NCBI RefSeq assembly: GCF_009646095.1
Contig: NZ_CP045725.1
Span: forward strand, 62,001-126,000
Direction of reading: 5' to 3'
From: Raineyella fluvialis
GTDB taxonomy: Bacteria > Actinomycetota > Actinomycetes > Propionibacteriales > Propionibacteriaceae
Length of the DNA stretch: 64,000 nucleotides
Shown here one piece after another: positions 1-64,000 of the stretch. Position 1 is the stretch's first letter, and each line of letters opens with the position of its first letter. Made by a program: the position numbers and the translations under genes. The notes under the pieces were generated by a model, which was given only the letters and a program-made list of their open reading frames with translations, was not told the DNA's origin and made no database searches.

Positions 1-78
1 GGAGATCTCCTCGGCCTGCTGGATGGCCCAGGCCACCCGCTTGACGTCACTCGGGGAGAGTCGGTCACCAATGAGCAT
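1..78 (-). CDS. N-terminus of an unidentified protein (possibly DUF5130/TPM-like), cut by the window edge
   Basis: An ATG at 78 opens 26 codons that run off the left edge without a stop. The visible peptide begins MLIGDRLSPSDVKRVAWAIQ and continues as an amphipathic helix rich in Ala and Glu. Actinobacterial DUF5130 proteins start in a similar way (LSxxxxxRIxxAIxxAE), but 26 residues are too few to assign a family. The start overlaps the end of the upstream gene by 14 bases, so the two are probably translated together. Confidence 0.5.
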   Translation of the reverse strand, partial: MLIGDRLSPSDVKRVAWAIQQAEEIS

Positions 79-373
79 GGCTACCGCCGGCGCCTTCCTC
101 GGTGTCGGACCCGCTCGTCACCGCGGGGGTCTGCCGTCCGGAGCCGCCGATCATCAGCGGCTCGGTCGGCGGATGGAGGGAGCGATCCTCCTTGCCGATC
201 ATCGAGGCCAACTGGATGACCGCGATCACGATGAAGACGGCGGCCGGCAGGAAGAGGATCCAGACCAGCTCGTGCACCAAGGGGACGGCAGGGGCCTGCG
301 GCCAGCCGGGGAGGTTGTCCAACGGGACGAGTCCGGCCGTCAGGGGGGCGATCACAGTCACGAGGTCACTCAC
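65..373 (-). CDS. small single-pass membrane protein of unknown function
   Basis: About 102 residues from a GTG at 373. The N-terminal third is short and probably external. One strongly hydrophobic helix, around residues 30-52 (LVHELVWILFLPAAVFIVIA), is followed by a polar, Ser/Thr/Gly-rich tail ending in HAHW. I do not recognise a family; the tail has no catalytic motif. It precedes and overlaps the gene cut at the left edge. It is transcribed divergently from pyrR, with about 115 bases between the two starts. Confidence 0.55.
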   Translation of the reverse strand: MSDLVTVIAPLTAGLVPLDNLPGWPQAPAVPLVHELVWILFLPAAVFIVIAVIQLASMIGKEDRSLHPPTEPLMIGGSGRQTPAVTSGSDTEEGAGGSHAHW

Positions 374-488
374 GTAATCTAACGTACTGCAGTCGGTGGT
401 CCCGCGGGTGATGCCGATCCAGATCGGCACCCGTGCGGAACCCGCACATGACGATGACGCCCGGAGATGGGTGGGGACGGAGGAGCCG

Positions 489-1067
489 GTGGCTGCGGAG
501 GAACGTACGGAGGCCCCTCCGCGGGTGGTGATGGACGCGGACGAGATCTCCCGAGCCATCATCCGGATGGCGCACCAGGTGCTGGAGAACGACCACGACG
601 TTCCGCGCCTGATCGTGGTGGGCCTGCCCACCCGCGGTGTCCCGCTCGCCCGGCGTCTCGCCGCCGCGATGGAGGACATCGAGGGCCACACCGTGCCCAT
701 CGGTGAACTGGACGTCACCTTCTACCGTGACGACCTCCGCCGCCAGCCCACACGCTCCATCGGCCCCACCCGGATGCCGGGCCCGATCGACGACGCGGTC
801 GTCATCCTCGTCGACGACGTGCTCTATTCGGGCCGTACGGTGTCCGCCGCCCTCGAGGCCCTGAAGGACATCGGGCGACCCCGGGCCGTACGGCTCGCCG
901 TCCTGGTCGACCGTGGCCACCGCGAGCTGCCGATCCGGGCCGACGTCGTCGGCAAGGAACTCGCGACCGCCTCCGACGAAAGGGTCGGCGTCCAACTGGA
1001 GGAGACCGACGGCGTCACCCGAGTGACCATCTCCCGGCTGCGCAGGGCTCCTGACCCGCTCCCCTGA
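489..1067 (+). CDS. pyrR: PyrR: pyrimidine operon regulator / uracil phosphoribosyltransferase
   Basis: Type I phosphoribosyltransferase fold of about 192 residues, the usual PyrR length. The PRPP-binding loop reads VVILVDDVLYSGRT, and the N-terminal segment PPRVVMDADEISRAIIRMAH is typical of PyrR. PyrR binds UMP/UTP and pyr mRNA to repress pyrimidine synthesis, and many members also convert uracil plus PRPP to UMP. I chose GTG 489 because GGAGG lies five bases upstream and the length fits; in-frame GTGs at 471 and 396 are alternatives. pyrC follows after 181 bases, and the usual partner pyrB is not between them. Confidence 0.92.
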   Translation: MAAEERTEAPPRVVMDADEISRAIIRMAHQVLENDHDVPRLIVVGLPTRGVPLARRLAAAMEDIEGHTVPIGELDVTFYRDDLRRQPTRSIGPTRMPGPIDDAVVILVDDVLYSGRTVSAALEALKDIGRPRAVRLAVLVDRGHRELPIRADVVGKELATASDERVGVQLEETDGVTRVTISRLRRAPDPLP

Positions 1068-1248
1068 CCGCCCGGTCCCGAACGCCCGGTCCTGAGGGCC
1101 GGGTGCACGCCTCGTCCCGTCCGGATCGCCGCCGGGCGCGCGCCGTGGTGATAGCGTGCTCTACCACCTGCTCGGCGGTGGCACGCCCGCCTCTCGCGGC
1201 GACTCGACCCTGTCGGCTCAGCCGGCGGACAGGAAGGACCCGACCCAC

Positions 1249-2547
1249 ATGACTGTCACGGCACTCAGCGCCAGTGTCCCGGCCCAGCTGCTCATCACCG
1301 GGGTGACCCTCCCCGACGGATCCACCGCGGACGTGTACGTGGACGGCCCGGTCTTCGGTGACCCCTCCTCGGCGCCGGCCGACGTGGCACGACTGGACGG
1401 TTCCGGACTGATCGCCCTGCCCGGGCTGGTCGACCCCCACGTCCACCTGCGCGAGCCGGGCCGCGAGGACGCCGAGACCATCCGCACCGGCACCGCGGCG
1501 GCCGCCCGGGGCGGGTTCACCGCCGTCCAGGCGATGGCGAACACCTCCCCGGTGACCGACACCGCCGAGCTCGCCTGTGCGATGGCCGCGACCGCCGCGG
1601 AGCACGCCGCCTGCGTCGTGATCCCCTGTGGTGCGATCACCCAACGGCTGGCCGGTGAGCACCTCGCCGAGCTCGAACCGATCCACCGGGCGGCCGGCAC
1701 GATGTGCTTCTCCGACGACGGGAAGTGCGTCGCGGACTCCCAGCTCATGCGCGAGGCCTTCGAAGAGGTCCGGGCCTTCGACGGGGTGCTGGCCCAGCAC
1801 GCCCAGGATCCGCGGCTGGCCGGCCCTGACGCCTGCTGTCACGAGGGTGAACTCTCCGCCCGGCTCGGGCTTCCTGGCTGGACGACGGCTGCCGAGTCGG
1901 CGATCGTCGCCCGTGACGTCGAACTCGCCGCTCTCACCGGAGCCCGCTACCACGTCTGCCATGTCTCCGCTCAGCCGACCCTGGACGTGATTCGCGCGGC
2001 CAAGGCCCGCGGCGTACGGATCACGGCCGAGGCCACGCCGCACCATCTGCTGCTGACGACCGACCTGCTCGCCGACCTCGACACCACGTTCAAGGTCAAC
2101 CCGCCGCTGCGGCCGGCCGAGCATGTCGAGGCCCTGCGGGCCGCGGTGGCCGACGGCACGGTCGACATGATCGGCACCGACCATGCCCCGCACGCACCCC
2201 AGGACAAGGCCAAGGCCTTCGTCGCCGCCAGCCCTGGGATGGTGGGTCTCGAGCAGTCCCTGGCCGTCGTGATCGACACGCTGGTCCGCCCGGGCCGGCT
2301 GGACTGGGCCGGGGTCGCCGACCGGATGGCGCACTCCCCGGCCGCCCTGCTCGGTCTGACGGACCAGGGCCGCCCGGTCGCCCCCGGCGAGCCCGCGAAC
2401 CTCTGCCTGGTCGATCCCGAGGCCCGCCACGCCGTCGATCCGACGGACACGGAGTCGCGCTCCCGCAACAACCCCTACGCCGGCCGCGATCTGCCCGACC
2501 CCGTACGCCTCACCGTGTGCCTCGGGCACGTCACCTACCGCCGCTGA
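1249..2547 (+). CDS. pyrC: dihydroorotase, class I
   Basis: Cytosolic zinc amidohydrolase of about 432 residues that interconverts carbamoyl-aspartate and dihydroorotate, the third step of UMP synthesis. All class I motifs are visible in order: [10 protein letters not shown] (metal-binding HxH), [30 protein letters not shown] and GTDHAPH. The ATG at 1249 has AGGAAGGA upstream; an in-frame extension to 1156 lacks a ribosome site. It lies downstream of pyrR, and glbO follows after 16 bases, so glbO is probably read from the same message. Confidence 0.95.
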
Positions 2548-2563
2548 CCCTGAAGGGATCCCG

Positions 2564-3046
2564 ATGAGCGAGAACGCCACCCCCGAGAACGAGTCCGTTC
2601 CCCAGCAGTCCGCTCCCGAGCCGCCGCAGGACACCCGCACCCCGTACGAACGCATGGGCGGCGCGGAAACCTTCCGGGCGATCGTGCACCGCTTCTACGA
2701 GAACGTCCGCACGACCCCCGATCTGCACGCCATGTACCCGGAGGAGGATCTCGGCCCGGCGGAGGACCGGCTGAGGATGTTCCTCGAACAGTACTGGGGT
2801 GGCCCCGGCACGTACTCCGAGCAGCGAGGCCACCCGCGCCTGCGGATGCGCCACACCCCGTTCAAGGTGACCCCGACCCAGCGGGACAACTGGTTGGAGT
2901 GCATGCACGACGCCGTCGGCTCGGTCGAGATGGACAAGGCGGCCCGCGACGAGCTGTGGAACTACCTGGTCCGCGCCGCCGACTCGATGATCAACGCCTT
3001 CGAAGGCGAGGACATGACCCCGCCGCAGGGCCGCAATCTGCTCTGA
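2564..3046 (+). CDS. glbO: group II truncated haemoglobin (GlbO type)
   Basis: About 160 residues: a 25-residue polar, proline-rich extension, then a two-over-two globin. The start [21 protein letters not shown] covers helices A-B with the B10 Tyr. [40 protein letters not shown] and the proximal-His segment [11 protein letters not shown] match GlbO closely, as does the G8 Trp in DNWLEC. Such proteins bind O2 and are linked to oxidative or nitrosative stress and to lipid membranes. It sits 16 bases after pyrC, which suggests co-transcription. A second, divergent member of the family is at 54108. Confidence 0.9.
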
Positions 3047-3057
3047 GAGCCGCTGCT

Positions 3058-3096
3058 GGCCCGGGACCGGAGGGCCGGAAGCCTTGGGTCCGGGCC
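3058..3096. terminator. imperfect GC hairpin after glbO
   Basis: GGCCCGGGACC (3058-3068) faces GGTCCGGGCC (3087-3096) across an 18-base loop. The arms pair except for one bulged base. There is no T-tract, as is common in high-GC actinobacteria. Its position between glbO and the next start fits a weak terminator. The one-base bulge in a C/G run could itself be a sequencing deletion. Confidence 0.35.
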
Positions 3097-3119
3097 CCCG
3101 GTGCTCCTAGGCTCGCGGT

Positions 3120-4844
3120 GTGAGCCGATCAACCGTCCAGTCAGCCGAACGCGTGCGCTCGACCGCCGATCCGGACTGGTGGCGCAGTGCCGTGGTCTAC
3201 CAGATCTACCCCCGCTCCTTCGCGGACGGCAGCGGTGACGGCCAGGGCGACCTGACCGGCATGCTGCAGCACCTCGACCATCTGGTGTCGTTGGGGATCG
3301 ACGCCATCTGGATCTCGCCCTGGTACCCCTCGCCGCTGCACGACGGCGGGTACGACGTGGCCGACTACTGCGACATCGATCCCCGCTACGGCACCCTCGC
3401 CCAGGCCGACACGCTGATCGCCCGCGCCCACGACAACGGGCTGCGCATCATCATCGACCTGGTGCCCAACCACTGCTCGATCGACCACCCCCTCTTCCGG
3501 GCGGCGCTGGCGGCCGGGCCCGGGTCGCCCGAGCGGGACCTGTTCATCTTCCGGGACGGACGCGGGCCCGACGGTGACCAGCCCCCGAACAACTGGCCGG
3601 CCCACTTCGGCGGCTCGGCCTGGCAACGCGTCGTGGGGCCGGACGGGATGCCCGAGCAGTGGTACCTCCACCTCTTCGCCCCCGAACAGCCCGACTGGAA
3701 CTGGACGAACCCCGCGGTCCCCGCGTTCTTCGACGACGTGCTGCGCTTCTGGTTCGACCGCGACGTCGACGGCTTCCGGATCGATGTGGCCGACTCCTGC
3801 GCCAAGGACATGGCGCTGCCGGACCTGCCCGCCGGGACCGGCGGGGACGTGGCCGGCGAGACCAAGTACCCCGGTCACCCCTTCTTCGACCGCCCGGAAC
3901 TGGAGGCCATCCACCGCCGCTGGCGGATGGTGGCGGACGAGTACGCCGACACGCCGCAGGGCCCCCGGATCTTCGTCTCGGAGGCCTACCTCGGTCCCAC
4001 GCACCGGCTGGCCGCGTACACCACCGAGGGCAGACTGCACATGACGTTCAACTTCGACGCCCTGCTGACCGAGTGGTCGTACGCCTCCCAGCGGGCCATG
4101 ATCGAGGCGACGCTGGCGGGTTACGGCGCCGTCGGGGCGCCGTCCACCTGGGTGCTCGGCAACCACGACCAGCCGCGGGTGGTGTCCCGCTACGGCCGGA
4201 CCGCGACGGGGGCCCTGTTCACCGCCGAGGACGGCCTGGGGCGACGCGCCGCGAAGGGACCGGACCGGGACGAGGACCTGGCGCTCGGCCGGCGCCGTGC
4301 CCGCGCCGCGGCCCTGCTGGAGCTGGCCCTGCCGGGCGGCGCGTACGTGTACCAGGGCGACGAGCTAGGGCTGCAGGAGGTCGACCTGCCCGATGAGGTG
4401 CTGCAGGACCCGATCTGGGAACGCTCCGGCCACACCGTGAAGGGCCGGGACGGCTGCCGGGTGCCGCTGCCCTGGTCGGGCGACCGGCCACCGTACGGCT
4501 TCAGCCCCGAGGACGCGACGTCGCCACCTTGGCTGCCGCAGCCCGACTGGGCGGATCGTACGGTCGCCGCCCAGGCCGGTGATCCCGCCTCGTTCCTGAC
4601 GCTCTACCGGGAGGCCCTGGCGATCCGGCACCGGCATCCGGCCCTGGGCGACGGCACCCTGCGGTGGTCAGCGGACGCACCGGCAGGTGTCCTGGCGTTC
4701 GACCGGGAGCCCGGCTTCTCCTGCTGGGTCAACTTCGGGCCCGCTCCGGTGGCGCTCCCCGCGGGGGTGACCGTGCTGCTCACGTCGGCACCGTCGGTCA
4801 CGGGCGACCTGGCGCCCGATCAGGCGGTCTGGTTCACCTACTGA
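3120..4844 (+). CDS. GH13 alpha-glucosidase / oligo-1,6-glucosidase
   Basis: About 574 residues, the usual length for the oligo-1,6-glucosidase group. The (beta/alpha)8 barrel starts at WWRSAVVYQIYPRSFADGSG. The four conserved GH13 regions are visible: DLVPNHC, GFRIDVADS (nucleophile Asp), FVSEAYL (acid/base Glu) and VLGNHDQPR (transition-state Asp). There is no signal peptide, so it probably hydrolyses imported malto- or isomalto-oligosaccharides in the cytoplasm. Region I reads NHCSIDH where most members have NHTSDQH. The GTG start at 3120 gives the full N-terminus. The next gene converges on it, 19 bases away. Substrate preference cannot be read from the sequence. Confidence 0.9.
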   Translation: MSRSTVQSAERVRSTADPDWWRSAVVYQIYPRSFADGSGDGQGDLTGMLQHLDHLVSLGIDAIWISPWYPSPLHDGGYDVADYCDIDPRYGTLAQADTLIARAHDNGLRIIIDLVPNHCSIDHPLFRAALAAGPGSPERDLFIFRDGRGPDGDQPPNNWPAHFGGSAWQRVVGPDGMPEQWYLHLFAPEQPDWNWTNPAVPAFFDDVLRFWFDRDVDGFRIDVADSCAKDMALPDLPAGTGGDVAGETKYPGHPFFDRPELEAIHRRWRMVADEYADTPQGPRIFVSEAYLGPTHRLAAYTTEGRLHMTFNFDALLTEWSYASQRAMIEATLAGYGAVGAPSTWVLGNHDQPRVVSRYGRTATGALFTAEDGLGRRAAKGPDRDEDLALGRRRARAAALLELALPGGAYVYQGDELGLQEVDLPDEVLQDPIWERSGHTVKGRDGCRVPLPWSGDRPPYGFSPEDATSPPWLPQPDWADRTVAAQAGDPASFLTLYREALAIRHRHPALGDGTLRWSADAPAGVLAFDREPGFSCWVNFGPAPVALPAGVTVLLTSAPSVTGDLAPDQAVWFTY

Positions 4845-4863
4845 CCGTCGGCCGACGCCCGGC

Positions 4864-5742
4864 TCAGTGCCCGTACGGACCGCCGGGGTGCACCGTGATC
4901 GGGCGCAACGCCTCCCGGACCTGGGCCGAGATCGGCCGCGGGCGGCCCTCTGCGTCGGCGCAGACGAGCACGACCCGGCCGACGCCGTACACAATGCCGC
5001 TGCCCGGATCGCCGATGCGGATCTGCAGGCTCATCGACGAGGTCCCGACCCGGAGCACCACGAGCTCGGCCCGGTAGGGCTCGATCCGATAGTGCATCTC
5101 GGTGCGGTACTCGATCTCCTGGGCGGCGACGAGCCAGCTCACGTCGGCACCGGGACGTCCCCAGCCCTCGCTGGTGCGCACCTCGTCCAGGGCGGCGACG
5201 CGCGCCTCCTGCAGGAAGGTCAGGAAGGCGACGTTGTTGATGTGACCGAAGGCGTCCACCTCGGACCAGCGCACGCGTACCGGGTAGGCGAAGCCGAAGC
5301 CCTCCACCCATTCCGCGCTAGGCAGTTCACGGAAGTGCAGCTCCGGCCCGGACCAGTCGTCCAGCCAGCCGCGTTCGGCCTCGGTGAGGCGGCGTACGGT
5401 CCCCGTCTCCAGGTCGTAGGGCGCGCAGTCGGTGGTGGCGCGGGCCACCAGGGTGTCGCCCTGGCTGATCTCGTACGCCACCGTGAAGCGGGCGCCGCGC
5501 ACCTGGGCGATCCACAGCCGGATGACGATCCCTTCCCCGCCGAAGTGGGCCGGGGACAGGTACTCGACGTGCTGGCCGGCGATCGCGATCCCGTGGTCGA
5601 GCAGTTCGGGATGCGGGCCGTCGAGGATCCAGTCGACCCGCGCCTCCTGCAGGTAGTCCACGTACACGACGTTGTTCACGTGGTGCTGCGCGTCCTGGTC
5701 GGCCCAGCGGACCCGGGCCTGGTAGATGTACTGCGTCACCAC
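4864..5742 (-). CDS. double-hotdog acyl-CoA thioesterase, copy B
   Basis: About 292 residues made of two 4HBT hotdog domains. The first opens with RVRWADQDAQHHVNNVVYVD and the second (about residue 150) with RVRWSEVDAFGHINNVAFLT. Each contains the Asp-x(4-5)-H-x-N-N signature whose Asp is catalytic in 4-hydroxybenzoyl-CoA and YbgC-like thioesterases. It probably releases free acid from an acyl-CoA in the cytoplasm. It lies 12 bases after a paralogue with the same layout and downstream of fadD, forming a three-gene operon. The pair looks like a recent duplication followed by divergence. Confidence 0.85.
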   Translation of the reverse strand: MVTQYIYQARVRWADQDAQHHVNNVVYVDYLQEARVDWILDGPHPELLDHGIAIAGQHVEYLSPAHFGGEGIVIRLWIAQVRGARFTVAYEISQGDTLVARATTDCAPYDLETGTVRRLTEAERGWLDDWSGPELHFRELPSAEWVEGFGFAYPVRVRWSEVDAFGHINNVAFLTFLQEARVAALDEVRTSEGWGRPGADVSWLVAAQEIEYRTEMHYRIEPYRAELVVLRVGTSSMSLQIRIGDPGSGIVYGVGRVVLVCADAEGRPRPISAQVREALRPITVHPGGPYGH

Positions 5743-5754
5743 GTCCTCGCCGGG

Positions 5755-6618
5755 TCAGGCGATCAGCGTCAGCGGCCGTAGCCGTTCGCGCAGGATCGCC
5801 GGCAGCGGCACCGGGGTGCCATGGGCATCGGCATGCACCAGCACGAGGTGGCCGACGGCGTACGTCACGTCGACGTGCTGGTCGCGGATCCGCAGCTCGA
5901 AGGTGACCGACGTCGAGCCCACCCGGAGGATGACGACCTCGCCCAAGTAGGGCTCGATCTGGTAGGTCATCGGCAGCTTGTAGGTCATGTCCTGAGCGGC
6001 CACCACCCACGTCCGGGCGTCCCCGGGACGGCCCCAGGGCAGGTCGCGCCGCGGCTCCTCCATCATCGCGATGGTGGCCTCCTGCAGGTACGTCAGGTAA
6101 CTGACGTTGTTGACGTGGTCGTACGGATCGAGCTCCGACCAGCGCACCCGCAGCGGGTGCTCGTAGCCGAAGCCGGACACCCAGTCCACCGCCGGCTGGG
6201 GCAGCGGCCGGAAGTCCATCGGCTCGCCGAGGAACTCCCGCAGCCAGGCGCGTTCCTCGTCCTCCAACCGGCGCAGTCGCTGACCCGCGACGTCATAGGT
6301 CGCCAGGACCGTCTTCGCCCGGGCGACGTGGGTCTCCCCCTGGTAGATGTCGTACGCCACGGCGAACCGCGCACCACCCAGATCGGTCACCCACAGGCGG
6401 ATCATGATCGGGTCGGCGCCGAACATCGACTGCGCGAGGTACTCGATCTGATGCGAGACGACCAGCACCCCTTCGCTGAGCATGGACGCGTGCGGCCCGT
6501 TGAGGATCCAGTCGACGCGCGCCTCCTGCATGTAGTCGAGGTAGGCGACGTTGTTCACGTGTCCCTGCGGGTCCTGGTCGGCCCAGCGCACCCGCGCCCG
6601 ATAGACGTACGGTGTCAC
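5755..6618 (-). CDS. double-hotdog acyl-CoA thioesterase, copy A
   Basis: About 287 residues, again two 4HBT domains: RVRWADQDPQGHVNNVAYLD near the N-terminus and RVRWSELDPYDHVNNVSYLT near residue 150. Both catalytic Asp/His positions are intact, so neither half is obviously dead. The GTG start lies one base after the fadD stop codon, which suggests translational coupling: the ligase and the thioesterases are then made in step. The acyl-CoA substrate is unknown. The association with a long-chain ligase suggests a cycle of activation and release, or a role in lipid turnover. Confidence 0.85.
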   Translation of the reverse strand: MTPYVYRARVRWADQDPQGHVNNVAYLDYMQEARVDWILNGPHASMLSEGVLVVSHQIEYLAQSMFGADPIMIRLWVTDLGGARFAVAYDIYQGETHVARAKTVLATYDVAGQRLRRLEDEERAWLREFLGEPMDFRPLPQPAVDWVSGFGYEHPLRVRWSELDPYDHVNNVSYLTYLQEATIAMMEEPRRDLPWGRPGDARTWVVAAQDMTYKLPMTYQIEPYLGEVVILRVGSTSVTFELRIRDQHVDVTYAVGHLVLVHADAHGTPVPLPAILRERLRPLTLIA

Positions 6619-6619
6619 G

Positions 6620-8490
<1,871 letters not shown>

Positions 8491-8673
8491 CTCTACTCCT
8501 TGACGGGGGCGATCGTCGCACGAGGACACGAACCGGCCCGGACGTGCTCACCGGACCGGCTCTGGCAGCCTATCGTCCGATCGCGCGCCCGGGCCGGGAC
8601 GCCCCGGGTCCCCCGCCGGATCACCCCGCGATTTGTGGGGCTCCGACAAGGGGACCGTGGTCGGTTTGGAGAA

Positions 8674-8692
8674 TCCGGCCCCTCGGGCCGGA
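8674..8692 (-). terminator. hairpin downstream of yceI
   Basis: TCCGGCCC, a three-base loop and GGGCCGGA form a perfect 8-bp GC stem. It begins 8 bases beyond the yceI stop in its direction of transcription. No T-tract follows. Confidence 0.5.
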
Positions 8693-8700
8693 CTCGGAAG

Positions 8701-9240
8701 TCAGCGGTTGAGGGTGGCCTCGAGGGTGACGGAGATGGTGACCTTGTCGCCGAGCATGACGGCGTCGCCCTGCAGCGGGATGTTGAACTCGATGCCGAAG
8801 TCCTTCTTGTTGATCACGGTGGTGCCCTCGGCACCCATCCGGAACAGGCCGAAGGCGTCGGGGTCCATCGCACCGTTGAAGGTGGCGTCGAAGGTGACCG
8901 GCTTGGTGATGCCCTTGATGGTCAGGTCACCGTTGATCTTGTAGTCGTCGCCGTCGCCGACGATGGAGGTCGAGGTGAAGTCGAAGGTGGGGTGCTCGGC
9001 GGCACCGAGGATCTCCGCGGTGCGGATGTGCTCGTCACGCTGAGCCTGGTTGGTGTCGATCGAGGCGACCGCGACATGGGCTTCCACGGTGGCGTCCTTC
9101 GGGTCGGCCGAGCCGGTGACGATCGTTCCGCTGACGTCACCGAAGTGGCCGCGCACCTTGCTCATCATGTGACGGATGGTGAAGGCCACCTCGGAGTGCG
9201 CGGGGTCGATGGTCCAGGTGCCGGGAACGAGTTCAGTCAT
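8701..9240 (-). CDS. YceI family lipid-binding protein
   Basis: About 179 residues forming the YceI lipocalin-like barrel: GTWTIDPAHSEVAFTIRHMM at the start, VRGHFGDVSGTI, HPTFDFTSTSIV, YKINGDLTIKGITKPV and the final DKVTISVTLEATL strands. YceI proteins bind long isoprenoid or fatty-acyl chains. There is no signal peptide, so it should be cytoplasmic. The ATG at 9240 has GAAGGA seven bases upstream; the upstream in-frame residues lack such a site. It is divergent from a MarR regulator, and three copies of one palindrome lie between the two genes. Confidence 0.92.
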   Translation of the reverse strand: MTELVPGTWTIDPAHSEVAFTIRHMMSKVRGHFGDVSGTIVTGSADPKDATVEAHVAVASIDTNQAQRDEHIRTAEILGAAEHPTFDFTSTSIVGDGDDYKINGDLTIKGITKPVTFDATFNGAMDPDAFGLFRMGAEGTTVINKKDFGIEFNIPLQGDAVMLGDKVTISVTLEATLNR

Positions 9241-9289
9241 GGCGATTCCTTCAGGGTGAGAGGCGTTTCCTGCGTTGCGGTCCAAGACG

Positions 9290-9301
9290 TTGAACCCTCA
9301 A
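9290..9301. promoter_or_regulatory. MarR operator copy 1 (TTGAACCCTCAA)
   Basis: A TTGA-N4-TCAA palindrome 50 bases upstream of the yceI start. It shares TTGAAC and TCAA with two further copies in the same intergenic region. At this distance it would overlap the yceI promoter. Confidence 0.65.
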
Positions 9302-9326
9302 CACCAGAAACTCTAGGCGCAAACTA

Positions 9327-9338
9327 TTGAACCGTCAA
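9327..9338. promoter_or_regulatory. MarR operator copy 2 (TTGAACCGTCAA)
   Basis: The second copy of the palindrome, with the wider context ACTATTGAACCGTCAACCG. This context is nearly the same as that of copy 3, which argues against chance. It lies 87 bases upstream of the yceI start and 26 bases from copy 1. Confidence 0.7.
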
Positions 9339-9447
9339 CCGTAAGCGTCGTCGGACAGCCGCCCCGAAGAGCCTGCCGATCGCCCACGAACGACCAGCGT
9401 GACGAGTTCCACACCCAGCACCCTCACAGGATCTGGGGCGTCAACTA

Positions 9448-9459
9448 TTGAACAGTCAA
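9448..9459. promoter_or_regulatory. MarR operator copy 3 (TTGAACAGTCAA)
   Basis: The third copy, 21 bases upstream of the marR start, in the context ACTATTGAACAGTCAACGT. Its place next to the start codon fits autorepression of marR. Confidence 0.7.
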
Positions 9460-9480
9460 CGTATCGCCTATGATGAATCC

Positions 9481-9978
9481 ATGACCGCATCCCCACTGAC
9501 CGACTGTCCGCCCCGCTGGCTGGACGAGCAACAGCAGCAGATCTGGCGCAACTACCTGCGCGGCGTCCACCGGCTCGACGAGTACCTCGACCGGGCGCTG
9601 CGACCCTTCGACCTGTCCCTGGCCGAGTACGAGATCCTCGTCTCGCTGTCCGAGGCCGAGGATCATCGGATGCGCATGTCGGACCTGGCGGACGCCGTCC
9701 ACCAGTCCCGCTCGCGGCTGACCCACACCGTCAGCCGGATGGAGTCGGCCGGCCTGATCGAGCGACTGGCCTGCCCCAGCGACCGGCGCGGGGTCTGGGC
9801 CCAGCTCAGTTCCCGGGGTTACGACCTGCTGGTCGAGGCGGCCCCGTGTCATGTGGCCTCGGTCCGGCGCGCCCTGGTCGACGCTGCCGACCCGGACGAC
9901 TACGAGGCCCTCGGCCGCGTCTTCGCCGCCGTCCTCGCCGTCCCCGACATCACTCCGACCCGCGGCAAGCAGGTCTGA
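9481..9978 (+). CDS. MarR family transcriptional regulator
   Basis: About 165 residues with a winged helix: LSLAEYEILVSLSEAE, then the recognition-helix segment MRMSDLADAVHQSRSRLTHT and the wing ERLACPSDRRGVWAQLSSRG containing the DRR motif. It acts as a dimer on palindromic DNA, usually released by small aromatic or lipid ligands or by oxidation. The three TTGAACnnTCAA sites just upstream are the likely targets, controlling both itself and divergent yceI. ATG 9481 is chosen because the protein starts well there; an in-frame ATG-less extension overlaps operator copy 3. Confidence 0.9.
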   Translation: MTASPLTDCPPRWLDEQQQQIWRNYLRGVHRLDEYLDRALRPFDLSLAEYEILVSLSEAEDHRMRMSDLADAVHQSRSRLTHTVSRMESAGLIERLACPSDRRGVWAQLSSRGYDLLVEAAPCHVASVRRALVDAADPDDYEALGRVFAAVLAVPDITPTRGKQV

Positions 9979-10071
9979 CCGGCGCCGCACCCGGCCCGAC
10001 AGCGGTCAGCCGCCTCGGCGTGGGGCTGAGGCGGCACCCCGTACGGCAGCTCCGTACGGCAAGATGAGCCC

Positions 10072-12995
10072 ATGCGTCTGTCGTCCGTGTTGTCCCGTCG
10101 CCGCTCCGTCGCCTCCTCCTCGAAGAGTGGATCGCCGTCGCCGGCGGACCGGTTCGCCGCAGGACTGGAGCGCGAGCGGATCGCCGACCGGTACGACACC
10201 AGCACGCTGACCCGGGGCCTCTACTCCTCCGACGGGTCGATCTATCGCCTCGTCCCGACCGGCGTCGTCAGGCCGCGCAGCGTCGACGAGCTGGAGCGGG
10301 TCCTCGCCGCGGCACGGTCCGCTGGTGTCACCGTCACGGCACGCGGAGCCGGTACGTCCTGCGCCGGCAACGCCGTCGGCCAGGGCATCGTCATCGACAC
10401 CCTCAAGCACCTGACCCGCATCGTGGAGGTGGACCCGGGGTCCCGCACCGCGGTGGTCGAGCCCGGCGTCGTGCAGGAGTGGTTGCAGAAGGCGGCGGGA
10501 CCGTACGGGCTGCGATTCGGACCCGATCCCTCCACCAGCCCCCGCTGCACCATTGGCGGCATGATCGGCAACAACGCCTGCGGCCCACGGGCGCTCGGCT
10601 ACGGGCGTACGGCCGACAACATCGTCGCCCTCGAGGTCGTCACCGGCACCGGGGAGAAGCTCGTCCTGGGCCCGGCCGATGACCCGAGCACGACCCGGGT
10701 CGAGGACTCCCCCACCCTGACCGCCCTCAAGCGGCTCGTCGACACGAACCTGGCCACGATCCGCACCGAGTTCGGCCACTTCTCCCGGCAGGTCTCGGGC
10801 TACTCGCTGGAGCATCTGCTGCCCGAGAACGGCTTCGATGTGGCCGCCTTCTTCGCTGGCACCGAGGGAACGTTGGGGATGGTCACCAAGGCGCGGGTCC
10901 GCCTCGTCGCCGATGCCCCGTACAAGGTCACCGTCGCTCTGGGCTACCCGACGATGCCCGAGGCCGCCGACGCCACCCCCTCCTGCTCGAGCATCGGCCG
11001 GTCGCCATCGAGGGTCTCGACCGGCGGATCGTCGACGTCGTCGCCGAGCGCCAAGGCCCCGCCGCGGTCCCCGAGCTGCCCGGTGGTGACGGCTGGGTCT
11101 TCATCGAAATGGTCGGCGACGACATCGACGAGGTGCGGCAGCGGTCCCAGGACCTCGTCGACGCCGCGTTGGCCGCCAACCCCGCCGCACGGGGCGGGAT
11201 CGTCGAGGATCCCGCGCTGGCCATGCGGTTGTGGAAGATCCGGGCCGACGGCGCCGGCCTTGCCGGGGTCGCCTTCGACAAGCCAGCCTACGCCGGCTGG
11301 GAGGACTCCGCCGTTCCGCCCGCGCGACTCGGCTCCTACCTGCGCCACCTCGACGACCTGCTGCACCGTCACGGACTGCGGGGACTGCCGTACGGCCACT
11401 TCGGCGACGGCTGCGTCCACTGCCGGATCGACTGGCCGCTGACCGAACCCGGGGGCGCGCAGGCGTACAAGCAGTTCATCGAGGAGGCCGCCGACCTGGT
11501 GGCCCGCTACGGCGGCTCGATGTCGGGAGAGCACGGCGACGGCCGGGCCCGGTCCGCGCTGCTGCCGAAGATGTACTCCCCCACGGCGATCGAGCTGTTC
11601 GGCGCGGTGAAGCGGATCTTCGACCCGGAGAATCTCCTCAACCCGGGCGTCCTCGTCGATCCCGCCCCGATCGAGGCGGACATCCGCGCCGTCGCGGCCG
11701 GCCCCACCCCCTTCCGACGCGACAACCTGCACTTCGCGAACGAAGCACACCGCTGCACCGGGGTGGGCAAGTGCATCGCCGACAGCACGGCCGGTGGCAG
11801 CGTGATGTGCCCGTCGTACCAGGCGACCCGCAACGAGAAGGACTCGACCCGTGGCCGCTCGCGGGCACTCCAGGAGATGGTGAACGGCGACCTCTTCACC
11901 GACGGCTGGCGCTCAGTCGAGGTCCTCGAGGCACTGGACCTCTGCCTGTCCTGCAAGGGCTGCCGGCGCGACTGCCCGACCGGCATCGACATGGCGGCGT
12001 ACAAGGCCGAGTTCCTCGACCACTACTACGCCGGCCGGCTGCGGCCGCGCGACCATTACCTGATCGGGCTGCTGCCGATGTGGGGGCGCCTCGTCACCAG
12101 CATCCCCGGGCTGAACCGGCTCGCGAACGCGGCGTTGGGGCTGGCCCCGCTGGCCGCCGTGGCGAAGTGGGTCGCCGGCGCCGACCAGCGCCGCACCATC
12201 CCGACCTTCTCCCCCGGCCGGTCCACCCGGGCCGCCCGTCGCCAGCTGCACCTGGAGAACGTGCAGCGCCCGCGCACCGCCCGTCACGGTGAAGTGGTGA
12301 TCTGGACCGACTCGTTCACCGACGTGTTCGCGGGCGGCGCTCTGCCCTCGGTCATCAAGGTGCTGCTCGATGCCGGCTACGCTCCCCGGCTGCTCGGACG
12401 CGAGGCGTGCTGCGGGCTGTCGTGGATCTCCACCGGCCAGCTCGACGGCGCGCGCCGGCGGATGCGCCAGGCGATGGACGCCATCCACCCGATCCTCGCC
12501 GCGGGCACCCCCGTGATCGGCATCGAGCCCTCCTGCACCGCCGTATGGCGCAGCGACGTACGCGACCTCCTGCCGGACGATCCGCGAACCGCCGACATGG
12601 CCGGTGTGCTCACCCTCGCCGAACTGCTGGCCCGCACCCCGGACTACCAGGTGCCCGACCTGACCGGCACCACCCTCGTCGCCCAGCCCCACTGCCACCA
12701 GAAGTCGGTGATCGGCTTCGCCGCCGACACCGAACTGCTGCAGCGAACCGGTGCCAACCTGCAGATTCTCGGCGGGTGCTGCGGTCTGGCGGGCAACTTC
12801 GGATCCGTCACCGGGCACTACGACGTCTCGGTCAAGGTGGCCGAGCATGACCTGCTGCCGGCGATCGAAGCGGCCGGTCCGGAGGCGTTGGTGCTCGCCG
12901 ACGGCTTCTCGTGCCGTACGCAGGTGGCCGACCTGGCCGACCGGACCGCCGTCACCCTCGCCGAGCTGCTCGCCGGAGGGCCGCGGCGGGGTTGA
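10072..12995 (+). CDS. FAD-linked oxidase fused to Fe-S/CCG subunit (D-2-hydroxyglutarate/D-lactate dehydrogenase, YdiJ-like), frameshifted
   Basis: About 974 residues once repaired, close to YdiJ. In order: a PCMH-type FAD-binding domain (about residues 55-260, with ARGAGTSCAGNAVG and GGMIGNNACGPRALGYGR), the FAD oxidase C-terminal domain with CVHCRIDWPL and SGEHGDGRARS, two ferredoxin-like Cys clusters (CTGVGKCIAD and CLSCKGCRRDCPTG, near 560-640), and two CCG domains (CCGLSW, CCGLAGNFGS) that hold a further cluster. The frame breaks at the C run 10976-10980; one extra C gives an unbroken reading. The enzyme should oxidise a D-2-hydroxyacid and pass electrons to a membrane acceptor. It stands alone, 93 bases after marR. 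Confidence 0.88.
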
Positions 12996-13094
12996 GCGTC
13001 GGCGGTCGGGCACGGCTGCCGTCGCAACGGGAGCCGTGGGGACGCTCCGACCCCACCCGCCCGCCCCACGCAGACGCTCCAACCACCGGACAGG

Positions 13095-13162
13095 CCCTCG
13101 CGGACGTTCCAGTACCTCGCAACGCTTATGAGGTCCGCGAGGTACTTGACCGTCCGCGAGGG
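13095..13162. repeat. long imperfect inverted repeat, 26-base arms
   Basis: The left arm 13095-13120 starts CCCTCGCGGACG and ends AGTACCTCGC. The right arm 13137-13162 starts GCGAGGTACT and ends CGTCCGCGAGGG. The two outer 12- and 10-base blocks pair perfectly, and only two positions within the central four bases mismatch. The loop is 16 bases. It starts 100 bases after the upstream stop codon and has no T-tract, so it may be a terminator, a mobile palindromic element or a protein-binding site. Confidence 0.6.
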
Positions 13163-13452
13163 GCGACACACCTGCCAGAACAGCCGCGAGGCCGACCCGA
13201 CCCGCTGACGCAGCACGCCTCGAGCTCTCGGCCAGCCCCAGAGCCAAGCCCAGGCCCTGGGATGTCGCGCTCCGCGGGGCCCTCGCTGCGTGCCGGGCTC
13301 CGGCACCGGGTGCCGCTCGTTCCCACCTGGGGAACACCGGCGCTTGGCACCACCCCCATGCCGTCGACAACTTTTCCCCGCCGGATGTGGCCCGCCAGGG
13401 CCGATCTCGAAAGGGTGTCGAGGGACGCCCGCGGACGCCGCCAAGGGCCCAC

Positions 13453-13466
13453 CGCCAGTACTGGCG
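13453..13466. promoter_or_regulatory. perfect 14-base palindrome CGCCAGTACTGGCG
   Basis: A perfect self-complementary 14-mer about 330 bases upstream of the acetaldehyde dehydrogenase start. It is a possible binding site for a dimeric regulator. No second copy was noticed in the window, and the distance is large, so its role is uncertain. Confidence 0.3.
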
Positions 13467-13795
13467 CGCGGTCTGACCAAGAAGCTCAGCCCGGACATTC
13501 CCCTAGGATTGGGCCGGGCAATGGTCAGACCCTGGAAGCCGCGTCATTGCGCGGATCGGCCGGACCAATGTGACGCGGTTCACGGTCCGGCACGAACTCT
13601 GCGCGCGCCCGTCGGCCACGACCTACCGTGGAGGAACCGCACGCGTCACCGGCCGAACGGGCAGCACCCGAGGCCAACCTCCGACGCTTCACGGGAGCGT
13701 ACGTCGATGTACGAACGCTGCCGCGCACCGCTCTCACAGCGGGGCATCCGGAGGACGGACGAGGGCGCCTGTCCCCTGACCCGAAGGACCATCTC

Positions 13796-14737
13796 GTGTC
13801 GAAGAAGTACACCGCAGCCATCGTGGGTTCCGGCAACATCGGTACGGACCTGATGTTCAAGCTGCTCCGCAAGAGCGAGCACATCCAGCCCACCTACATG
13901 ATCGGCATCGATCCGGAGTCGGACGGCCTGAAGCGCGCGAAGCGCGTCGGCCTCAAGACGTCCGCCGAGGGCGCCAAGTGGCTCCTCGAGCAGGACGACA
14001 AGCCCGACTTCGTCTTCGAGGCGACCAGCGCCAAGGCGCACGCGGCCTGGGCCCCGGCCTACAAGGAAGCCGGCATCCACGCGATCGACCTCACGCCGGC
14101 CGCCGTCGGGCCCTTCCTCTGCCCGCCGGTCAACCTCGAGTCGCTCACCGACGTGATGAACGTCAACATGATCACCTGTGGCGGCCAGGCCACGACGCCG
14201 ATGGTGGCCGCCGTCTCCCGCGTGGTGCCGGTCGAGTACGCCGAGATCGTCGCCTCCATCGCCTCGAAGTCCGCCGGCCCCGGCACCCGGGCCAACATCG
14301 ATGAGTTCACCGAGACCACCTCGGCCGCTCTCGAGGCCGTCGGTGGCGCCAAGAAGGGCAAGGCGATCATCATCCTCAACCCGGTCGAGCCGCCGATGAT
14401 GATGCGCAACACCGTGTACGCCTCCCTGCCGGCCGAGGCCGCCGAGGCGGGCGACCTGCAGGACGCCGTCAAGGAGTCCATCGCCCGGATGGTGGAGACC
14501 GTCCAGTCGTACGTTCCGGGCTACAAGCTCGTCGCCGAGCCGCAGTTCGACCACGCGCGTCCCGAGTGGAACAACTGGGGCCGGGTGACCTGCCTGATCC
14601 AGGTCCGCGGTGCCGCCGACTACCTGCCGGAGTACGCCGGCAACCTCGACATCATCACCTCTGCCGCCACCCGCACGGGTGACCTCCTCGCCGAGCGCAT
14701 GGAGGCCGGCAAGACCCAGGAAGGGGTGCGGGCATGA
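13796..14737 (+). CDS. mhpF: acetaldehyde dehydrogenase (acylating), DmpF/MhpF type
   Basis: About 313 residues, the family length. The Rossmann start reads [20 protein letters not shown], and the catalytic Cys lies in [20 protein letters not shown]. The enzyme converts acetaldehyde, NAD+ and CoA to acetyl-CoA, receiving acetaldehyde through a tunnel from its partner aldolase. GTG 13796 has AAGGA eight bases upstream. Its stop overlaps the aldolase start in an ATGA, which is typical of this obligate complex. The dehydratase and ring-cleavage genes that normally feed the pair are not within the window, so the source of the 4-hydroxy-2-oxoacid is unknown. Confidence 0.93.
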
Positions 14738-15786
14738 GCTCCGCGAAGCAGACGCTGGACCCGAACAAGACGTACGCCACCCGCATCATCGACACCACGC
14801 TGCGCGACGGCTCGCACGCGGTGCGCCACCAGTTCACGCTCCAGCAGGTCAAGGACGTCACCCGCGCCCTCGACGAGGCCGGCGTCGACATCATCGAGGT
14901 GACGCACGGCGACGGCCTGGCCGGCTCATCCTTCAACTACGGCTTCTCCAAGGTCAACGAGATGGACCTGATCGAGGCCGCGAAGGGTGAGGCGAAGCAC
15001 GCCAAGATCGCCGCCCTGATGCTGCCGGGTCTGGGCACCCTGCACGAGCTGCGCGAGGCGAAGGAGCGCGGCATCGACGTGATCCGCATCGCCACGCACT
15101 GCACCGAGGCCGACGTCTCGATCCAGCACTTCCAGGAGGCCCGCAACATGGGCCTGGAGACCGCCGGCTTCCTCATGCTCTCGCACATGATCGAGCCCGA
15201 CCAGCTGGCCAAGCAGGCCCGCATCATGGCCGACGCGGGTTGCCAGTGTGTCTACGTCGTCGACTCCGCCGGCGCGATGATCCTCGACCAGGTCGGCGAG
15301 CGCGTTCGCGCCCTGAAGGACGAGCTCGGTGACGACGCCGAGGTCGGCTTCCACGGGCACCAGAACATGAGCTTCGGCGTGGCCAACTCGGTCTACGCCG
15401 TCGCCGAGGGCGCCACCTGGATCGACGGCTCCCTGCGTGGCCTGGGCGCCGGTGCCGGCAACTCCCCGACCGAGGTGCTGGCCGCGGCGTTCGAGCGCCT
15501 CGGCATCAAGAACAACGTGGACATCATCAAGATCCTGTCCGCCGCCGAGGACGTCGCCGCCCCGATCATCCCCCGCCAGCCGATGATGGACCGCGCGTCG
15601 ATCATCCAGGGCAAGGTCGGCGTCTACAACTCCTTCCTGTTCCACGCCGAGCGCGCCTCCGATCGTTACGGCGTCCCGGTGCAGGACATCCTCGTGGAGG
15701 CCGGACGCCGCGGGTACGTCGGTGGCCAGGAGGACATGCTGATCGACGTGGCCGTCTCGCTGGCGGCCGGCGGCACCGCCGCCTGA
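14734..15786 (+). CDS. mhpE: 4-hydroxy-2-oxovalerate aldolase, DmpG/MhpE type
   Basis: About 350 residues. The HMGL-like TIM barrel shows [18 protein letters not shown] (metal-binding Asp), [15 protein letters not shown] (metal-binding His pair) and [14 protein letters not shown]; the C-terminal helical domain that contacts the dehydrogenase is present ([20 protein letters not shown]). It cleaves 4-hydroxy-2-oxovalerate to pyruvate and acetaldehyde with a divalent metal. It overlaps mhpF by four bases. A strong hairpin follows 36 bases after the stop, so mhpF-mhpE form a closed two-gene operon. Confidence 0.93.
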
Positions 15787-15822
15787 TCAGCAGGCCAGAT
15801 CCCCCGGTCCACGCCAGGACCT

Positions 15823-15857
15823 GAAGCGCCCGGAGCCGCCTCGGCTCCGGGCGCTTC
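15823..15857 (+). terminator. strong hairpin ending the mhpF-mhpE operon
   Basis: GAAGCGCCCGGAGCCG, a three-base loop and the exact complement form a perfect 16-bp stem, 36 bases after the mhpE stop. There is no T-tract, in keeping with high-GC terminators. Confidence 0.8.
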
Positions 15858-16192
15858 TGCCGCGAACGACTTGACAATCCCCTCCTGATGACCCTCGCGT
15901 CTGAGGGCCACGCCGGCACCCCTTCCCACAAGGTCGCGTCCCGCCTCTCGGGACCAACCCAGAGCCACCACCCCCGCATCTCGTAGTACGACAAATGCCG
16001 TAGACCTCCAGTCCAGCCGCCGGACGAAATGTGGCGTAAGTCTCATCCCCTGCCATTGCGCGGATCTACGCGCCTTTCGGGGGCTCGGAGCGGCGCTGAG
16101 GGCCCGCAGGGGCGGCCGATGTCACCAGACCTCGCTATCGACAGGTAGTGTGTGCCCCACGGTGCCACCCTGCGGCACTCTTTCCTGTTGAA

Positions 16193-16210
16193 TGCACCAT
16201 AGAGGGTGCA
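16193..16210. promoter_or_regulatory. putative IclR operator TGCACC-N6-GGTGCA
   Basis: A perfect 6-6-6 inverted repeat that ends four bases before the CGGAGG ribosome site of the iclR gene. IclR proteins bind such repeats, so autoregulation is likely. The same protein may act on the mhpF-mhpE operon, but no second copy was seen there. Confidence 0.55.
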
Positions 16211-16227
16211 ACTCCGGAGGTGAATGG

Positions 16228-17028
16228 ATGACAACGGGCCAGCGCGACAGCCGTACTGCCGTCGACAAAGCATTAGCGCTGCTTCGGGCCTTCGGCGACG
16301 AAGCAACGACGGGTGTCGGCGTGAGCGAGCTGGCGCGCCGTACGGAGCTCAGCAAGTCGACCGCCTTCCGTCTACTCGGCATCCTGGAGCGCAACGGAGC
16401 GGTCGAGCGGGCGGGGAGCAACTATCGGCTGGGGCCGATGATCCACGACCTGCCGACCCCGGAGTCCGCTCCGGAGATCGACATGCTCCGCGACGTACTC
16501 ACGCCGTTCCTCTCGATCCTGTACGAGCAGTCGCGCCAGACGGTGCACCTGGCCGTGCTCCAGGGCAGCGAAGTCGTCTACCTCAACAAGCTGCACGGCT
16601 TCCACCGGGTGCCCTCGCCGTCCCGCATCGGCGGCCGGGTGCCGGCGTACTGCACCGGTATCGGCAAGGCGATGCTCGCGTACGACCCCGTGCTCATCGA
16701 CCAGGTCTGCAGCGGCGAGCTGCCGGCGATCACGCCGCACACCATCACCGATCCGGACAAGCTGCGCCGCCAGCTGGCCCGCGTCAAGGAGCAGGGCATC
16801 GCGTTCGACTTCGAGGAGGTGCGGCGCGGCCTGAACTGCGTCGCGGCTCCGGTGATGTCGCCCACGCACACCCCGGTGGCGGCCCTCAGCATCTCCGGTC
16901 CGGTCGGCAAGTTCGACCCCCGTCGCTGGGCCACCCCGCTGCGCCAGATCTCCTTCGAGGCCTCCAAGGTCTACGCGGCCCAGCTGCGGGCGCGCCGTCA
17001 ACGCGCCGCAGTGATGAAGTCGGCCTGA
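16228..17028 (+). CDS. IclR family transcriptional regulator
   Basis: About 266 residues. The winged helix covers VDKALALLRAFGDEATTGVG and SELARRTELSKSTAFRLLGI. The IclR effector domain (about 90-255) shows QTVHLAVLQGSEVVYLNKLH, YCTGIGKAMLAYDP, FDFEEVRRGLNCVAAPVMSP and VAALSISGP. These proteins sense small carboxylic or aromatic acids. ATG 16228 has CGGAGG seven bases upstream. Its place directly after mhpF-mhpE suggests control of that pathway, but this is inferred from position only. A 20-bp hairpin follows. Confidence 0.9.
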   Translation: MTTGQRDSRTAVDKALALLRAFGDEATTGVGVSELARRTELSKSTAFRLLGILERNGAVERAGSNYRLGPMIHDLPTPESAPEIDMLRDVLTPFLSILYEQSRQTVHLAVLQGSEVVYLNKLHGFHRVPSPSRIGGRVPAYCTGIGKAMLAYDPVLIDQVCSGELPAITPHTITDPDKLRRQLARVKEQGIAFDFEEVRRGLNCVAAPVMSPTHTPVAALSISGPVGKFDPRRWATPLRQISFEASKVYAAQLRARRQRAAVMKSA

Positions 17029-17052
17029 CCCGGCCGGCGAACAAGCCTGACA

Positions 17053-17094
17053 AGCAGAGGGCTCCGCACCGAGATCGGTGCGGAGCCCTCTGCT
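17053..17094 (+). terminator. very strong hairpin after iclR
   Basis: Two 20-base arms (17053-17072 and 17075-17094) are exactly complementary, with AGCAGAGGGCTCCGC at the outer end. It starts 24 bases after the iclR stop. Confidence 0.85.
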
Positions 17095-17129
17095 GGTCCC
17101 TGGGTGCGTCCCCGCAAACCCACTGTGGG

Positions 17130-17162
17130 GTCGTCCCCCGACCGGCAGGATCGGGGGACGAC
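17130..17162 (-). terminator. hairpin after ettA
   Basis: GTCGTCCCCCGA, a nine-base loop and TCGGGGGACGAC form a 12-bp stem that begins five bases beyond the ettA stop. Together with the iclR hairpin it insulates the two convergent genes. Confidence 0.75.
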
Positions 17163-17167
17163 TGAGC

Positions 17168-18850
17168 TCAGTCCCTGGTGAGACGGCGATGGGTGGCGCG
17201 GTGCGGCCGGGCGGCCTCGACACCGAGTCGCTCGATCTTGTTCTTCTCGTAGTCCTCGAAGTTGCCCTCGTACCAGAACCACTCGGCGGGGTCCTCCTCG
17301 GTGCCCTCCCAGGCGAGGATGTGGGTCGCGACACGGTCGAGGAACCAGCGGTCGTGGGAGATCACGACCGCACAGCCGGGGAACTCCAGCAGCGCGTCCT
17401 CGAGCGACTGCAGCGTCTCGACGTCGAGGTCGTTGGTCGGCTCGTCGAGCAGCAGCAGGTTGCCGCCCATCTTCAGGGTGAGGGCGAGGTTGAGGCGGTT
17501 GCGCTCACCTCCGGAGAGCATGGACGACTTCTTCTGCTGGTCGGGGCCCTTGAAGCCGAAGGAGGCCACATAGGCCCGCGAGGGCATCTCGAAGTTGGCG
17601 ACCTTGATGAAGTCGAGCCCGTCGGAGACGACCTCCCACACGTTCTTGTCGGGATCGATGCCGGCACGGCTCTGGTCGACGTAGGAGAAGGAGACGGTCT
17701 TACCGAGGTCCAGCGTGCCGGTGTCGGGCGTCTCCTGGCCGACGATCATCTTGAACAGTGTCGACTTGCCGACACCGTTCGGGCCGATCACCCCGACGAT
17801 GCCGGCGCGAGGCAGCTCGAAGCTGAGGCCGTCGAACAGCTCGCGCTCGTCGAACGCCTTGTGGACCTGGCTGGCCTTGAGGACATCGTTGCCGAGGCGC
17901 GGGCCCGGCGGGATGTTGATCTCGGACGTGTCCAGCTTGCGGTTGCGCTCGGCCTCCGCCGCCAGCTCCTCGTACCGGGCGAGTCGGGCCTTGTTCTTGG
18001 CCTGACGTGCCTTCGGGCTGGAGCGGACCCACTCGAGTTCCTTCTCCAGGATCCTGGCCCGCTTCGCGTCCTTCTGGCCCTCGATCTGCAGACGCTTGCG
18101 CTTGGTCTCCAGATAGGTGGAGTAGTTCCCCTCGTACGGGTGGAGCTGGCCGCGGTCGACCTCACAGATCCAGCTGGCGACGTTGTCGAGGAAGTATCGG
18201 TCGTGGGTGACGGCCAGCACGGCGCCCGGGTAGGACTTGAGGTGGCTCTCCAGCCAGGCGACGGACTCGGCGTCGAGGTGGTTGGTGGGCTCATCGAGGA
18301 GCAGCAGGTCGGGCTGCTCGAGCAGAAGCTTGCACATGGCCACGCGGCGACGTTCGCCACCGGAGAGCACGTCGACGATCGCGTCCGGCGGCGGGCAGCG
18401 CAGAGCGTCCATAGCCTGCTCGAGCTGGGAGTCGAGGTCCCAGGCGTTCGCGGCATCGAGGGCGGTCTGGAGGTCACCCATCTCGGCCATCAGAGCGTCG
18501 AAGTCGGCATCCGGATCGGCCATCTCCATGCCGATCTGGTTGAAGCGGTCGAGCTTGCCCTTGATCTCGGCCACGCCCTCCTCGATGTTCTCCAGCACGG
18601 TCTTGCCCTCGGTGAGGGGCGGCTCCTGCAGGAGGATGCCGACGGTGGCGTCCTTGGAGATCATCACGTCGCCGTTGTCGGCCTGGAGGAGACCGGCCAT
18701 GAGCTTCAGCAGCGTCGACTTGCCGGCCCCGTTGGGGCCCACGACGCCGATCTTGGCGTCAGGGAAGAACGACATCGTGACGTTGTCGAGAACGACCTTG
18801 TCACCCAGCTTCTTGCGGACGTTGTGCATCGTGCAGATGAACTCAGCCAC
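17168..18850 (-). CDS. ettA: EttA, ABC-F energy-dependent translational throttle
   Basis: About 560 residues with two ABC ATPase domains and no membrane segment. Domain 1: [46 protein letters not shown]. The charged linker (about 245-310) is followed by domain 2: [45 protein letters not shown]. The opening [20 protein letters not shown] is typical of EttA, which binds the ribosomal E site and gates elongation according to ADP/ATP. A GTG start at 18850 has GGAGT upstream. It is a housekeeping gene, apparently transcribed alone. Confidence 0.95.
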
Positions 18851-19046
18851 GAATCACTCCAGCTTTCTCACGAACGGACCCGGACACGGTCCGGAAGGGC
18901 GGGACGGCCCGAGGGCACGCCGTCGCCAGTATGCCAGCGAGAGTGGGGTCGCCCCAATCCTCGCGCCATGCGAAAGGCCGGCACTCGCGCCCGTCCCGGG
19001 GTCCGGCATGACACAGCATCGCCAGACCCCGCCCCGCCCGGTCGGC

Positions 19047-19652
19047 TCAGGCGACCGCCTCCTGGTAGGCGTCCGATCCGCCTGGGGACGCCTCCTCCAC
19101 CTCCGTCGCCCGCCCCTCGTAGGAAAGGTCGGCGCCCGCTTCCTCGGGCGAAACGCGCTCAAAGGGAGATCCCTCCAACGCGGCCGCCTCGAACGCAGAC
19201 CCTCCGGGGTAGCCGGAATCGAGGTCCTGCGGGTCATGCTCGACACCGTCCGCCGCGACCGGCGCCGATTCCGTAACGGGCCGGGACTCTGCGTTGCGGC
19301 TGCGGCGGATCACCACCACCGTCCCCCGGTTGAGGTCGGGCCCGATCGACAACGCCTCGACCACGTCGCGGGTCTGCACCACCCCGTCCTTGTCCGCCCA
19401 CTCGTGGGTGCGCACCCTGCCGTGGACGATCACCCCGTCACCGCGCCGCAGCGAGTTGAATGCATTCTCGGCCAGCCGCCGCCAGCACGTGATGCGATAC
19501 CACGTGGTCGTCCCGTCCTGCCAGGCCCCGTCGCGCTGGACCCTGGGAGTGTGGGCGATCGAGAACTCGGTGAACAGGTGCTGCTCGGTGCCCACCGCGC
19601 GTATCCGCGGATCGGCACCCAGGTTTCCGGTGACGGTGATGGTGGCGTCCAT
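19047..19652 (-). CDS. ssb: single-stranded DNA-binding protein paralogue
   Basis: About 201 residues. The OB-fold covers residues 1-110: MDATITVTGNLGADPRIRAV, TTWYRITCWRRLAENAFNSL and GDGVIVHGRVRTHEWADKDG. The rest is an acidic, low-complexity tail. The tail ends DAYQEAVA and lacks the DDxPF tip through which the main SSB recruits repair and replication proteins, so this is probably a secondary SSB (as in natural competence or stress) and not the essential copy near rpsF. The ATG at 19652 has GGAGGAAG upstream. It follows the GTPase genes on the same strand after 136 bases. Confidence 0.88.
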   Translation of the reverse strand: MDATITVTGNLGADPRIRAVGTEQHLFTEFSIAHTPRVQRDGAWQDGTTTWYRITCWRRLAENAFNSLRRGDGVIVHGRVRTHEWADKDGVVQTRDVVEALSIGPDLNRGTVVVIRRSRNAESRPVTESAPVAADGVEHDPQDLDSGYPGGSAFEAAALEGSPFERVSPEEAGADLSYEGRATEVEEASPGGSDAYQEAVA

Positions 19653-19788
19653 GTCTTCCTCCGGTCAGGTCTGCCCCGCATGGGGAGTGGTCTCCCCCGG
19701 AGGATGGGACCGGCGACCACGGATCGGCCGGGTCGGACCCGACGTGTGGACACGTGGGTTCGGCAGCCGGCGACCTGTGGACAACGAC

Positions 19789-21439
19789 TCAGTCGGAGGC
19801 GACGAGCAGATTGGCGCGCACCCTCTCGTAGCGGTCGAGTTCCTCGTTCACGGGCTGGACGACCAGTTCGCGGGTCACCGTGTCGATCTTGCCCAGCAGC
19901 GCCCGGCGGGCCGTGGCGACCTTGCGACGCGCGCCCACCTCGACGCCGATGCGACTCAGCCCGGCGACGACGAGACCCAGGACGACGCCCCCGCCGACCA
20001 GTGCGGTGGGCAGCGGAACACCGCGCCACGCCAGGTCGGGCAACGCCGGCATCCGCAGGTAGAGCAGCCCGAAGTCCGCCGCGAGCCAGCCCAGTCCGCC
20101 GAGCACGGTGGCGATGAGGAGCCACTGGAGGATCCTGACCACCGTCCACCACCGACGGTTGCGGTGCATCTGCAGGTTCGTCGAGCCGATGGCGCGGTCA
20201 AGTTCCTCGGCGAGGTCATCGGTGCGGGACCGCGCCGCCTCCCGGACGGCATCCGCCCACCCGCGGGTCAGTCCCACCGACGCCTCGTCCGCGAGTACGC
20301 GCAGCGCCGTGTCGACGCGGGCAGCGGGGACGCCCTGGAACGCCGTGACCGAGGTCCGGGCCACGCCCGTCGGCGCGTGCCGGGTGTCGAGCCCGGACTC
20401 GATCTCCCGTCGGGACCGGCGTCGCGGGATGAGGTCCAGGTGGAGTCGGCGCAGCGGGTCGGGACGCAGGGTCGCGATCCAGGACACCGGCGGCCAGCCG
20501 GTCGCTCCCCGGCCCGCCGTCGCCACGCCTGTCCGACGGCCTCGGTCACAGCGGGGACGCCGGCCGCGTGAGCGCAGGCCTTGTCGAGGTCGGCGACGGT
20601 CCGATCGGTCACTCGTGCGGCGGCCGCGGTGCCGGAGGCCTCGCGCAGGCGGGCCACGATGCTGGCCAGGTCGACCCCGACCCGCTGGGCCGCGGCCTGC
20701 TTGTCCCGGACCCTGCCGGCGAGGATGGCGCGCAGCTCGGCCAGGCCCTCGCCCGTGGTGGCCGAGACCGGGTGGATCGGGACGTCCGCCAGCCCCTCGC
20801 GGTCCAGCAAGGCCCTCAGGTCGTCGACGGTCCGGCGCCGATCGGCCGGCGACAACCGGTCGACCTGATTGAGCACGACCATCATCACCGGCGCGTACTC
20901 GCGCAGCGGGACGAGGTAGTTGTCGTGCAGCGCGGCGTCGGCGTACTTCTGCGGGTCGACCACCCAGACGAGCATGTCGACGAGGCGTACGAGCCGGTCG
21001 ACCTCCATCCGGTGGCTGACCTCGACGGAGTCGTGGTCCGGCAGGTCGAGCAGCACCAGGCCGTCGAGGCCGTCGTCCTGCCCGCCCCCTCGACATGGTG
21101 GCGTCGCTGCACCGCCAGCCAGTCCAGCAGTTCGGCGGTCGGTTCGTCACCCCAGGTCGCGGCCGCCGGATGGGCGGTCGTGGGGCGGCGGACACCGGGC
21201 GTGGAGATCTCACTGCCGGCGAGGGCGTTGAAGAGGGTGGACTTGCCCGAACCGGTGGCACCGGCCAGCGCCGCCACTGTCGCCGCCCCGGAGAAGCGCA
21301 GCCGCTGCCCGGCACGACCGACGATGGCACGGGCTTCGGAGAGGATCGCCGGATCGACCCGGCCGGACGCGGCGTCCACCGCGGCGTCGAGGGCCCGCAG
21401 CCGGTCGGCGAGTCCGGTCTTCGGCGGTCGGGACATCAC
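19789..21439 (-). CDS. dynamin-like/Era-type membrane GTPase, second of a pair, with two frameshifts
   Basis: About 550 residues once repaired. The P-loop AALAGATGSGKSTLFNALAG, the switch GVRRPTTAHP, the G3-like LLDLPDHDSVEVSH and the G4-like VVLNQVDRLS mark a GTPase. The C-terminal half carries a hydrophobic pair of helices (WTVVRILQWLLIATVLGGLG; ALVGGGVVLGLVVAGLSRIG) and a final coiled-coil segment. The frame is lost at the C runs 21085-21089 and 20507-20510; one extra base at each gives an unbroken product. Its start overlaps the stop of the neighbouring dynamin-like gene by four bases, so the two probably form a hetero-complex that remodels membranes, as proposed for other paired bacterial dynamins. 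Confidence 0.8.
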
Positions 21440-23289
21440 TGCTCCTCATCGTGGTGGGCCGCATCCGCGGGCTCACCCGGCTCACCGGTGTAACGGGTGT
21501 CCGCTCCTGTTGACTCGCCCGCGCTCAGCGCGCGCGGCTCTCCCGGGCTGAGCGAGGCGCGCTCGGGGGCCGCCTCGACGTACGCCCCCTCGATCGGCCC
21601 ACCGGCAGCGGCGGCCGCGACGTTGCGTGCCGCGTCTCGGATCTCGTCGGCCTGCTGGGGCCGGACCTGGAGGACGACCAGGGCCTGGTGGTAGCGCAGC
21701 AATTCCGACGACATCAGGACCTCGATCCGCTCGTCGAGGTCCTCCTTGGCCTTCTTCGCCATCCGCCGGACGTTCTCGTCCCCGAAAACCGCCTCCAGCA
21801 GGCTCTGGGCCAGGGCCACCGATCCGCCGGCGATGCCGACCTCGGCCCCGGTCAGGCCGCCGGTCTGGGTGAAGACCAGCACCATCAAGGTGGCCGCGAT
21901 CCCGTTCACGCCGAGGGCCAGGTAGCGGGCCGCCAGCCGTCGCCGGCCGCCCTCCTCGCTGACCGTCTCGAGGACGGCACGCTGCCACTCCCGGATCATC
22001 CGCGCGACCTGGTCATCGAAGTCGTGTGAGGTGCCGGCCAGGTCGACCGACGACCGGTCGAGGACGAACCGCCCGGCAGGATCGCCCCGCCAGGCCGCCT
22101 CGGCGCGCTCGGCGGCGGCCCGGCCCTCCTCGATCACCAGAGCCTCCAGCCCGGACTCGACGGCGACCTTGACCTGGTCGGCCTCGGGCGGCTGCCCCCG
22201 CAGGGCCGCCATCATCCGGTCGCGCAGCAGGCTGATCCGCTTCTCCACCGCCCGCATGAACTCACCGGTGCCGACGAACTCGTGCCAGCGGGCGAGGACC
22301 TCGCCGCGCAGCAGCGTGCCGTCGGCGGTGCGGACGGTCACCGCCTTCACCGCCTGGTCGTACGCGGAGTTGGCGTCGTCGCGCAGCCGGGTGATGGCAG
22401 CGACCTGCTCATCCACGGCTGCGGCGATCGCGGGGGCCCTGCGGGTGGCGTCGGTGATCGCGCCGGTCAGCGTGGCGCGGACGACCTCCTGGCGGGACTG
22501 CTCGTCGGTGACGAGGCTCGCGAGCCACCCACGGATGGGCGCCACAGCGGCGTTCGGCAGGATCCCCTGGGCGTCGACAGTCGTCTCGGGCACGGCGAAC
22601 AGCGGCGAGCGGCCCAGACCCCGATGCGCCATCATCTGCCCCAGGTGTCCGGGGATGTCGCGCATGCCGGCAGGGGGCACCCGGTCGAGCACCACGCCGA
22701 CGACGACCTGACGGTGCGCGGCGTCGTTCAGGAAATCCCAGGGGACGGCATCCGCGTAGCGGGCCGCGGACGTGACGAACAACCACATGTCAGCAGCGGC
22801 GAGGAGTTGCCCGGCCAACGCCCGGTTCTCGTCCACCACCGAATCGATGTCGGGTGCGTCGAGGATCGCCAGGCCGCGCGGCAGGGTCGGCTCGGCAACC
22901 AGTCGCAGCGCACCCCCTTCGTGCCCCTCACCGGTGGTGCGGGCCAGGCCGGGCAGAATGCGCTGATCGGTGAACCAGTGGGCGTCCTCGGAGTTGTGCA
23001 CCAGGACCGGGTGCCGGGTGGTCGGACGGATCACTCCGGAGGTCGAGACCTGCCGCCCGACGAGCGAGTTCACCAAGGTGGATTTGCCCGCTCCCGTCGA
23101 CCCGCCGACCACGACGAGCAGCGGCGCGTCCAGACGGGCCAACCGCGGCAACACGTAGTCGGACAGCTGGTCACCGATGGCGTTGGCCTCGGCCGACGCG
23201 CGCTCGGCACCCGGGATCGGCAGCGGCAGGTGGACGTCGGCCACCGCGGTCCGCAGCTCCTCGAGTGCTTCCGCCAGCCGTCCTGTCAT
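21436..23289 (-). CDS. dynamin-like GTPase, first of a pair
   Basis: About 617 residues. The G1 motif reads VVVGGSTGAGKSTLVNSLVG near residue 60, followed by the switch GVIRPTTRHP, the G3 segment LAILDAPDIDSV and a G4-like VVLDRV. The middle is a long helical stalk. Near residue 470 a hydrophobic hairpin (NGIAATLMVLVFTQTGGLTG) could insert into the membrane. The C-terminal 60 residues are acidic and disordered. AGGAGGG lies just before the ATG. In actinobacteria, paired genes like this have been tied to septation or membrane repair. The partner follows in an ATGA overlap, and prsW lies 10 bases upstream in the same operon. Confidence 0.85.
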   Translation of the reverse strand: MTGRLAEALEELRTAVADVHLPLPIPGAERASAEANAIGDQLSDYVLPRLARLDAPLLVVVGGSTGAGKSTLVNSLVGRQVSTSGVIRPTTRHPVLVHNSEDAHWFTDQRILPGLARTTGEGHEGGALRLVAEPTLPRGLAILDAPDIDSVVDENRALAGQLLAAADMWLFVTSAARYADAVPWDFLNDAAHRQVVVGVVLDRVPPAGMRDIPGHLGQMMAHRGLGRSPLFAVPETTVDAQGILPNAAVAPIRGWLASLVTDEQSRQEVVRATLTGAITDATRRAPAIAAAVDEQVAAITRLRDDANSAYDQAVKAVTVRTADGTLLRGEVLARWHEFVGTGEFMRAVEKRISLLRDRMMAALRGQPPEADQVKVAVESGLEALVIEEGRAAAERAEAAWRGDPAGRFVLDRSSVDLAGTSHDFDDQVARMIREWQRAVLETVSEEGGRRRLAARYLALGVNGIAATLMVLVFTQTGGLTGAEVGIAGGSVALAQSLLEAVFGDENVRRMAKKAKEDLDERIEVLMSSELLRYHQALVVLQVRPQQADEIRDAARNVAAAAAGGPIEGAYVEAAPERASLSPGEPRALSAGESTGADTRYTGEPGEPADAAHHDEEQ

Positions 23290-23298
23290 GGATCCCTC

Positions 23299-24773
23299 CT
23301 ACTGCTCAGGTGGGCCCCAACGCGGATCCACCGGCGAGTACTCGATGCCTGATGATCCTAGCGGGAGGCCGTCGCTCCCCACGCCCAGCGGTTCCGGCCC
23401 GGCGGGACGGGACCTCAGTTCGCGCAGGGCACGCCACCAGCGCTGCCAGGGGTACTCGAGTGCCCCCTCACCGACCAACACCGCCGTCGGACGCAACGCC
23501 CGCAGCTCCTCGAGCAGCTCGGCTTCACGGCCTTGGGCGGTGGCGTCGACCAGCCCCCGACCCACAGCGTCACGCAGGCCGGCCAACTCGGTCGCCAGGT
23601 GCTGCAGGCGCCAGGTCGCGACGTACGTCCCAGGCCCCCGCCACAGCGCGTACCACCGCGCCCGCAGCCGGACCCGCCACCGGCTCAGGGCCACCGCCTC
23701 CCGCTCATCCAGCCAGCCGAACCGGACATAGTCGGCGAGCCTGGCGCGCAGGAGCGCCCGTTCCCGGCGCATCCGGGTGATGATCACGCCGACGACGGTG
23801 CCCACGAGTGACAGGGCGACGAACCACAGCATCAGCCCGACGGGCGAGTCCGCCGACGCGGTGAAGTTGAAGACCATGTGGAGGAGGGCCGCGACGAGGA
23901 AGCCGGTCAGCGGCGCCAGCACCCGCACCCTCTTGCTGCGAGCGCCGAGGGCGGTCGCCAGGCCGATGCCGGTCATCAGGGTGAACAGGGGGTGGGCGAA
24001 GAAGGTCATCCCGCCGCGCACCAGGGCGAGCTGGTCCATCGCCTGCTGAGCGTCGACGCCCGTACCGGACGTCACGGACACGTAGCGATAGACGCGGGCG
24101 TAGTAGACGATGTTCTCGACGAAGGCGAACCCGGTGCCCGACAGACCCGCCAGTGCCACGGTGGAGAGCCACGAGGTGACCCGGTTGCGCAACAGGATGG
24201 CGAGCCAGAAGACAACCGTCGCCTTGGCCGCCTCCTCGACGAAGGGGGCGATGAAGACGGCACCGCGCAGGCTGGTCGCCGGATCGCCGTCGCCGACGAC
24301 GGACAGGTGGGCCGAGGCCCACGTGTTGATGGGTGCGGCGATCGCCGTCGAGACCAGCCCACCCCAGACGAGCGCGATGGTCCACAGCCACAGTCCCTGC
24401 GGGCGCAGCCGGTCGGCCAGGATGAAGAGCACCGCCAGCGGTACGGCGGTGTAGGCCGCCAGCCGTGCCGCCTTCGGGATCACGGCGGTGCCGAGCCCCT
24501 GGATGGTTCCCCCGCGGTGGCGTGCTCGGGAACGAAGAGCAGCCAGTTGACCTGGAACGCCGCGACGAAGAGGGCGATCGTGGCGAGGGACATCCACAGC
24601 CGCCAGTCACCGAGGACCCGTCGCGGGAGGGGGACCGTACGATCCACCGGCGCCGGCAGACCGTTGCGCCGCCGCTCACGGCGAACCAGGACGTCGCCTC
24701 CCGGCTCAGGCACCGCGCCGACCACCACCGTGGGTGGGCGCTCTCCGGCCGGGGGTGGGACGTCGACGGACAT
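23299..24773 (-). CDS. prsW: PrsW-type intramembrane metalloprotease, frameshifted
   Basis: About 491 residues after repair. A proline-rich, cytosolic N-terminus leads into about eight to nine membrane helices. The PrsW signatures are FIAPFVEEAAKATVVFW (EExxK), GFAFVENIVYYAR (FxxxEN) and FFAHPLFTLMTG (His). The last 150 residues are soluble. The frame breaks at the C run 24509-24513; one extra base joins VPEHATAG to GTIQGLGT. PrsW cleaves membrane anti-sigma factors in Bacillus, but no anti-sigma gene lies here. It is the first gene of an operon with the two GTPases, so a shared envelope role is likely. Confidence 0.85.
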
Positions 24774-24848
24774 AGGGCCAGGCTACCCAGGCAGGAAGAG
24801 TTGCCGGGTCGGCGCTGCTGCGGGGAGGCCGTTACAATCGAGCGCACT

Positions 24849-24925
24849 GCCCCCATAGCTCAGCTGGATAGAGCAGCAGCCTTCTAATCTGCCGGTCGTG
24901 CGTTCGAGTCGCACTGGGGGCGCCA
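24849..24925 (+). tRNA. tRNA-Arg (anticodon TCT)
   Basis: A full 77-base cloverleaf: acceptor GCCCCCA pairs with TGGGGGC, the D arm is GCTCAGCTGGATAGAGC, the anticodon loop is CTTCTAA, the T arm is GTGCGTTCGAGTCGCAC, and CCA is encoded. The closing pair of the anticodon stem is C-T. The TCT anticodon reads the AGA codon, rare in this genome. A TACAAT hexamer at 24833-24838 may be its -10 box. Confidence 0.95.
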
Positions 24926-24927
24926 CA

Positions 24928-24968
24928 ACGGCGCCACGACCGGGATCCCTCCCGGGTCGTGGCGCCGT
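24928..24968. terminator. bidirectional hairpin between tRNA-Arg and dctA
   Basis: ACGGCGCCACGACC (24928-24941) pairs with its complement at 24955-24968, a 14-bp stem. The inner part would extend by GGGA/TCCC if one C were added to the left arm. It can end both the tRNA transcript and the convergent dctA transcript. Confidence 0.75.
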
Positions 24969-24994
24969 CTTCGTCACTGATCAGGCGGACCTGA

Positions 24995-26406
24995 TTACAG
25001 CTTTGCCCCCACGGTGACGTTCAAGCTCGAGGTCGGATGGCCCTCGACGGCCTGCTCGGCGATGGTCGGCGACTCGTACGGATCGAATCCCTTGTCGCCC
25101 TCGATCTCGCCGTGGCCGATGACCATGGCCTCGTCGAACGGATCCTGCTTGGAGAGGACCGCCCGGGCCTTGGCGACGTCGAACTCGCCGACCCACTTGC
25201 CGAGGGCCAGGGTGGCCACGGCATTACCGGTGAAGTTGGTCAGGGCGCGAGCCTCGGACATGAACTTGTCGATGCCCACGATCACGCCCATGCCGCCCAG
25301 CAGCGCGGGCTGGTGCGACTGCAGGCCGGCGGCGAGCGTCGCCAGACCGGCGCCCGTCACACCCGCGGCACCCTTGGAGGCGATGATCATGAAGACCAGG
25401 AGTCCGACCTGCTCACCCAGGGACATGTGCATGCCCATGGCGTTGGAGACGAACAGGGCGGCCATGGTCAGGTAGATGGCGGTGCCGTCCAGGTTGAAGG
25501 AGTAGCCGGTCGGCACGGTGACACCCACCACGGGCTTCGAGACGCCGGCGTGCTCCAGCTTCGCCATCAGGCGCGGCAGCGCCGACTCCGACGACGACGT
25601 CGCGAAGATCAGCAGGTACTCCCGCGCCAGGTAGCGCAGCAGCGCGAAGATGTTCAGGCCGGTGACGACCTTCAGAATGGTCCCGAGGACGACCACGATG
25701 AACAGCACGCAGGTCAGGTAGAAAGCACCCATCAGCAGCGCCATGGCACCGATCGCTGCCCATCCGGTCGCGCCGACGACTGCGGCGATGGCACCGAACG
25801 CACCGATCGGCGCGACCCACATCACCATCATCAGGATGCGGAACACGACGCCCTGGACCAGCGACACGAGGTTGAGCAGCGGCTTGCCGGCCTCCCCATC
25901 TTCTGCAGCGCGAACCCCACCAGCAGGGCCACGAACAGCACCGGCAACACGGGCAGTGACCCGGGGATGATCTCGAGGAGGAAGGCCGCGGTCGGGTCCA
26001 TCGTGGCCTTGGCGGACGGGTTGTACGGCGTGAGGTGCAGTCCCACACCCGGGTGGATCACGTTGCCGACCACGAGCCCCAGGGCGAGGGCGAACGTCGA
26101 CATGGTCAGGAAGTAGATCAGTGCCAGGCCGCCGACCTTGCCCACCGTGGCCGCCCGCGCGATCGAGCCGATGCCCAGGACGATGGTGCAGAAGATGACC
26201 GGCGCGATCATCATCTTGATCAGGGCCACGAAGCCATCGCCCAGTGGCTTGAGCGACTTGCCGAACTCGGGGAACAGCAGGCCGACGGCGGCACCGAGCA
26301 CCACCGAGGTGATCACGGAGATGTAGAGCCAGTGCGTACGATCCCGGGTCTTCTCGGCTTCGGGCTTCGCCGCTCGGGGGCACTTGTGGGAGTCAGCATG
26401 CGACAT
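24995..26406 (-). CDS. dctA: DctA-type C4-dicarboxylate:cation symporter, frameshifted
   Basis: About 470 residues after repair, with roughly eight membrane helices and two re-entrant loops. The transport core is clear: the serine-rich FATSSSESALPRLMAKLE, the VPTGYSFNLDGTAIYLTMAA motif that binds substrate and cation, and IIASKGAAGVTGAGLATLAA. The frame breaks at the C run 25894-25897; an extra base joins LQKMG to EAGKPLLN. The ATG at 26406 lacks a well-spaced ribosome site; a GTG at 26451 is the alternative. It imports succinate, fumarate, malate or similar acids. It is divergent from a CitA/DcuS-type sensor kinase, the usual arrangement for induction by dicarboxylates. Confidence 0.88.
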
Positions 26407-26505
26407 CCTTGTCGTGGCAGGGGACGGGTGGAGGGAGATGACGACGCTCACGGGCGAGGTACTGAGCCGATCTTCGCGGTCGCTGTGGTCTCGGTCACGT
26501 TTGCG

Positions 26506-26522
26506 GTCATAAAGTTCATGAC
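26506..26522. promoter_or_regulatory. inverted repeat GTCAT-N7-ATGAC between dctA and the sensor kinase
   Basis: A perfect 5-7-5 inverted repeat in the most AT-rich part of the 209-base divergent gap, 100 bases from the dctA start and 93 from the kinase start. It is a candidate site for the adjacent response regulator. Confidence 0.45.
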
Positions 26523-26615
26523 TCGCGTCACAATGGCCCCGCGCCCCCGGTCTGCCGGACCGAGAGCGTGGACAGGCTTGGTCGGATCGGGATGACGGGC
26601 CGGAGGGGAGGAACG

Positions 26616-28351
26616 GTGCGCGCCTGGAGCCTGGCTCGCCGACTGGCGGCCGCGCAGTTGCTGGGCCTGGTCATCCTGACCCTGCTGGCCAGCTGGATCA
26701 GCTTCAGCTACACCCGCGAGGGCGTGTACCGGGCCGAGAGCGACCGGGTGCTGGCGACCGCTCGCCTGCTCGCCCAGGAGCAGGAGGTCGTGGCGGCGTA
26801 CGAGTCGTCTGACCCGTCGCGTGTCCTGGAACCGCTGGCCCTGGAGGCCGCGGATCGAGCGGGCATCAGCTGGGTGACCTTCCTGACCCTTGACGGCACC
26901 CGGCTGTCGCATTTCCGCCCCGACTGGGTGGGCACGCACTATCCGGGTCAGCTCGAACCGGCCCTGTCGGGGACAGACTTCGTCGAGACGTCCACCACCG
27001 GCACCGCCGGGCCCTCGGTCCGCGCCCTCGTCCCCATCCGGGCTCGCGAGGCGCAGGGAGGAGGGGCTCCGGGACGGGTGATCGGCATCGTCTCGGTCGG
27101 CCAGACCGTCTCCCGGCTGGACATCGCCGCCCGCGCCCAGATCCCCACGATCCTCGGGCTGGCCGCGGCGGTGGCAGCGGTGGGCCTGCTGGCCAGTTGG
27201 GCGCTCAACCGCTACCTGGACCGTACGACGTTCGGGCTGGGACCGCGGCAGTTGGCGGAGAACTTCACGTTCCTCGACACGGCCCTTCACAACGTCAATG
27301 TCGGGATCGTCCTGCTGGCGCCGGACGGGAGCCTGGGCCTCTACAACGATCGCGCCGCGGAGCTGCTGGGACTGCCACCCTCGGCCGGGACCGGGGGCCT
27401 CCCGACAACAGCCGAAGTGACGGCTCCGCGGTGGCGGCGCGGGTGGCCGATCTGGACCTGCCGGCTCCGCTCGCCGACCTGCTCCGTTCCCGCCGCGAGG
27501 CTCGTGACGAGCTCTTCCTGGCCGGTGAGCGGATCCTCGTGGTCAACCAGCACCGCACCCGCCCCGCCGCCCGGCCCGGACTGCTGCCCTGGCGCCGGGG
27601 AGGCACCGCGACCGCCGACAACGGCACCGTCGTCACCCTCTACGACCGTACGGACGTCCAGCGCATGAACCGCGAGTTGGAGTCCACGCGGTCACTGACC
27701 GATGCGCTGCGCTCCCAGACCCATGAGCACGCGAATCGGCTGCACACGGTCCTGTCCCTGCTCGAGCTGGGGCGCGCGGACCAGGCGCGGGAGTTGCTGA
27801 CGGACGGCCTGCACACGGTCGGCACCCCCCTGCACGCGCCGGCGGCCAGCGACGCCGAACCCGCCGTGAGCGCCCTGCTCCTGGCCAAGGCGGCGCAGGC
27901 CCGGGAGCGAGGGGTGCGGATGGAGCACCGCGTCGAGATCGACGCCCCGACCGGGATCTCCCCCGGTGATCTGGTGACCCTGCTGGGCAACCTGCTCGAC
28001 AACGCCATCGACGCGGTGGCCGGCCCCGACGTGCCCGACGGGGACCGCTGGGTCGATGCGGAGGCGAGAGTGGACGGTGACTGGCTTGTCCTTCAGGTCG
28101 CCGACGGTGGCCCAGGACCCTCGCCCGCCGACCGGGAGAGGATCTTCGACCTGGGCTGGTCCACGAAACCGGCCGGGCCGGCCGGCCGCGGCATGGGGCT
28201 GGCACTGGTGCGCCAGACGGCCCGCCAGCTCGGGGGCCGCGTGGAGCTGGTGCAGGACTCGGGCACCGTCTTCACCGTCGAGGTCCCGATCCGGTCCACC
28301 GCTGCCCTCGACGTCGGTCGCTCAGCCTCCGGGAGTGATGACGATGCGTGA
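26616..28351 (+). CDS. CitA/DcuS-family sensor histidine kinase, frameshifted
   Basis: About 578 residues after repair. A membrane helix near residues 8-30 (LLGLVILTLLASWIS), an extracellular PAS-like sensor domain (about 35-175), a second helix (AAAVAAVGLLASWAL), a cytosolic PAS domain, then the phospho-acceptor helix LRSQTHEHANRLHTVLSLLE with its His and an HATPase domain (LLGNLLDNAIDAV, GRGMGLALVRQTARQLGG). The frame breaks at the G run 27393-27397. GTG 26616 has GGAGG four to five bases upstream. It should sense an extracellular carboxylate and phosphorylate the regulator encoded next, whose start overlaps its stop. Confidence 0.88.
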
Positions 28352-29069
28352 CAGTACGGTGCTGATCGTCGAGGACGACCGGCTCACCGCCGAGACCTAT
28401 GCCGAATACCTGGCCCGCGCCGGCGCGTTCGAGGTGGCGCACACCTCCCCCAGCGCCCGCGATGCGTTGGCGTTCCTGGCCGAGCGGCGACGCCGCACCG
28501 GCTCCTTCGGGATCGACATGATCCTGCTCGACATGAACCTGCCCGATGGCCACGGCCTCGACGTGCTGGGGCAACTGCGATCGGCCGGCTTCACCGGCGG
28601 GGTGCTGGCGATGACCGCTGACACCGAGCTCGAGACGATCCGCCGCTCGATCGCGCTCGGGGTGGTGCAGTACCTGGTCAAGCCCTTCGGATACCAGCAG
28701 TTCGCCGAGCGCGTGCGGTCCTTCCGCGACCTCGCCATCGAGATCGAGGGGCCGGGCCGGGTCGACGGCCAGGAGGAGGTCGATCGCGCCTTCGCCAGGA
28801 TGAGGGCGACGGGACCGAGCGACCTGCCGAAGGGGCTCACCGAAGAAACCCTCACCGCGGTCGTGGCGGTCCTGCAGTCGGCGCAGAGCGCCCAGAGCGC
28901 CGGTGAGGTGGGGACCGCGGTGGGCACCTCGCGAGTGACGGCACGCCGCTATCTGGAGCACCTGTACCGGGCGGGCATGGTGGAGCGCTCGCCCCGCTAC
29001 GGGTCCCCGGGGCGACCGGAGAACGAGTATCGCTGGAGCGGCGCCCGACGAGGACACTCCACCCGCTGA
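28344..29069 (+). CDS. CitB/DcuR-family response regulator
   Basis: About 241 residues. The receiver domain shows LIVEDDRLTAETYAEYL, the phospho-acceptor Asp in MILLDMNLPDGHGLDVL, the Thr in VLAMTADTE and the Lys in YLVKPFGYQQF. The C-terminal helix-turn-helix reads SAGEVGTAVGTSRVTARRYL. ATG 28344 sits nine bases after CGGGAG; ATG 28338 is possible. It overlaps the kinase stop by eight bases. Its likely target is the divergent dctA promoter, perhaps at the GTCAT-N7-ATGAC repeat. Short Gln/Ser/Ala repeats (QSAQSAQSA) link the domains. Confidence 0.9.
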   Translation: MRDSTVLIVEDDRLTAETYAEYLARAGAFEVAHTSPSARDALAFLAERRRRTGSFGIDMILLDMNLPDGHGLDVLGQLRSAGFTGGVLAMTADTELETIRRSIALGVVQYLVKPFGYQQFAERVRSFRDLAIEIEGPGRVDGQEEVDRAFARMRATGPSDLPKGLTEETLTAVVAVLQSAQSAQSAGEVGTAVGTSRVTARRYLEHLYRAGMVERSPRYGSPGRPENEYRWSGARRGHSTR

Positions 29070-29130
29070 GCCCACACATCGCAGCACCACGCGGGCTGTC
29101 GGCGCCCGGGGTCGCACTTTCGCGCCTGCC

Positions 29131-29619
29131 TCAGGCCGGGGCGGAGGTGGGGTCGAGGTGCTGGGCCAGGTAGTTCTGGGCACCGAGGCGGGCGATCGAG
29201 TCGAGCTGGCTCTCGAACCAGTCGGCGTGTGCCTCCTCATCCCGGGCCATCGCCTCGAAGAACGCCGCGGAGGCGTGATCGCCGAGGGCATGGCACCCCT
29301 CGGCCCCGTTGTTGAACAGGGCGATCGCCTCCTTCTCCCCCTCGAAGGCGAGCTGCAGGATCTCCTCAGGGGTCTCGCCGATCTGGATGGCGTTCATCTT
29401 CTGGACGTTCGGGTGCCCGTCGTACATCAGGATCCGCTGGATGAGTTCGTCGGCGTCCTTCATCTCCGCGATGGAGAGGTCATAGAAGACATGACCGAGT
29501 CGGGGCAGACCCCAGTTGTCCAACATCCTGGCGTTCAGGAAGTAGGTGTTCACGACGGTCAGTTCGAGGGTGAGACTGGTGTTCAGCAGTTCGATGACGC
29601 GAGGACTAACTGGCTTCAC
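29131..29619 (-). CDS. bfr: bacterioferritin
   Basis: About 162 residues, a four-helix ferritin that stores iron as a 24-mer. Conserved: Glu19 in SLTLELTVVNTYFLNARM, Glu52 and the haem-binding Met53 in SIAEMKDADELIQRIL, and Glu/His in AMARDEEAHADWFESQL. By comparison with E. coli Bfr (EMKHAD) the ferroxidase His54 equivalent is Asp55 here, so one iron ligand differs. The GTG start overlaps the end of the bfd gene by 14 bases. The operon is preceded by a DtxR/IdeR box, so it should respond to iron. Confidence 0.93.
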   Translation of the reverse strand: MKPVSPRVIELLNTSLTLELTVVNTYFLNARMLDNWGLPRLGHVFYDLSIAEMKDADELIQRILMYDGHPNVQKMNAIQIGETPEEILQLAFEGEKEAIALFNNGAEGCHALGDHASAAFFEAMARDEEAHADWFESQLDSIARLGAQNYLAQHLDPTSAPA

Positions 29620-29812
29620 TGACGGCCTCCGACCCTGATGTGACGAGCGTCACAACATGGTCGCACACCACCTTCTTGACGGTAAAGATGCACCCGCCAC
29701 AGTCCGTCCCCACCCCGGTGGCCCGGCAGACCTGGGCGACAGTCCGGGCGCCACGGTCGACAATGGCGGCGACATCGCGGTCGGTCACGACCTTGCACTG
29801 ACACACGATCAC
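29606..29812 (-). CDS. bfd: Bfd-like [2Fe-2S] bacterioferritin-associated ferredoxin
   Basis: About 68 residues. The BFD fold is marked by VCQCKVVTDRDVAAIVDRGA with a CxC pair and by GVGTDCGGCIFTVKKVV with a CxxC pair, which together hold a [2Fe-2S] cluster. In other bacteria Bfd docks on Bfr and reduces its core to release iron. I chose GTG 29812 because GGAGGG lies nine bases upstream and homologues begin this way; ATG 29836 is an alternative but leaves little room after the iron box. It is read first and overlaps bfr. Confidence 0.85.
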   Translation of the reverse strand: MIVCQCKVVTDRDVAAIVDRGARTVAQVCRATGVGTDCGGCIFTVKKVVCDHVVTLVTSGSEAVSEAS

Positions 29813-29852
29813 CGCGTCACACCCTCCGATGTCCATCAACCTCAACCAGAGG

Positions 29853-29871
29853 TTAGGTTAGCCTAAACTCA
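29853..29871. promoter_or_regulatory. DtxR/IdeR iron box upstream of bfd-bfr
   Basis: TTAGGTTAGCCTAAACTCA matches the 19-base consensus TTAGGTTAGCCTAACCTAA at 17 positions, including the whole left half and the centre. It lies 40 bases upstream of the chosen bfd start. IdeR can activate bfr-type genes when iron is plentiful, or repress when it overlaps the promoter; the direction cannot be read here. Confidence 0.85.
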
Positions 29872-29963
29872 GGGTGCGGATCGGAGAGGGTGGGGCTCAA
29901 GGGTTCGTGCCGCGCTGCGGGCCGGCCGGGCGGTACGCATCCGGCAGGACGACGCCCTGCGGA

Positions 29964-30773
29964 TCACCCGATCAGGACCTCGACCCCGGTGTCCGCCAGC
30001 CGACGGATCACCTCCTTGGGCACCAAGTCGTCGACGACGACATGGGTGAAGTCGGCAATGTCCCCCAGCCGGTGCAGCGCCCCCTGCCCAATCTTGCTGT
30101 GGTCGAGCAGGAGCACCCGACGCCCGGCCGCACGGATCATCGCCTGCTTGGCCGTGACCACGCGCTGGTCCTGGTGATAGAGCACGGTGTCGCGCAGGGC
30201 GGAGGTGGAGGCGAACAGGACGTCGGCGTACAGATCGGCCAGGTTGTTCTCACACAGCACCCCGAGGAAGGCTGCGTACCGCTCCTCGTACAGTCCGCCC
30301 AGGGCGATGAGGCTGATCTCGGGATGCCCGACCAGAGCCTGCATGGCCGGCAGGAAGTTGGTGATCACGGTCATCGGGCCACGTTGGCCGAGCCGCGGCA
30401 CCACCGCGAGTGCCGAGGTGGAATCGTCGACGAGCACGACGTCTCCCCCGTTCGCGAGTTCGGCCGCCACCGCGGCCATCCGGCGCTTCTCCTCGACGGC
30501 CGAGGCGAGACGGTACTGCAGGTCGCTCTCGAAGCGGGTCGAGCGCTGGGCCGAGGCGCCTCCGCGCACCTTGCGCAGCGTGCCGAGGCTCTGCAGCTCG
30601 TCGAGGTCACGGTGGACCGTCATCCGGCTGACGTTGAGGGAATCGGCAAGGTCCTCGACGTTGACGAAGCCTTCCCGGCGGACAGCCGCACTGATGTACG
30701 CGAGCCTGGCGGCCTTTGTGGGTTGTTTGTCCCCGGACGGCCTGGCCGCCCCGGCTCCCGCCTCGATCGTCAT
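29964..30773 (-). CDS. DeoR/GlpR family transcriptional regulator
   Basis: About 269 residues. The helix-turn-helix is VNVEDLADSLNVSRMTVHRD, followed by the family signature LDELQSLGTLRKVRGGASAQ. The sugar-phosphate-binding domain shows VLVDDSTSALAVVPRL, TVITNFLPAM and LLDHSKIGQGALHRLGD. Such proteins repress sugar operons until a phosphorylated sugar binds. The ATG at 30773 has AAGGAGG upstream. It follows the pfkB-family kinase gene by 47 bases on the same strand, so both are probably one operon, divergent from a class II aldolase. Confidence 0.9.
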   Translation of the reverse strand: MTIEAGAGAARPSGDKQPTKAARLAYISAAVRREGFVNVEDLADSLNVSRMTVHRDLDELQSLGTLRKVRGGASAQRSTRFESDLQYRLASAVEEKRRMAAVAAELANGGDVVLVDDSTSALAVVPRLGQRGPMTVITNFLPAMQALVGHPEISLIALGGLYEERYAAFLGVLCENNLADLYADVLFASTSALRDTVLYHQDQRVVTAKQAMIRAAGRRVLLLDHSKIGQGALHRLGDIADFTHVVVDDLVPKEVIRRLADTGVEVLIG

Positions 30774-30820
30774 GCGGACCTCCTTGTCTGGCGCCTCGGC
30801 CCTCGATGCCAGGCCCCCGA

Positions 30821-31768
30821 TCAGGCGGGCAGTCGCGGCTGGGTGGTGCGGAAGCGCTCGACCTGGTCGAAGTCGACGATGCCGGCATCAGATCCGAGCC
30901 CGGTCGCCACCAGGCTTCCACAGGCGAGGCCACGTTCCGCGGCCGTGACCAGGTCGAGGTCGTCGAGCAGGCCGGAGATGAACCCCGAGGTGAAGGCGTC
31001 GCCGCAGCCGGTGGTGTCCACGACATCGATGGCGTACGCAGGCAGGACGATCTCGTCCTCGCCACGGACGGCGATGCTCACTCCCTCACCGCCCATGGTC
31101 AGCACCGAGCATCCGACGCCCTGGGCGTGCAGCCACGCGATGATGGCCGCACGGTCCTCGGTGCCGACCAGCCAGCCCGCCTCCTCGATGTTCGGCATCA
31201 GGTAGTCGATGTAGGGCAAGGAGGGACCGATCAACTCCTGGGCGTCCGGGCGTGGGCTCATCAGGAAGTCGACCGTGGTGATGCAGCCCAGACTCTTCGC
31301 CCGCCGGAGGATCCGGGCCATCGGCGGGCCGTCGATGCCCGGCAGGATGAACGCGCCACCGAGGTGGAACACCGTCGCTTCGGCGACGACGTCCCACGGG
31401 ATGTCGTCCTCACTCAGGGCCGCGTTGGCACCGATGACGTGGAGGGCGGGGCGGGAGCCGTCCCTGCGGATGGGCAGGAGGCTGGAGGACGTCTGCAGCC
31501 GTGGATCCACGGTCAGGTGGGTGGTGTCGACGCCGTACCGCTCCATCGTGGTGCGGACGAACTCGCCGATGGAGTCGTCGCCGATCCGGCCCACCGTGGC
31601 CACGTCGACGCCCAGCTTGGCCAGATTGACCGAGGGTGCCGCGGCGGTGCCAGCCACCGTGAACTTGATCCTCTCGAGGATGGCGAGTTGCTGTCCCGGC
31701 GGGACCTCGGTGAACGGCCACCCCAAGGCGTCGGCGATGTGGGCTCCGAATGAGACGACGTGGGCCAT
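30821..31768 (-). CDS. PfkB-family sugar kinase
   Basis: About 315 residues of the ribokinase fold. The first signature lies around GTAAAPSVNLAKLGVDVATV (substrate site), and the second is VVDTTGCGDAFTSGFISGLL, with the anion hole GCGD and the catalytic Asp. The ATG at 31768 has GGAGGA upstream. It phosphorylates a sugar or nucleoside with ATP; the substrate is unknown. With DeoR and the class II aldolase opposite, it could make the phosphorylated ketose that the aldolase cleaves. Confidence 0.9.
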   Translation of the reverse strand: MAHVVSFGAHIADALGWPFTEVPPGQQLAILERIKFTVAGTAAAPSVNLAKLGVDVATVGRIGDDSIGEFVRTTMERYGVDTTHLTVDPRLQTSSSLLPIRRDGSRPALHVIGANAALSEDDIPWDVVAEATVFHLGGAFILPGIDGPPMARILRRAKSLGCITTVDFLMSPRPDAQELIGPSLPYIDYLMPNIEEAGWLVGTEDRAAIIAWLHAQGVGCSVLTMGGEGVSIAVRGEDEIVLPAYAIDVVDTTGCGDAFTSGFISGLLDDLDLVTAAERGLACGSLVATGLGSDAGIVDFDQVERFRTTQPRLPA

Positions 31769-32098
31769 CGGGCTTCCTCCAGGACACGGGCGCCGCGTGG
31801 GCGCGAGGCCGCGGGTGGTGCGTGATCCGTCTCCCGACGGCCTCACGGAGCCGCACCGCCGGCCTCATCGCCGTGCGACATCCACTGACCCGAGATGTTA
31901 TCAACTGAGATAATCACAGGGAAGGAATGTCGGGAATCTCACTCTTCACCCAGGCCGGTCCTCGCTTTAGCGAGCGGTCGCGGGCCAGAGGGGCAACTCG
32001 TCATGCCATCGGGAACGACACACCCATCCTGGTTGCATACGTGACAAGTTGTTGTTTACTGTGATTTGTGCGCCGTTCGACGACGAAGGGATGCCCTC
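31769..32098. other. 330-base divergent promoter region between pfkB and the class II aldolase
   Basis: It contains the repeat at 31898-31913, a short hairpin CTCGCT-TT-AGCGAG at 31961-31974, and a possible promoter for the aldolase (TTGCAT at about 32033, TTTACT sixteen bases later). No coding frame is supported. Confidence 0.5.
31898..31913. promoter_or_regulatory. putative DeoR operator TTATC-N6-GATAA
   Basis: A perfect 5-6-5 inverted repeat, 130 bases upstream of the kinase start, in an AT-rich pocket of a GC-rich region. It is the best candidate site for the DeoR-family regulator. Confidence 0.5.
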
Positions 32099-32760
32099 AT
32101 GGCCGCCAGCACCACCCCTCCCCCTCGGAGCCAGAGGTACGCCGTCTGATGGTGGACATCGGACAACGCCTGTGGCGCCGCAACCTCGTCGCCGCCAATG
32201 ACGGCAACCTGTCGGCGCGTCTGCCCGACGGGACGATCCTCTGCACGCCCACCGGCGCCAGCAAGGGGGCGATGACGGAGGGGATGCTCGCCGTCGTGAC
32301 CACGGACGGCGATGTCGTCAGCACCGGCACCGGCCGCGGACCGTCCTCGGAGATCGCGATGCACCTGCGCGCCTATCGGGTGGACCCGGCCATCGGTGCC
32401 GTGGTGCACGCCCATCCCCCGTACGCCACCGCCTTCGCGATCCGCGGCGAGTCGCTGCGCGGCGACCTGATGACGGAGACCCTGACAGAGCTCCCCGAGG
32501 TGCCCCTCGCCGGCTTCGCGACACCCGGCACCGCCGAGGTACCCGATGCCATCGCTCCCCTCGTCCCGGGCCATCGGGCCTGCCTGCTGGAATTCCACGG
32601 TGCGCTCACCTGGGGCGCCGCGCTCGAGGAGGCCTATCTGACCATGGAGCGTCTCGAGTCCCTGGCACAGACCACCGCCACCCTGAGGATGATCGGCGGG
32701 GAGCGGCGGCTGGGGGCGGAGCGGATCGACCACGTCCGGCGGGTGCTCGCCGGCCGGTGA
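32099..32760 (+). CDS. class II aldolase (fuculose/ribulose-phosphate aldolase family), frameshift near the start
   Basis: About 220 residues once repaired, the family length. Core: RRNLVAANDGNLSARLPDG, TPTGASKGAMTEGM, the zinc pair in VVHAHPPYATAFAI and the third His in LLEFHGALTWG. ATG 32099 has GAAGGG nine bases upstream, but its frame reaches a stop after 17 codons. Adding one C in the run 32120-32124 gives MAASTTPPPSEPEVRRLMVD and the full protein. The enzyme should cleave a phosphorylated ketose to dihydroxyacetone phosphate and an aldehyde. It is divergent from pfkB-deoR, with which it probably forms one pathway. Confidence 0.85.
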
Positions 32761-32851
32761 ACCGCTGGCCGTGACCAGACCCACCTCCGGGTGGGCGCCC
32801 GCTCCTCGAGGGCCGAGCGGCTGCCACCGGCTCGCGGACTAGGATCGACGC

Positions 32852-33523
32852 GTGACGAACGAACTGGTATGGATCGACTGCGAGATGACGGGCCTGGACC
32901 TGGCCCACGACGAGTTGATCGAGGTGGCCGCGCTCGTCACCGATGCGGAGCTCAACGTCCTCGGCGAGGGCGTGGACGTGGTCATCAAGCCCTCCGAGGC
33001 TGCCCTCGAGCACATGGGCGACTTCGTCCGCGAGATGCACACCAAGTCCGGCCTGCTCCCCGAGCTGGCCGACGGCCTCGCGATGATCGACGCCCAGGAG
33101 CAGGTGCTGGACTACCTGCGCCAGTTCGTCAAGGAGCCCCGCAAGGCCCCGCTGGCGGGGAACACGATCGGCACCGACCGGGCGTTCCTGGCCAAGGACA
33201 TGCCCGAGCTGGAGGCGTACGTCCACTACCGCAACGTCGACGTGTCCTCGATCAAGGAGCTGTCGCGGCGCTGGTACCCGAAGACCTACTACTACGCGCC
33301 GGCCAAGAACGGGAACCACCGCGCCCTGGCCGACATCCAGGAATCGATCGAGGAGCTGCGCTACTACCGGGAGGCCGTGTTCGTCCACAAGCCGGGACCG
33401 GACACGACCACCCTCAAGCGGATCGCCCGTCGGCACCGGGGCACCCTCACCGGTCTTCCGGAGAACGGGGTCGCGGCAGCCGAGTCCGATGCCGATCGGG
33501 CCGTGGCCGCCGACGCGGAGTGA
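32852..33523 (+). CDS. orn: oligoribonuclease
   Basis: About 223 residues. DEDDh exonuclease: WIDCEMTGLD (D-x-E), GNTIGTDRAFLAKDMPEL (second Asp), and KNGNHRALADIQESIEELRY (His and last Asp). It degrades two- to five-base RNA fragments and pGpG, and is essential in many bacteria. The GTG at 32852 begins the conserved TNELVWIDCEM. The final 30 residues are an acidic, Ala-rich extension beyond the E. coli enzyme. It is followed by tRNA-His. Confidence 0.95.
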   Translation: MTNELVWIDCEMTGLDLAHDELIEVAALVTDAELNVLGEGVDVVIKPSEAALEHMGDFVREMHTKSGLLPELADGLAMIDAQEQVLDYLRQFVKEPRKAPLAGNTIGTDRAFLAKDMPELEAYVHYRNVDVSSIKELSRRWYPKTYYYAPAKNGNHRALADIQESIEELRYYREAVFVHKPGPDTTTLKRIARRHRGTLTGLPENGVAAAESDADRAVAADAE

Positions 33524-33654
33524 TCGGCGTTCCCACTCGAGCAGGGGCCACGAAAGGCATCGATCGGCGCCATCGCGTCGATTGGCGTCCGTGATCCAAA
33601 GCTGGCTATACTGCTCAAGTTCGCCCGGCCGGGAGACCGGACGGCGACGACAAT

Positions 33655-33728
33655 GGTGGGTATAGCTCAGCTGGTAGAGCACCTGGTTGTGGTCCAGGAT
33701 GTCGCGGGTTCGAGCCCCGTTACTCACC
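33655..33728 (+). tRNA. tRNA-His (anticodon GTG)
   Basis: Acceptor GTGGGTA pairs with TACTCAC (one G-T pair), with the extra 5' G at 33655 facing discriminator C33728, the tRNA-His identity element. The D arm is GCTCAGCTGGTAGAGC, the anticodon stem-loop is CCTGGTTGTGGTCCAGG and the T arm is GCGGGTTCGAGCCCCGT. CCA is not encoded (CCG follows). A TATACT at 33607-33612 may be its -10 box. Confidence 0.95.
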
Positions 33729-33736
33729 CCGAAGGT

Positions 33737-33770
33737 AGGGGCCGTCCCGACACACGTCGGGACGGCCCCT
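33737..33770 (+). terminator. hairpin ending the tRNA-His transcript
   Basis: AGGGGCCGTCCCGAC, a four-base loop and the exact complement form a 15-bp stem starting nine bases after the tRNA; a T-containing stretch (TCGTCATT) follows. Confidence 0.85.
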
Positions 33771-33854
33771 TCGTCATTCCGTCCGATCGCCCGCCCCCGG
33801 GCCGATGCGCCGGGTACCGTGGAGGCAGCAGGGTGCGCTGACGCGGAGGCGGTC

Positions 33855-35822
33855 ATGACCACACAGCAAGACATCCGTCCGATCAATGGCGACGCCGGCC
33901 CCACCGAACGTGAGGCCCGCAAGGTGACTGAGGCAGCCCGGGAGAAGGAGTGGACGCGCCCCAGCTTCGGGCGCGAACTCTTCCTCGGACGGCTGCGACT
34001 GGACCTGATCGAGCCCTGGCCGACGCCCGCCCCCGAGCAGCAGGCGGTCGGGGAGGCCTTCCTCGACCGGTTGGCCTCCTACCTGCGGACCATCGATGCG
34101 GATGCCATCGAACGCGATGACCGGATCCCCGACGAGGTGTTCGCCGGGCTGGCGGAGATCGGGGCGTTCGGCATGAACGTCCCCGCCGCCTACGGGGGCC
34201 TCGGGCTGGCCCACATCTACTACACCCGGGCGCTCACCCTCGTCGGCTCCGTGAGCCCCTCGTTGGCCGCCATGCTGAGCGCCCACCAGTCGATCGGGGT
34301 CCCCCAGCCGGTGGCGATGTTCGGCTCGGAGGAGCAGAAGCGGACCTACCTGCCCCGGGTGGCTGCGGGAGAGGTGTCGGCCTTCATGCTGACCGAGCCC
34401 GACGTCGGCTCGGACCCGGCCCGGCTCGCCACCTCGGCGACCCCGACACCGGACGGCAGAGGGTATCTCCTCAACGGCGTGAAGCTGTGGGCCACGAACG
34501 GCCCCATCTCGTCCCTGCTGGTCGTGATGGCCAGGGTGCCGGCCCTGGAGGGACACCGAGCCGGCATCACCGCCTTCATCGTCGAGGCTGACTCCCCCGG
34601 TATCACCGTGGAGAATCGCAACACCTTCGTGGGCCTGAAGGGACTGGAGAACTCGGTCACCCGCTTCCACGACGTCTTCGTCCCTGCGGAGAACGTCATC
34701 GGGGGTGAGGGCCGCGGACTGAAGATCGCCCTGACGACACTGAACACCGGCCGGCTCTCCCTGCCGGCGCTGTGCGTCACGAACGCCAAGTGGGCGGTCG
34801 CGACGGCGCGGGGCTGGGGCGCCAACCGGGTCCAGTGGGGTCGCCCCGTGGGCGGACATGAGGCCATCGCCACCAAGATCGGATTCATGGCCGGCACGGC
34901 GTACGGCCTGGAGTCGATGCTCGACCTGTGCGCGATGCTCGCCGACGAGGAGTCCAACGACATCCGCATCGAGGCCGCCCTGCTGAAGCTGTACGCCTCG
35001 GAGATGGCCTGGCGGGTCACCGATGAGGCAGTCCAGATGCGCGGTGGCCGCGGGTACGAGACGGCGGAGTCGCAGGCCGCCCGCGGCGAGCGCGTGGTCA
35101 AGGCGGAGCAGATGCTGCGCGACATCCGGATCAATCGGATCTTCGAGGGATCCAGCGAGATCATGCACCTCTTCATCGCCCGGGAGGCGGTCGACGCCCA
35201 TCTCAGCGTGGCGGGCGCGATCATCGATCCCGAGGCGACCCGGGAGGAGAAGCTACGGGCCGTCGGTCACGCCACGGGGTTCTACGCGGCCTGGTTGCCG
35301 ACACTGGTCGCGGGCCCGGGAATGGTCGCCACGGCGTACTCCCGCTACGGGACGCTGGCCGGTCACGTCCGCTACGTCGAGCGGGCGACGCGTCGCCTGG
35401 CCCGTTCGATCTTCTACGGCATGGCGCGCTGGCAAGGGGGCATGGAGCACCGGCAGGCAGTGCTGGGGCGCATCGTCGACATCGGCGCCGACCTGTTCGC
35501 GATGGCGGCCTCCTGCGTCCGGGCGACAGCGGAGCGGGACGTACGACCCGAGGGGGTCGAGTTGGCGGACCTCTTCTGCCGGCAGGCCCGGGTCCGCGTC
35601 GACGCGCTCTTCACCGCCCTGTGGACGAACTCGGACGCCGACGATCGCGCGGCCGCGAAGAAGGTGCTGGCCGGGGAGTACCTGTTCCTCGAGGAGGGCA
35701 TCCTCCAGCAGGCCGATGACCGGCCCTGGGTCACCACCTGGGAGCCGGGCCCGTCGACCAAGCCGGACCGGCGCCGCCGGCTCCCGCGCCCGAAAGCTCA
35801 GTCGAACTCGAAGGTCGGGTAG
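33855..35822 (+). CDS. acyl-CoA dehydrogenase with C-terminal extension (VLCAD-like)
   Basis: About 655 residues, longer than the 380-residue core, as in VLCAD-like enzymes. Visible: FMLTEPDVGSDPARLATSAT (FAD binding), GYLLNGVKLWATNGPISSLL, QMRGGRGYETAESQAARGER and the catalytic Glu in INRIFEGSSEIMHLFIAREA. A helical C-terminal domain of about 180 residues follows. It oxidises acyl-CoA to 2-enoyl-CoA and passes electrons to ETF. ATG 33855 has GCGGAGG eight bases upstream. Its 3' end overlaps the convergent kinase gene by 25 bases. Confidence 0.9.
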   Translation: MTTQQDIRPINGDAGPTEREARKVTEAAREKEWTRPSFGRELFLGRLRLDLIEPWPTPAPEQQAVGEAFLDRLASYLRTIDADAIERDDRIPDEVFAGLAEIGAFGMNVPAAYGGLGLAHIYYTRALTLVGSVSPSLAAMLSAHQSIGVPQPVAMFGSEEQKRTYLPRVAAGEVSAFMLTEPDVGSDPARLATSATPTPDGRGYLLNGVKLWATNGPISSLLVVMARVPALEGHRAGITAFIVEADSPGITVENRNTFVGLKGLENSVTRFHDVFVPAENVIGGEGRGLKIALTTLNTGRLSLPALCVTNAKWAVATARGWGANRVQWGRPVGGHEAIATKIGFMAGTAYGLESMLDLCAMLADEESNDIRIEAALLKLYASEMAWRVTDEAVQMRGGRGYETAESQAARGERVVKAEQMLRDIRINRIFEGSSEIMHLFIAREAVDAHLSVAGAIIDPEATREEKLRAVGHATGFYAAWLPTLVAGPGMVATAYSRYGTLAGHVRYVERATRRLARSIFYGMARWQGGMEHRQAVLGRIVDIGADLFAMAASCVRATAERDVRPEGVELADLFCRQARVRVDALFTALWTNSDADDRAAAKKVLAGEYLFLEEGILQQADDRPWVTTWEPGPSTKPDRRRRLPRPKAQSNSKVG

Positions 35823-36709
35823 GAGCGTACGGCACCGCGTCGGGCGACCGTCCGGGTGGCTTGCCGTACGGCCACTGCCGTCGCCTCCTGGACGCCCATG
35901 CCGACGGCCAGACCAGCGGCCAGCACCCCCACGAACGCGTCACCCGCTCCGGCGGCATCGACCACGTGGGTCTGCGCGGCCATCACCACCTCCACCGGGC
36001 GGCGGGACGGTACGACGACGGCGCCCTCGGCGCCCATGCTGACCACGACCGAGCGTCCACGGCTCGCCAGTTCGACCGCCAGGTCCTCGATGTCACCGAC
36101 GTCGTGGGTGACCGGGACCCCACACAGGGCGGCGGCCTCGTCCTCGTTCACCACCAGGACCGCGACCTCGGCGTACAGGGCCGGGTCGATCGGCACCACG
36201 GGTGCCGGGTTGTACACCAGCCGGCCGGGCCAGTCGCGGGCCAGCCGGATCGTCTCCTCGATGACGGCCGGGCCGACCTGCCCCTGCAGCAGCACGACGG
36301 CCGCGGTGGCGAGCCGGTCCGCCACGTCGCGGACCGCCTCCACATCGGTGAGGGCGTTCGCTTCCGGGACGACGACCGTACGCGGTCCGTCGGGGGCTAC
36401 CACGCGATAGCTGTGACCGGTGCGTGCCTCTGGGTGGACCGCCACGAGTTCGGTGGAGACGCCGAAACCGGCGAGTTCGGCGAGGATCTGGCGCCCGTCG
36501 AGATCATCACCGATCGAGGCCACCAGCCGGACCTCCACGCCACTGCGGGCGACGGCCACGGCCTGGTTGGCACCACGGCCCCCGAGCCCGGGCGCTGCGG
36601 GGACGGCGGCGACGACCTCCCCCCGATCCGGGACGTGGTCCACGGTCAGCACGGTCTCCACCGACACGCCTCCCACCACATCGACGCGCGTGGCGGTCTC
36701 GATGGTCAC
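35798..36709 (-). CDS. ribokinase-like PfkB-family kinase
   Basis: About 303 residues. GLGGRGANQAVAVARSGVEV is the ribokinase N-terminal signature (GGKGANQA in most members) and VVDAAGAGDAFVGVLAAGLA holds the anion hole and catalytic Asp. It should phosphorylate ribose or a related pentose with ATP. It stands alone, with a GTG start at 36709, and converges on the acyl-CoA dehydrogenase gene, overlapping its last 25 bases. No ribose transporter lies nearby. Confidence 0.88.
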   Translation of the reverse strand: MTIETATRVDVVGGVSVETVLTVDHVPDRGEVVAAVPAAPGLGGRGANQAVAVARSGVEVRLVASIGDDLDGRQILAELAGFGVSTELVAVHPEARTGHSYRVVAPDGPRTVVVPEANALTDVEAVRDVADRLATAAVVLLQGQVGPAVIEETIRLARDWPGRLVYNPAPVVPIDPALYAEVAVLVVNEDEAAALCGVPVTHDVGDIEDLAVELASRGRSVVVSMGAEGAVVVPSRRPVEVVMAAQTHVVDAAGAGDAFVGVLAAGLAVGMGVQEATAVAVRQATRTVARRGAVRSYPTFEFD

Positions 36710-36835
36710 GGTCGGCCCCCTTAGGTCACAGTGAAGCGGAGTTTAGCCCTGCCTGGTGGCGCTGCCATGGGGGGTTCCGGCAGCGGGAAAGGTCGCTGGA
36801 CGGACCCGCTCCGACGGTGGTGGAGAATAGGCCCC

Positions 36836-38149
36836 ATGGCTTCCACTCTCGAGCGCCCGGCGACACCACCCCGGCTGAGCGCCACCTCCCGGCTGCGCCT
36901 CGCGGCGGCGGTGGGGGCGGGGCAACTGGCCGCTACCCTGTCACGGATCGCGGGCAAGGGATCGGGTGTGTCCGTCCGTGGCCAGGTGATGACGCGGATC
37001 GACCCCGACGCCCTCACCAAGCTGCTGCAGGGCCGCCGGATCGCCGCGGTGTCGGGCACCAACGGCAAGACGACGACCACGCACCTGCTGGCGGCGGCGG
37101 TCCGCGCGGGGCTCGGCCCGCGGGACGCGGACCGGGTCGTGACGAACGCCGATGGCGCCAACCTGCACTACGGCATCGCCTCGGCCCTGTCGCAGTCGCC
37201 CCGCGCGGACATCGCCATCCTCGAGACCGATGAGCGCGTCGTCGCCGACATCGTCCGGCTGGGCCGGCCCGAGGTCCTCGTCCTGCTGAACTTCTCCCGC
37301 GACCAGCTCGACCGCAACCACGAGATCAAGAAGCTGGCCCGGTCCTGGCGCGACGCCCTCGCCGCGGCCGGTGACGACGGCCCGGTGGTCGTCGCCAATG
37401 CCGAGGAGCCGCTCGTGGTCTGGGCCGCCAAGGCCGCGAAGCACGTCATCTGGATCGACACCGCCTCCACCTGGCAGGAGGACGCCATTATGTGCCCCGA
37501 GTGCGGGGCGATCCTCCTGCGTCGCAACCCTCACCCGGAGACCGGCGATCCCGGCGACTGGGACTGCCCCGCCTGCTGGATGAGCGAGCCGATCGCGGTG
37601 ATCCGGGTGGAGAACGGTCAGATCGTCGACCGCCATGGGGTGGCCCACGACCCGCAGCTCCAGGTGCCCGGCGGCTTCAACGTCGGCAACGCCGCCTGCG
37701 CCCTGGCCGCCGCCGAACAGCTCGGCGTGGGCGTGACGGACGCTCTGGCCGGGATGCGGACGGTGACCTCCCCCGCCGGCCGGTTCGCGACGACGCACTT
37801 CGGCACCACCTCCGCCCGGCTCCTGCTGGCGAAGAATCCGGCCGGCTGGCACGAGGCCCTGCCGCTGTTGCAGTCCGACACGGTGGTGCTCGCCATCGAT
37901 GCGGTCGCCGCGGACGGCCGGGACCTGTCCTGGATGTGGGACGTCAACTACGAGCAGCTGGCCGGCAAGAAGGTCATCGCGACCGGCCCACGCGCCCAGG
38001 ACCTCGCCGTCCGACTCGCCTATGCCGAGGTGGAGTGCACGGTGGTGCCCGACCTCGCCACCGCGCTGACCGATCGCGGTGAGCACGTCGACGTACTCTC
38101 GACCTACACCCCGTTCCAGAAGCTGCGCAAGCTCGGAGGCCTGGCATGA
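36836..38149 (+). CDS. murT: MurT, lipid II isoglutaminyl synthase (glutamine-hydrolysing) subunit
   Basis: About 437 residues. A Mur-ligase-like ATPase domain (AAVSGTNGKTTTTHLLAAAV; ILETDERVVADIVRLGRPEV) contains the family's zinc ribbon (CPECGAILLRRNP ... CPACW). The C-terminal DUF1727 domain holds FNVGNAACALAAAEQLGVGV and SWMWDVNYEQL. With GatD it amidates D-Glu of lipid II to D-isoglutamine at the inner membrane face. ATG 36836 begins the conserved region; the upstream in-frame residues lack a ribosome site. gatD follows in an ATGA overlap. Confidence 0.95.
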   Translation: MASTLERPATPPRLSATSRLRLAAAVGAGQLAATLSRIAGKGSGVSVRGQVMTRIDPDALTKLLQGRRIAAVSGTNGKTTTTHLLAAAVRAGLGPRDADRVVTNADGANLHYGIASALSQSPRADIAILETDERVVADIVRLGRPEVLVLLNFSRDQLDRNHEIKKLARSWRDALAAAGDDGPVVVANAEEPLVVWAAKAAKHVIWIDTASTWQEDAIMCPECGAILLRRNPHPETGDPGDWDCPACWMSEPIAVIRVENGQIVDRHGVAHDPQLQVPGGFNVGNAACALAAAEQLGVGVTDALAGMRTVTSPAGRFATTHFGTTSARLLLAKNPAGWHEALPLLQSDTVVLAIDAVAADGRDLSWMWDVNYEQLAGKKVIATGPRAQDLAVRLAYAEVECTVVPDLATALTDRGEHVDVLSTYTPFQKLRKLGGLA

Positions 38150-38898
38150 CCCGCCCCGTCCACATCGTCCTCGTCTACCAGTCCCTGCTGGGGATCTACG
38201 GGGACCGCGGCAACGCCACCGTGCTGATGAAGCGCCTGCAGTGGCGCGGCTTCGAGCCCCGACTGACCGTCGCCGAACCGGGCCAACCGCTGCCGGACGA
38301 TGCCGACATCTACCTCCTCGGCGGCGGAGAGGACGGCGCGCAGACCACGGCCGTCCGCCTGCTCAGCCAGGAGGGGACCCTGCACCGCGCCGCAGAGCGG
38401 GGTGCGGTCGTGTTCGCGGTGTGTGCCGGCTACCAGATCCTCGGCACCACGTTCACCATCGGTGAGCGTGAGGAGGTGATGCCCGGACTGGGTCTGCTCG
38501 ACATCACCACCCGACGCGGCGACGTCCGCGCCGTCGGTGAGATCCTCACCCGGCTGCGGCCGCTACCGGGCGACGTCACGCCGCTGAGCGGGGACGACGC
38601 GCTCGTCACGGGGTTCGAGAACCATGGCGGGATGACCACCCTGGGCCCCGACGCGTCGCCGCTGGCCGACGTCGAGATCGGCATCGGCAACGGTGACGGT
38701 TCGGCCACCGAGGGGGCGATCCAGGGCTCCGTCGTCGGCACCTACCCGCACGGCCCGATCCTGGCCCGCAACCCCGGCTTGGCGGACTTCCTGCTGGAGA
38801 CCGCTCTGCGTACCCGTCTCGATCCCCTGCCGGTCGTCCCGATCCCCGGCCTGCGCCGGGAACGGGTCGCGGCCATCCGTCAGGGCGCCCGGGGCTGA
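38146..38898 (+). CDS. gatD: GatD, glutamine amidotransferase partner of MurT
   Basis: About 250 residues, class I GATase fold. The nucleophile Cys lies in VVFAVCAGYQILGTTF, with LGGGEDGAQTT before it, and the catalytic His probably in VVGTYPHGPILARNPGLADF. FENHGGMTTL is typical of the family. It supplies ammonia from glutamine to MurT. The four-base overlap ensures balanced synthesis. The next gene starts 28 bases later and may be part of the operon. Confidence 0.94.
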   Translation: MTRPVHIVLVYQSLLGIYGDRGNATVLMKRLQWRGFEPRLTVAEPGQPLPDDADIYLLGGGEDGAQTTAVRLLSQEGTLHRAAERGAVVFAVCAGYQILGTTFTIGEREEVMPGLGLLDITTRRGDVRAVGEILTRLRPLPGDVTPLSGDDALVTGFENHGGMTTLGPDASPLADVEIGIGNGDGSATEGAIQGSVVGTYPHGPILARNPGLADFLLETALRTRLDPLPVVPIPGLRRERVAAIRQGARG

Positions 38899-38925
38899 CC
38901 GTCCGACCGACCCAGGAAGACCGCC

Positions 38926-39453
38926 GTGGACGAGCCCGACGAGGCATTGCCGCCAGTACCCGAGTCCGAGCTGATCGCGCTCTCCGCACTGGTCCTGACC
39001 CGGGCCCGACACCGGGAGGCCGCCGCGGTCGTCAGTGACGGGGACGAGCGCTACGAGGTGGCGGTGGCCCCCGGTGACCGGTGGGTGGTGCAGTCCTCGA
39101 GCATCGAGTGGATCGGCAACGGCCCCTCGATCCGGGCGTACGACGTCCAACCGTCGGCCGGGGCGCGCCGGCGGATCGAGGAGTACCCGCCGGGCTGGTT
39201 CCACCCGGCGCTCTACCTGCTGTGGCCGCACCTGTTGCCGCTGTGGGGACGCCCCGGCGACGAATACCGCCCGATCCGTACGATCGACGGCCTGCACGGC
39301 CCGGCCGGCTTGGTCTTCGAACACGTCGACGCGCCGATGGTCGGCGGGGAGTCCCTCGGCCCGTGGGCCCACGTCCTGCTCAACCAGGACCACCAGGTCA
39401 CCCTGCTCGACTGGGACGGCAGGGTCTGGACTCTGCTGGACATCAACGAATGA
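38926..39453 (+). CDS. conserved protein of unknown function downstream of gatD
   Basis: About 175 residues, soluble, with no signal peptide or known motif. A striking aromatic-rich stretch near residues 88-115 (YPPGWFHPALYLLWPHLLPL) is flanked by acidic segments, and the C-terminus reads QVTLLDWDGRVWTLLDINE. The GTG at 38926 has AGGAAG upstream. It may be co-transcribed with murT-gatD, which hints at a cell-wall link, but no function can be read from the sequence. Confidence 0.7.
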   Translation: MDEPDEALPPVPESELIALSALVLTRARHREAAAVVSDGDERYEVAVAPGDRWVVQSSSIEWIGNGPSIRAYDVQPSAGARRRIEEYPPGWFHPALYLLWPHLLPLWGRPGDEYRPIRTIDGLHGPAGLVFEHVDAPMVGGESLGPWAHVLLNQDHQVTLLDWDGRVWTLLDINE

Positions 39454-39487
39454 CCGCGGTCGTCCCGCGCTGTCAGGTCGGTGCCGT

Positions 39488-40180
39488 TCAGCTGCGTACG
39501 GCCCGCAGGTCGGCGGACTCCAGGCCCAACTCGGCGATCTGGGCGAGGTAGAGCTCCGCCGCCGCCAACGCGTCGTCCAGCGCGTCGTGGGCTCCGCTGG
39601 GCGGCAGCCCGTAGCGGGCGCGGGCGTTCCACAACCGCAGGTCGTCGCCGCGCGGCTCGTCGTCGAACCCAGGGGCGATCACCCGCCGGTGCAGGCGCAT
39701 CGTGTCGACGACCGGGGGATCCGTGCGTACGCCCCATAACCGCTGGCAGGCAGCGACCAGGAACCCCACCTCCAGCGGGGCGTGGTGGGCCAGCAGGACC
39801 CGCCCGGCGAGGGCGCCGAGCAAGCGCTCGAGTGCCACGGCGAGGGGAACCCCCTGCTGAAGGCGGTCGTCCGTGAGCCCGTGAACGGTGGCGCTCTGAC
39901 CGACGCCGGTCTCCCCCAGTTCCTCCCCGGAGACGAGGACCTGCCCGGCGCCGCCGAGCCGGATGACCACGCCGTCGATCGGGACCCAGCCGATGCTGAG
40001 GATCCGGTCGTGCCGAGGGTCCAGGCCGGTGGTCTCCATGTCGACCGCGAGCAGGGGCAGGTCGGCCAGTGGCGTACGCGCCCCCGGCGGTGGCGTGGTG
40101 AGGGCCGTACGCAGGGACCCCTCCGGCAGGGCCGTCGCTGTCCTGCGGAGTCGGCCCTCCGCGCTGAACGGCCAGGCCAT
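39488..40180 (-). CDS. DnaQ-like DEDDh 3'-5' exonuclease
   Basis: About 230 residues. The exonuclease motifs are LLAVDMETTGLDPRHDRILS (D-x-E), LLAHHAPLEVGFL (second region) and GAHDALDDALAAAELYL (His and final Asp). It resembles the epsilon subunit of DNA polymerase III but lacks a polymerase partner here, so it is a stand-alone exonuclease of the DnaQ group. It is read from the same strand as, and 31 bases after, a CBS/DUF294 protein; this pair recurs in other bacteria, where its role is unclear. Confidence 0.85.
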   Translation of the reverse strand: MAWPFSAEGRLRRTATALPEGSLRTALTTPPPGARTPLADLPLLAVDMETTGLDPRHDRILSIGWVPIDGVVIRLGGAGQVLVSGEELGETGVGQSATVHGLTDDRLQQGVPLAVALERLLGALAGRVLLAHHAPLEVGFLVAACQRLWGVRTDPPVVDTMRLHRRVIAPGFDDEPRGDDLRLWNARARYGLPPSGAHDALDDALAAAELYLAQIAELGLESADLRAVRS

Positions 40181-40211
40181 CAGGACATCTCCCGGCGACC
40201 GGTGGGCAGCG

Positions 40212-42104
40212 TCATGACACCGCGTGCAGCTGATAGGTGAAGGCCAGCTCCTGCTGGGCCTCCTTGATGATGCGGAACGCGTCGCGCAGGCTGTGCTGGT
40301 CGATCGTGGACAGGGAGCCCGGATCGATCACGTTGTCGGCGGGTTCCCCGCGCTCGGCCTGCTCACTATGGTGCTGGTGACGCAAGTGGCTGATGAGTTC
40401 GTACGCCCCACGCAGGTCGTCGGCACGTCGCTGCGAGATCCCACCGGTCGCCGCTGCGGCGGACAGCCGGGCGGCGGTGTTGACCTCGGGAAGGCCGGCA
40501 GCGAGGGCGTGAACGCGCGCGATCTGCACGATCGGGGCGATACCACCCGCCTTGAGGTCGAGCCCCTTGGTCCCCTGGCCGGCCCGGTCGAGCACGAAGC
40601 CCCGGAAGAACCCGATCGGAGGCACCCAGGAAACGGCCTCGCGGGCCAGGCGGGCGAGGAACCGCTGGTTGTCGGCGGTGCCCCGGTGCACGGCGTCGAG
40701 CAGCGGTTCGACCAGGTCGGCGCCGGTGATCGCCCGCATGTCGAAGAAGGTGTCGGCGTGCAGGACCGCATCGGAGTCGGGCTCGCTGATCCACCGGGTG
40801 AAGACCTGGAACCACTGGGACCGGGAGAGCCGCCAGGCGGGGTTGGTCGCCATGATGTCGCCCGGGCACAGCGGGTAGCCGCACGCGGCCAGCCCGGCGG
40901 TGACCCGCTCGGCGAGGGCGGCGAACCATTCGTCGACGGCGGGATCGGGATCCGCGGCCGGATCGGGAGGGTCCGGGAGGACGAGGGCGTTGTCCTGGTC
41001 GGACGACAGCCCGAGCTCAAGGCGGCCCTGCGATCCGAGCGCCACCCACGCGTACGGCACCGGTGCGGGGCCGAGATCCGCCTCGGCGAGCCGCAGGAGC
41101 GTACGCGTCACGGCATCGCCGACGGCGGTGACGATCCGGCCGATCTCGGCGGCGGAGGCGTCCTGGCGGACGAGTTCGCGGACCACACCAGGCAGCCGGC
41201 CCCGCGCGACGATCAGGCTGTCCAGGTCGTCGCAGGCCGCGATGGCGCCGACGATGGCGACCGGGTTCGCCTGCTGCAGGCGCATGATATCGCCGCTGGT
41301 GACCATCCCGACGGGGCGGCCGTGCTCGACGACGGGCAGGTGGTGGAAACCCCGCTGCATCATCATCAACATCGCCTCGACGGCCGGGGCGTCGGGGTCG
41401 ATGGTGATCGGGTCGGCGGTCATGATCGACGACACCGGCCCCTCGGCGGGCAGTCCCTCACCGACGATGAGACGACGCATGTCCCGGTCCGTCACGATGC
41501 CGCTCAACGCGTCCCCGGATTCCCCACCGGGCCGGGTGACGAGCAGAGCGGAGACGCGATTCGCGGTCATCAGCCGGGCGGCATCGCGGACGGTCAGGTT
41601 TTCGTCGACGCTGACCGGGGCGCGGGAGACGATGTCGCGCAGCGTGGTCCGCAGCACCTCGTGGCCGGCCTCGGGGAGCCTCAATGCCTCGACGGCGGCC
41701 TGCAGGCGTTCCGCGGACTGTTCGTCGAAGAAGCGGGCGAAGTCCCGGTACGACGCGAGCAAGCGACGGAAGTCCTCGGGCGTCATCAGCAGCGCCAGAC
41801 TGTCCTCCAGCGCCGTCATGGTGAACCGCGAGGGCCCGTCGTCGCGGGCGGCGGAGACGCCGAAGGCACCACCCTCACCACAACGGTCGGCCAGTGCCCC
41901 GTTGGCGTCGGTGATGTCGACGGCACCGCTGCGGAGGATGTAGACCGCCTCGGTCGGGCGTCCGGCGGGAAGAATGACGGTGCCTCGACGGAAGTAGCGG
42001 CCGGTCAGCCGCGCCGGCAGGCTGTCGAGCTCCTCGGGGGGCAACAGGTCGAAGGGGTGATGGGCGGCCAGGAAGTCCCGGATGCCGGTGAGCTCGACGT
42101 TCAT
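40212..42104 (-). CDS. cNMP-binding / CBS / DUF294 putative nucleotidyltransferase
   Basis: About 630 residues. In order: a cyclic-nucleotide-binding-like domain (about 15-130; LPAGRPTEAVYILRSGAVDI), a CBS pair (about 155-285; VRDAARLMTANRVSALLVTR, VEAMLMMMQRGFHHLPVVEH), the DUF294 nucleotidyltransferase domain (WVALGSQGRLELGLSSDQDN, the GS...DxD motif) and the DUF294 C-terminal substrate-binding domain. The layout recalls GlnD-like sensors that nucleotidylate a partner in response to adenine nucleotides. GGGAGG precedes the ATG. The DnaQ-like exonuclease gene follows in the operon. Confidence 0.9.
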   Translation of the reverse strand: MNVELTGIRDFLAAHHPFDLLPPEELDSLPARLTGRYFRRGTVILPAGRPTEAVYILRSGAVDITDANGALADRCGEGGAFGVSAARDDGPSRFTMTALEDSLALLMTPEDFRRLLASYRDFARFFDEQSAERLQAAVEALRLPEAGHEVLRTTLRDIVSRAPVSVDENLTVRDAARLMTANRVSALLVTRPGGESGDALSGIVTDRDMRRLIVGEGLPAEGPVSSIMTADPITIDPDAPAVEAMLMMMQRGFHHLPVVEHGRPVGMVTSGDIMRLQQANPVAIVGAIAACDDLDSLIVARGRLPGVVRELVRQDASAAEIGRIVTAVGDAVTRTLLRLAEADLGPAPVPYAWVALGSQGRLELGLSSDQDNALVLPDPPDPAADPDPAVDEWFAALAERVTAGLAACGYPLCPGDIMATNPAWRLSRSQWFQVFTRWISEPDSDAVLHADTFFDMRAITGADLVEPLLDAVHRGTADNQRFLARLAREAVSWVPPIGFFRGFVLDRAGQGTKGLDLKAGGIAPIVQIARVHALAAGLPEVNTAARLSAAAATGGISQRRADDLRGAYELISHLRHQHHSEQAERGEPADNVIDPGSLSTIDQHSLRDAFRIIKEAQQELAFTYQLHAVS

Positions 42105-42258
42105 CGTCCTCCCGTCGCGGTCGCTGCTGTCGCGAGGGGGCCCGGCGCGGGCCCCGTGTCCGCGTCGTGGTCAGCATGACATGCCGGACCACCCGCTGCC
42201 ACCACTTCGGCAGATCCGCCACTCCGCCCGTCACGACGCACACATGACGGGATCCCGA

Positions 42259-42615
42259 TCAGCGCTCGAGGACGGGCGCTCCTTCGGCAGGGACCCCAGG
42301 GAACAGGACGATGACGTCGTCGCGGACCTCGACGCGATGCGTCGGAGTCGGCCAGGTCGCGGGGAAGCAGGTCGGCATCCCGTCAGACAGGCGGAACCTC
42401 GCGAGGTGCAGCGGACAGACCACCTCACCCTCCTCGACCCAGCCACGGGACAGCAGGGCCTCCTGATGGGTGCACATGTCGTCCAGCGCGAAGTAGTCGT
42501 CGCCGACACGGAAGACGGCGATGTCCTCCTCCGTATGAGTGGTGGACTTCGGCACGACCAGCACTCCCCCATCGGCGACCTCGCCGACGCCGGCGATCAC
42601 GATGCCCTCGCCCAT
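42259..42615 (-). CDS. Rieske [2Fe-2S] ferredoxin-type protein
   Basis: About 118 residues. The Rieske site is clear: DDMCTHQEALLS (CxH) and VVCPLHLARFRLSDG (CxxH), here 17 residues apart. It resembles the ferredoxin component of aromatic-ring dioxygenases and the small subunit NirD. No oxygenase or reductase gene is adjacent, so the electron partner is unknown. It is transcribed alone: 154 bases separate it from the DUF294 gene and 153 from the next gene upstream. Confidence 0.88.
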   Translation of the reverse strand: MGEGIVIAGVGEVADGGVLVVPKSTTHTEEDIAVFRVGDDYFALDDMCTHQEALLSRGWVEEGEVVCPLHLARFRLSDGMPTCFPATWPTPTHRVEVRDDVIVLFPGVPAEGAPVLER

Positions 42616-42768
42616 GTCCTCACACTCCCGCTCCGGCCCCTCCTCGGGGCCCTGTCGCGATCGTACGTGTCCCTGCCGCCAGGCCGTAGGGACGGCTGCA
42701 CCGTCCGGAACGCACTGACCACCCCCGCCCCAGCCTTGTCCCTTACCCTGGGCGCGCGTCGACCAACG

Positions 42769-43221
42769 TCAGTCGACCGGCCCCTGGGAGGGGTCCGGAA
42801 CGTCGAGGACGGCCATGGTGCACCGGCTCACACAGACGAGCTTGCCCGCCTCGTTGGTGATCCGGATGTCCCAGACCTGTGTCGTCCGGCCCAGGTTGAT
42901 CGGTGTCGCGACCCCGTGGAGAAGGCCCGGCAGACCGGGGCGGACGTGGTTGGCGTTGATCTCCAACCCGACTGCGTACTGCCGGGACTGGTCGAGGGTG
43001 TAGGTCGCGGCCCAACTGGCAAGGGTCTCCGCGAACAGGACGCTGGCCCCGCCGTGCACCACGCCGAAGGGCTGCACCGTACGTTGGTCGACCGTCATGC
43101 TGCCCAGCAGAGAGTCGTCGGTGGCGCCCGTGATCACGATGCCGAGATGCTCGACGGCTGAGCCGCGGCTGCGTTCGTTGATCACATCGACATCGATCGC
43201 ATCCTCGTACCAGATCGTCAT
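42769..43221 (-). CDS. PaaI/MenI-type hotdog thioesterase
   Basis: About 150 residues, a single hotdog domain. FGVVHGGASVLFAETLASWA is the PaaI-group signature (HGG and the catalytic Glu), and VGLEINANHVRPGLPG follows. Members hydrolyse phenylacetyl-CoA or 1,4-dihydroxy-2-naphthoyl-CoA; the latter is a menaquinone step, which fits an actinobacterium, but the substrate is not determined by the motif. The ATG at 43221 is chosen because the upstream extension is low in similarity to the family. It is divergent from an MFS gene. Confidence 0.85.
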   Translation of the reverse strand: MTIWYEDAIDVDVINERSRGSAVEHLGIVITGATDDSLLGSMTVDQRTVQPFGVVHGGASVLFAETLASWAATYTLDQSRQYAVGLEINANHVRPGLPGLLHGVATPINLGRTTQVWDIRITNEAGKLVCVSRCTMAVLDVPDPSQGPVD

Positions 43222-43270
43222 GGCCCCAGCCTGCCAGCCTGAGGCGGCCACGCGATCACGCTGATACGGA

Positions 43271-43287
43271 GTTCCGATGACCGGAAC
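43271..43287. promoter_or_regulatory. palindrome GTTCCG-N5-CGGAAC between the thioesterase and MFS genes
   Basis: A perfect 6-5-6 inverted repeat, 42 bases before the MFS start and 50 before the thioesterase start. It may be the binding site of the IclR-family regulator encoded after the MFS gene. Confidence 0.5.
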
Positions 43288-43328
43288 TTACCCGGCGTGA
43301 CAGATCACACGTTCCTTACCGTTGACAC

Positions 43329-44669
43329 GTGACCCTCCTGGACCGCCGCCCTGTCGCCACCGAGATCGAGACCGACTCCACGGTGGTGACCCCGGCACCG
43401 TTCGCACCGGTTCGGCCGCAACGGCGGGCCTGGGTCCCGGCGGCCCTGGCGACGGTGACCGTGGCCTGGGGCGGGAACCAGTTCACGCCCCTGCTGGGGC
43501 CGTACGAGACGCTGCGGGGATTCGACCAGCTCACCGTCAACATGCTGCTCGGGGCCTACGTCACCGGGATCGTCCCGGCACTGTTCGTCTCGGCGCGGCT
43601 GCAGCGACGGTGGCGGCTGCGGACGTTGAACATCATCGCGGTGCTGCTGAGCCTGGCCGGCAGCATCCTGCTGGCCACCGCGGGCGACCACGTCGGCATG
43701 CTGGTCGCGGGTCGGGTCCTCAGCGGTCTCGCGCTCGGCGCCGGCATGGTCAACGGCAGCGCGTGGGTCCGCCGGTTGGTCCTCGGACGGGGGCCACTGG
43801 ATTCCCGGCGGCTCGCCGCAGCGGCCCGGGTGTCGGCGCTGAGCCTGACCACCGGCTTCGGCCTGGGATCGACCGCCGCCGGCCTGCTGGCGTACGCCGC
43901 GCCGGCGCCGCTGGTCTCCGCGTACGTCCCGCACATCCTGCTGGCCGTCGTCACCCTGGTCGCCGTCCCGGTCACCAGCCGTGGCGCCGAAGCCGCCGGG
44001 GCTCCGGTGCCCACATCGTCGCACAGGACCGTTCCCGGCAGCGGCTCCGGCGCCGGTCAGCGCCGGCTCCTGCTCGCCGTGCTGCCCGTGGCACCGCTGA
44101 TCTTCGGCTCGCTCGGCCTGGCGTACGCCATCCTCCCGCAGCGCCTCGCCGCGGTCCACGGCCCTGTCTCGGTGCTCTACCTGACGCTGCTCTGCGCCAC
44201 CGCCCTCACCTTCGGCTTCGGCATCCAGCAGGCGATCCGCCGGGTCCACTCCCCCCTGCGGATGCCCGCCCCGACGATCGGCATGGCGCTGATCATCGCC
44301 ACCACGGTGGTCGCGGCGTGGCGCCTGCACCAACTCGACCCCTGGACGGTGTGGGGCATGTCCGGCGTCCTGGGCACCGGCTACGGCCTGGTGATCAGCG
44401 GATCCCTGGTGCGGATCCAACTGGTCGCCTCCCCGCGCGCCGAAGCCCTCCTCTCCGCCCTGCTCTACGCCCTCGCGTACGCGGGCTTCGGGCTGCCATT
44501 CCTCCTGGCCTGGGGCCACGCGGCGTACGACTACGACGTCCTCTTCTACGGCCTGGCCGCCCTCTGCGTCCCGCTGACCGTGATCTCCCACCTCGCCGGA
44601 CGCGGGCTCCACCCGTACGGCACCGGCGTCGGTGCCCGGACCGCCGGACACTCCCGTCCTGGGCGATGA
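43329..44669 (+). CDS. MFS transporter
   Basis: About 446 residues with about twelve membrane helices. The first begins AWVPAALATVTVAWGGNQFT. The loop 2-3 region (FVSARLQRRWRLRTLNIIAV) is a degenerate MFS signature, and VLSGLALGAGMVNGSAWVRR matches motif B-like helix 4. A GTG start at 43329 follows a palindromic operator and a TTGACA-like element with no ribosome site, so it may be leaderless. An IclR regulator gene follows 27 bases later. The substrate is unknown; an acid or drug is typical of such pairs. Confidence 0.85.
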   Translation: MTLLDRRPVATEIETDSTVVTPAPFAPVRPQRRAWVPAALATVTVAWGGNQFTPLLGPYETLRGFDQLTVNMLLGAYVTGIVPALFVSARLQRRWRLRTLNIIAVLLSLAGSILLATAGDHVGMLVAGRVLSGLALGAGMVNGSAWVRRLVLGRGPLDSRRLAAAARVSALSLTTGFGLGSTAAGLLAYAAPAPLVSAYVPHILLAVVTLVAVPVTSRGAEAAGAPVPTSSHRTVPGSGSGAGQRRLLLAVLPVAPLIFGSLGLAYAILPQRLAAVHGPVSVLYLTLLCATALTFGFGIQQAIRRVHSPLRMPAPTIGMALIIATTVVAAWRLHQLDPWTVWGMSGVLGTGYGLVISGSLVRIQLVASPRAEALLSALLYALAYAGFGLPFLLAWGHAAYDYDVLFYGLAALCVPLTVISHLAGRGLHPYGTGVGARTAGHSRPGR

Positions 44670-44696
44670 TGGGAGGGTGACCTCGAGGGTGCCCTG

Positions 44697-45524
44697 ATGA
44701 CCGTCCCGATCCCCGCCACCGCGGTGCCGACCGAGCACGGCCGGACCACGTCGACGCCCTCGATCCTGTCGAAGGCGTTCCTGCTGCTCGAGTGCTTCTC
44801 GGCGGAGGACCGCGTGCTCACCTTCACCGAACTGGTGGAGCGCAGCGGGCTGCCGAAGTCGACCGTGCACCGACTGCTCAGCCGGTTGATGTCGCTGGAC
44901 ATCATCGAGGGCCACGACCGCGCCTACCGGATCGGCATGCGGCTGTTCGCCATCACCACCTCGATGCCGGCCTCGAACCTGCGCGACCTCTGCCTGCCCC
45001 ATCTCGCACGCTTGAACGCCTGGTCGGGCACCACCGTCCACCTGGCCGTGCTCCGCGGCGTCCGGGTCGCCTTCGTGGAGCGGTTGACTGGGCGTGATGA
45101 GCTGCCCGCGCCCAAGGCCGGCGACGTCCTGCCGGCACACGGCACCGCCCTCGGCAAGGCCCTGCTGGCCTGGCTCACGGTCGAGGAGCGCGACGGCATC
45201 CTGCCCGACCCGCTGCCCCGGTTCACGTCCGCGACCATCACCGACCGCACGGAGCTGGAACGCCAGCTCCAGGCCGTGCGGCACAGCAACATCGCCCTCG
45301 ACCTCGCCGAATGGCATCCCGGCGTCTACTCCGCCGCCAGTGCCCTGGTGGTGCACCGGCGACAGGTCGGGGCCATCGCGGTCTCCACCCGAAGCGCGGC
45401 CGGACTGACCGACGAGCTCAAGGCGGGACTCCTCCAGACCGCCAGAACTCTGAGCGAAGGGGTCCAGGCGCGCATCGACGCCGGCGAGGCCGGATGGACC
45501 CCGGTCGAGGACATCCGTCCCTGA
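44697..45524 (+). CDS. IclR family transcriptional regulator
   Basis: About 275 residues. The N-terminal winged helix runs SILSKAFLLLECFSAEDRVL to ELVERSGLPKSTVHRLLSRL. The effector domain has TTVHLAVLRGVRVAFVERLT, VLPAHGTALGKALLAWLTVE and LAEWHPGVYSAASALVVHRR. It lies directly after the MFS gene and probably controls it, perhaps via GTTCCG-N5-CGGAAC. It shares the fold with the IclR protein at 16228 but their recognition helices differ, as do the two candidate operators. Confidence 0.9.
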   Translation: MTVPIPATAVPTEHGRTTSTPSILSKAFLLLECFSAEDRVLTFTELVERSGLPKSTVHRLLSRLMSLDIIEGHDRAYRIGMRLFAITTSMPASNLRDLCLPHLARLNAWSGTTVHLAVLRGVRVAFVERLTGRDELPAPKAGDVLPAHGTALGKALLAWLTVEERDGILPDPLPRFTSATITDRTELERQLQAVRHSNIALDLAEWHPGVYSAASALVVHRRQVGAIAVSTRSAAGLTDELKAGLLQTARTLSEGVQARIDAGEAGWTPVEDIRP

Positions 45525-45664
45525 CGCGGCAGCGGCGGGCCCGGCTCAGCGGTCCTTCAGGCCACGACGGACTCCCAAGCGGGCCCCACAGCATTCACAG
45601 AACCGGCAAAGAGTCCCGTCGTTGTCTTGGTGGTGCCAGCACATCACGACTGGAAGGCATCACC

Positions 45665-46204
45665 ATGAAGATCGTCAAGCCCGCTGCTATTGCCGGCGCC
45701 ACCATTGCCGCCGTGGCGGGCGTCCTGGCGTTGAACCCGACGTCCAGCACGACCACTGCCCAGGGAGGCACCACCGGCTCATCGGGCACGACGCCGTCCG
45801 GCTCCAGCTCTGGCAGCTCAAGCAGCTCCGGCTCAGGCAGCTCCGGCTCGTCGCCGAGCAGCTCCGCTTCCTCATCCGCGAGCAGCTCCGGCTCCTCGTC
45901 CTCGAGCGGGTCGTCCAGCTCGGGCACCAAGACCGTGACCGGGACAGCGGTTTCCTCCCCCTACGGTGCGATGCAGGTCAAGACCACCATCACCGGCGGC
46001 AAGATCACCGCTATCACCTGGGTGCAGCTGCCGAGCGACGGGCACTCGCAGCGGATCAACAGTTATGCCGCCCCGGCCCTCGTCCAGGAGGCACTGCAGG
46101 CCCAGTCGGCCAACGTCGACGCGGTCTCCGGGGCCACCTACACCTCGGCGGGGTTCCAGCAGTCGCTGCAGTCCGCACTGACCAAGGCGGGCTTCAACGC
46201 CTGA
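45665..46204 (+). CDS. FMN-binding domain protein with serine-rich linker
   Basis: About 179 residues. A hydrophobic N-terminus (KPAAIAGATIAAVAGVLAL) could be a signal or anchor. A linker of about 60 residues is almost entirely Ser/Gly (about residues 30-90). The C-terminal 85 residues are an FMN-binding domain that ends with DAVSGATYTSAGFQQSL, the S(T)GATYT motif where ApbE attaches FMN to the Thr. It should be an extracytoplasmic flavin electron carrier, as in RnfG/NqrC-type domains. ATG 45665 has GGAAGG upstream. No ApbE gene is in the window. Confidence 0.88.
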   Translation: MKIVKPAAIAGATIAAVAGVLALNPTSSTTTAQGGTTGSSGTTPSGSSSGSSSSSGSGSSGSSPSSSASSSASSSGSSSSSGSSSSGTKTVTGTAVSSPYGAMQVKTTITGGKITAITWVQLPSDGHSQRINSYAAPALVQEALQAQSANVDAVSGATYTSAGFQQSLQSALTKAGFNA

Positions 46205-46237
46205 CCCGGTCCATCAACGGGCCCGCAGCGAGAGCGC

Positions 46238-46933
46238 TCAGCGCCCCTCGACCAGCGCCACCAGTGCGTCGGTATCCAGAAGGTCGATGTCGCGGGCGCC
46301 ATGAAGGGCGATCAGGCCGTCCTTGGCCATCCGGGCCAGTGTCCGGCTGAGGGTCTCCGGGGTGGTCCCGAGCAGCGAGGCGACGTCCTTCTTCGCCAAC
46401 GGCAGCGTGAGGCGGACCAGGTCACCGCTCCGCTGCGAGGGCAGGTCCAACAGGTAGTCCGCGAGGCGGACATCGATCTCCGCGGAGGTCGAGGCCGCCA
46501 GCCGGCGCTCCGTCTCCGACAGTCGCCGGCTCACCGTGTTGAGCATGACGAGCCCGATCCCGGGATGGCGGGCGACCAGACCGGCGAGATCCTCGTGGCG
46601 GAAGACGCACATCCGGCTGTCCGTCATCGCGGTGGCCCAGTGATCAGGTCGTTCGCCGGTGAGGAAGGCACCCTCGCCGATGAAGTCCCCCGGCCCGAGG
46701 ACGCGGATCAGCCGCTCCTGGCCCCGGGGAGTGATGCGGACGACCCGGATGCTGCCGCGGTGCACCACCATCAACTGGGACACGGCCTGACCGGCCCGGT
46801 AGATGACCTCGCCCTTCGCCACCGAGGTCGGCACGGCGAGTTCGGCGACCGCTGCCTGGTCCTCCGCCGACAGAGCCTGGAAGATCGGTACATGGCTCAC
46901 GCAGGTGTCACCGCCTCCGGCCGACGTCGTCAT
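46238..46933 (-). CDS. Crp/Fnr family transcriptional regulator
   Basis: About 231 residues. The cNMP-like sensory domain (VIYRAGQAVSQLMVVHRGSI, GDFIGEGAFLTGE) is followed by a helix-turn-helix (LTLPLAKKDVASLLGTTPETLSRTLARM). One Cys near the N-terminus (DTCVSHVPIFQAL) is alone, not the four-Cys Fnr set, so it may sense NO, haem or nothing redox-active by itself. It is divergent from the nitrite-reduction genes and is their likely regulator. A clear FNR-type TTGAT-N4-ATCAA site is not visible between them. Confidence 0.88.
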   Translation of the reverse strand: MTTSAGGGDTCVSHVPIFQALSAEDQAAVAELAVPTSVAKGEVIYRAGQAVSQLMVVHRGSIRVVRITPRGQERLIRVLGPGDFIGEGAFLTGERPDHWATAMTDSRMCVFRHEDLAGLVARHPGIGLVMLNTVSRRLSETERRLAASTSAEIDVRLADYLLDLPSQRSGDLVRLTLPLAKKDVASLLGTTPETLSRTLARMAKDGLIALHGARDIDLLDTDALVALVEGR

Positions 46934-47058
46934 ACCTCCAGCCTCCCACCCGGGCTCCGCCACGGTGGTCCGATCAACCTCGGACCCGTTCTGACCGTCG
47001 ATTGGCCAGCCGCCCCCTGGATTTATACACTACTTCCGTGACTAAAAAGGGAGGCGCG

Positions 47059-48178
47059 GTGCGGGGCACCGACCTGAGGGCGCTGCGGCGCACCCGACTG
47101 GCGATGCTGGTGCCCAGTGGGATCGCGCTGCTCCTCGGTCTCGACGCGGGGCTCCTGCTTCTGGGCCTGCCCGCTCCCCTGGTGGTGACCCGCCTCGCGG
47201 ACGTCCACGGCATGGTGATGACGGTCGGGTTCGTCGGCTCGCTGATCTCGCTCGAGCGTGCCGTCGCCTCCGGAAGGCGCTGGGCGTACGCCGCCCCGCT
47301 GGGCATGTCGCTCGGCGCGCTCGCCGTCCTCAGCCCCGCCCCCTGTGGATCGGCCGCGCGCTGATGCTGGTCGGCGCGGCCACCCTGCTCGCGGTCTACC
47401 TGCCGCTGTGGCGGCGCTCGTACGATCCGGCGGTGGCCATCCAGTTCTCCGGCGCCTTCCTCGGCGTCGGCGCCACCGGACTGTGGCTGACCGGCGTGGA
47501 CATCCCCCGCCTGGTGCCGTGGCTGACCGGCTTCCTGCTCCTCACCATCGCCGGTGAGCGCGTCGAACTCGCCCGGCTCGGCCACCTGACCCTCGACACG
47601 GAGCGTCGCGAGCGCCGGGACGGCCAGGCGCTGCTGCTGGCCCTGCTGGTCGTCCTCGTTGTCGCCTTCGCCACCCTCTACCCGGACGGCGGGCTGCCCG
47701 CGTTCGGAGTGGTCCTCATCCTCGTCGCGGCCCTCTACGGCAGCCGGGACATCGCCCTGCGCACCGTACGTTCCACCGGGCTGCCACGGTTCAGCGCCGC
47801 CTGCCTGCTCGCCGGGTACGCCTGGCTGATCGTTGCGGGGCTGCTGTGGCTGCGGCCGGCGCTGTCAGGTCTGCACTACGACGCCGTGCTGCACGCCACC
47901 TTCCTCGGGTTCGTGATGTCGATGATCCTCGCCCACGCCCCGGTGATCCTGCCCGCCGTGTTGCGTCGCCCCTTGCCCTACACCCCGCGTTCTGGGGCGT
48001 CGCGGTGCTGCTGCACGCGTCGCTGCTGGTGCGGGTGGTCGCCGACCTGGTCGGCAACGAGCCGGTGCGCGCCGTCGCCGGCACCCTGAATGTGCTGTCA
48101 CTGCTGGCGCTCGTCGCCACAACCATCGCCAGCAGTGCCGGCGCAACAACCACCATCGCCCGCGGCCAGGAGGCCTGA
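47059..48178 (+). CDS. polytopic membrane protein paired with the NirK fusion, two frameshifts
   Basis: About 373 residues when repaired, with about eleven hydrophobic helices (LAMLVPSGIALLLGLDAGLL, MLVGAATLLAVYLPLW, FVMSMILAHAPVILPAVL). His residues in ADVHGMVMTVGF, HYDAVLHATFLGF and LAHAPVI could bind haem, as in haem-copper-oxidase-like or NnrS-like membrane proteins, but I cannot name a family. Frame breaks lie at the C runs 47339-47343 and 47976-47978. GTG 47059 follows GGGAGG; GTG 47038 is an alternative and could be leaderless because TATACA lies just before it. The NirK fusion starts two bases after its stop. Confidence 0.78.
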
Positions 48179-48180
48179 CA

Positions 48181-50930
48181 GTGCAGATCTCGTCGCCGGA
48201 CACCACCGCACCGGGCCCCGAGCGGCGCCCGACCGGACGCCGCCGTCGGATGCTGCTGCGCTCGGTGCCGATGTTCGCCTGGCTGGTGGCCGACGTCGCG
48301 ATCGTGCTGTCCCACCGGTTCGTCCCCGAGCCGCGTTGGCTGATGGTCCATCTGCTGCTGCTCGGCGCGGTCTCCAACGCGATCATCGTCTGGTCCGGCT
48401 ACTTCACCGACGCCATCCTGCGCGGAACGGGCGACCACGGCCGCCGCGACACCGCGATCCTGGGCCTGCTCAACCTCGGCGCGATCGGCGTCGTCGCGGG
48501 GCTCGTCGCCGACAATCGACCGTCGTTGTGGATCGGAGCCACACTGGTGGGGCTCGCCGCGGTCGCCCACGCCGTCACCCTGGCATTCAGGGTGCGCGCC
48601 TCCCTCCCGGCCCGGTTCACCATCACCGTGCGCTACTACGTGAGCGCCGCCCTGATGCTGCCCGTGGGCGCCTGGCTGGGAACGCGGCTGGCAGCCGTGC
48701 CCGACATGGGTGCGGAGCACGCCCGCTACCTGCTGGCGCATCTGGCCCTCAACCTCCTCGGCTGGGTCGGCCTCACCATCGCCGGCACGGTGATCACGCT
48801 GTGGCCGACCATGCTGCGGACCCGCGCCGACGACGCGACCGTCACCGTCGGTCGTCGCGCCTGGTGGCTGCTCGCTCCGTCGACGGTGCTGCTCGCCGCG
48901 GGGTCCCTGGCGGGACTGCGCTGGGTCGCCGTTCTCGCCGCCCTCGGCTACCTCGCCGGCCTGGCCCTGATCGCCGTGCCGCTGACGCGCGAGGCCCTGG
49001 CCAAGCGTCCGTACGACTTCGGCACCTGGTCGATGCTCGCGGGGCTGCTCTGGTGGGCCGGCTGCGTCGCTGCCGTAGCGGTCGACCTCACCACCGCGAA
49101 GGACCTGGCTGCCGGCGTCGAGGGGCTGCACGCGCTGACCGGACCGTTCGCCGCCGGCTTCGTCGCGCAGGTCCTCTTCGGCGCCCTGAGCTACCTGCTG
49201 CCCGTCGTCGTCGGTGGCGGCCCGTCGATCGTCCGCAGGACCACAGCCGTCGCCGACCAGGCCTCGGTGGCCCGGGTGGTGCTGGCGAACGCCGCCGGAC
49301 TGGTCTTCCTGCTGCCGGTGCCCAGCCTGGTCAAGGTCACCACGTCGATGACGGTCTACGTGGTGATGGCCTGGACGATCGGTGTCCTGATCGCGACTGT
49401 CATCACGGGTGTCCGACGGGTGCGTCGGCGCGACGGGGTGGCCCCCGAGCCGCCGCGTCCCGAGGACGCGCTCACCCGCCGCCGGCGGGGTCAGGGCCAA
49501 CTCGCCGCCGCCGTCGGCGTCCTCGCTCTCCTCGTCATGGTGGCCGGCATGGTCGACCCCGTCGCGGTGGTCCGCGCGCCGAAGCAGGCCGCTGTTCCGG
49601 GGACCGCGAATGTCACCCCCACCGGGCACACGACCACCGTGGGCGTGACGGCCGCTGACATGAAGTTCACCCCCTCGACGATCCCCGTGCCCCTGGGTGA
49701 CCATCTCGTCCTCCAGGTGACGAACTCCGATTCCAAGGGCCAGACCCACGACCTCACCCTGGCCAACGGCTTGACCACCGGTCGGGTCGCCCCCGGCCAG
49801 ACGGCGACCCTCGACGTGGGTGTCGTCAGTGGCTCGATCGCCGGGTGGTGTTCGGTCGCCGGTCACAAGCAGATGGGGATGACCCTGAGCATCACCACCA
49901 CCGGGGGGTCGGCGTCCTCGACCGGTTCTCCGGCCGCCTCGGGATCGGGCGGGACGGGATCGACCGGGTCGATGGGGTCCATGACCATGGGCCAGACGGC
50001 CGCCACCGCCGGTCCCGACGCGGTGTGGAACCGCAACGCCTCCCCGCGGCCGGGTGGACAGCGTACGATCCGACGCTGCCGCCTGTCGGGGAGGGCACCA
50101 TCCACAAGGCCACGTTCACCGTCAAGGAGGCCCAGCAGGAGGTGGCGCCCGGGGTCACCCAGCAGGTCTGGACCTTCAACGGGACCGTACCCGGCACCAC
50201 GCTGCACGGGCGGGTGGGCGACACGTTCGAGATCACCCTCGTCAACGACGGCAGCATGGGCCATGGCATCGACTTCCACGCCGGGGCACTCGCGCCGGAC
50301 GAGCCGATGCGGACGATCCAGCCCGGCGAGAGCCTCACCTACCGTTTCACCGCGACGAAGGCGGGGGTGTGGATGTACCACTGCTCCACCATGCCGATGT
50401 CGCTGCACATCGCCAACGGCATGTACGGCGCCGTAGTGATCGATCCGCCGGACCTGCCGCCGGTCGACCAGGAGTACCTGCTGGTCCAGGGCGAGCAGTA
50501 CTACGGACCGGCGGGCGCCCCGGGCAACGCCGACAAGATCGCCGCCCGCACGCCGGACGCCGTGGTCTTCAACGGTTACCCGAACCAGTACGACCGCACG
50601 CCGCTGACGGCGAAGGCGGGACAGCGGGTGCGGATCTGGGTGCTGGATGCCGGACCCAACGAGTCCTTGGCCTTCCATGTCGTCGGCGCGCAGTTCGACT
50701 CGGTGTGGAAGGAGGGCGGCTGGTTGCTGCGCTGCGGTCAGGCGCCGGGCCAGGCGAGCGGTGCCTGCACGAAGCCGGGCATCGGCGGCAGCCAGACCCT
50801 GGACCTGCTGGCCAGTCAGGGTGGCTTCGTCGAGCTGTCACCTCCGGCCGCAGGCCACTACTCCGTCGTCAACCACGAGATGACGCTGGCGGAGCGCGGG
50901 GCCCACGGGGTGCTGGCGGTCACCGGCTGA
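48181..50930 (+). CDS. nirK: membrane domain-cupredoxin-copper nitrite reductase (NirK) fusion, one frameshift
   Basis: About 916 residues after adding one C at 50042-50045. (1) Residues 25-450: about ten to twelve membrane helices, with conserved His in RYLLAHLALNLLGWVGLT. (2) Residues 483-573: a cupredoxin with Cu ligands His in TTHDL-like GQTHDLTLA and Cys-His-Met in GWCSVAGHKQMGM. (3) A Gly/Ser/Met linker. (4) Residues 625-916: NirK, with type 1 and type 2 ligands in GHGIDFHAG, MYHCSTMPM and MSLHIANGM, the catalytic Asp in IDFH and His in LAFHVVGAQ, and the last type 2 His in VVNHEMTLA. It should reduce nitrite to NO outside the membrane, taking electrons through its own cupredoxin. Confidence 0.88.
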
Positions 50931-51006
50931 GGGGCTGGCCGGTCCTCACCACCCCTCGGTGTGCCACCCTTGACGCAGAGGGAGCATCCCGAGGATCGAG
51001 GACGCC

Positions 51007-51531
51007 ATGGATCTGCGAGCCTTCTACGTCCTGATGGCCGCCACCAGCTTCACCCTGGTCGGCCTGTGGTGGACGGTGATCCAGAAGCATCCGGACTGGA
51101 AGTCCTCCCCTCGGCAGCGGGCTCTGGCGGGTGGCACCTACCTGTCCTTCCTGCTGCCCGGGCTGATGGCGACCTTGGCGCAGGTCGCGCCGGGCACGCC
51201 GGCCCTGTGGCGGATCAGCTTCGGCGCCGCCGCGCTCGTCGGCCTCTGGTCGACCGTCCGTCTCCTCCGGACCGACAAGGCCGGGTCCCGGGGCCCGTTC
51301 CGTCGCCACCGCTGGGTCGTCACGCTGATCTACCTGGCGATCCTCGTCCTGGGGGTGGCGCCCGAGCTGGCACGGCGGGCGGGTCTGGCACCACTGGCCG
51401 TCGGCGGTGTCCTCCTGGTGCTCCTCATCGTGTTGGCCCATGGGCTGACCTGGGAGTTCATGATGGAGCCCGACGAGCCAGTGGACGCGGCTCCGACGCC
51501 CCCGAGCCCGACGCCCGGTCCTGACCGGTGA
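51007..51531 (+). CDS. small membrane protein after nirK
   Basis: About 174 residues with four predicted membrane helices (FYVLMAATSFTLVGLWWTVI, TYLSFLLPGLMATLAQVAPG, ISFGAAALVGLWSTVRLL, GGVLLVLLIVLAHGLTWEFM) and a charged loop between helices 3 and 4. The C-terminus is acidic and proline-rich. I do not recognise a family. It starts 76 bases after the NirK fusion on the same strand and may be expressed with it. Confidence 0.7.
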   Translation: MDLRAFYVLMAATSFTLVGLWWTVIQKHPDWKSSPRQRALAGGTYLSFLLPGLMATLAQVAPGTPALWRISFGAAALVGLWSTVRLLRTDKAGSRGPFRRHRWVVTLIYLAILVLGVAPELARRAGLAPLAVGGVLLVLLIVLAHGLTWEFMMEPDEPVDAAPTPPSPTPGPDR

Positions 51532-51592
51532 TGCCGGTCGCTGCCGGTGCGGACCCGGCCCCACCCGGGAGGTCCTCTGGCATGCTGGCCCC

Positions 51593-52240
51593 ATGCCAAC
51601 GTCGTCCGTCCTCGCCATCGTCGCCCACCCCGACGACGAGTCCTTCGGCCTCGGAGCGGTCCTCGACACCCTGGTCAGTGGGGGCGCCGAGGGCGGGGTG
51701 CTCTGCTACACCCGCGGTGAGGCGTCGACTCTCCACGGCGTGGAAGGTGACCTGACTGAGCTGCGGGTCGGCGAGCTGACCGCGGCCGCTGAGAAGCTCG
51801 GCCTGACCCACGTACGGCTCTGCGAGTACCCCGACGGGGACCTCGCCTCGATCGACCGTACGGAACTCGCGGCTGTCGCCGTCGAGCAGGCGCGCGCCCA
51901 GCGGGCCGACCTCGTCCTGGTGCTGGACGAGTCGGGCATCACCGGCCATCCGGACCACCGGGCCGCCACCGCGGCCGGCCTGGCCGCCGCCGACGAACTC
52001 GGCCTTCCGGTGCTCGCCTGGACCCTGTCACCCCCGATCGCCGACGCGTTGAACGCGGAGTTCCCGGCGGGATTCATCGGCACCGAGGGCGATGAGGTGT
52101 GGCAGGTGTCCCGGGAGCACCAGGTGGAGGCCGCCAAGGCTCATGCCAGCCAGGCCCTGCCGACGTCGGTGCTGTGGCGTCGGCTGAAGCTGATGGGCGA
52201 CGAGGAGCACGTCCGCTGGTTGCGGCGCGCTGCGCGCTGA
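51593..52240 (+). CDS. PIG-L family deacetylase
   Basis: About 215 residues. The zinc site is IVAHPDDESFGLGA (AHPDDE) together with GHPDHRAATAAG. In actinobacteria this fold includes MshB (mycothiol synthesis) and Mca (mycothiol conjugate cleavage), both near 290 residues; this protein is shorter and cannot be assigned to either. It probably removes an N-acetyl group from a sugar or small conjugate. It lies between the nirK region and an ABC-2 exporter, with 37 bases to the latter. Confidence 0.85.
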   Translation: MPTSSVLAIVAHPDDESFGLGAVLDTLVSGGAEGGVLCYTRGEASTLHGVEGDLTELRVGELTAAAEKLGLTHVRLCEYPDGDLASIDRTELAAVAVEQARAQRADLVLVLDESGITGHPDHRAATAAGLAAADELGLPVLAWTLSPPIADALNAEFPAGFIGTEGDEVWQVSREHQVEAAKAHASQALPTSVLWRRLKLMGDEEHVRWLRRAAR

Positions 52241-52277
52241 ACCGCACCGGGCCGACGGGCTACGCAACCGCTTCGGC

Positions 52278-53267
52278 ATGAGGCACTCTGGAACGGTGAT
52301 CAGAGCCCAGGGCCTCACCCGGACCTTCCGGCGTGGCAAGGACGTCATCGAGGCGGTCAGTGCGATCGACGTCGACGTCCGAGGAGGTGAGCTCGTCGCG
52401 TTCCTGGGACCCAACGGCGCGGGGAAGTCCACCACCCTGCGGATGCTCACCACACTGCTGCGCCCCACCGCGGGCACCGCGAACGTGGCCGGCTATGACG
52501 TCGTCGACGAGCCCGCCCAGGTCCGGGCCCGGATCGGCTACATCGGTCAGGGCACCGGTGGCGGCTACTCGTACCGGGTCCTCGACGAGCTCCACAACCA
52601 GGGCCGCTTCTACCACCTCCCGACGTCCGAATACCGGGCCCGTGCGGCCGACCTGATGGAGTCCCTGGAGCTGACGGGATTGGCGAAGCGCAAGGTGCAA
52701 TCGCTGTCCGGGGGCCAGCGACGCCGGCTGGATGTCGCCCTCGGACTGATGAACCGCCCTCCGCTCCTCTTCCTCGACGAACCGACGACCGGCCTCGACC
52801 CGCAGTCGCGGGCCAACCTGTGGCACCACATCGTCACGATGCGGGAGCACTACGGGATGACGCTGGTGCTGACCACCCACTACCTCGACGAGGCCGACAA
52901 CGTCGCCGAGCGCGTGGTGATCATCGACCACGGCCGGATCGTCGCGGACGCCTCGCCGGCCACCCTCAAGCGCGACCACGCCGACGACCTGATCACGCTG
53001 CAGGTCGCGACCGGCGACGGCACGATCGTCCGCGAGGCGCTCCTCGGATTCCCCGGCGAGATCACGGTGGACCCTGGCGCCGACCCGGCCGGCCAGGTCC
53101 GCGCCAGGATCTCCACCATCCACGGTGACCGGGTGCTGCCCGCCGCCATCGAGCGTCTCCGGGACCACGGCCTCGCGGTCCAGGCGGCGGACCTGAAGAA
53201 AGCGACCCTCGACGACGTCTTCCTCAACCTCACCGGGCGCAGCCTGCGCGAGGAGGCCCGGGCATGA
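52278..53267 (+). CDS. ABC-2 exporter ATP-binding protein (DrrA-like)
   Basis: About 329 residues. Walker A is [20 protein letters not shown], the signature is QSLSGGQRRRLDVALGL, Walker B is LLFLDEPTTGLDPQ, and the switch His is VLTTHYLDEADNV. A C-terminal DrrA-type extension of about 80 residues follows. ATG 52278 is used; GTG 52296 is an alternative that begins IRAQGLTRTF. It overlaps the permease gene in ATGA. It probably energises drug or lipid export. Confidence 0.92.
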   Translation: MRHSGTVIRAQGLTRTFRRGKDVIEAVSAIDVDVRGGELVAFLGPNGAGKSTTLRMLTTLLRPTAGTANVAGYDVVDEPAQVRARIGYIGQGTGGGYSYRVLDELHNQGRFYHLPTSEYRARAADLMESLELTGLAKRKVQSLSGGQRRRLDVALGLMNRPPLLFLDEPTTGLDPQSRANLWHHIVTMREHYGMTLVLTTHYLDEADNVAERVVIIDHGRIVADASPATLKRDHADDLITLQVATGDGTIVREALLGFPGEITVDPGADPAGQVRARISTIHGDRVLPAAIERLRDHGLAVQAADLKKATLDDVFLNLTGRSLREEARA

Positions 53268-54052
53268 ACGAGGGGACCGTGCAGAAGTTCATTGGCGACA
53301 CCACCGCGGTGTTCGTCCGCGAGATCATGCTCTTCCTTCGCGACCCCTTCTCGCTGGTGTTCTCCCTGCTGCAACCCCTGATCTTCCTGGCCCTCTTCGG
53401 ACCGCTGCTGAGTGGCGCCGTCGGCGGGATGGGTGGGCCGGTGGCCCTCGGCACCAGCCCGCTGCAGTGGTTCGTGCCGGGGGTGATCGTGATGATCAGC
53501 CTCTTCGGGACGTCGATGACGGGATCCAACCTGCTCTACGAGCTGATGACCGGATCGTACGAGCGGGTGCTCGCCACCCCGCTGGACCGCTCGGCGATCC
53601 TCGTCGGCCGGGCCCTCAAGGAGTTCGCGCCGCTCTTCGTCCAGGGCCTGATCATCGCGATCGCCTGCGTCCCGTTCGGCTTCCGCCTCCATCCGTTGCA
53701 CCTGCTGGCGGGCCTGATCCTGCTGGGCGTCTTCGGCGTCGGCATCGGTGCCCTGTCGTACGCGCTGGGGCTGGCCAGCAAGGGACGCGAATGGGTCTTC
53801 TGGGGCGTCCAGCAGACGCTGTTGTTCCCGTTGCTGATCCTGTCCGGGATGATGCTGCCGCTGGAGGCCGGGCCCGCGTGGATGCAGGTCGCCTCCCGGT
53901 TCAGTCCCCTGACGTACATCGTGGAGGCCGAACGCGCGCTGGCCAGCGGCACCTTCGCCAGCGGCGCCGTCCTGTGGGGCGTCGTCGCCGCGGCGCTGAC
54001 GGCGGCGGTCGGTCTGGCCGTCGGCATCCGCAAGACCCGGACGACGATCTAG
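53264..54052 (+). CDS. ABC-2 type permease (DrrB-like)
   Basis: About 262 residues with six membrane helices. The opening VFVREIMLFLRDPFSLVFSL and the region SMTGSNLLYELMTGSYERVL are typical of the DrrB/ABC-2 membrane subunit. The helix FPLLILSGMMLPLEAGPAWM is the hallmark of this family (LSGxxxPL). It forms a homodimer that works with the ATPase encoded before it. Substrate unknown. The truncated haemoglobin gene follows after 55 bases. Confidence 0.9.
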   Translation: MNEGTVQKFIGDTTAVFVREIMLFLRDPFSLVFSLLQPLIFLALFGPLLSGAVGGMGGPVALGTSPLQWFVPGVIVMISLFGTSMTGSNLLYELMTGSYERVLATPLDRSAILVGRALKEFAPLFVQGLIIAIACVPFGFRLHPLHLLAGLILLGVFGVGIGALSYALGLASKGREWVFWGVQQTLLFPLLILSGMMLPLEAGPAWMQVASRFSPLTYIVEAERALASGTFASGAVLWGVVAAALTAAVGLAVGIRKTRTTI

Positions 54053-54107
54053 CCGCGCCCAACCGCGAAAGAATCACCGCCGCGAGGGAGGACCACGAAG
54101 GAGGACC

Positions 54108-54563
54108 ATGGTGTCCATGCAGACCCTGTACGAGGCCGCAGGCGGCGCGGAAGGAATCCGACGACTGGCCGACGCCTGGCACCTGCGGGTGATGGCGGAC
54201 GAGGTCGTCAGCCACGCCTTCAGACACGGATTCCATCCAGAGCACACCGAACGGCTTGCCGCCTACTGGTCTGAGGCCCTCGGCGGCCCGACCACCTACA
54301 CCGATCTCTACGGCGACGAGACCACTGTGGTCCGCCTCCACAGCGGAAACGGGGACCACGAGGAGATGGACCAGCGCGCGATCGCGTGCTTCGACCAGGC
54401 GCTGGCGGACACAGGCATCACGGACGCGCCACTCGCGAGGGCGCTGCACGACTACTTCGCCTGGGCGACGACCACCTCGATGGCCGCCTATCCGGTGTCC
54501 CCTGATGAAGTGCCCGAAGGATTGACGATCCCCCGCTGGTCCTGGGAGGGACTTCTCCCCTGA
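54108..54563 (+). CDS. group II truncated haemoglobin-like protein (divergent)
   Basis: About 151 residues. YEAAGGAEGIRRLADAWHLR, AYWSEALGGPTTYTDLYGDE and VRLHSGNGDHEEMDQRAIAC align with the two-over-two globin fold, with His in the LHSG segment as the probable proximal ligand. It is quite unlike GlbO at 2564. A strong GGAGG precedes the ATG. It follows the ABC exporter and ends just before the low-GC islet. Members are often annotated as oxidoreductases; NO or O2 chemistry is likely. Confidence 0.82.
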   Translation: MVSMQTLYEAAGGAEGIRRLADAWHLRVMADEVVSHAFRHGFHPEHTERLAAYWSEALGGPTTYTDLYGDETTVVRLHSGNGDHEEMDQRAIACFDQALADTGITDAPLARALHDYFAWATTTSMAAYPVSPDEVPEGLTIPRWSWEGLLP

Positions 54564-54644
54564 AGGTCCCACCCTCGCAGTCCCCCACTCCCTTCACTGG
54601 AACGACAGTAGGGGCGGGCGCAGACGGCCCAGTCGGAACCGATC

Positions 54645-55754
54645 TCAGTCTTCGCCGATCTGGACCTTGATGAAAAGGTCCGTACCGTTCTGATGCGGCC
54701 AGCGTGGGTAATCGTGGTAGTGAAGATGCTGGAGCACGACGCCGGGACTGACCCCGATCTTCATCGCGAAGACCTTCACATCATGCTTGGATTTCAGCTG
54801 ATTCAGCTCCGGTCGGTAGCGCGCTGGAACAAGCGCGTCCTCTGCGAAGCGGTTGGCCTCTTCCTCACGGACATCGACGGCCTCCACCCCGTCCCGCTGT
54901 TCCACGAAACCCTCGTTGGCGTGAAGCAGGACGTGACCCAACTCGTGGAAGAGAGTGAACCAGAGGGCGCCATCGTTCTTGCCGCGAGCACTCAGGACCA
55001 GGATCGGCTGTCCGCCACTCCAGTAGGTCGCGCCATAGGCCCGGCACCCCTTCACTTCGGCCAGGGGAATAACGTGTACGCCAACGCCCGCCAAAGCCCT
55101 GATCCACGCGCCAGGATCGCTCTGCAGTTCCCGAGAAAGGCTGCGCAGGCTGGGCAGCAGCTCTTGGAGCCCGTCGCGGTCAAACGGGGTATTCAACGGC
55201 TCATGCAAGCGATGAAGCTCGGCTGTCCGAAGCCACGTGCTCACGCTGGCCTCGTTGACCTGAATGGCAGCGGACTGCCGGAAGGCCAAGGCGAAGTGGT
55301 TCCGCGGCGCGAGCAGCGCGTCCGGGTCGGCAACCTGGAAATACGCCATGAGCTGGAGGATGAGTTGACCCGGCTTCCGACGGTTCCCCTTGATTACCTC
55401 GCGCTCACGCAGGTACGTAAGGCTGGGACCGAACAGATCCAGGATGTCGCTCCGTAGGGCGTACTTCTCCTCCAGGCCAAGCCGTGCAAGCTCACTCCGA
55501 TACGTCGCCTCGAGGGCCAGCCACCGTTCGGCCGGCACCCCGGTGACCAACTCCAGCTTGGTCGCGAACTCCGTGCTCACGGGCGCCCCAGAGATCACCG
55601 TGCTGATGTGCTTGCGAGATACGCCAGTCCGACGTGCCAGCTCGGCCTGCGTCATCTCATGATCCTCGAGCCACTCCTCGACGTACTCACCCGTCGGCAC
55701 GGCGAGGTCCGGCTCAACCTCGTAGTAGTCCACTGATTCATCCATGTCATTCAC
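54645..55754 (-). CDS. higA: antitoxin: Xre helix-turn-helix fused to ImmA/IrrE metallopeptidase
   Basis: About 369 residues. An Xre-like HTH (about 25-80; MTQAELARRTGVSRKHISTV) is the HigA antitoxin part. The C-terminal ImmA/IrrE domain (about 210-330) has the zinc motif FTLFHELGHVLLHANEGFVE (HEXXH) and the third ligand in VREEEANRFAEDALVP. Most HigA proteins are about 100 residues, so this fusion is unusual. It starts three bases after the toxin gene. It could regulate the operon and cleave a repressor or the toxin in response to a signal. Base composition is visibly lower in GC than the flanks (about 55% in one 60-base line against 70% in a line of the exporter gene), which suggests acquisition. 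Confidence 0.88.
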   Translation of the reverse strand: MNDMDESVDYYEVEPDLAVPTGEYVEEWLEDHEMTQAELARRTGVSRKHISTVISGAPVSTEFATKLELVTGVPAERWLALEATYRSELARLGLEEKYALRSDILDLFGPSLTYLREREVIKGNRRKPGQLILQLMAYFQVADPDALLAPRNHFALAFRQSAAIQVNEASVSTWLRTAELHRLHEPLNTPFDRDGLQELLPSLRSLSRELQSDPGAWIRALAGVGVHVIPLAEVKGCRAYGATYWSGGQPILVLSARGKNDGALWFTLFHELGHVLLHANEGFVEQRDGVEAVDVREEEANRFAEDALVPARYRPELNQLKSKHDVKVFAMKIGVSPGVVLQHLHYHDYPRWPHQNGTDLFIKVQIGED

Positions 55755-55757
55755 CCC

Positions 55758-56063
55758 CTAGTGCTCGTATGCGTGGCCGATCTCCTTGATCAGCCAGTAC
55801 GGTTCGCCGTCGTTCATCAGTTCCACGATGATCCGGAAGTCACCACTCACCCTTCCAGCCAGACAGCCCGGCCAGTCGTGGAGCACTGGGTGCCAGTTCC
55901 CAGGTCCAGCCCTAAGCTCCGCCTCCGACGAGCAGGACTTCAACTCGTTGATCCGGAGCAGAAGGCGTCTCGCAGCTTGAGCACCGAGCTGCTTGGTCCG
56001 TGCCGCATCGTCATTGGCAAGGCGCTCAAGGCGCTTGTCGACAGCCCTCACTCTTACCACCAT
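55758..56063 (-). CDS. higB: HigB/RelE-like toxin
   Basis: About 101 residues. The short alpha/beta protein has RVRAVDKRLERLANDDAART at the start, AELRAGPGNWHPVLHDWPGC in the middle and the strand GRVSGDFRIIVELMNDGEPY near the end, as in ribosome-dependent HigB mRNA interferases (plasmid maintenance killer group). It precedes the HTH-ImmA gene, the toxin-first order of higBA, with a three-base gap. Its identity rests on fold-like pattern and gene order, since the sequences of such toxins diverge. Confidence 0.8.
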   Translation of the reverse strand: MVVRVRAVDKRLERLANDDAARTKQLGAQAARRLLLRINELKSCSSEAELRAGPGNWHPVLHDWPGCLAGRVSGDFRIIVELMNDGEPYWLIKEIGHAYEH

Positions 56064-56114
56064 CGGGCTGCCTTGTTACCCGATAGGTAACATTGTGCCA
56101 CCTTCCACTCGGTG

Positions 56115-57209
56115 TCACTCGGCGTAGGCGCTGACGGTTGCCCGGAGTGCGTCGACGTGGTTGTAGATCTCTTCGACTCGATCGATCGGGATGCGGGTCT
56201 CGTTCTTCTCGCCGTCGAACAGGCCGAGGTACTTCTGCTTGCGATTGAAGTGCAGGCGGCAGATCGGCTTGCGGTTGTTGTCGTCGAGCAGGACCCCGAA
56301 GTACGACTTCGTGTCGCGGTGGGCGATCCGGTCGATAGGGACTTGGGCGGCGACGATAGCTCGGACGATGTTGTAGGCCTCGATCTCCTCAAGGGTCGTC
56401 TCGATCCCCCGGTCCACGTCGGCTTCATCCTCGGTGTCGTCGAGCGTCGTCGTGGTGTCCGGGACGGGAACGGCCGCGCCAATGGCAGGCCCTTGGCCTT
56501 GGAGGGCGGACTTGAGCCGCTCGTTCACCCGGTCGTTGATGTATTGCGTCGCGGCCTTCCGGGTGATCCCGAGGAAGAACTCGCGCATCTTCGCGGTCAG
56601 CGACCCTTCGTAGACCCGTGTGGCGAACAGGCGCATGAAGTCCTCGTCGGGGTCGGCAAACTCGCGAGCGATCTCGGCCTTCAATGCCGAGACGTACTTC
56701 AGCTCCTCTGCCGCAATGAGGACGGACTCCAGGTCGAACGTGGACTTGGTGAGCTTCTTCAGCTCAGGCAGCGTGTACGGGTCGACGTCGAAGAGGTTGA
56801 GCCGGAGGAACGGCTTCTCGTCCATGATGTTCGACTTGTCGAGGTCGGTGTAGAAGTTCCAGTACTGCCCGTTGGTGAGGACCCCGATGCGAGCGTTCGA
56901 CACGTGGAAGTAGCGGACCAGCTGCCCGGCGTTCTCCAGGGTCAGCGGCGTGCCGATCTGCTTCGCCTCGATGAGCATCTGGACCACGCCATCGCGCATG
57001 ATCGCGTAGTCGATCTTCTCGCCCTTCTTGATCCCGATGTCACAGATGAACTCGGGCACAACCTCGGCCGGGTTGAACACGTCATAGCCAAGCACGCGAC
57101 TGATGAACGGCATGACGACCGCGTTCTTCGTCGCTTCCTCGGTCTGCAGTGTGTCCCGGTACTCCGAGACCTTCGACGCCAGATCGCTCAGTGCATCCTC
57201 GAACGCCAC
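56115..57209 (-). CDS. type I restriction R-subunit-like nuclease (HSDR_N_2/COG4748)
   Basis: About 364 residues. The N-terminal part holds a PD-(D/E)xK-like nuclease site: GEKIDYAIMRDGVVQMLIEA, with Asp in IDYA and Glu/Lys in EAKQIG, followed by TNGQYWNFY. The C-terminal 120 residues are a separate domain (SYFGVLLDDNNRKPICRLHF). It lacks helicase and methylase domains, so it is a stand-alone member of COG4748, often found in defence islands. GTG 57209 has AAGGGGGA upstream. It lies 51 bases before the toxin gene and probably belongs to the same acquired unit. Confidence 0.85.
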   Translation of the reverse strand: MAFEDALSDLASKVSEYRDTLQTEEATKNAVVMPFISRVLGYDVFNPAEVVPEFICDIGIKKGEKIDYAIMRDGVVQMLIEAKQIGTPLTLENAGQLVRYFHVSNARIGVLTNGQYWNFYTDLDKSNIMDEKPFLRLNLFDVDPYTLPELKKLTKSTFDLESVLIAAEELKYVSALKAEIAREFADPDEDFMRLFATRVYEGSLTAKMREFFLGITRKAATQYINDRVNERLKSALQGQGPAIGAAVPVPDTTTTLDDTEDEADVDRGIETTLEEIEAYNIVRAIVAAQVPIDRIAHRDTKSYFGVLLDDNNRKPICRLHFNRKQKYLGLFDGEKNETRIPIDRVEEIYNHVDALRATVSAYAE

Positions 57210-57606
57210 GATGCGTCCCCCTTGTGTTGTACTCAGCCCGGACAGTCCGGCCTGCCCTGGTCTCTTCTCCGGCCTCATCCTGCCCCTGATGGGGCCGTTG
57301 CTCCTGCGCCTTGGGCGGGCGGCGCGGGCCTGGTGACCGGACGTCACCTCGTACGGAGGATCATCGTCATTGTCTGGATCCTCGTCCGCTGGCTGGCGCT
57401 GTCCGGTCACGTTGGTGCTGGTGGGGCGGAGTCTCCGCTCCGACCACTTCCCTGCCGCGTGTCTCGCGTGAGGAGTTGCTGGACGAAGGTCACCGACCCG
57501 TTGTCGTGTCGGCGCCGTGTCGTACGCTCATCGAGCATTGCCCCGCCGCCCGGGGGATCGAAGGCATAGGCTCTTCTGATCGGAACTTCGTGATGGAGGG
57601 CTGTCC
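57210..57606. other. 397-base gene-free region at the right edge of the low-GC islet
   Basis: It holds promoters for two divergent genes. Short palindromes are visible: GCCCC-TGAT-GGGGC (about 57283) and GCGGAG-T-CTCCGC at 57426-57438. The nuclease gene begins at its left end, and GGAGGG for the kinase gene lies at its right end. I see no coding frame or flanking direct repeat that would mark the edge of an element. Confidence 0.5.
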
Positions 57607-59003
57607 ATGCCGGAGACCCAGGAGACGCATCTGCGTCAGGGACGCCAGACGGTCAAGCTCGGCCTGATCAAGGCGGCACACGACCTGTTCCCCGAGGAGC
57701 GGCTGAAGACCTCGTACTCGATCCTGGAAAGCATCTTCTGCCATCTCGTCGACTCGGACCTGTCCACCCGGGAGGTGGCCCGGATCGACGAACTGCTGCG
57801 GGCCTGGGTGGCGCGGGACGAACCGATCCCCCTCGTCGGGCGTGAGGGTGGCTTCTACGTGTACGACGTCGACGGCCTCGTGGTGCACACCCTTTACCCG
57901 CCCTCACCCGCCCTTCGGCGGTCGAGCCGTTCACCCTGGTCCCGTTCTCGCACGGCTTCATCGTCGACTTCGGCGACATCGACAAGGGCGCCGACGCCCC
58001 GCTGATCCCGCCCGTCAAGCTGGAGGCGGCCTACGCCGAACGGCGCAGATGGCTCACCCTGGTCGGCATCGAAGTGGTGGCCGACGTCAACGCCTTCATC
58101 CGGTCCGGACGGCACCTGGAGCTGATCGGGATCGCCGAGGCCCTGCACGAGAAGAAGATCTCTCTCATCGCCGATTCGATCCTCACCCAGCAGCGGGCGC
58201 TGCGCGCCCTGCTCATCGCGGGCCCTTCCTCGTCGGGCAAGACGTCATTCCTGAGCCGGCTCAACACCCAACTGTTCGTCAACGGCTTCCGGCCGGTCGG
58301 GCTGTCGCTGGACAACTACTACCTCGACCACGACCGGACCCCGGTGGACGCCGATGGCCTGCCCGACTTCGATGTCCCGCAGGCCTTCGACCTGCCGCTG
58401 CTGCGTGACCACATCCGCCGACTCGTCGACGGTGAGCCCGTCGACGTCCCGGAGTTCGACTTCGTGACGGGGCGCCGCACCGACCACCGTACGACGCTCC
58501 AGGTCGGGCCGAACGAGATCCTCGTCATCGAGGGCATCCACGCGCTCAACCCGGCCCTCGTCGGCAGGATCGACCGCAATCGGCTGTACAAGATCCACGT
58601 CAGTGCGCTGGGCGGTCTGAACGTCGACCTGGTCAATCGGGTGCCCACCTCCGAGATCCGGCTGATCCGCCGGATCGTACGCGACGACCGGGACCGCGGG
58701 ACCCCGGCCGAACAGACCCTCGAGCGATGGGCCAGCGTGCGCCGCGGGGAGTATCGCAACATCTTCCGCTTCCAGGAGGATGCCGACGTGATGTTCAACT
58801 CGAGCATGGTCTACGAGCTGAACGCCCTGCGTCGCCCGGCCGAGGCGGTGCTGCAGCGGATCGGAGACGACAGCCGGGTGCGGGACGCTCGCGACCGCCT
58901 GCTCAACCTGCTCACGTTCTTCGACCCGATCGACAGCTCGAAGGTGCCGTTCAACTCGCTGCTGCGGGAGTTCATCGGCGGCAGCATCTACTTCGACCCG
59001 TGA
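57607..59003 (+). CDS. nucleoside (uridine-type) kinase, frameshifted
   Basis: About 465 residues after repair. The P-loop is LLIAGPSSSGKTSFLSRLNT (near residue 205), with GLSLDNYYLDHDRTPVDADG, VPEFDFVTGRRTDHR and VIEGIHALNPAL as in uridine kinase/phosphoribulokinase proteins. The N-terminal part includes HLVDSDLSTREVARIDELLR and EPFTLVPFSHGFIVDFGDID. It lacks the TGS domain found in many long members. The frame breaks near 57911-57913; one extra C gives a continuous chain. ATG 57607 has GGAGGG upstream. It phosphorylates a nucleoside, probably with ATP; the precise substrate is uncertain. Confidence 0.85.
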
Positions 59004-59021
59004 CCCTGCCGGGACCGACCC

Positions 59022-60163
59022 TCAGCGGTGCCGCCCGGCGATGTCGCGGCCGATGAGGTCCTTCATCACCTCGGTGGTGCCGGCGTAGAGGGTCTGCACC
59101 CTGCTGTCCCGGAAAGCCCGGGCGATGGGGTATTCCTCCATGAAGCCGTAGCCGCCGAAGAGCTGCAGCAGTCGCGACACCGCGGCGACGGCATGCTCAC
59201 CGGCCCACCACTTGGCCTTGGCCGCCTCGACAGGGGACAGCACCCCTCGTTGAGCCGTTCCACACACCGCTCGAGGTAGCAGCGCGTCACGTCCAGATCC
59301 GTCTCGATCTCGGCGAGGGTGAACCTGGTGTTCTGGAAGTCGCCGATCCGCTGCCCGAAGGCGCGGCGGGCGAACACGTGCTCCTCGGTCCAGCGCAGCG
59401 CTCCGGTCGCCTCGGCCCAGCTGATCGCTGCCTGCGCCAGCCGCTGACGGGGCAGCAGGCCGCGCAGGTGGGTGCGGCCCTCCCCCACTCCTCCCAGGAC
59501 GTTGTCGCCCGCGACCCGACAGTCGGTGAAGAAGACCTCGACGGTGTCGGCTGCGTGCAGGCCGAGCTTGTCGAGATGGCGGCCACGCTCGATCCCCGGG
59601 GAGTCGCCGTCCACCGCGAAAAGGGTGAGGCTCTGCCCGCCGTCGGTGCTGGCGGCCACCACCAGGACCTCCGCCGCGGCGCCGTTGGAGACGAAGGCCT
59701 TCTGTCCGTTGAGCACCCAACTGTCGCCGTCGGCCACCGCCCGCGTCCGGATGGACCCCAGGTCGGAGCCCGCCCCCGGCTCGGTCAGCGCGGTCGCACC
59801 CACCGCCTCCCCCGCGGCCATGCTCGGCAGCCATCGCCGCCTCAGGTCCTCCGAGCCGAGCGACATGATCGCCGGCAGGGTCAGGTCGTCGTGGGCGGCG
59901 AACGCCGTGTTGAGCGACGCGGCACCGGCGACGCCCAACTCCTCGATCACCACCAGGCGGAACCGCCAATCGCGCAGCCCCATCCCGCCGTACTCGGGGT
60001 CCACCTCCAGGCCCAGCAGTCCTCGTTGCGCCGCCGTCCGCCACATAGCCGGGTCGACGCGCCCGTCGGCCTCCCACTGCGCGTAGTGCGGGCGCACCTC
60101 ATGGTCGACGACATCGCGCACCAGGTCGCGGTAGTCGTCCTGTTCGGGTTCGAAGAAGGGCAT
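59022..60163 (-). CDS. LCAD-like acyl-CoA dehydrogenase without the usual catalytic Glu, frameshifted
   Basis: About 380 residues after repair at the C run 59243-59246. It follows long-chain acyl-CoA dehydrogenase almost throughout: VGATALTEPGAGSDLGSIRT, WVLNGQKAFVSNGAAAEVLV, AFGQRIGDFQNTRFTLAEIE, LFGGYGFMEEYPIARAFRDS and LYAGTTEVMKDLIGRD. Two possible catalytic bases are absent: the LCAD Glu (ERL) is Gln in LLPRQRLAQA, and the MCAD Glu (YEG) is Ala in LYAGT. It may act in the reductive direction or use another base. It is the last gene of the etf operon, 25 bases after the cytochrome. Confidence 0.85.
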
Positions 60164-60188
60164 GAGACGAGGCCTCCGGGGGAACGGG

Positions 60189-61094
60189 CTAGCGGGTGAC
60201 GCGGCCGGTGAGCCCGGCCAGACTGCGGAGAATGACCGGGCGTGCCGCCGCGACGGCCGCGGCGCTCACGAGGAGGACGCCCACCAGCACGTAGACCCCG
60301 GCCAGCGACTCGCCGTCGCGGGCGGCGAACATGTGGTCAAGGGCGCGGACGACACCGGTCGAGGCCACCAGCGTGACGTGGATGACCACGAAGAGGACGA
60401 ACAGCACCATCACCGCGGCGTGCAGCGCTCTGGTGCGTTCGACCGTGAACCAGCGGTCGAGCTTCGGCCGGGGCGGCCACCACAGTGACATCCGCAGTCC
60501 GGTGAGGGCCGCGACCGGCGCCAGCACGAAGACGACGCCGCCGTAGGCCAACTGCTGCAGGGCGTTGTAGACCAGCCAGCCGTTCGGCTCCGGCCAATGT
60601 CCCGACAGGTACTGCAGGGCGACCGACAGCGCGTTTGGGACGACGTCCACAGTCGTCGGGACCAGCCGGACCCACCGACCGCTGAGGATCAGCAGGACGA
60701 CGAACACCAGGCCCGTGAGCAGCCACACCAGGTCGAGCGCGACGTGGAACCACTGCTCGACGGTGACCCGCTCCCCCTTGCGGCGGCCGGTACGCGGGGT
60801 CCAGTGCCCGCAGGGACGACCACCGCGGCGCAGCACCAGACCCGAACGGATGATCTGCACGAGGAGGAACAGGTTCGCCGCGTGCAGGACCGCCACCCAG
60901 GCGGGCGTCCCCCGGTACGACGATCCGGCGGCGACGCCCGGGTAGCGTCGCACGAAGGCCGCCACCGCCGGCCAGGTCCAGACCCATCGTGCCGCCACCA
61001 CCGCGAGGACGAGCGCCCCGAGGCCGACACCGACCGCTGCGAGGATCCGGACCCGGGCGGCGCGCCGCGTCCCGGCAACGGTCGTGCCGATCAT
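60189..61094 (-). CDS. six-helix cytochrome b (b561/Ni-Fe hydrogenase b-type-like) membrane protein
   Basis: About 301 residues with six membrane helices. Candidate haem b ligands are the His residues in AVLHAANLFLLVQIIRSGLV (TM2), WFHVALDLVWLLTGLVFVVL (TM3) and ALHAAVMVLFVLFVVIHVTL (TM5). The arrangement resembles the di-haem cytochrome b subunits that pass electrons between a soluble donor and quinone. It sits between the etfA and acyl-CoA dehydrogenase genes; its start overlaps the etfA stop by four bases. A role in connecting ETF to the quinone pool is inferred from this order. Confidence 0.75.
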   Translation of the reverse strand: MIGTTVAGTRRAARVRILAAVGVGLGALVLAVVAARWVWTWPAVAAFVRRYPGVAAGSSYRGTPAWVAVLHAANLFLLVQIIRSGLVLRRGGRPCGHWTPRTGRRKGERVTVEQWFHVALDLVWLLTGLVFVVLLILSGRWVRLVPTTVDVVPNALSVALQYLSGHWPEPNGWLVYNALQQLAYGGVVFVLAPVAALTGLRMSLWWPPRPKLDRWFTVERTRALHAAVMVLFVLFVVIHVTLVASTGVVRALDHMFAARDGESLAGVYVLVGVLLVSAAAVAAARPVILRSLAGLTGRVTR

Positions 61095-62065
61095 CGCAGG
61101 GCCTCCCGGCGGGCGCGGATCTCGTCGATCAGGGCCGGGACCACAGTGTGCACGTCGCCGACCACCCCGAAGTCGGCGACCTCGAAGATGGGGGCCGTCG
61201 GGTCGAGATCGACCGCCACCACCGTCCGCGACCCGGACATCCCCGCCTGGTGCTGCATCGCGCCGGAGATCCCCAGCGCCACGTACAGGTCCGGGGTGAC
61301 GGTCACCCCGGACTGACCCACCTGCAGGGCGCGGGTCGCGTAGCCGGCGTCCACCGCGGCCCGGGACGCCGCGACGGCGCCGCCCAGCTCGTCCGCCAGT
61401 CGCCCGGCGAGCGCGAACCCGTCGACGGACCCCATCCCCCGCCCGCCCGCGACGACCACGGGGGCCGAGCGCAGGTCCGGACGCGAGGCGACGGGGGCGG
61501 TCGGCGCGACCAGCCGCACCTCCTCGATCAGACGTGGATCGGGATCGATCTCCACCCGTACGACGCGGGGGCGCGCAGCGGGCAGTACCTCGCCCAGCGA
61601 GCCCGGGCGCAGCGTGATCACGGCCGGACCGGACACGACGCCCGCGACGACCCTCCAGGCACCGCCGAGGACGGACTGGGTGGTGGTGAGAGCGTCGCCG
61701 CCGGCGATGTGGACCACATCGGTGAGCAGGCCGCCGCTCAGATCCAGGGCGACCCGGGCGGCGACCTCACGTCCGCACCGGGTGTGCGGGAGGATGACGG
61801 CCGCGGGCGTGGCGAGGGCCGCGGCCGCCAGGATCGTGGCGGCGGCGGGGACCGCGGTCCCGGGCCTGGCCAGCGGGTGGGTGGCGAGGACCACGTCGGT
61901 GGCCCCCGCCTCTGCCAGGCGGGCCAGGAGGGGATCCGGGTCGCCGTCGGTGGCGACGACGGCGACCGGCTCTCCCACCCGGGCGGCGCCCGCCAGGACC
62001 TCGGCGGCGTCCGCGGTCACCCGACCGCAGGCGTCGAGCTCGATGAAAGCCAATGCTGTTGGCAC
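61091..62065 (-). CDS. etfA: electron transfer flavoprotein alpha subunit, copy 1
   Basis: About 324 residues. The C-terminal FAD-binding domain is clear: SAPVVVAGGRGMGSVDGFAL, AASRAAVDAGYATRALQVGQ, SGVTVTPDLYVALGISGAMQ, the loop QHQAGMSGSR and DPTAPIFEVADFGVVGDVHT. It binds FAD and forms a dimer with EtfB. The GTG start at 62065 lies nine bases after the etfB stop. A cytochrome b gene follows in a four-base overlap, an uncommon neighbour for etfA. Electrons come from acyl-CoA dehydrogenases or, in bifurcating ETFs, from NADH. Confidence 0.92.
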   Translation of the reverse strand: MPTALAFIELDACGRVTADAAEVLAGAARVGEPVAVVATDGDPDPLLARLAEAGATDVVLATHPLARPGTAVPAAATILAAAALATPAAVILPHTRCGREVAARVALDLSGGLLTDVVHIAGGDALTTTQSVLGGAWRVVAGVVSGPAVITLRPGSLGEVLPAARPRVVRVEIDPDPRLIEEVRLVAPTAPVASRPDLRSAPVVVAGGRGMGSVDGFALAGRLADELGGAVAASRAAVDAGYATRALQVGQSGVTVTPDLYVALGISGAMQHQAGMSGSRTVVAVDLDPTAPIFEVADFGVVGDVHTVVPALIDEIRARREALR

Positions 62066-62074
62066 GTTCTCCCC

Positions 62075-62839
62075 TCAGATGAGTCGACGATCGGCCAGGA
62101 AGGTCGCCAGGCGCGCGGCCGCGGTGCCGTCATCGGTCACCTTCACGCCGGCGGCCCGTCGGCGGCGACGCTCGAAGGAGAGGACGACGGTCCTCGGATC
62201 CGGGCCGCCGATGCCCAGGTCCGCCGCATCGGTCGTGGTGAGTCGCTTCCGTCTGGCTCCGAGCACGCCGCGCAGCGTCGGCGGGCGGCCCTCGGGCAGT
62301 TGGTCGGTGATGGTGATGACCGCCGGCAGGAGGACCCGCAGGGAGACGGTCCCGAGGTCGGTCAGCCGGGTTCCGGTGACCTCCCCCTCCCCCAGGTCCA
62401 CCGACGCGAGGTCGGACAGGACAGGCCACCCCAACAGGTGCGCGACCAGCGCGGGGACCACCCCACCGGCCCCGTCGCTCGACGCCCGGCCCGCCACGAC
62501 AAGGTCCGGCTCCTCGCGGCGCACCGCTGCGGCCAGCACCCTGGCCGTGCGGATCTGGTCGGCGCCGGCCCACTGCTCGTCACAGAGGTGGACACCCCGA
62601 TCGGCCCCCATTGCGAGGGCGGATCGTACGGCGTCCCGGGCACCGCTCGGACCCATCGCCATCGCCACGACCTCCCCGGAGCGGGTGGCCTCGCGATGAC
62701 CGAGCACCAGTTCCAGCGCGCGCTCGCCGATCTCGTCGAGGACCTGCTTACCGCCCGTGCGCAGCATCCTGCCGCCGGGATCGAGATCGCGGGAGTCGTC
62801 GCTGTCGGGCACCTGCTTGATCAGGACGACGCTACGCAT
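62075..62839 (-). CDS. etfB: electron transfer flavoprotein beta subunit, copy 1
   Basis: About 254 residues. VVLIKQVPDSDDSRDLDPGG at the start, VAMAMGPSGARDAVRSALAM, HLCDEQWAGADQIRTARVLA and GRASSDGAGGVVPALVAHLL are the EtfB core, which binds AMP or, in bifurcating types, a second FAD. The ATG at 62839 lies within the last 19 bases of the preceding etfA-like gene, so these genes overlap and are translated together. The C-terminal basic stretch (ERRRRRAAGVKVT) differs from most EtfB tails. Confidence 0.9.
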   Translation of the reverse strand: MRSVVLIKQVPDSDDSRDLDPGGRMLRTGGKQVLDEIGERALELVLGHREATRSGEVVAMAMGPSGARDAVRSALAMGADRGVHLCDEQWAGADQIRTARVLAAAVRREEPDLVVAGRASSDGAGGVVPALVAHLLGWPVLSDLASVDLGEGEVTGTRLTDLGTVSLRVLLPAVITITDQLPEGRPPTLRGVLGARRKRLTTTDAADLGIGGPDPRTVVLSFERRRRRAAGVKVTDDGTAAARLATFLADRRLI

Positions 62840-63813
62840 GGTTGCGGCTCCTTCCGGGACGACGTCGTCAGCTGCCGCAGCAGGGCGGGAACCACGGCGT
62901 GCAGGTCGCCGACGACGGTGATGTCGGCGCCGGACACCACGGGGGCCCGTACGTCGCTGTTGACGGCGACGATGAGGCCGGCGTCGCGGACACCGATCAT
63001 GTGCTGGATCTCCCCCGAGATCCCGAGCATCAGGTAGAGCCTCGGGGCGATCCGGCGCCCGGAGACCCCCAGGTAGCGGTCGCGCGGCAACCAGCCGAGG
63101 TCTTCGGCGACCGGGCGGCTGCAGGCGACCTGGGCTCCGAGCGCCTCGGCGAGGCGTTCGACGTCGGTGAGGAAGGCCGGGTCGCCCAGTCCGCGCCCGA
63201 CGCCGATCACGCGGTCGGCGCTGGCCAGGTCCCGTTCGATCCGGTCGGGTGGGGCGTTGACGGAACAGCTGATCGCCAGCGGGGTGGCCTCGACGCGGTG
63301 GACCTCGACCGGCCCGTGCACGTCGGCCGGCCCGTGCACCTCGCCCAGAACGTCGTCCGTCTCGGCCGACCGTGGGGTGCTTCCCTCCACCACGAGGCAG
63401 GCCGGTCCCGCCGCTTCGTCATGCTCGACGGCGATCCCGCCGTACACCAACCGCGTCGCCACGACACCCTCGCGGGTGGCGCTGACGTCGACCACCGGCG
63501 CCAGCAGGGGCGCCCGCAGGCGGGCCGCCACGGCGCCCAGGACGGTGCGGGAGGTCGGACCGTTGCCGGCCAGTGTGACGCGGGCCCCCTCGGTGGCGAG
63601 CAGGTCGGCCACGGCGATCGACCAGGCCTCGGCGGGGATCTCGGGTGTGGTGGGGAACCACTCGACCCGGTCGGCGGTGCGGGCCACCCGACGGGCCAGG
63701 TCCGATGTCCCGACCACGACGGCCGAGACGACGCCGCCGAGTCGGCGGGCCGCTTCCAGCAGTGACTCGGGGGCGCAGTCCTCGGCCACGACGAGCCAGG
63801 CATCGATCCTCAC
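62821..63813 (-). CDS. electron transfer flavoprotein alpha subunit, copy 2 (FixB/YgcQ-like)
   Basis: About 330 residues. The N-terminal half is divergent. The FAD-binding half shows VIGVGRGLGDPAFLTDVERL, VACSRPVAEDLGWLPRDRYL, SGRRIAPRLYLMLGISGEIQ and VRAPVVSGADITVVGDLHAV, all conserved in EtfA. SGRR replaces the usual QVGQTG (QVGQSG in copy 1), as in some FixB-type proteins. Start GTG 63813 overlaps the stop of the upstream etfB-like gene in GTGA. It is the second of two alpha subunits in this operon. Confidence 0.88.
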   Translation of the reverse strand: MRIDAWLVVAEDCAPESLLEAARRLGGVVSAVVVGTSDLARRVARTADRVEWFPTTPEIPAEAWSIAVADLLATEGARVTLAGNGPTSRTVLGAVAARLRAPLLAPVVDVSATREGVVATRLVYGGIAVEHDEAAGPACLVVEGSTPRSAETDDVLGEVHGPADVHGPVEVHRVEATPLAISCSVNAPPDRIERDLASADRVIGVGRGLGDPAFLTDVERLAEALGAQVACSRPVAEDLGWLPRDRYLGVSGRRIAPRLYLMLGISGEIQHMIGVRDAGLIVAVNSDVRAPVVSGADITVVGDLHAVVPALLRQLTTSSRKEPQPCVASS

Positions 63814-64000
63814 AGCATCCCCCTCGTCGCCAGCTCGGCGATCAGTTCGGTGGCCGCCTGGTCGGCGTCGGCGGCGGGGATCACCCGTCCCAGGCGGTGC
63901 CCGGTCTCGACATGGGCGCGACCGCGGACGACCACGGGGGCGATCGGCGGCACGGCCAGAGCCTCGGCGGTGACCGTACGGGACGGGCGGCGCGACGCGG
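63810..64000 (-). CDS. C-terminus of a second EtfB-like subunit, cut by the window edge
   Basis: The last 62 codons of a gene that runs in from the right edge. The peptide ends DADQAATELIAELATRGML, the usual EtfB C-terminus, and is preceded by basic SRRPSRTVTAEALAVPPIAP. It overlaps the etfA-like gene in GTGA. Only the tail is visible, so the family call rests on this tail and on its partner. Confidence 0.75.
   Translation of the reverse strand, partial: ASRRPSRTVTAEALAVPPIAPVVVRGRAHVETGHRLGRVIPAADADQAATELIAELATRGML

What the first reader, a model, noticed from the sequence alone, without database searches (positions are those of the whole stretch)
48181..50930. Copper nitrite reductase fused to a cupredoxin and a polytopic membrane domain
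One frame (after a single-base repair) encodes about 425 residues of membrane helices, a type 1 cupredoxin with a full His/Cys/His/Met ligand set, a flexible linker, and a NirK with all type 1 and type 2 ligands and the Asp/His catalytic pair. Ordinary NirK is a soluble trimer fed by separate azurin or cytochrome c. Here donor, enzyme and a possible quinol-oxidising or haem-binding membrane part are in one chain, so the route from quinol to nitrite could be self-contained. The preceding membrane protein starts the operon and may complete it.
Basis: partly seen in the sequence, partly recalled or inferred. Interest (0 to 1): 0.75.

Follow-up and report, generated by a model that had tools for sequence, protein, structure and literature searches.

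The report
Nitrite reductase fused to membrane partner
A copper enzyme that turns nitrite into nitric oxide is joined in one protein to a small copper electron carrier and a large membrane part; the joined form was already known in related bacteria, but the membrane part, so far without a function, looks like a stripped-down relative of the respiratory oxidases and may feed the enzyme its electrons.

Summary
48181-50930 encodes about 13 membrane helices, a type 1 cupredoxin and a copper nitrite reductase (NirK) with all ligands, interrupted by one frame break near 50043-50055. Two same-genus genomes carry it unbroken. The upstream membrane gene U (47002-48178) is broken twice. Sequencing error or recent decay: undecided. 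The architecture is published: Propionibacterium acnes NirK has a 400-residue membrane domain 'of unknown function' plus a cupredoxin (PMC4770552, passages). What I add concerns that domain. Profile comparison (89%; highest background pair 18%), three weak COX1 matches and a modest-confidence fold model (top hit NorB) suggest a divergent relative of haem-copper-oxidase subunit I without the oxygen-reducing centre. Two histidines are invariant (64 of 64); one aligns with the low-spin-haem ligand of helix 2. Among 396 phylum genomes it occurs in 40 of 52 with NirK (7 expected). Some unfused copies lie beside separate NirK genes. U is weakly NnrS-like. Best reading: a haem-b membrane module passing electrons from quinol through the cupredoxin to NirK; haem and quinol binding are inferred.

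The parts
47002..48178 (+). Gene U: conserved polytopic membrane protein next to the nirK gene, weakly NnrS-like; in this window broken into three frames (pieces 47002-47364, 47364-about 47987, about 47969-48178)
   Evidence: tblastn to siblings, identity 71-88% to L025; siblings intact in one frame; breaks placed; three invariant His in 23 homologs (A3); NnrS weak
48181..49431 (+). Twelve-helix membrane domain (residues 1-417), probably related to haem-copper-oxidase subunit I
48349..48351 (+). H57, invariant histidine, outer end of helix 2
   Evidence: 24 of 24, 64 of 64
48739..48741 (+). H187, invariant histidine, outer end of helix 6; aligns with the helix-2 low-spin-haem histidine of haem-copper oxidases
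   Evidence: 23 of 23, 64 of 64; alignments
49459..49551 (+). Helix 13, leads out to the cupredoxin
   Evidence: AF2 helix 427-457; charge pattern of loops
49600..49899 (+). Type 1 cupredoxin, ligands H523, C557, H562, M567 (CX4HX4M)
   Evidence: PF13473; the four ligands each 22 of 22; coordinates
49900..50042 (+). Gly/Ser/Met-rich linker
   Evidence: sequence
50043..50055 (.). Frame break within the fused gene in this assembly
   Evidence: tblastn of the unbroken sibling ORF
50055..50930 (+). NirK domain with complete type 1, type 2 and Asp/His residues
   Evidence: TIGR02376, PDB search, residue positions
46238..46963 (-). Divergent Crp/FNR-family regulator, kept beside the operon in the two matching siblings
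   Evidence: PF00027, PF13545; hits in L025 and L026

Best explanation
In its intact form this is a membrane-anchored, self-contained electron-delivery and nitrite-reduction protein. The 12-helix domain has the fold of haem-copper-oxidase subunit I but no CuB or high-spin haem site. It most likely holds one low-spin haem b between H57 (helix 2) and H187 (helix 6) in the outer half of the membrane, takes electrons from (mena)quinol there, and hands them to the type 1 copper of the tethered cupredoxin, which passes them to NirK, where nitrite becomes NO. U is probably an NnrS-like haem/NO-handling partner. SHOWN by computation: domain order, complete copper ligands, two invariant histidines, co-occurrence with NirK. 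SUPPORTED but not proved by computation: outward placement of the soluble part, remote relation to haem-copper oxidases. INFERRED: haem b, quinol oxidation, direction of electron flow, role of U. UNDECIDED: whether the copy in this strain is truly broken.
For: Profile comparison of the membrane family (64 sequences) with 40 haem-copper-oxidase subunits I gives 89% over 194 columns. Controls for the family: MFS 0.65%, NnrS 0.3%, reversed sets 0.1-1.5%. The middle four-helix repeat against oxidase helices 1-4 gives 93.9%, with H187 on the helix-2 haem histidine. A PF00115 search rings weakly on three places that the family model also finds (E 1e-7 to 2e-5, below the cut-off). The AF2 model of the membrane domain lists NorB 4xyd (rank 1), NorB 3o0r (rank 3) and CcoN 3mk7 (rank 4), TM 0.45-0.50. 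Loop charges mostly alternate as expected for the cupredoxin outside. No Asp/Glu reaches 80% conservation in helices 1-12, so no proton channel is evident. Membrane family and NirK co-occur: 40 genomes have both, of 54 and 52 among 396, Fisher p 3e-32, kinship not corrected; fused or within 5 kb in 15 of the 40. Unfused family members lie beside NirK that passes the naming cut-off (L124, L126), and one lies three genes away from NosZ (L118). L126 and L122 NirK carry a cupredoxin at the other end. The host's PF13442 matches above the cut-off are two tandem domains of one 287-aa frame (PF00034 not searched).
Against: No Pfam COX1 hit in any of the 23 members of A1 at E up to 10. Against single oxidase groups the profile signal is uneven: cbb3-like 69%, aa3 0.8%, NOR-like 2%; repeat 2 alone: 67%, 2.4%, 8%. 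AF2 models are of modest confidence (mean pLDDT 70.2 and 67.6, 7 and 4 sequences) and no Foldseek match reaches E 0.001; rank 2 of the domain search is an unrelated receptor. One of the three weak COX1 places (G098) is a 150-aa frame and could be a true oxidase fragment. The step that puts H57 on the second His of oxidase helix 10 has only 15% probability, and in the alignment of repeat 1 with repeat 2 H57 and H187 are two columns apart. No quinol site was found. In the Hyphomicrobium three-domain enzyme the extra cupredoxin is reported as too far from the core, and its mutant as more active (quoted in PMC4770552). 14 of 54 genomes with the membrane family have no NirK match. The copy in this strain is broken.
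Confidence: 0.5

Rival explanations
1. The membrane domain is an anchor and docking part only; electrons reach the cupredoxin from the bc1 complex and its fixed dihaem cytochrome c, as has been assumed for actinobacterial NirK.
For: PMC6349771 (passages) treats the bc1 complex as the route to NirK in Intrasporangium calvum. The host has one protein with two cytochrome c domains (C1:2529239-2529754) about 5 kb from an oxidase gene that I read as aa3-type by eye (C1:2522496).
Against: A mere anchor would not be expected to keep two histidines invariant in 64 of 64, nor an oxidase-like fold. Unfused copies persist beside NirK.
Confidence: 0.25
2. The membrane domain (with NnrS-like U) binds or removes NO made by NirK, rather than donating electrons.
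For: Best fold matches are NO reductases; U is weakly NnrS-like; NnrS lies directly beside nirK in Sinorhizobium pSymA.
Against: The CuB/high-spin-haem ligands of NO reductases are absent: no column with 8 or more His in helices 7-12, and Q330 of helix 10 is invariant (24 of 24). The host has a separate COX1-family protein of 828 aa, NO-reductase-like by eye.
Confidence: 0.12
3. The membrane pair loads copper or haem into NirK (assembly factor).
For: Association with several copper enzymes (NirK, a multicopper oxidase, NosZ); near-invariant outer H45 close to H57.
Against: A fixed fusion to every enzyme molecule seems wasteful for a loading factor; no Met or Cys of helices 1-12 reaches 80% in the list.
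Confidence: 0.08
4. In this strain the operon is a recent pseudogene and does nothing.
For: Three breaks within about 3.9 kb, two in U and one in the nirK gene.
Against: dN/dS against L025 is 0.16-0.22 in the broken genes, 0.15-0.43 in the five neighbours. Each break lies by a run of 4-5 C, where indel errors are common (recalled); such runs are frequent here, so this is weak. It says nothing on the intact family.
Confidence: 0.35

Closest known systems
Propionibacterium acnes NirK and other actinobacterial NirK of 700-990 aa (Decleyre 2016, PMC4770552, passages; that Ellis 2007, its reference 20, was the first report is my inference, only the reference entry was seen)
   Same: 400-residue membrane domain, cupredoxin with CX4HX4M, NirK core, about 900 aa
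   Different: Window copy is interrupted by a frame break; the passages read leave the membrane domain without a function
Corynebacterium pseudotuberculosis NirK, 882 aa (PMC5338063, passages)
   Same: About 500 N-terminal residues with 13 predicted helices, conserved copper sites
   Different: No cupredoxin or oxidase relation noted in the passages read
Hyphomicrobium denitrificans three-domain NirK (PDB 2dv6; organism recalled)
   Same: N-terminal cupredoxin fused to NirK
   Different: No membrane domain; hexamer (from the title of reference 23 in PMC4770552)
NorB and CcoN (haem-copper-oxidase subunit I)
   Same: Predicted 12-helix fold; helix-2 type haem histidine (H187)
   Different: No CuB histidines, no helix-10 HxH; below the PF00115 cut-off
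NnrS (PF05940), for gene U
   Same: Weak, nearly full-length Pfam match; a C-terminal His motif aligned
   Different: Below the cut-off; profile comparison only 44% over 113 columns

Membership tests
[quoted passage not shown]
   All present in window
Copper nitrite reductase (NirK) | Best sequence matches are copper nitrite reductases | tested here: met
   6the E 1.6e-44 and others
Copper nitrite reductase (NirK) | NCBIfam TIGR02376 naming cut-off (296.3 bits), a naming threshold rather than a biological feature | tested here: not met
   150.9 bits; 5 of 52 matching phylum genomes pass it
Copper nitrite reductase (NirK) | Nitrite reductase activity | not testable with these tools
   -
Actinobacterial membrane-fused NirK (about 900 aa) | About 400-residue membrane domain, CX4HX4M cupredoxin, NirK in this order | tested here: met
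   intact in two siblings
Actinobacterial membrane-fused NirK (about 900 aa) | One unbroken reading frame in this genome | tested here: not met
   Break near 50043-50055
Haem-copper oxidase subunit I (PF00115) | 12-helix fold of the family | tested here: inconclusive
   Predicted fold: NorB rank 1, TM 0.46, E 8.5e-3, pLDDT 67.6; profile 89% with the pooled set
Haem-copper oxidase subunit I (PF00115) | CuB ligands (helix 6 His, helix 7 His-His) and helix 10 HxH | tested here: not met
   No such conserved His
Haem-copper oxidase subunit I (PF00115) | Pfam gathering score | tested here: not met
   No hit in 23 members of A1; three relatives below the cut-off
NnrS (gene U) | Pfam gathering score 28 bits | tested here: not met
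   12.8 bits for member 1; 2 of 23 members listed, best E 5.2e-4

The most novel reading that the evidence does not exclude
An oxygen/NO-reductase fold that has lost its catalytic centre and been turned round into a general haem-b quinol dehydrogenase for outward-facing cupredoxin reductases (NirK, perhaps NosZ) in Actinomycetota. The low-spin haem site would be rebuilt between repeats 1 and 2 instead of repeats 1 and 3, giving a bc1-independent quinol-to-nitrite route in one polypeptide.
Probability: 0.35. Interest if true: 0.75.

Novelty: new member of a known kind. Interest (0 to 1): 0.48.

Why it matters
The membrane-fused NirK of Actinomycetota was in print by 2016 at the latest, with a membrane domain left without a function. 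Placing that domain among the haem-copper-oxidase relatives, and naming two histidines, turns 'unknown function' into a testable claim. It also bears on energy use: a direct quinol route would bypass the bc1 complex, which PMC6349771 takes to be needed for NirK in an actinobacterium, and would change the expected proton yield of nitrite respiration.

Tried and rejected
Considered and rejected: (1) a novel fusion: rejected by print. (2) MFS-type transporter for the membrane domain: profile 0.65% for the whole family, 3.5% for the unfused part. (3) NnrS for the membrane domain itself: 0.3%. (4) An FNR-type box before the operon: the pattern with up to 1 mismatch gave 5 sites in the window, 4.2 expected, none at 46963-47060. 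(5) Downstream ORF 51007-51531 as part of the operon: no tblastn hit at 1e-3 in the 39 loci searched. (6) NCBIfam on the 23 members of A1: SCO2097 family in 10 of 23, best E 4.1e-4, taken as chance.

Searches in print behind 'not found': (one open-licence library; many subscription papers missing). In the listings and passages seen, nothing gives the membrane domain a haem-copper-oxidase relation. Papers: passages only of PMC4770552, PMC5338063, PMC8756737, PMC6349771 and PMC8301774; the rest as search listings.

Rows dropped: five '-' strand loci were first read in the wrong orientation and redone. Oxidase set: 40 of 47 fetched proteins kept; L156, L167, L168 were wrong frames, L175 and L176 too long, L178 and L189 put in no group; the split into aa3, cbb3-like and NOR-like was by eye. 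MFS control: 22 of 25 loci kept. NnrS set: 14 proteins. Other-class neighbourhoods: 20 loci fetched out of the matching genomes, not all. In one search some sibling ORF matches are shadow frames (for example the MFS region) and were ignored.

Full report
WHAT IS THERE. The frame 48181-50436 encodes a GTG-started chain of about 13 membrane helices and a cupredoxin; the overlapping frame 49845-50930 encodes NirK. The break between them lies near 50043-50055. All copper ligands and the catalytic Asp/His are present, and the best-listed solved structures are copper nitrite reductases. In relatives the same order is one open frame: same-genus G003 (970 aa) and G002 (988 aa), no stops inside; a third same-genus genome, G001, has no match. 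Of 96 genomes searched, own included, 36 match. Of the 35 other loci fetched, 30 have membrane domain and NirK in one ORF, 2 have a separate NirK within 3 kb (L057, and L048, where the overlapping frames look broken as in the window), and 3 have the membrane part only (L056, L058, L059). Named public loci: Micropruina MAG L002 (fused), Trueperella MAG L003 and Actinomycetaceae MAG L005 (two neighbouring genes), Brevibacterium L004 (one frame with only the last part of the membrane domain, then cupredoxin and NirK).

THE BREAKS. Gene U (47002-48178) has two breaks and the nirK gene one. Both matching siblings are open at these places. dN/dS against L025 is 0.21 (U1), 0.18 (U2), 0.16 (membrane part and cupredoxin) and 0.22 (NirK); the five neighbours give 0.15-0.43. 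Against L026 the broken genes give 0.17-0.33 and the two neighbours that found a true partner 0.21-0.23; three other neighbour comparisons found no true partner and mean nothing. So the genes were under normal constraint until very recently, or the breaks are errors. In the same comparison one other frame change was seen, near 36716. I cannot decide without reads.

THE MEMBRANE DOMAIN. Pfam and NCBIfam have no family for it, only scattered weak matches. In 24 aligned sequences W34, W53, H57, G62, W71, H187, G194, Q330 and R365, among others, are invariant where covered. With the set enlarged to 64, of which 20 are unfused relatives from other classes, H57 and H187 remain 64 of 64. H45 and H130 are conserved in the NirK-linked set (21 of 23 each) but fall below the listing thresholds in the wider set. 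Loop charges mostly alternate as for N-terminus inside and cupredoxin outside (inside loops +0.4 to +3.6, outside loops -0.6 to +0.9, so some differences are small), which puts H57 and H187 at the outer ends of helices 2 and 6.

RELATION TO OXIDASES. Four lines, each weak to moderate, agree. (a) hhalign: family against the pooled 40 haem-copper-oxidase subunits I 89%, against cbb3-like alone 69%, against aa3 alone 0.8%, against four NOR-like alone 2%; controls MFS 0.65%, NnrS 0.3%, reversed sets 0.1-1.5%; the highest background pair was oxidases against MFS, 18%. (b) Repeat slices: repeat 2 against oxidase helices 1-4 93.9%, against helices 9-12 83%; repeat 1 against repeat 2 91%, against repeat 3 84%, repeat 2 against repeat 3 3.8%; repeat 1 against oxidase helices 9-12 15%; nothing matched helices 5-8; repeat 2 against single groups 67% (cbb3-like), 8% (NOR-like), 2.4% (aa3). 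(c) The PF00115 search over 60 genomes lists three places that the family model also finds, at E 9.9e-8 (G098, a 150-aa frame, possibly a true oxidase fragment), 4.5e-6 (G096) and 2.0e-5 (G123), all below the cut-off. (d) Predicted fold: NorB, NorB and CcoN at ranks 1, 3 and 4 of the PDB list for the domain alone, E 8.5e-3 to 0.37, TM 0.45-0.50, with an unrelated receptor at rank 2; in the longer model NorB was rank 49, behind cupredoxin matches. Against: no COX1 hit among the 23 members of A1; modest model confidence.

HAEM SITE. In oxidases the low-spin haem lies between the helix-2 His and the second His of helix 10 (recalled). H187 aligns with the helix-2 His. H57 falls on the second His of helix 10 in the weak 15% alignment, and is two columns off H187 when repeats 1 and 2 are aligned. 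If the three repeats are arranged round the same pseudo-threefold axis, repeats 1 and 2 here would stand as repeats 3 and 1 do there. This is an inference; I had no coordinates to measure.

COMPANY IT KEEPS. In 396 phylum genomes the membrane family is found in 54 and NirK (TIGR02376, E up to 1e-30) in 52, both in 40; 7.1 expected, Fisher p 3e-32, not corrected for kinship or for incomplete genomes. In 15 of the 40 they are fused or within 5 kb. Of 20 unfused loci from other classes, 6 have a NirK/multicopper-oxidase match within 3 kb and 14 do not. Of the five of these six put to NCBIfam, L124 and L126 pass the NirK cut-off, L122 misses by 1.7 bits, L117 scores 173.7, and L116 is rather a multicopper oxidase. 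L118 has NosZ with three genes between (763 bits, cut-off 625). L126 and L122 NirK carry a plastocyanin/amicyanin-like domain at the C-terminus, so a cupredoxin has been tied to NirK at either end. U lies just upstream in 21 of 35 relatives. It has three invariant histidines (A3), a weak NnrS relation (Pfam 2 of 23, best E 5.2e-4; profile 44%) and a weak relation to the membrane domain (34%).

HOW IT LIKELY WORKS. Actinobacteria have few soluble electron carriers outside the membrane (recalled). In this genome PF13442 finds above the cut-off one two-domain protein, and PF00127 one two-domain protein elsewhere; PF00034 was not searched, and PF00127 does not find the cupredoxin of this gene, so other carriers may be missed. 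A tethered carrier fed from the membrane would solve the supply problem. With no Asp or Glu conserved to 80% in the helices no pumping is expected; quinol oxidation and nitrite reduction on the same face would be electroneutral. NO could then go to a separate NO reductase; the genome has a COX1-family protein of 828 aa that I read as quinol-type by eye only, NCBIfam giving no name.

WHAT IS KNOWN. The architecture is in print (PMC4770552; PMC5338063). PMC6349771 assumes the bc1 route for NirK in an actinobacterium. My searches of one open library showed, in listings and passages, no paper that relates the membrane domain to oxidases.

VERDICT. The finding as given is correct but not new; the copy here is broken in this assembly. 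The useful gain is a specific, testable identity for the membrane domain. Interest 0.48.

Noticed in passing
window 36716-36731: Frame change between ORF 35861-36724 and the MurT-like gene 36731-38149, where the sibling has one ORF; a gene boundary or another break.
   Followed up: no
L118:3128-9202: Unfused member of the membrane family with a NosZ (TIGR04246 763 bits) on the same strand, three genes between them (a lyase-like gene, a ZIP transporter and an Rrf2 regulator).
   Followed up: partly
L198:56-2643: In Sinorhizobium pSymA NnrS stands directly beside a nirK-like gene on the opposite strand.
   Followed up: no
L136, L137 (G182, G152): Genomes with gene U but no membrane-family match; U may have other partners.
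   Followed up: no
window 51007-51531: Hydrophobic 174-aa ORF downstream with no match in the 39 loci searched; may be unreal or lineage-specific.
   Followed up: partly
G000:C1:3254277-3255071: One protein with two plastocyanin-type domains elsewhere in the genome; a possible other copper carrier.
   Followed up: no
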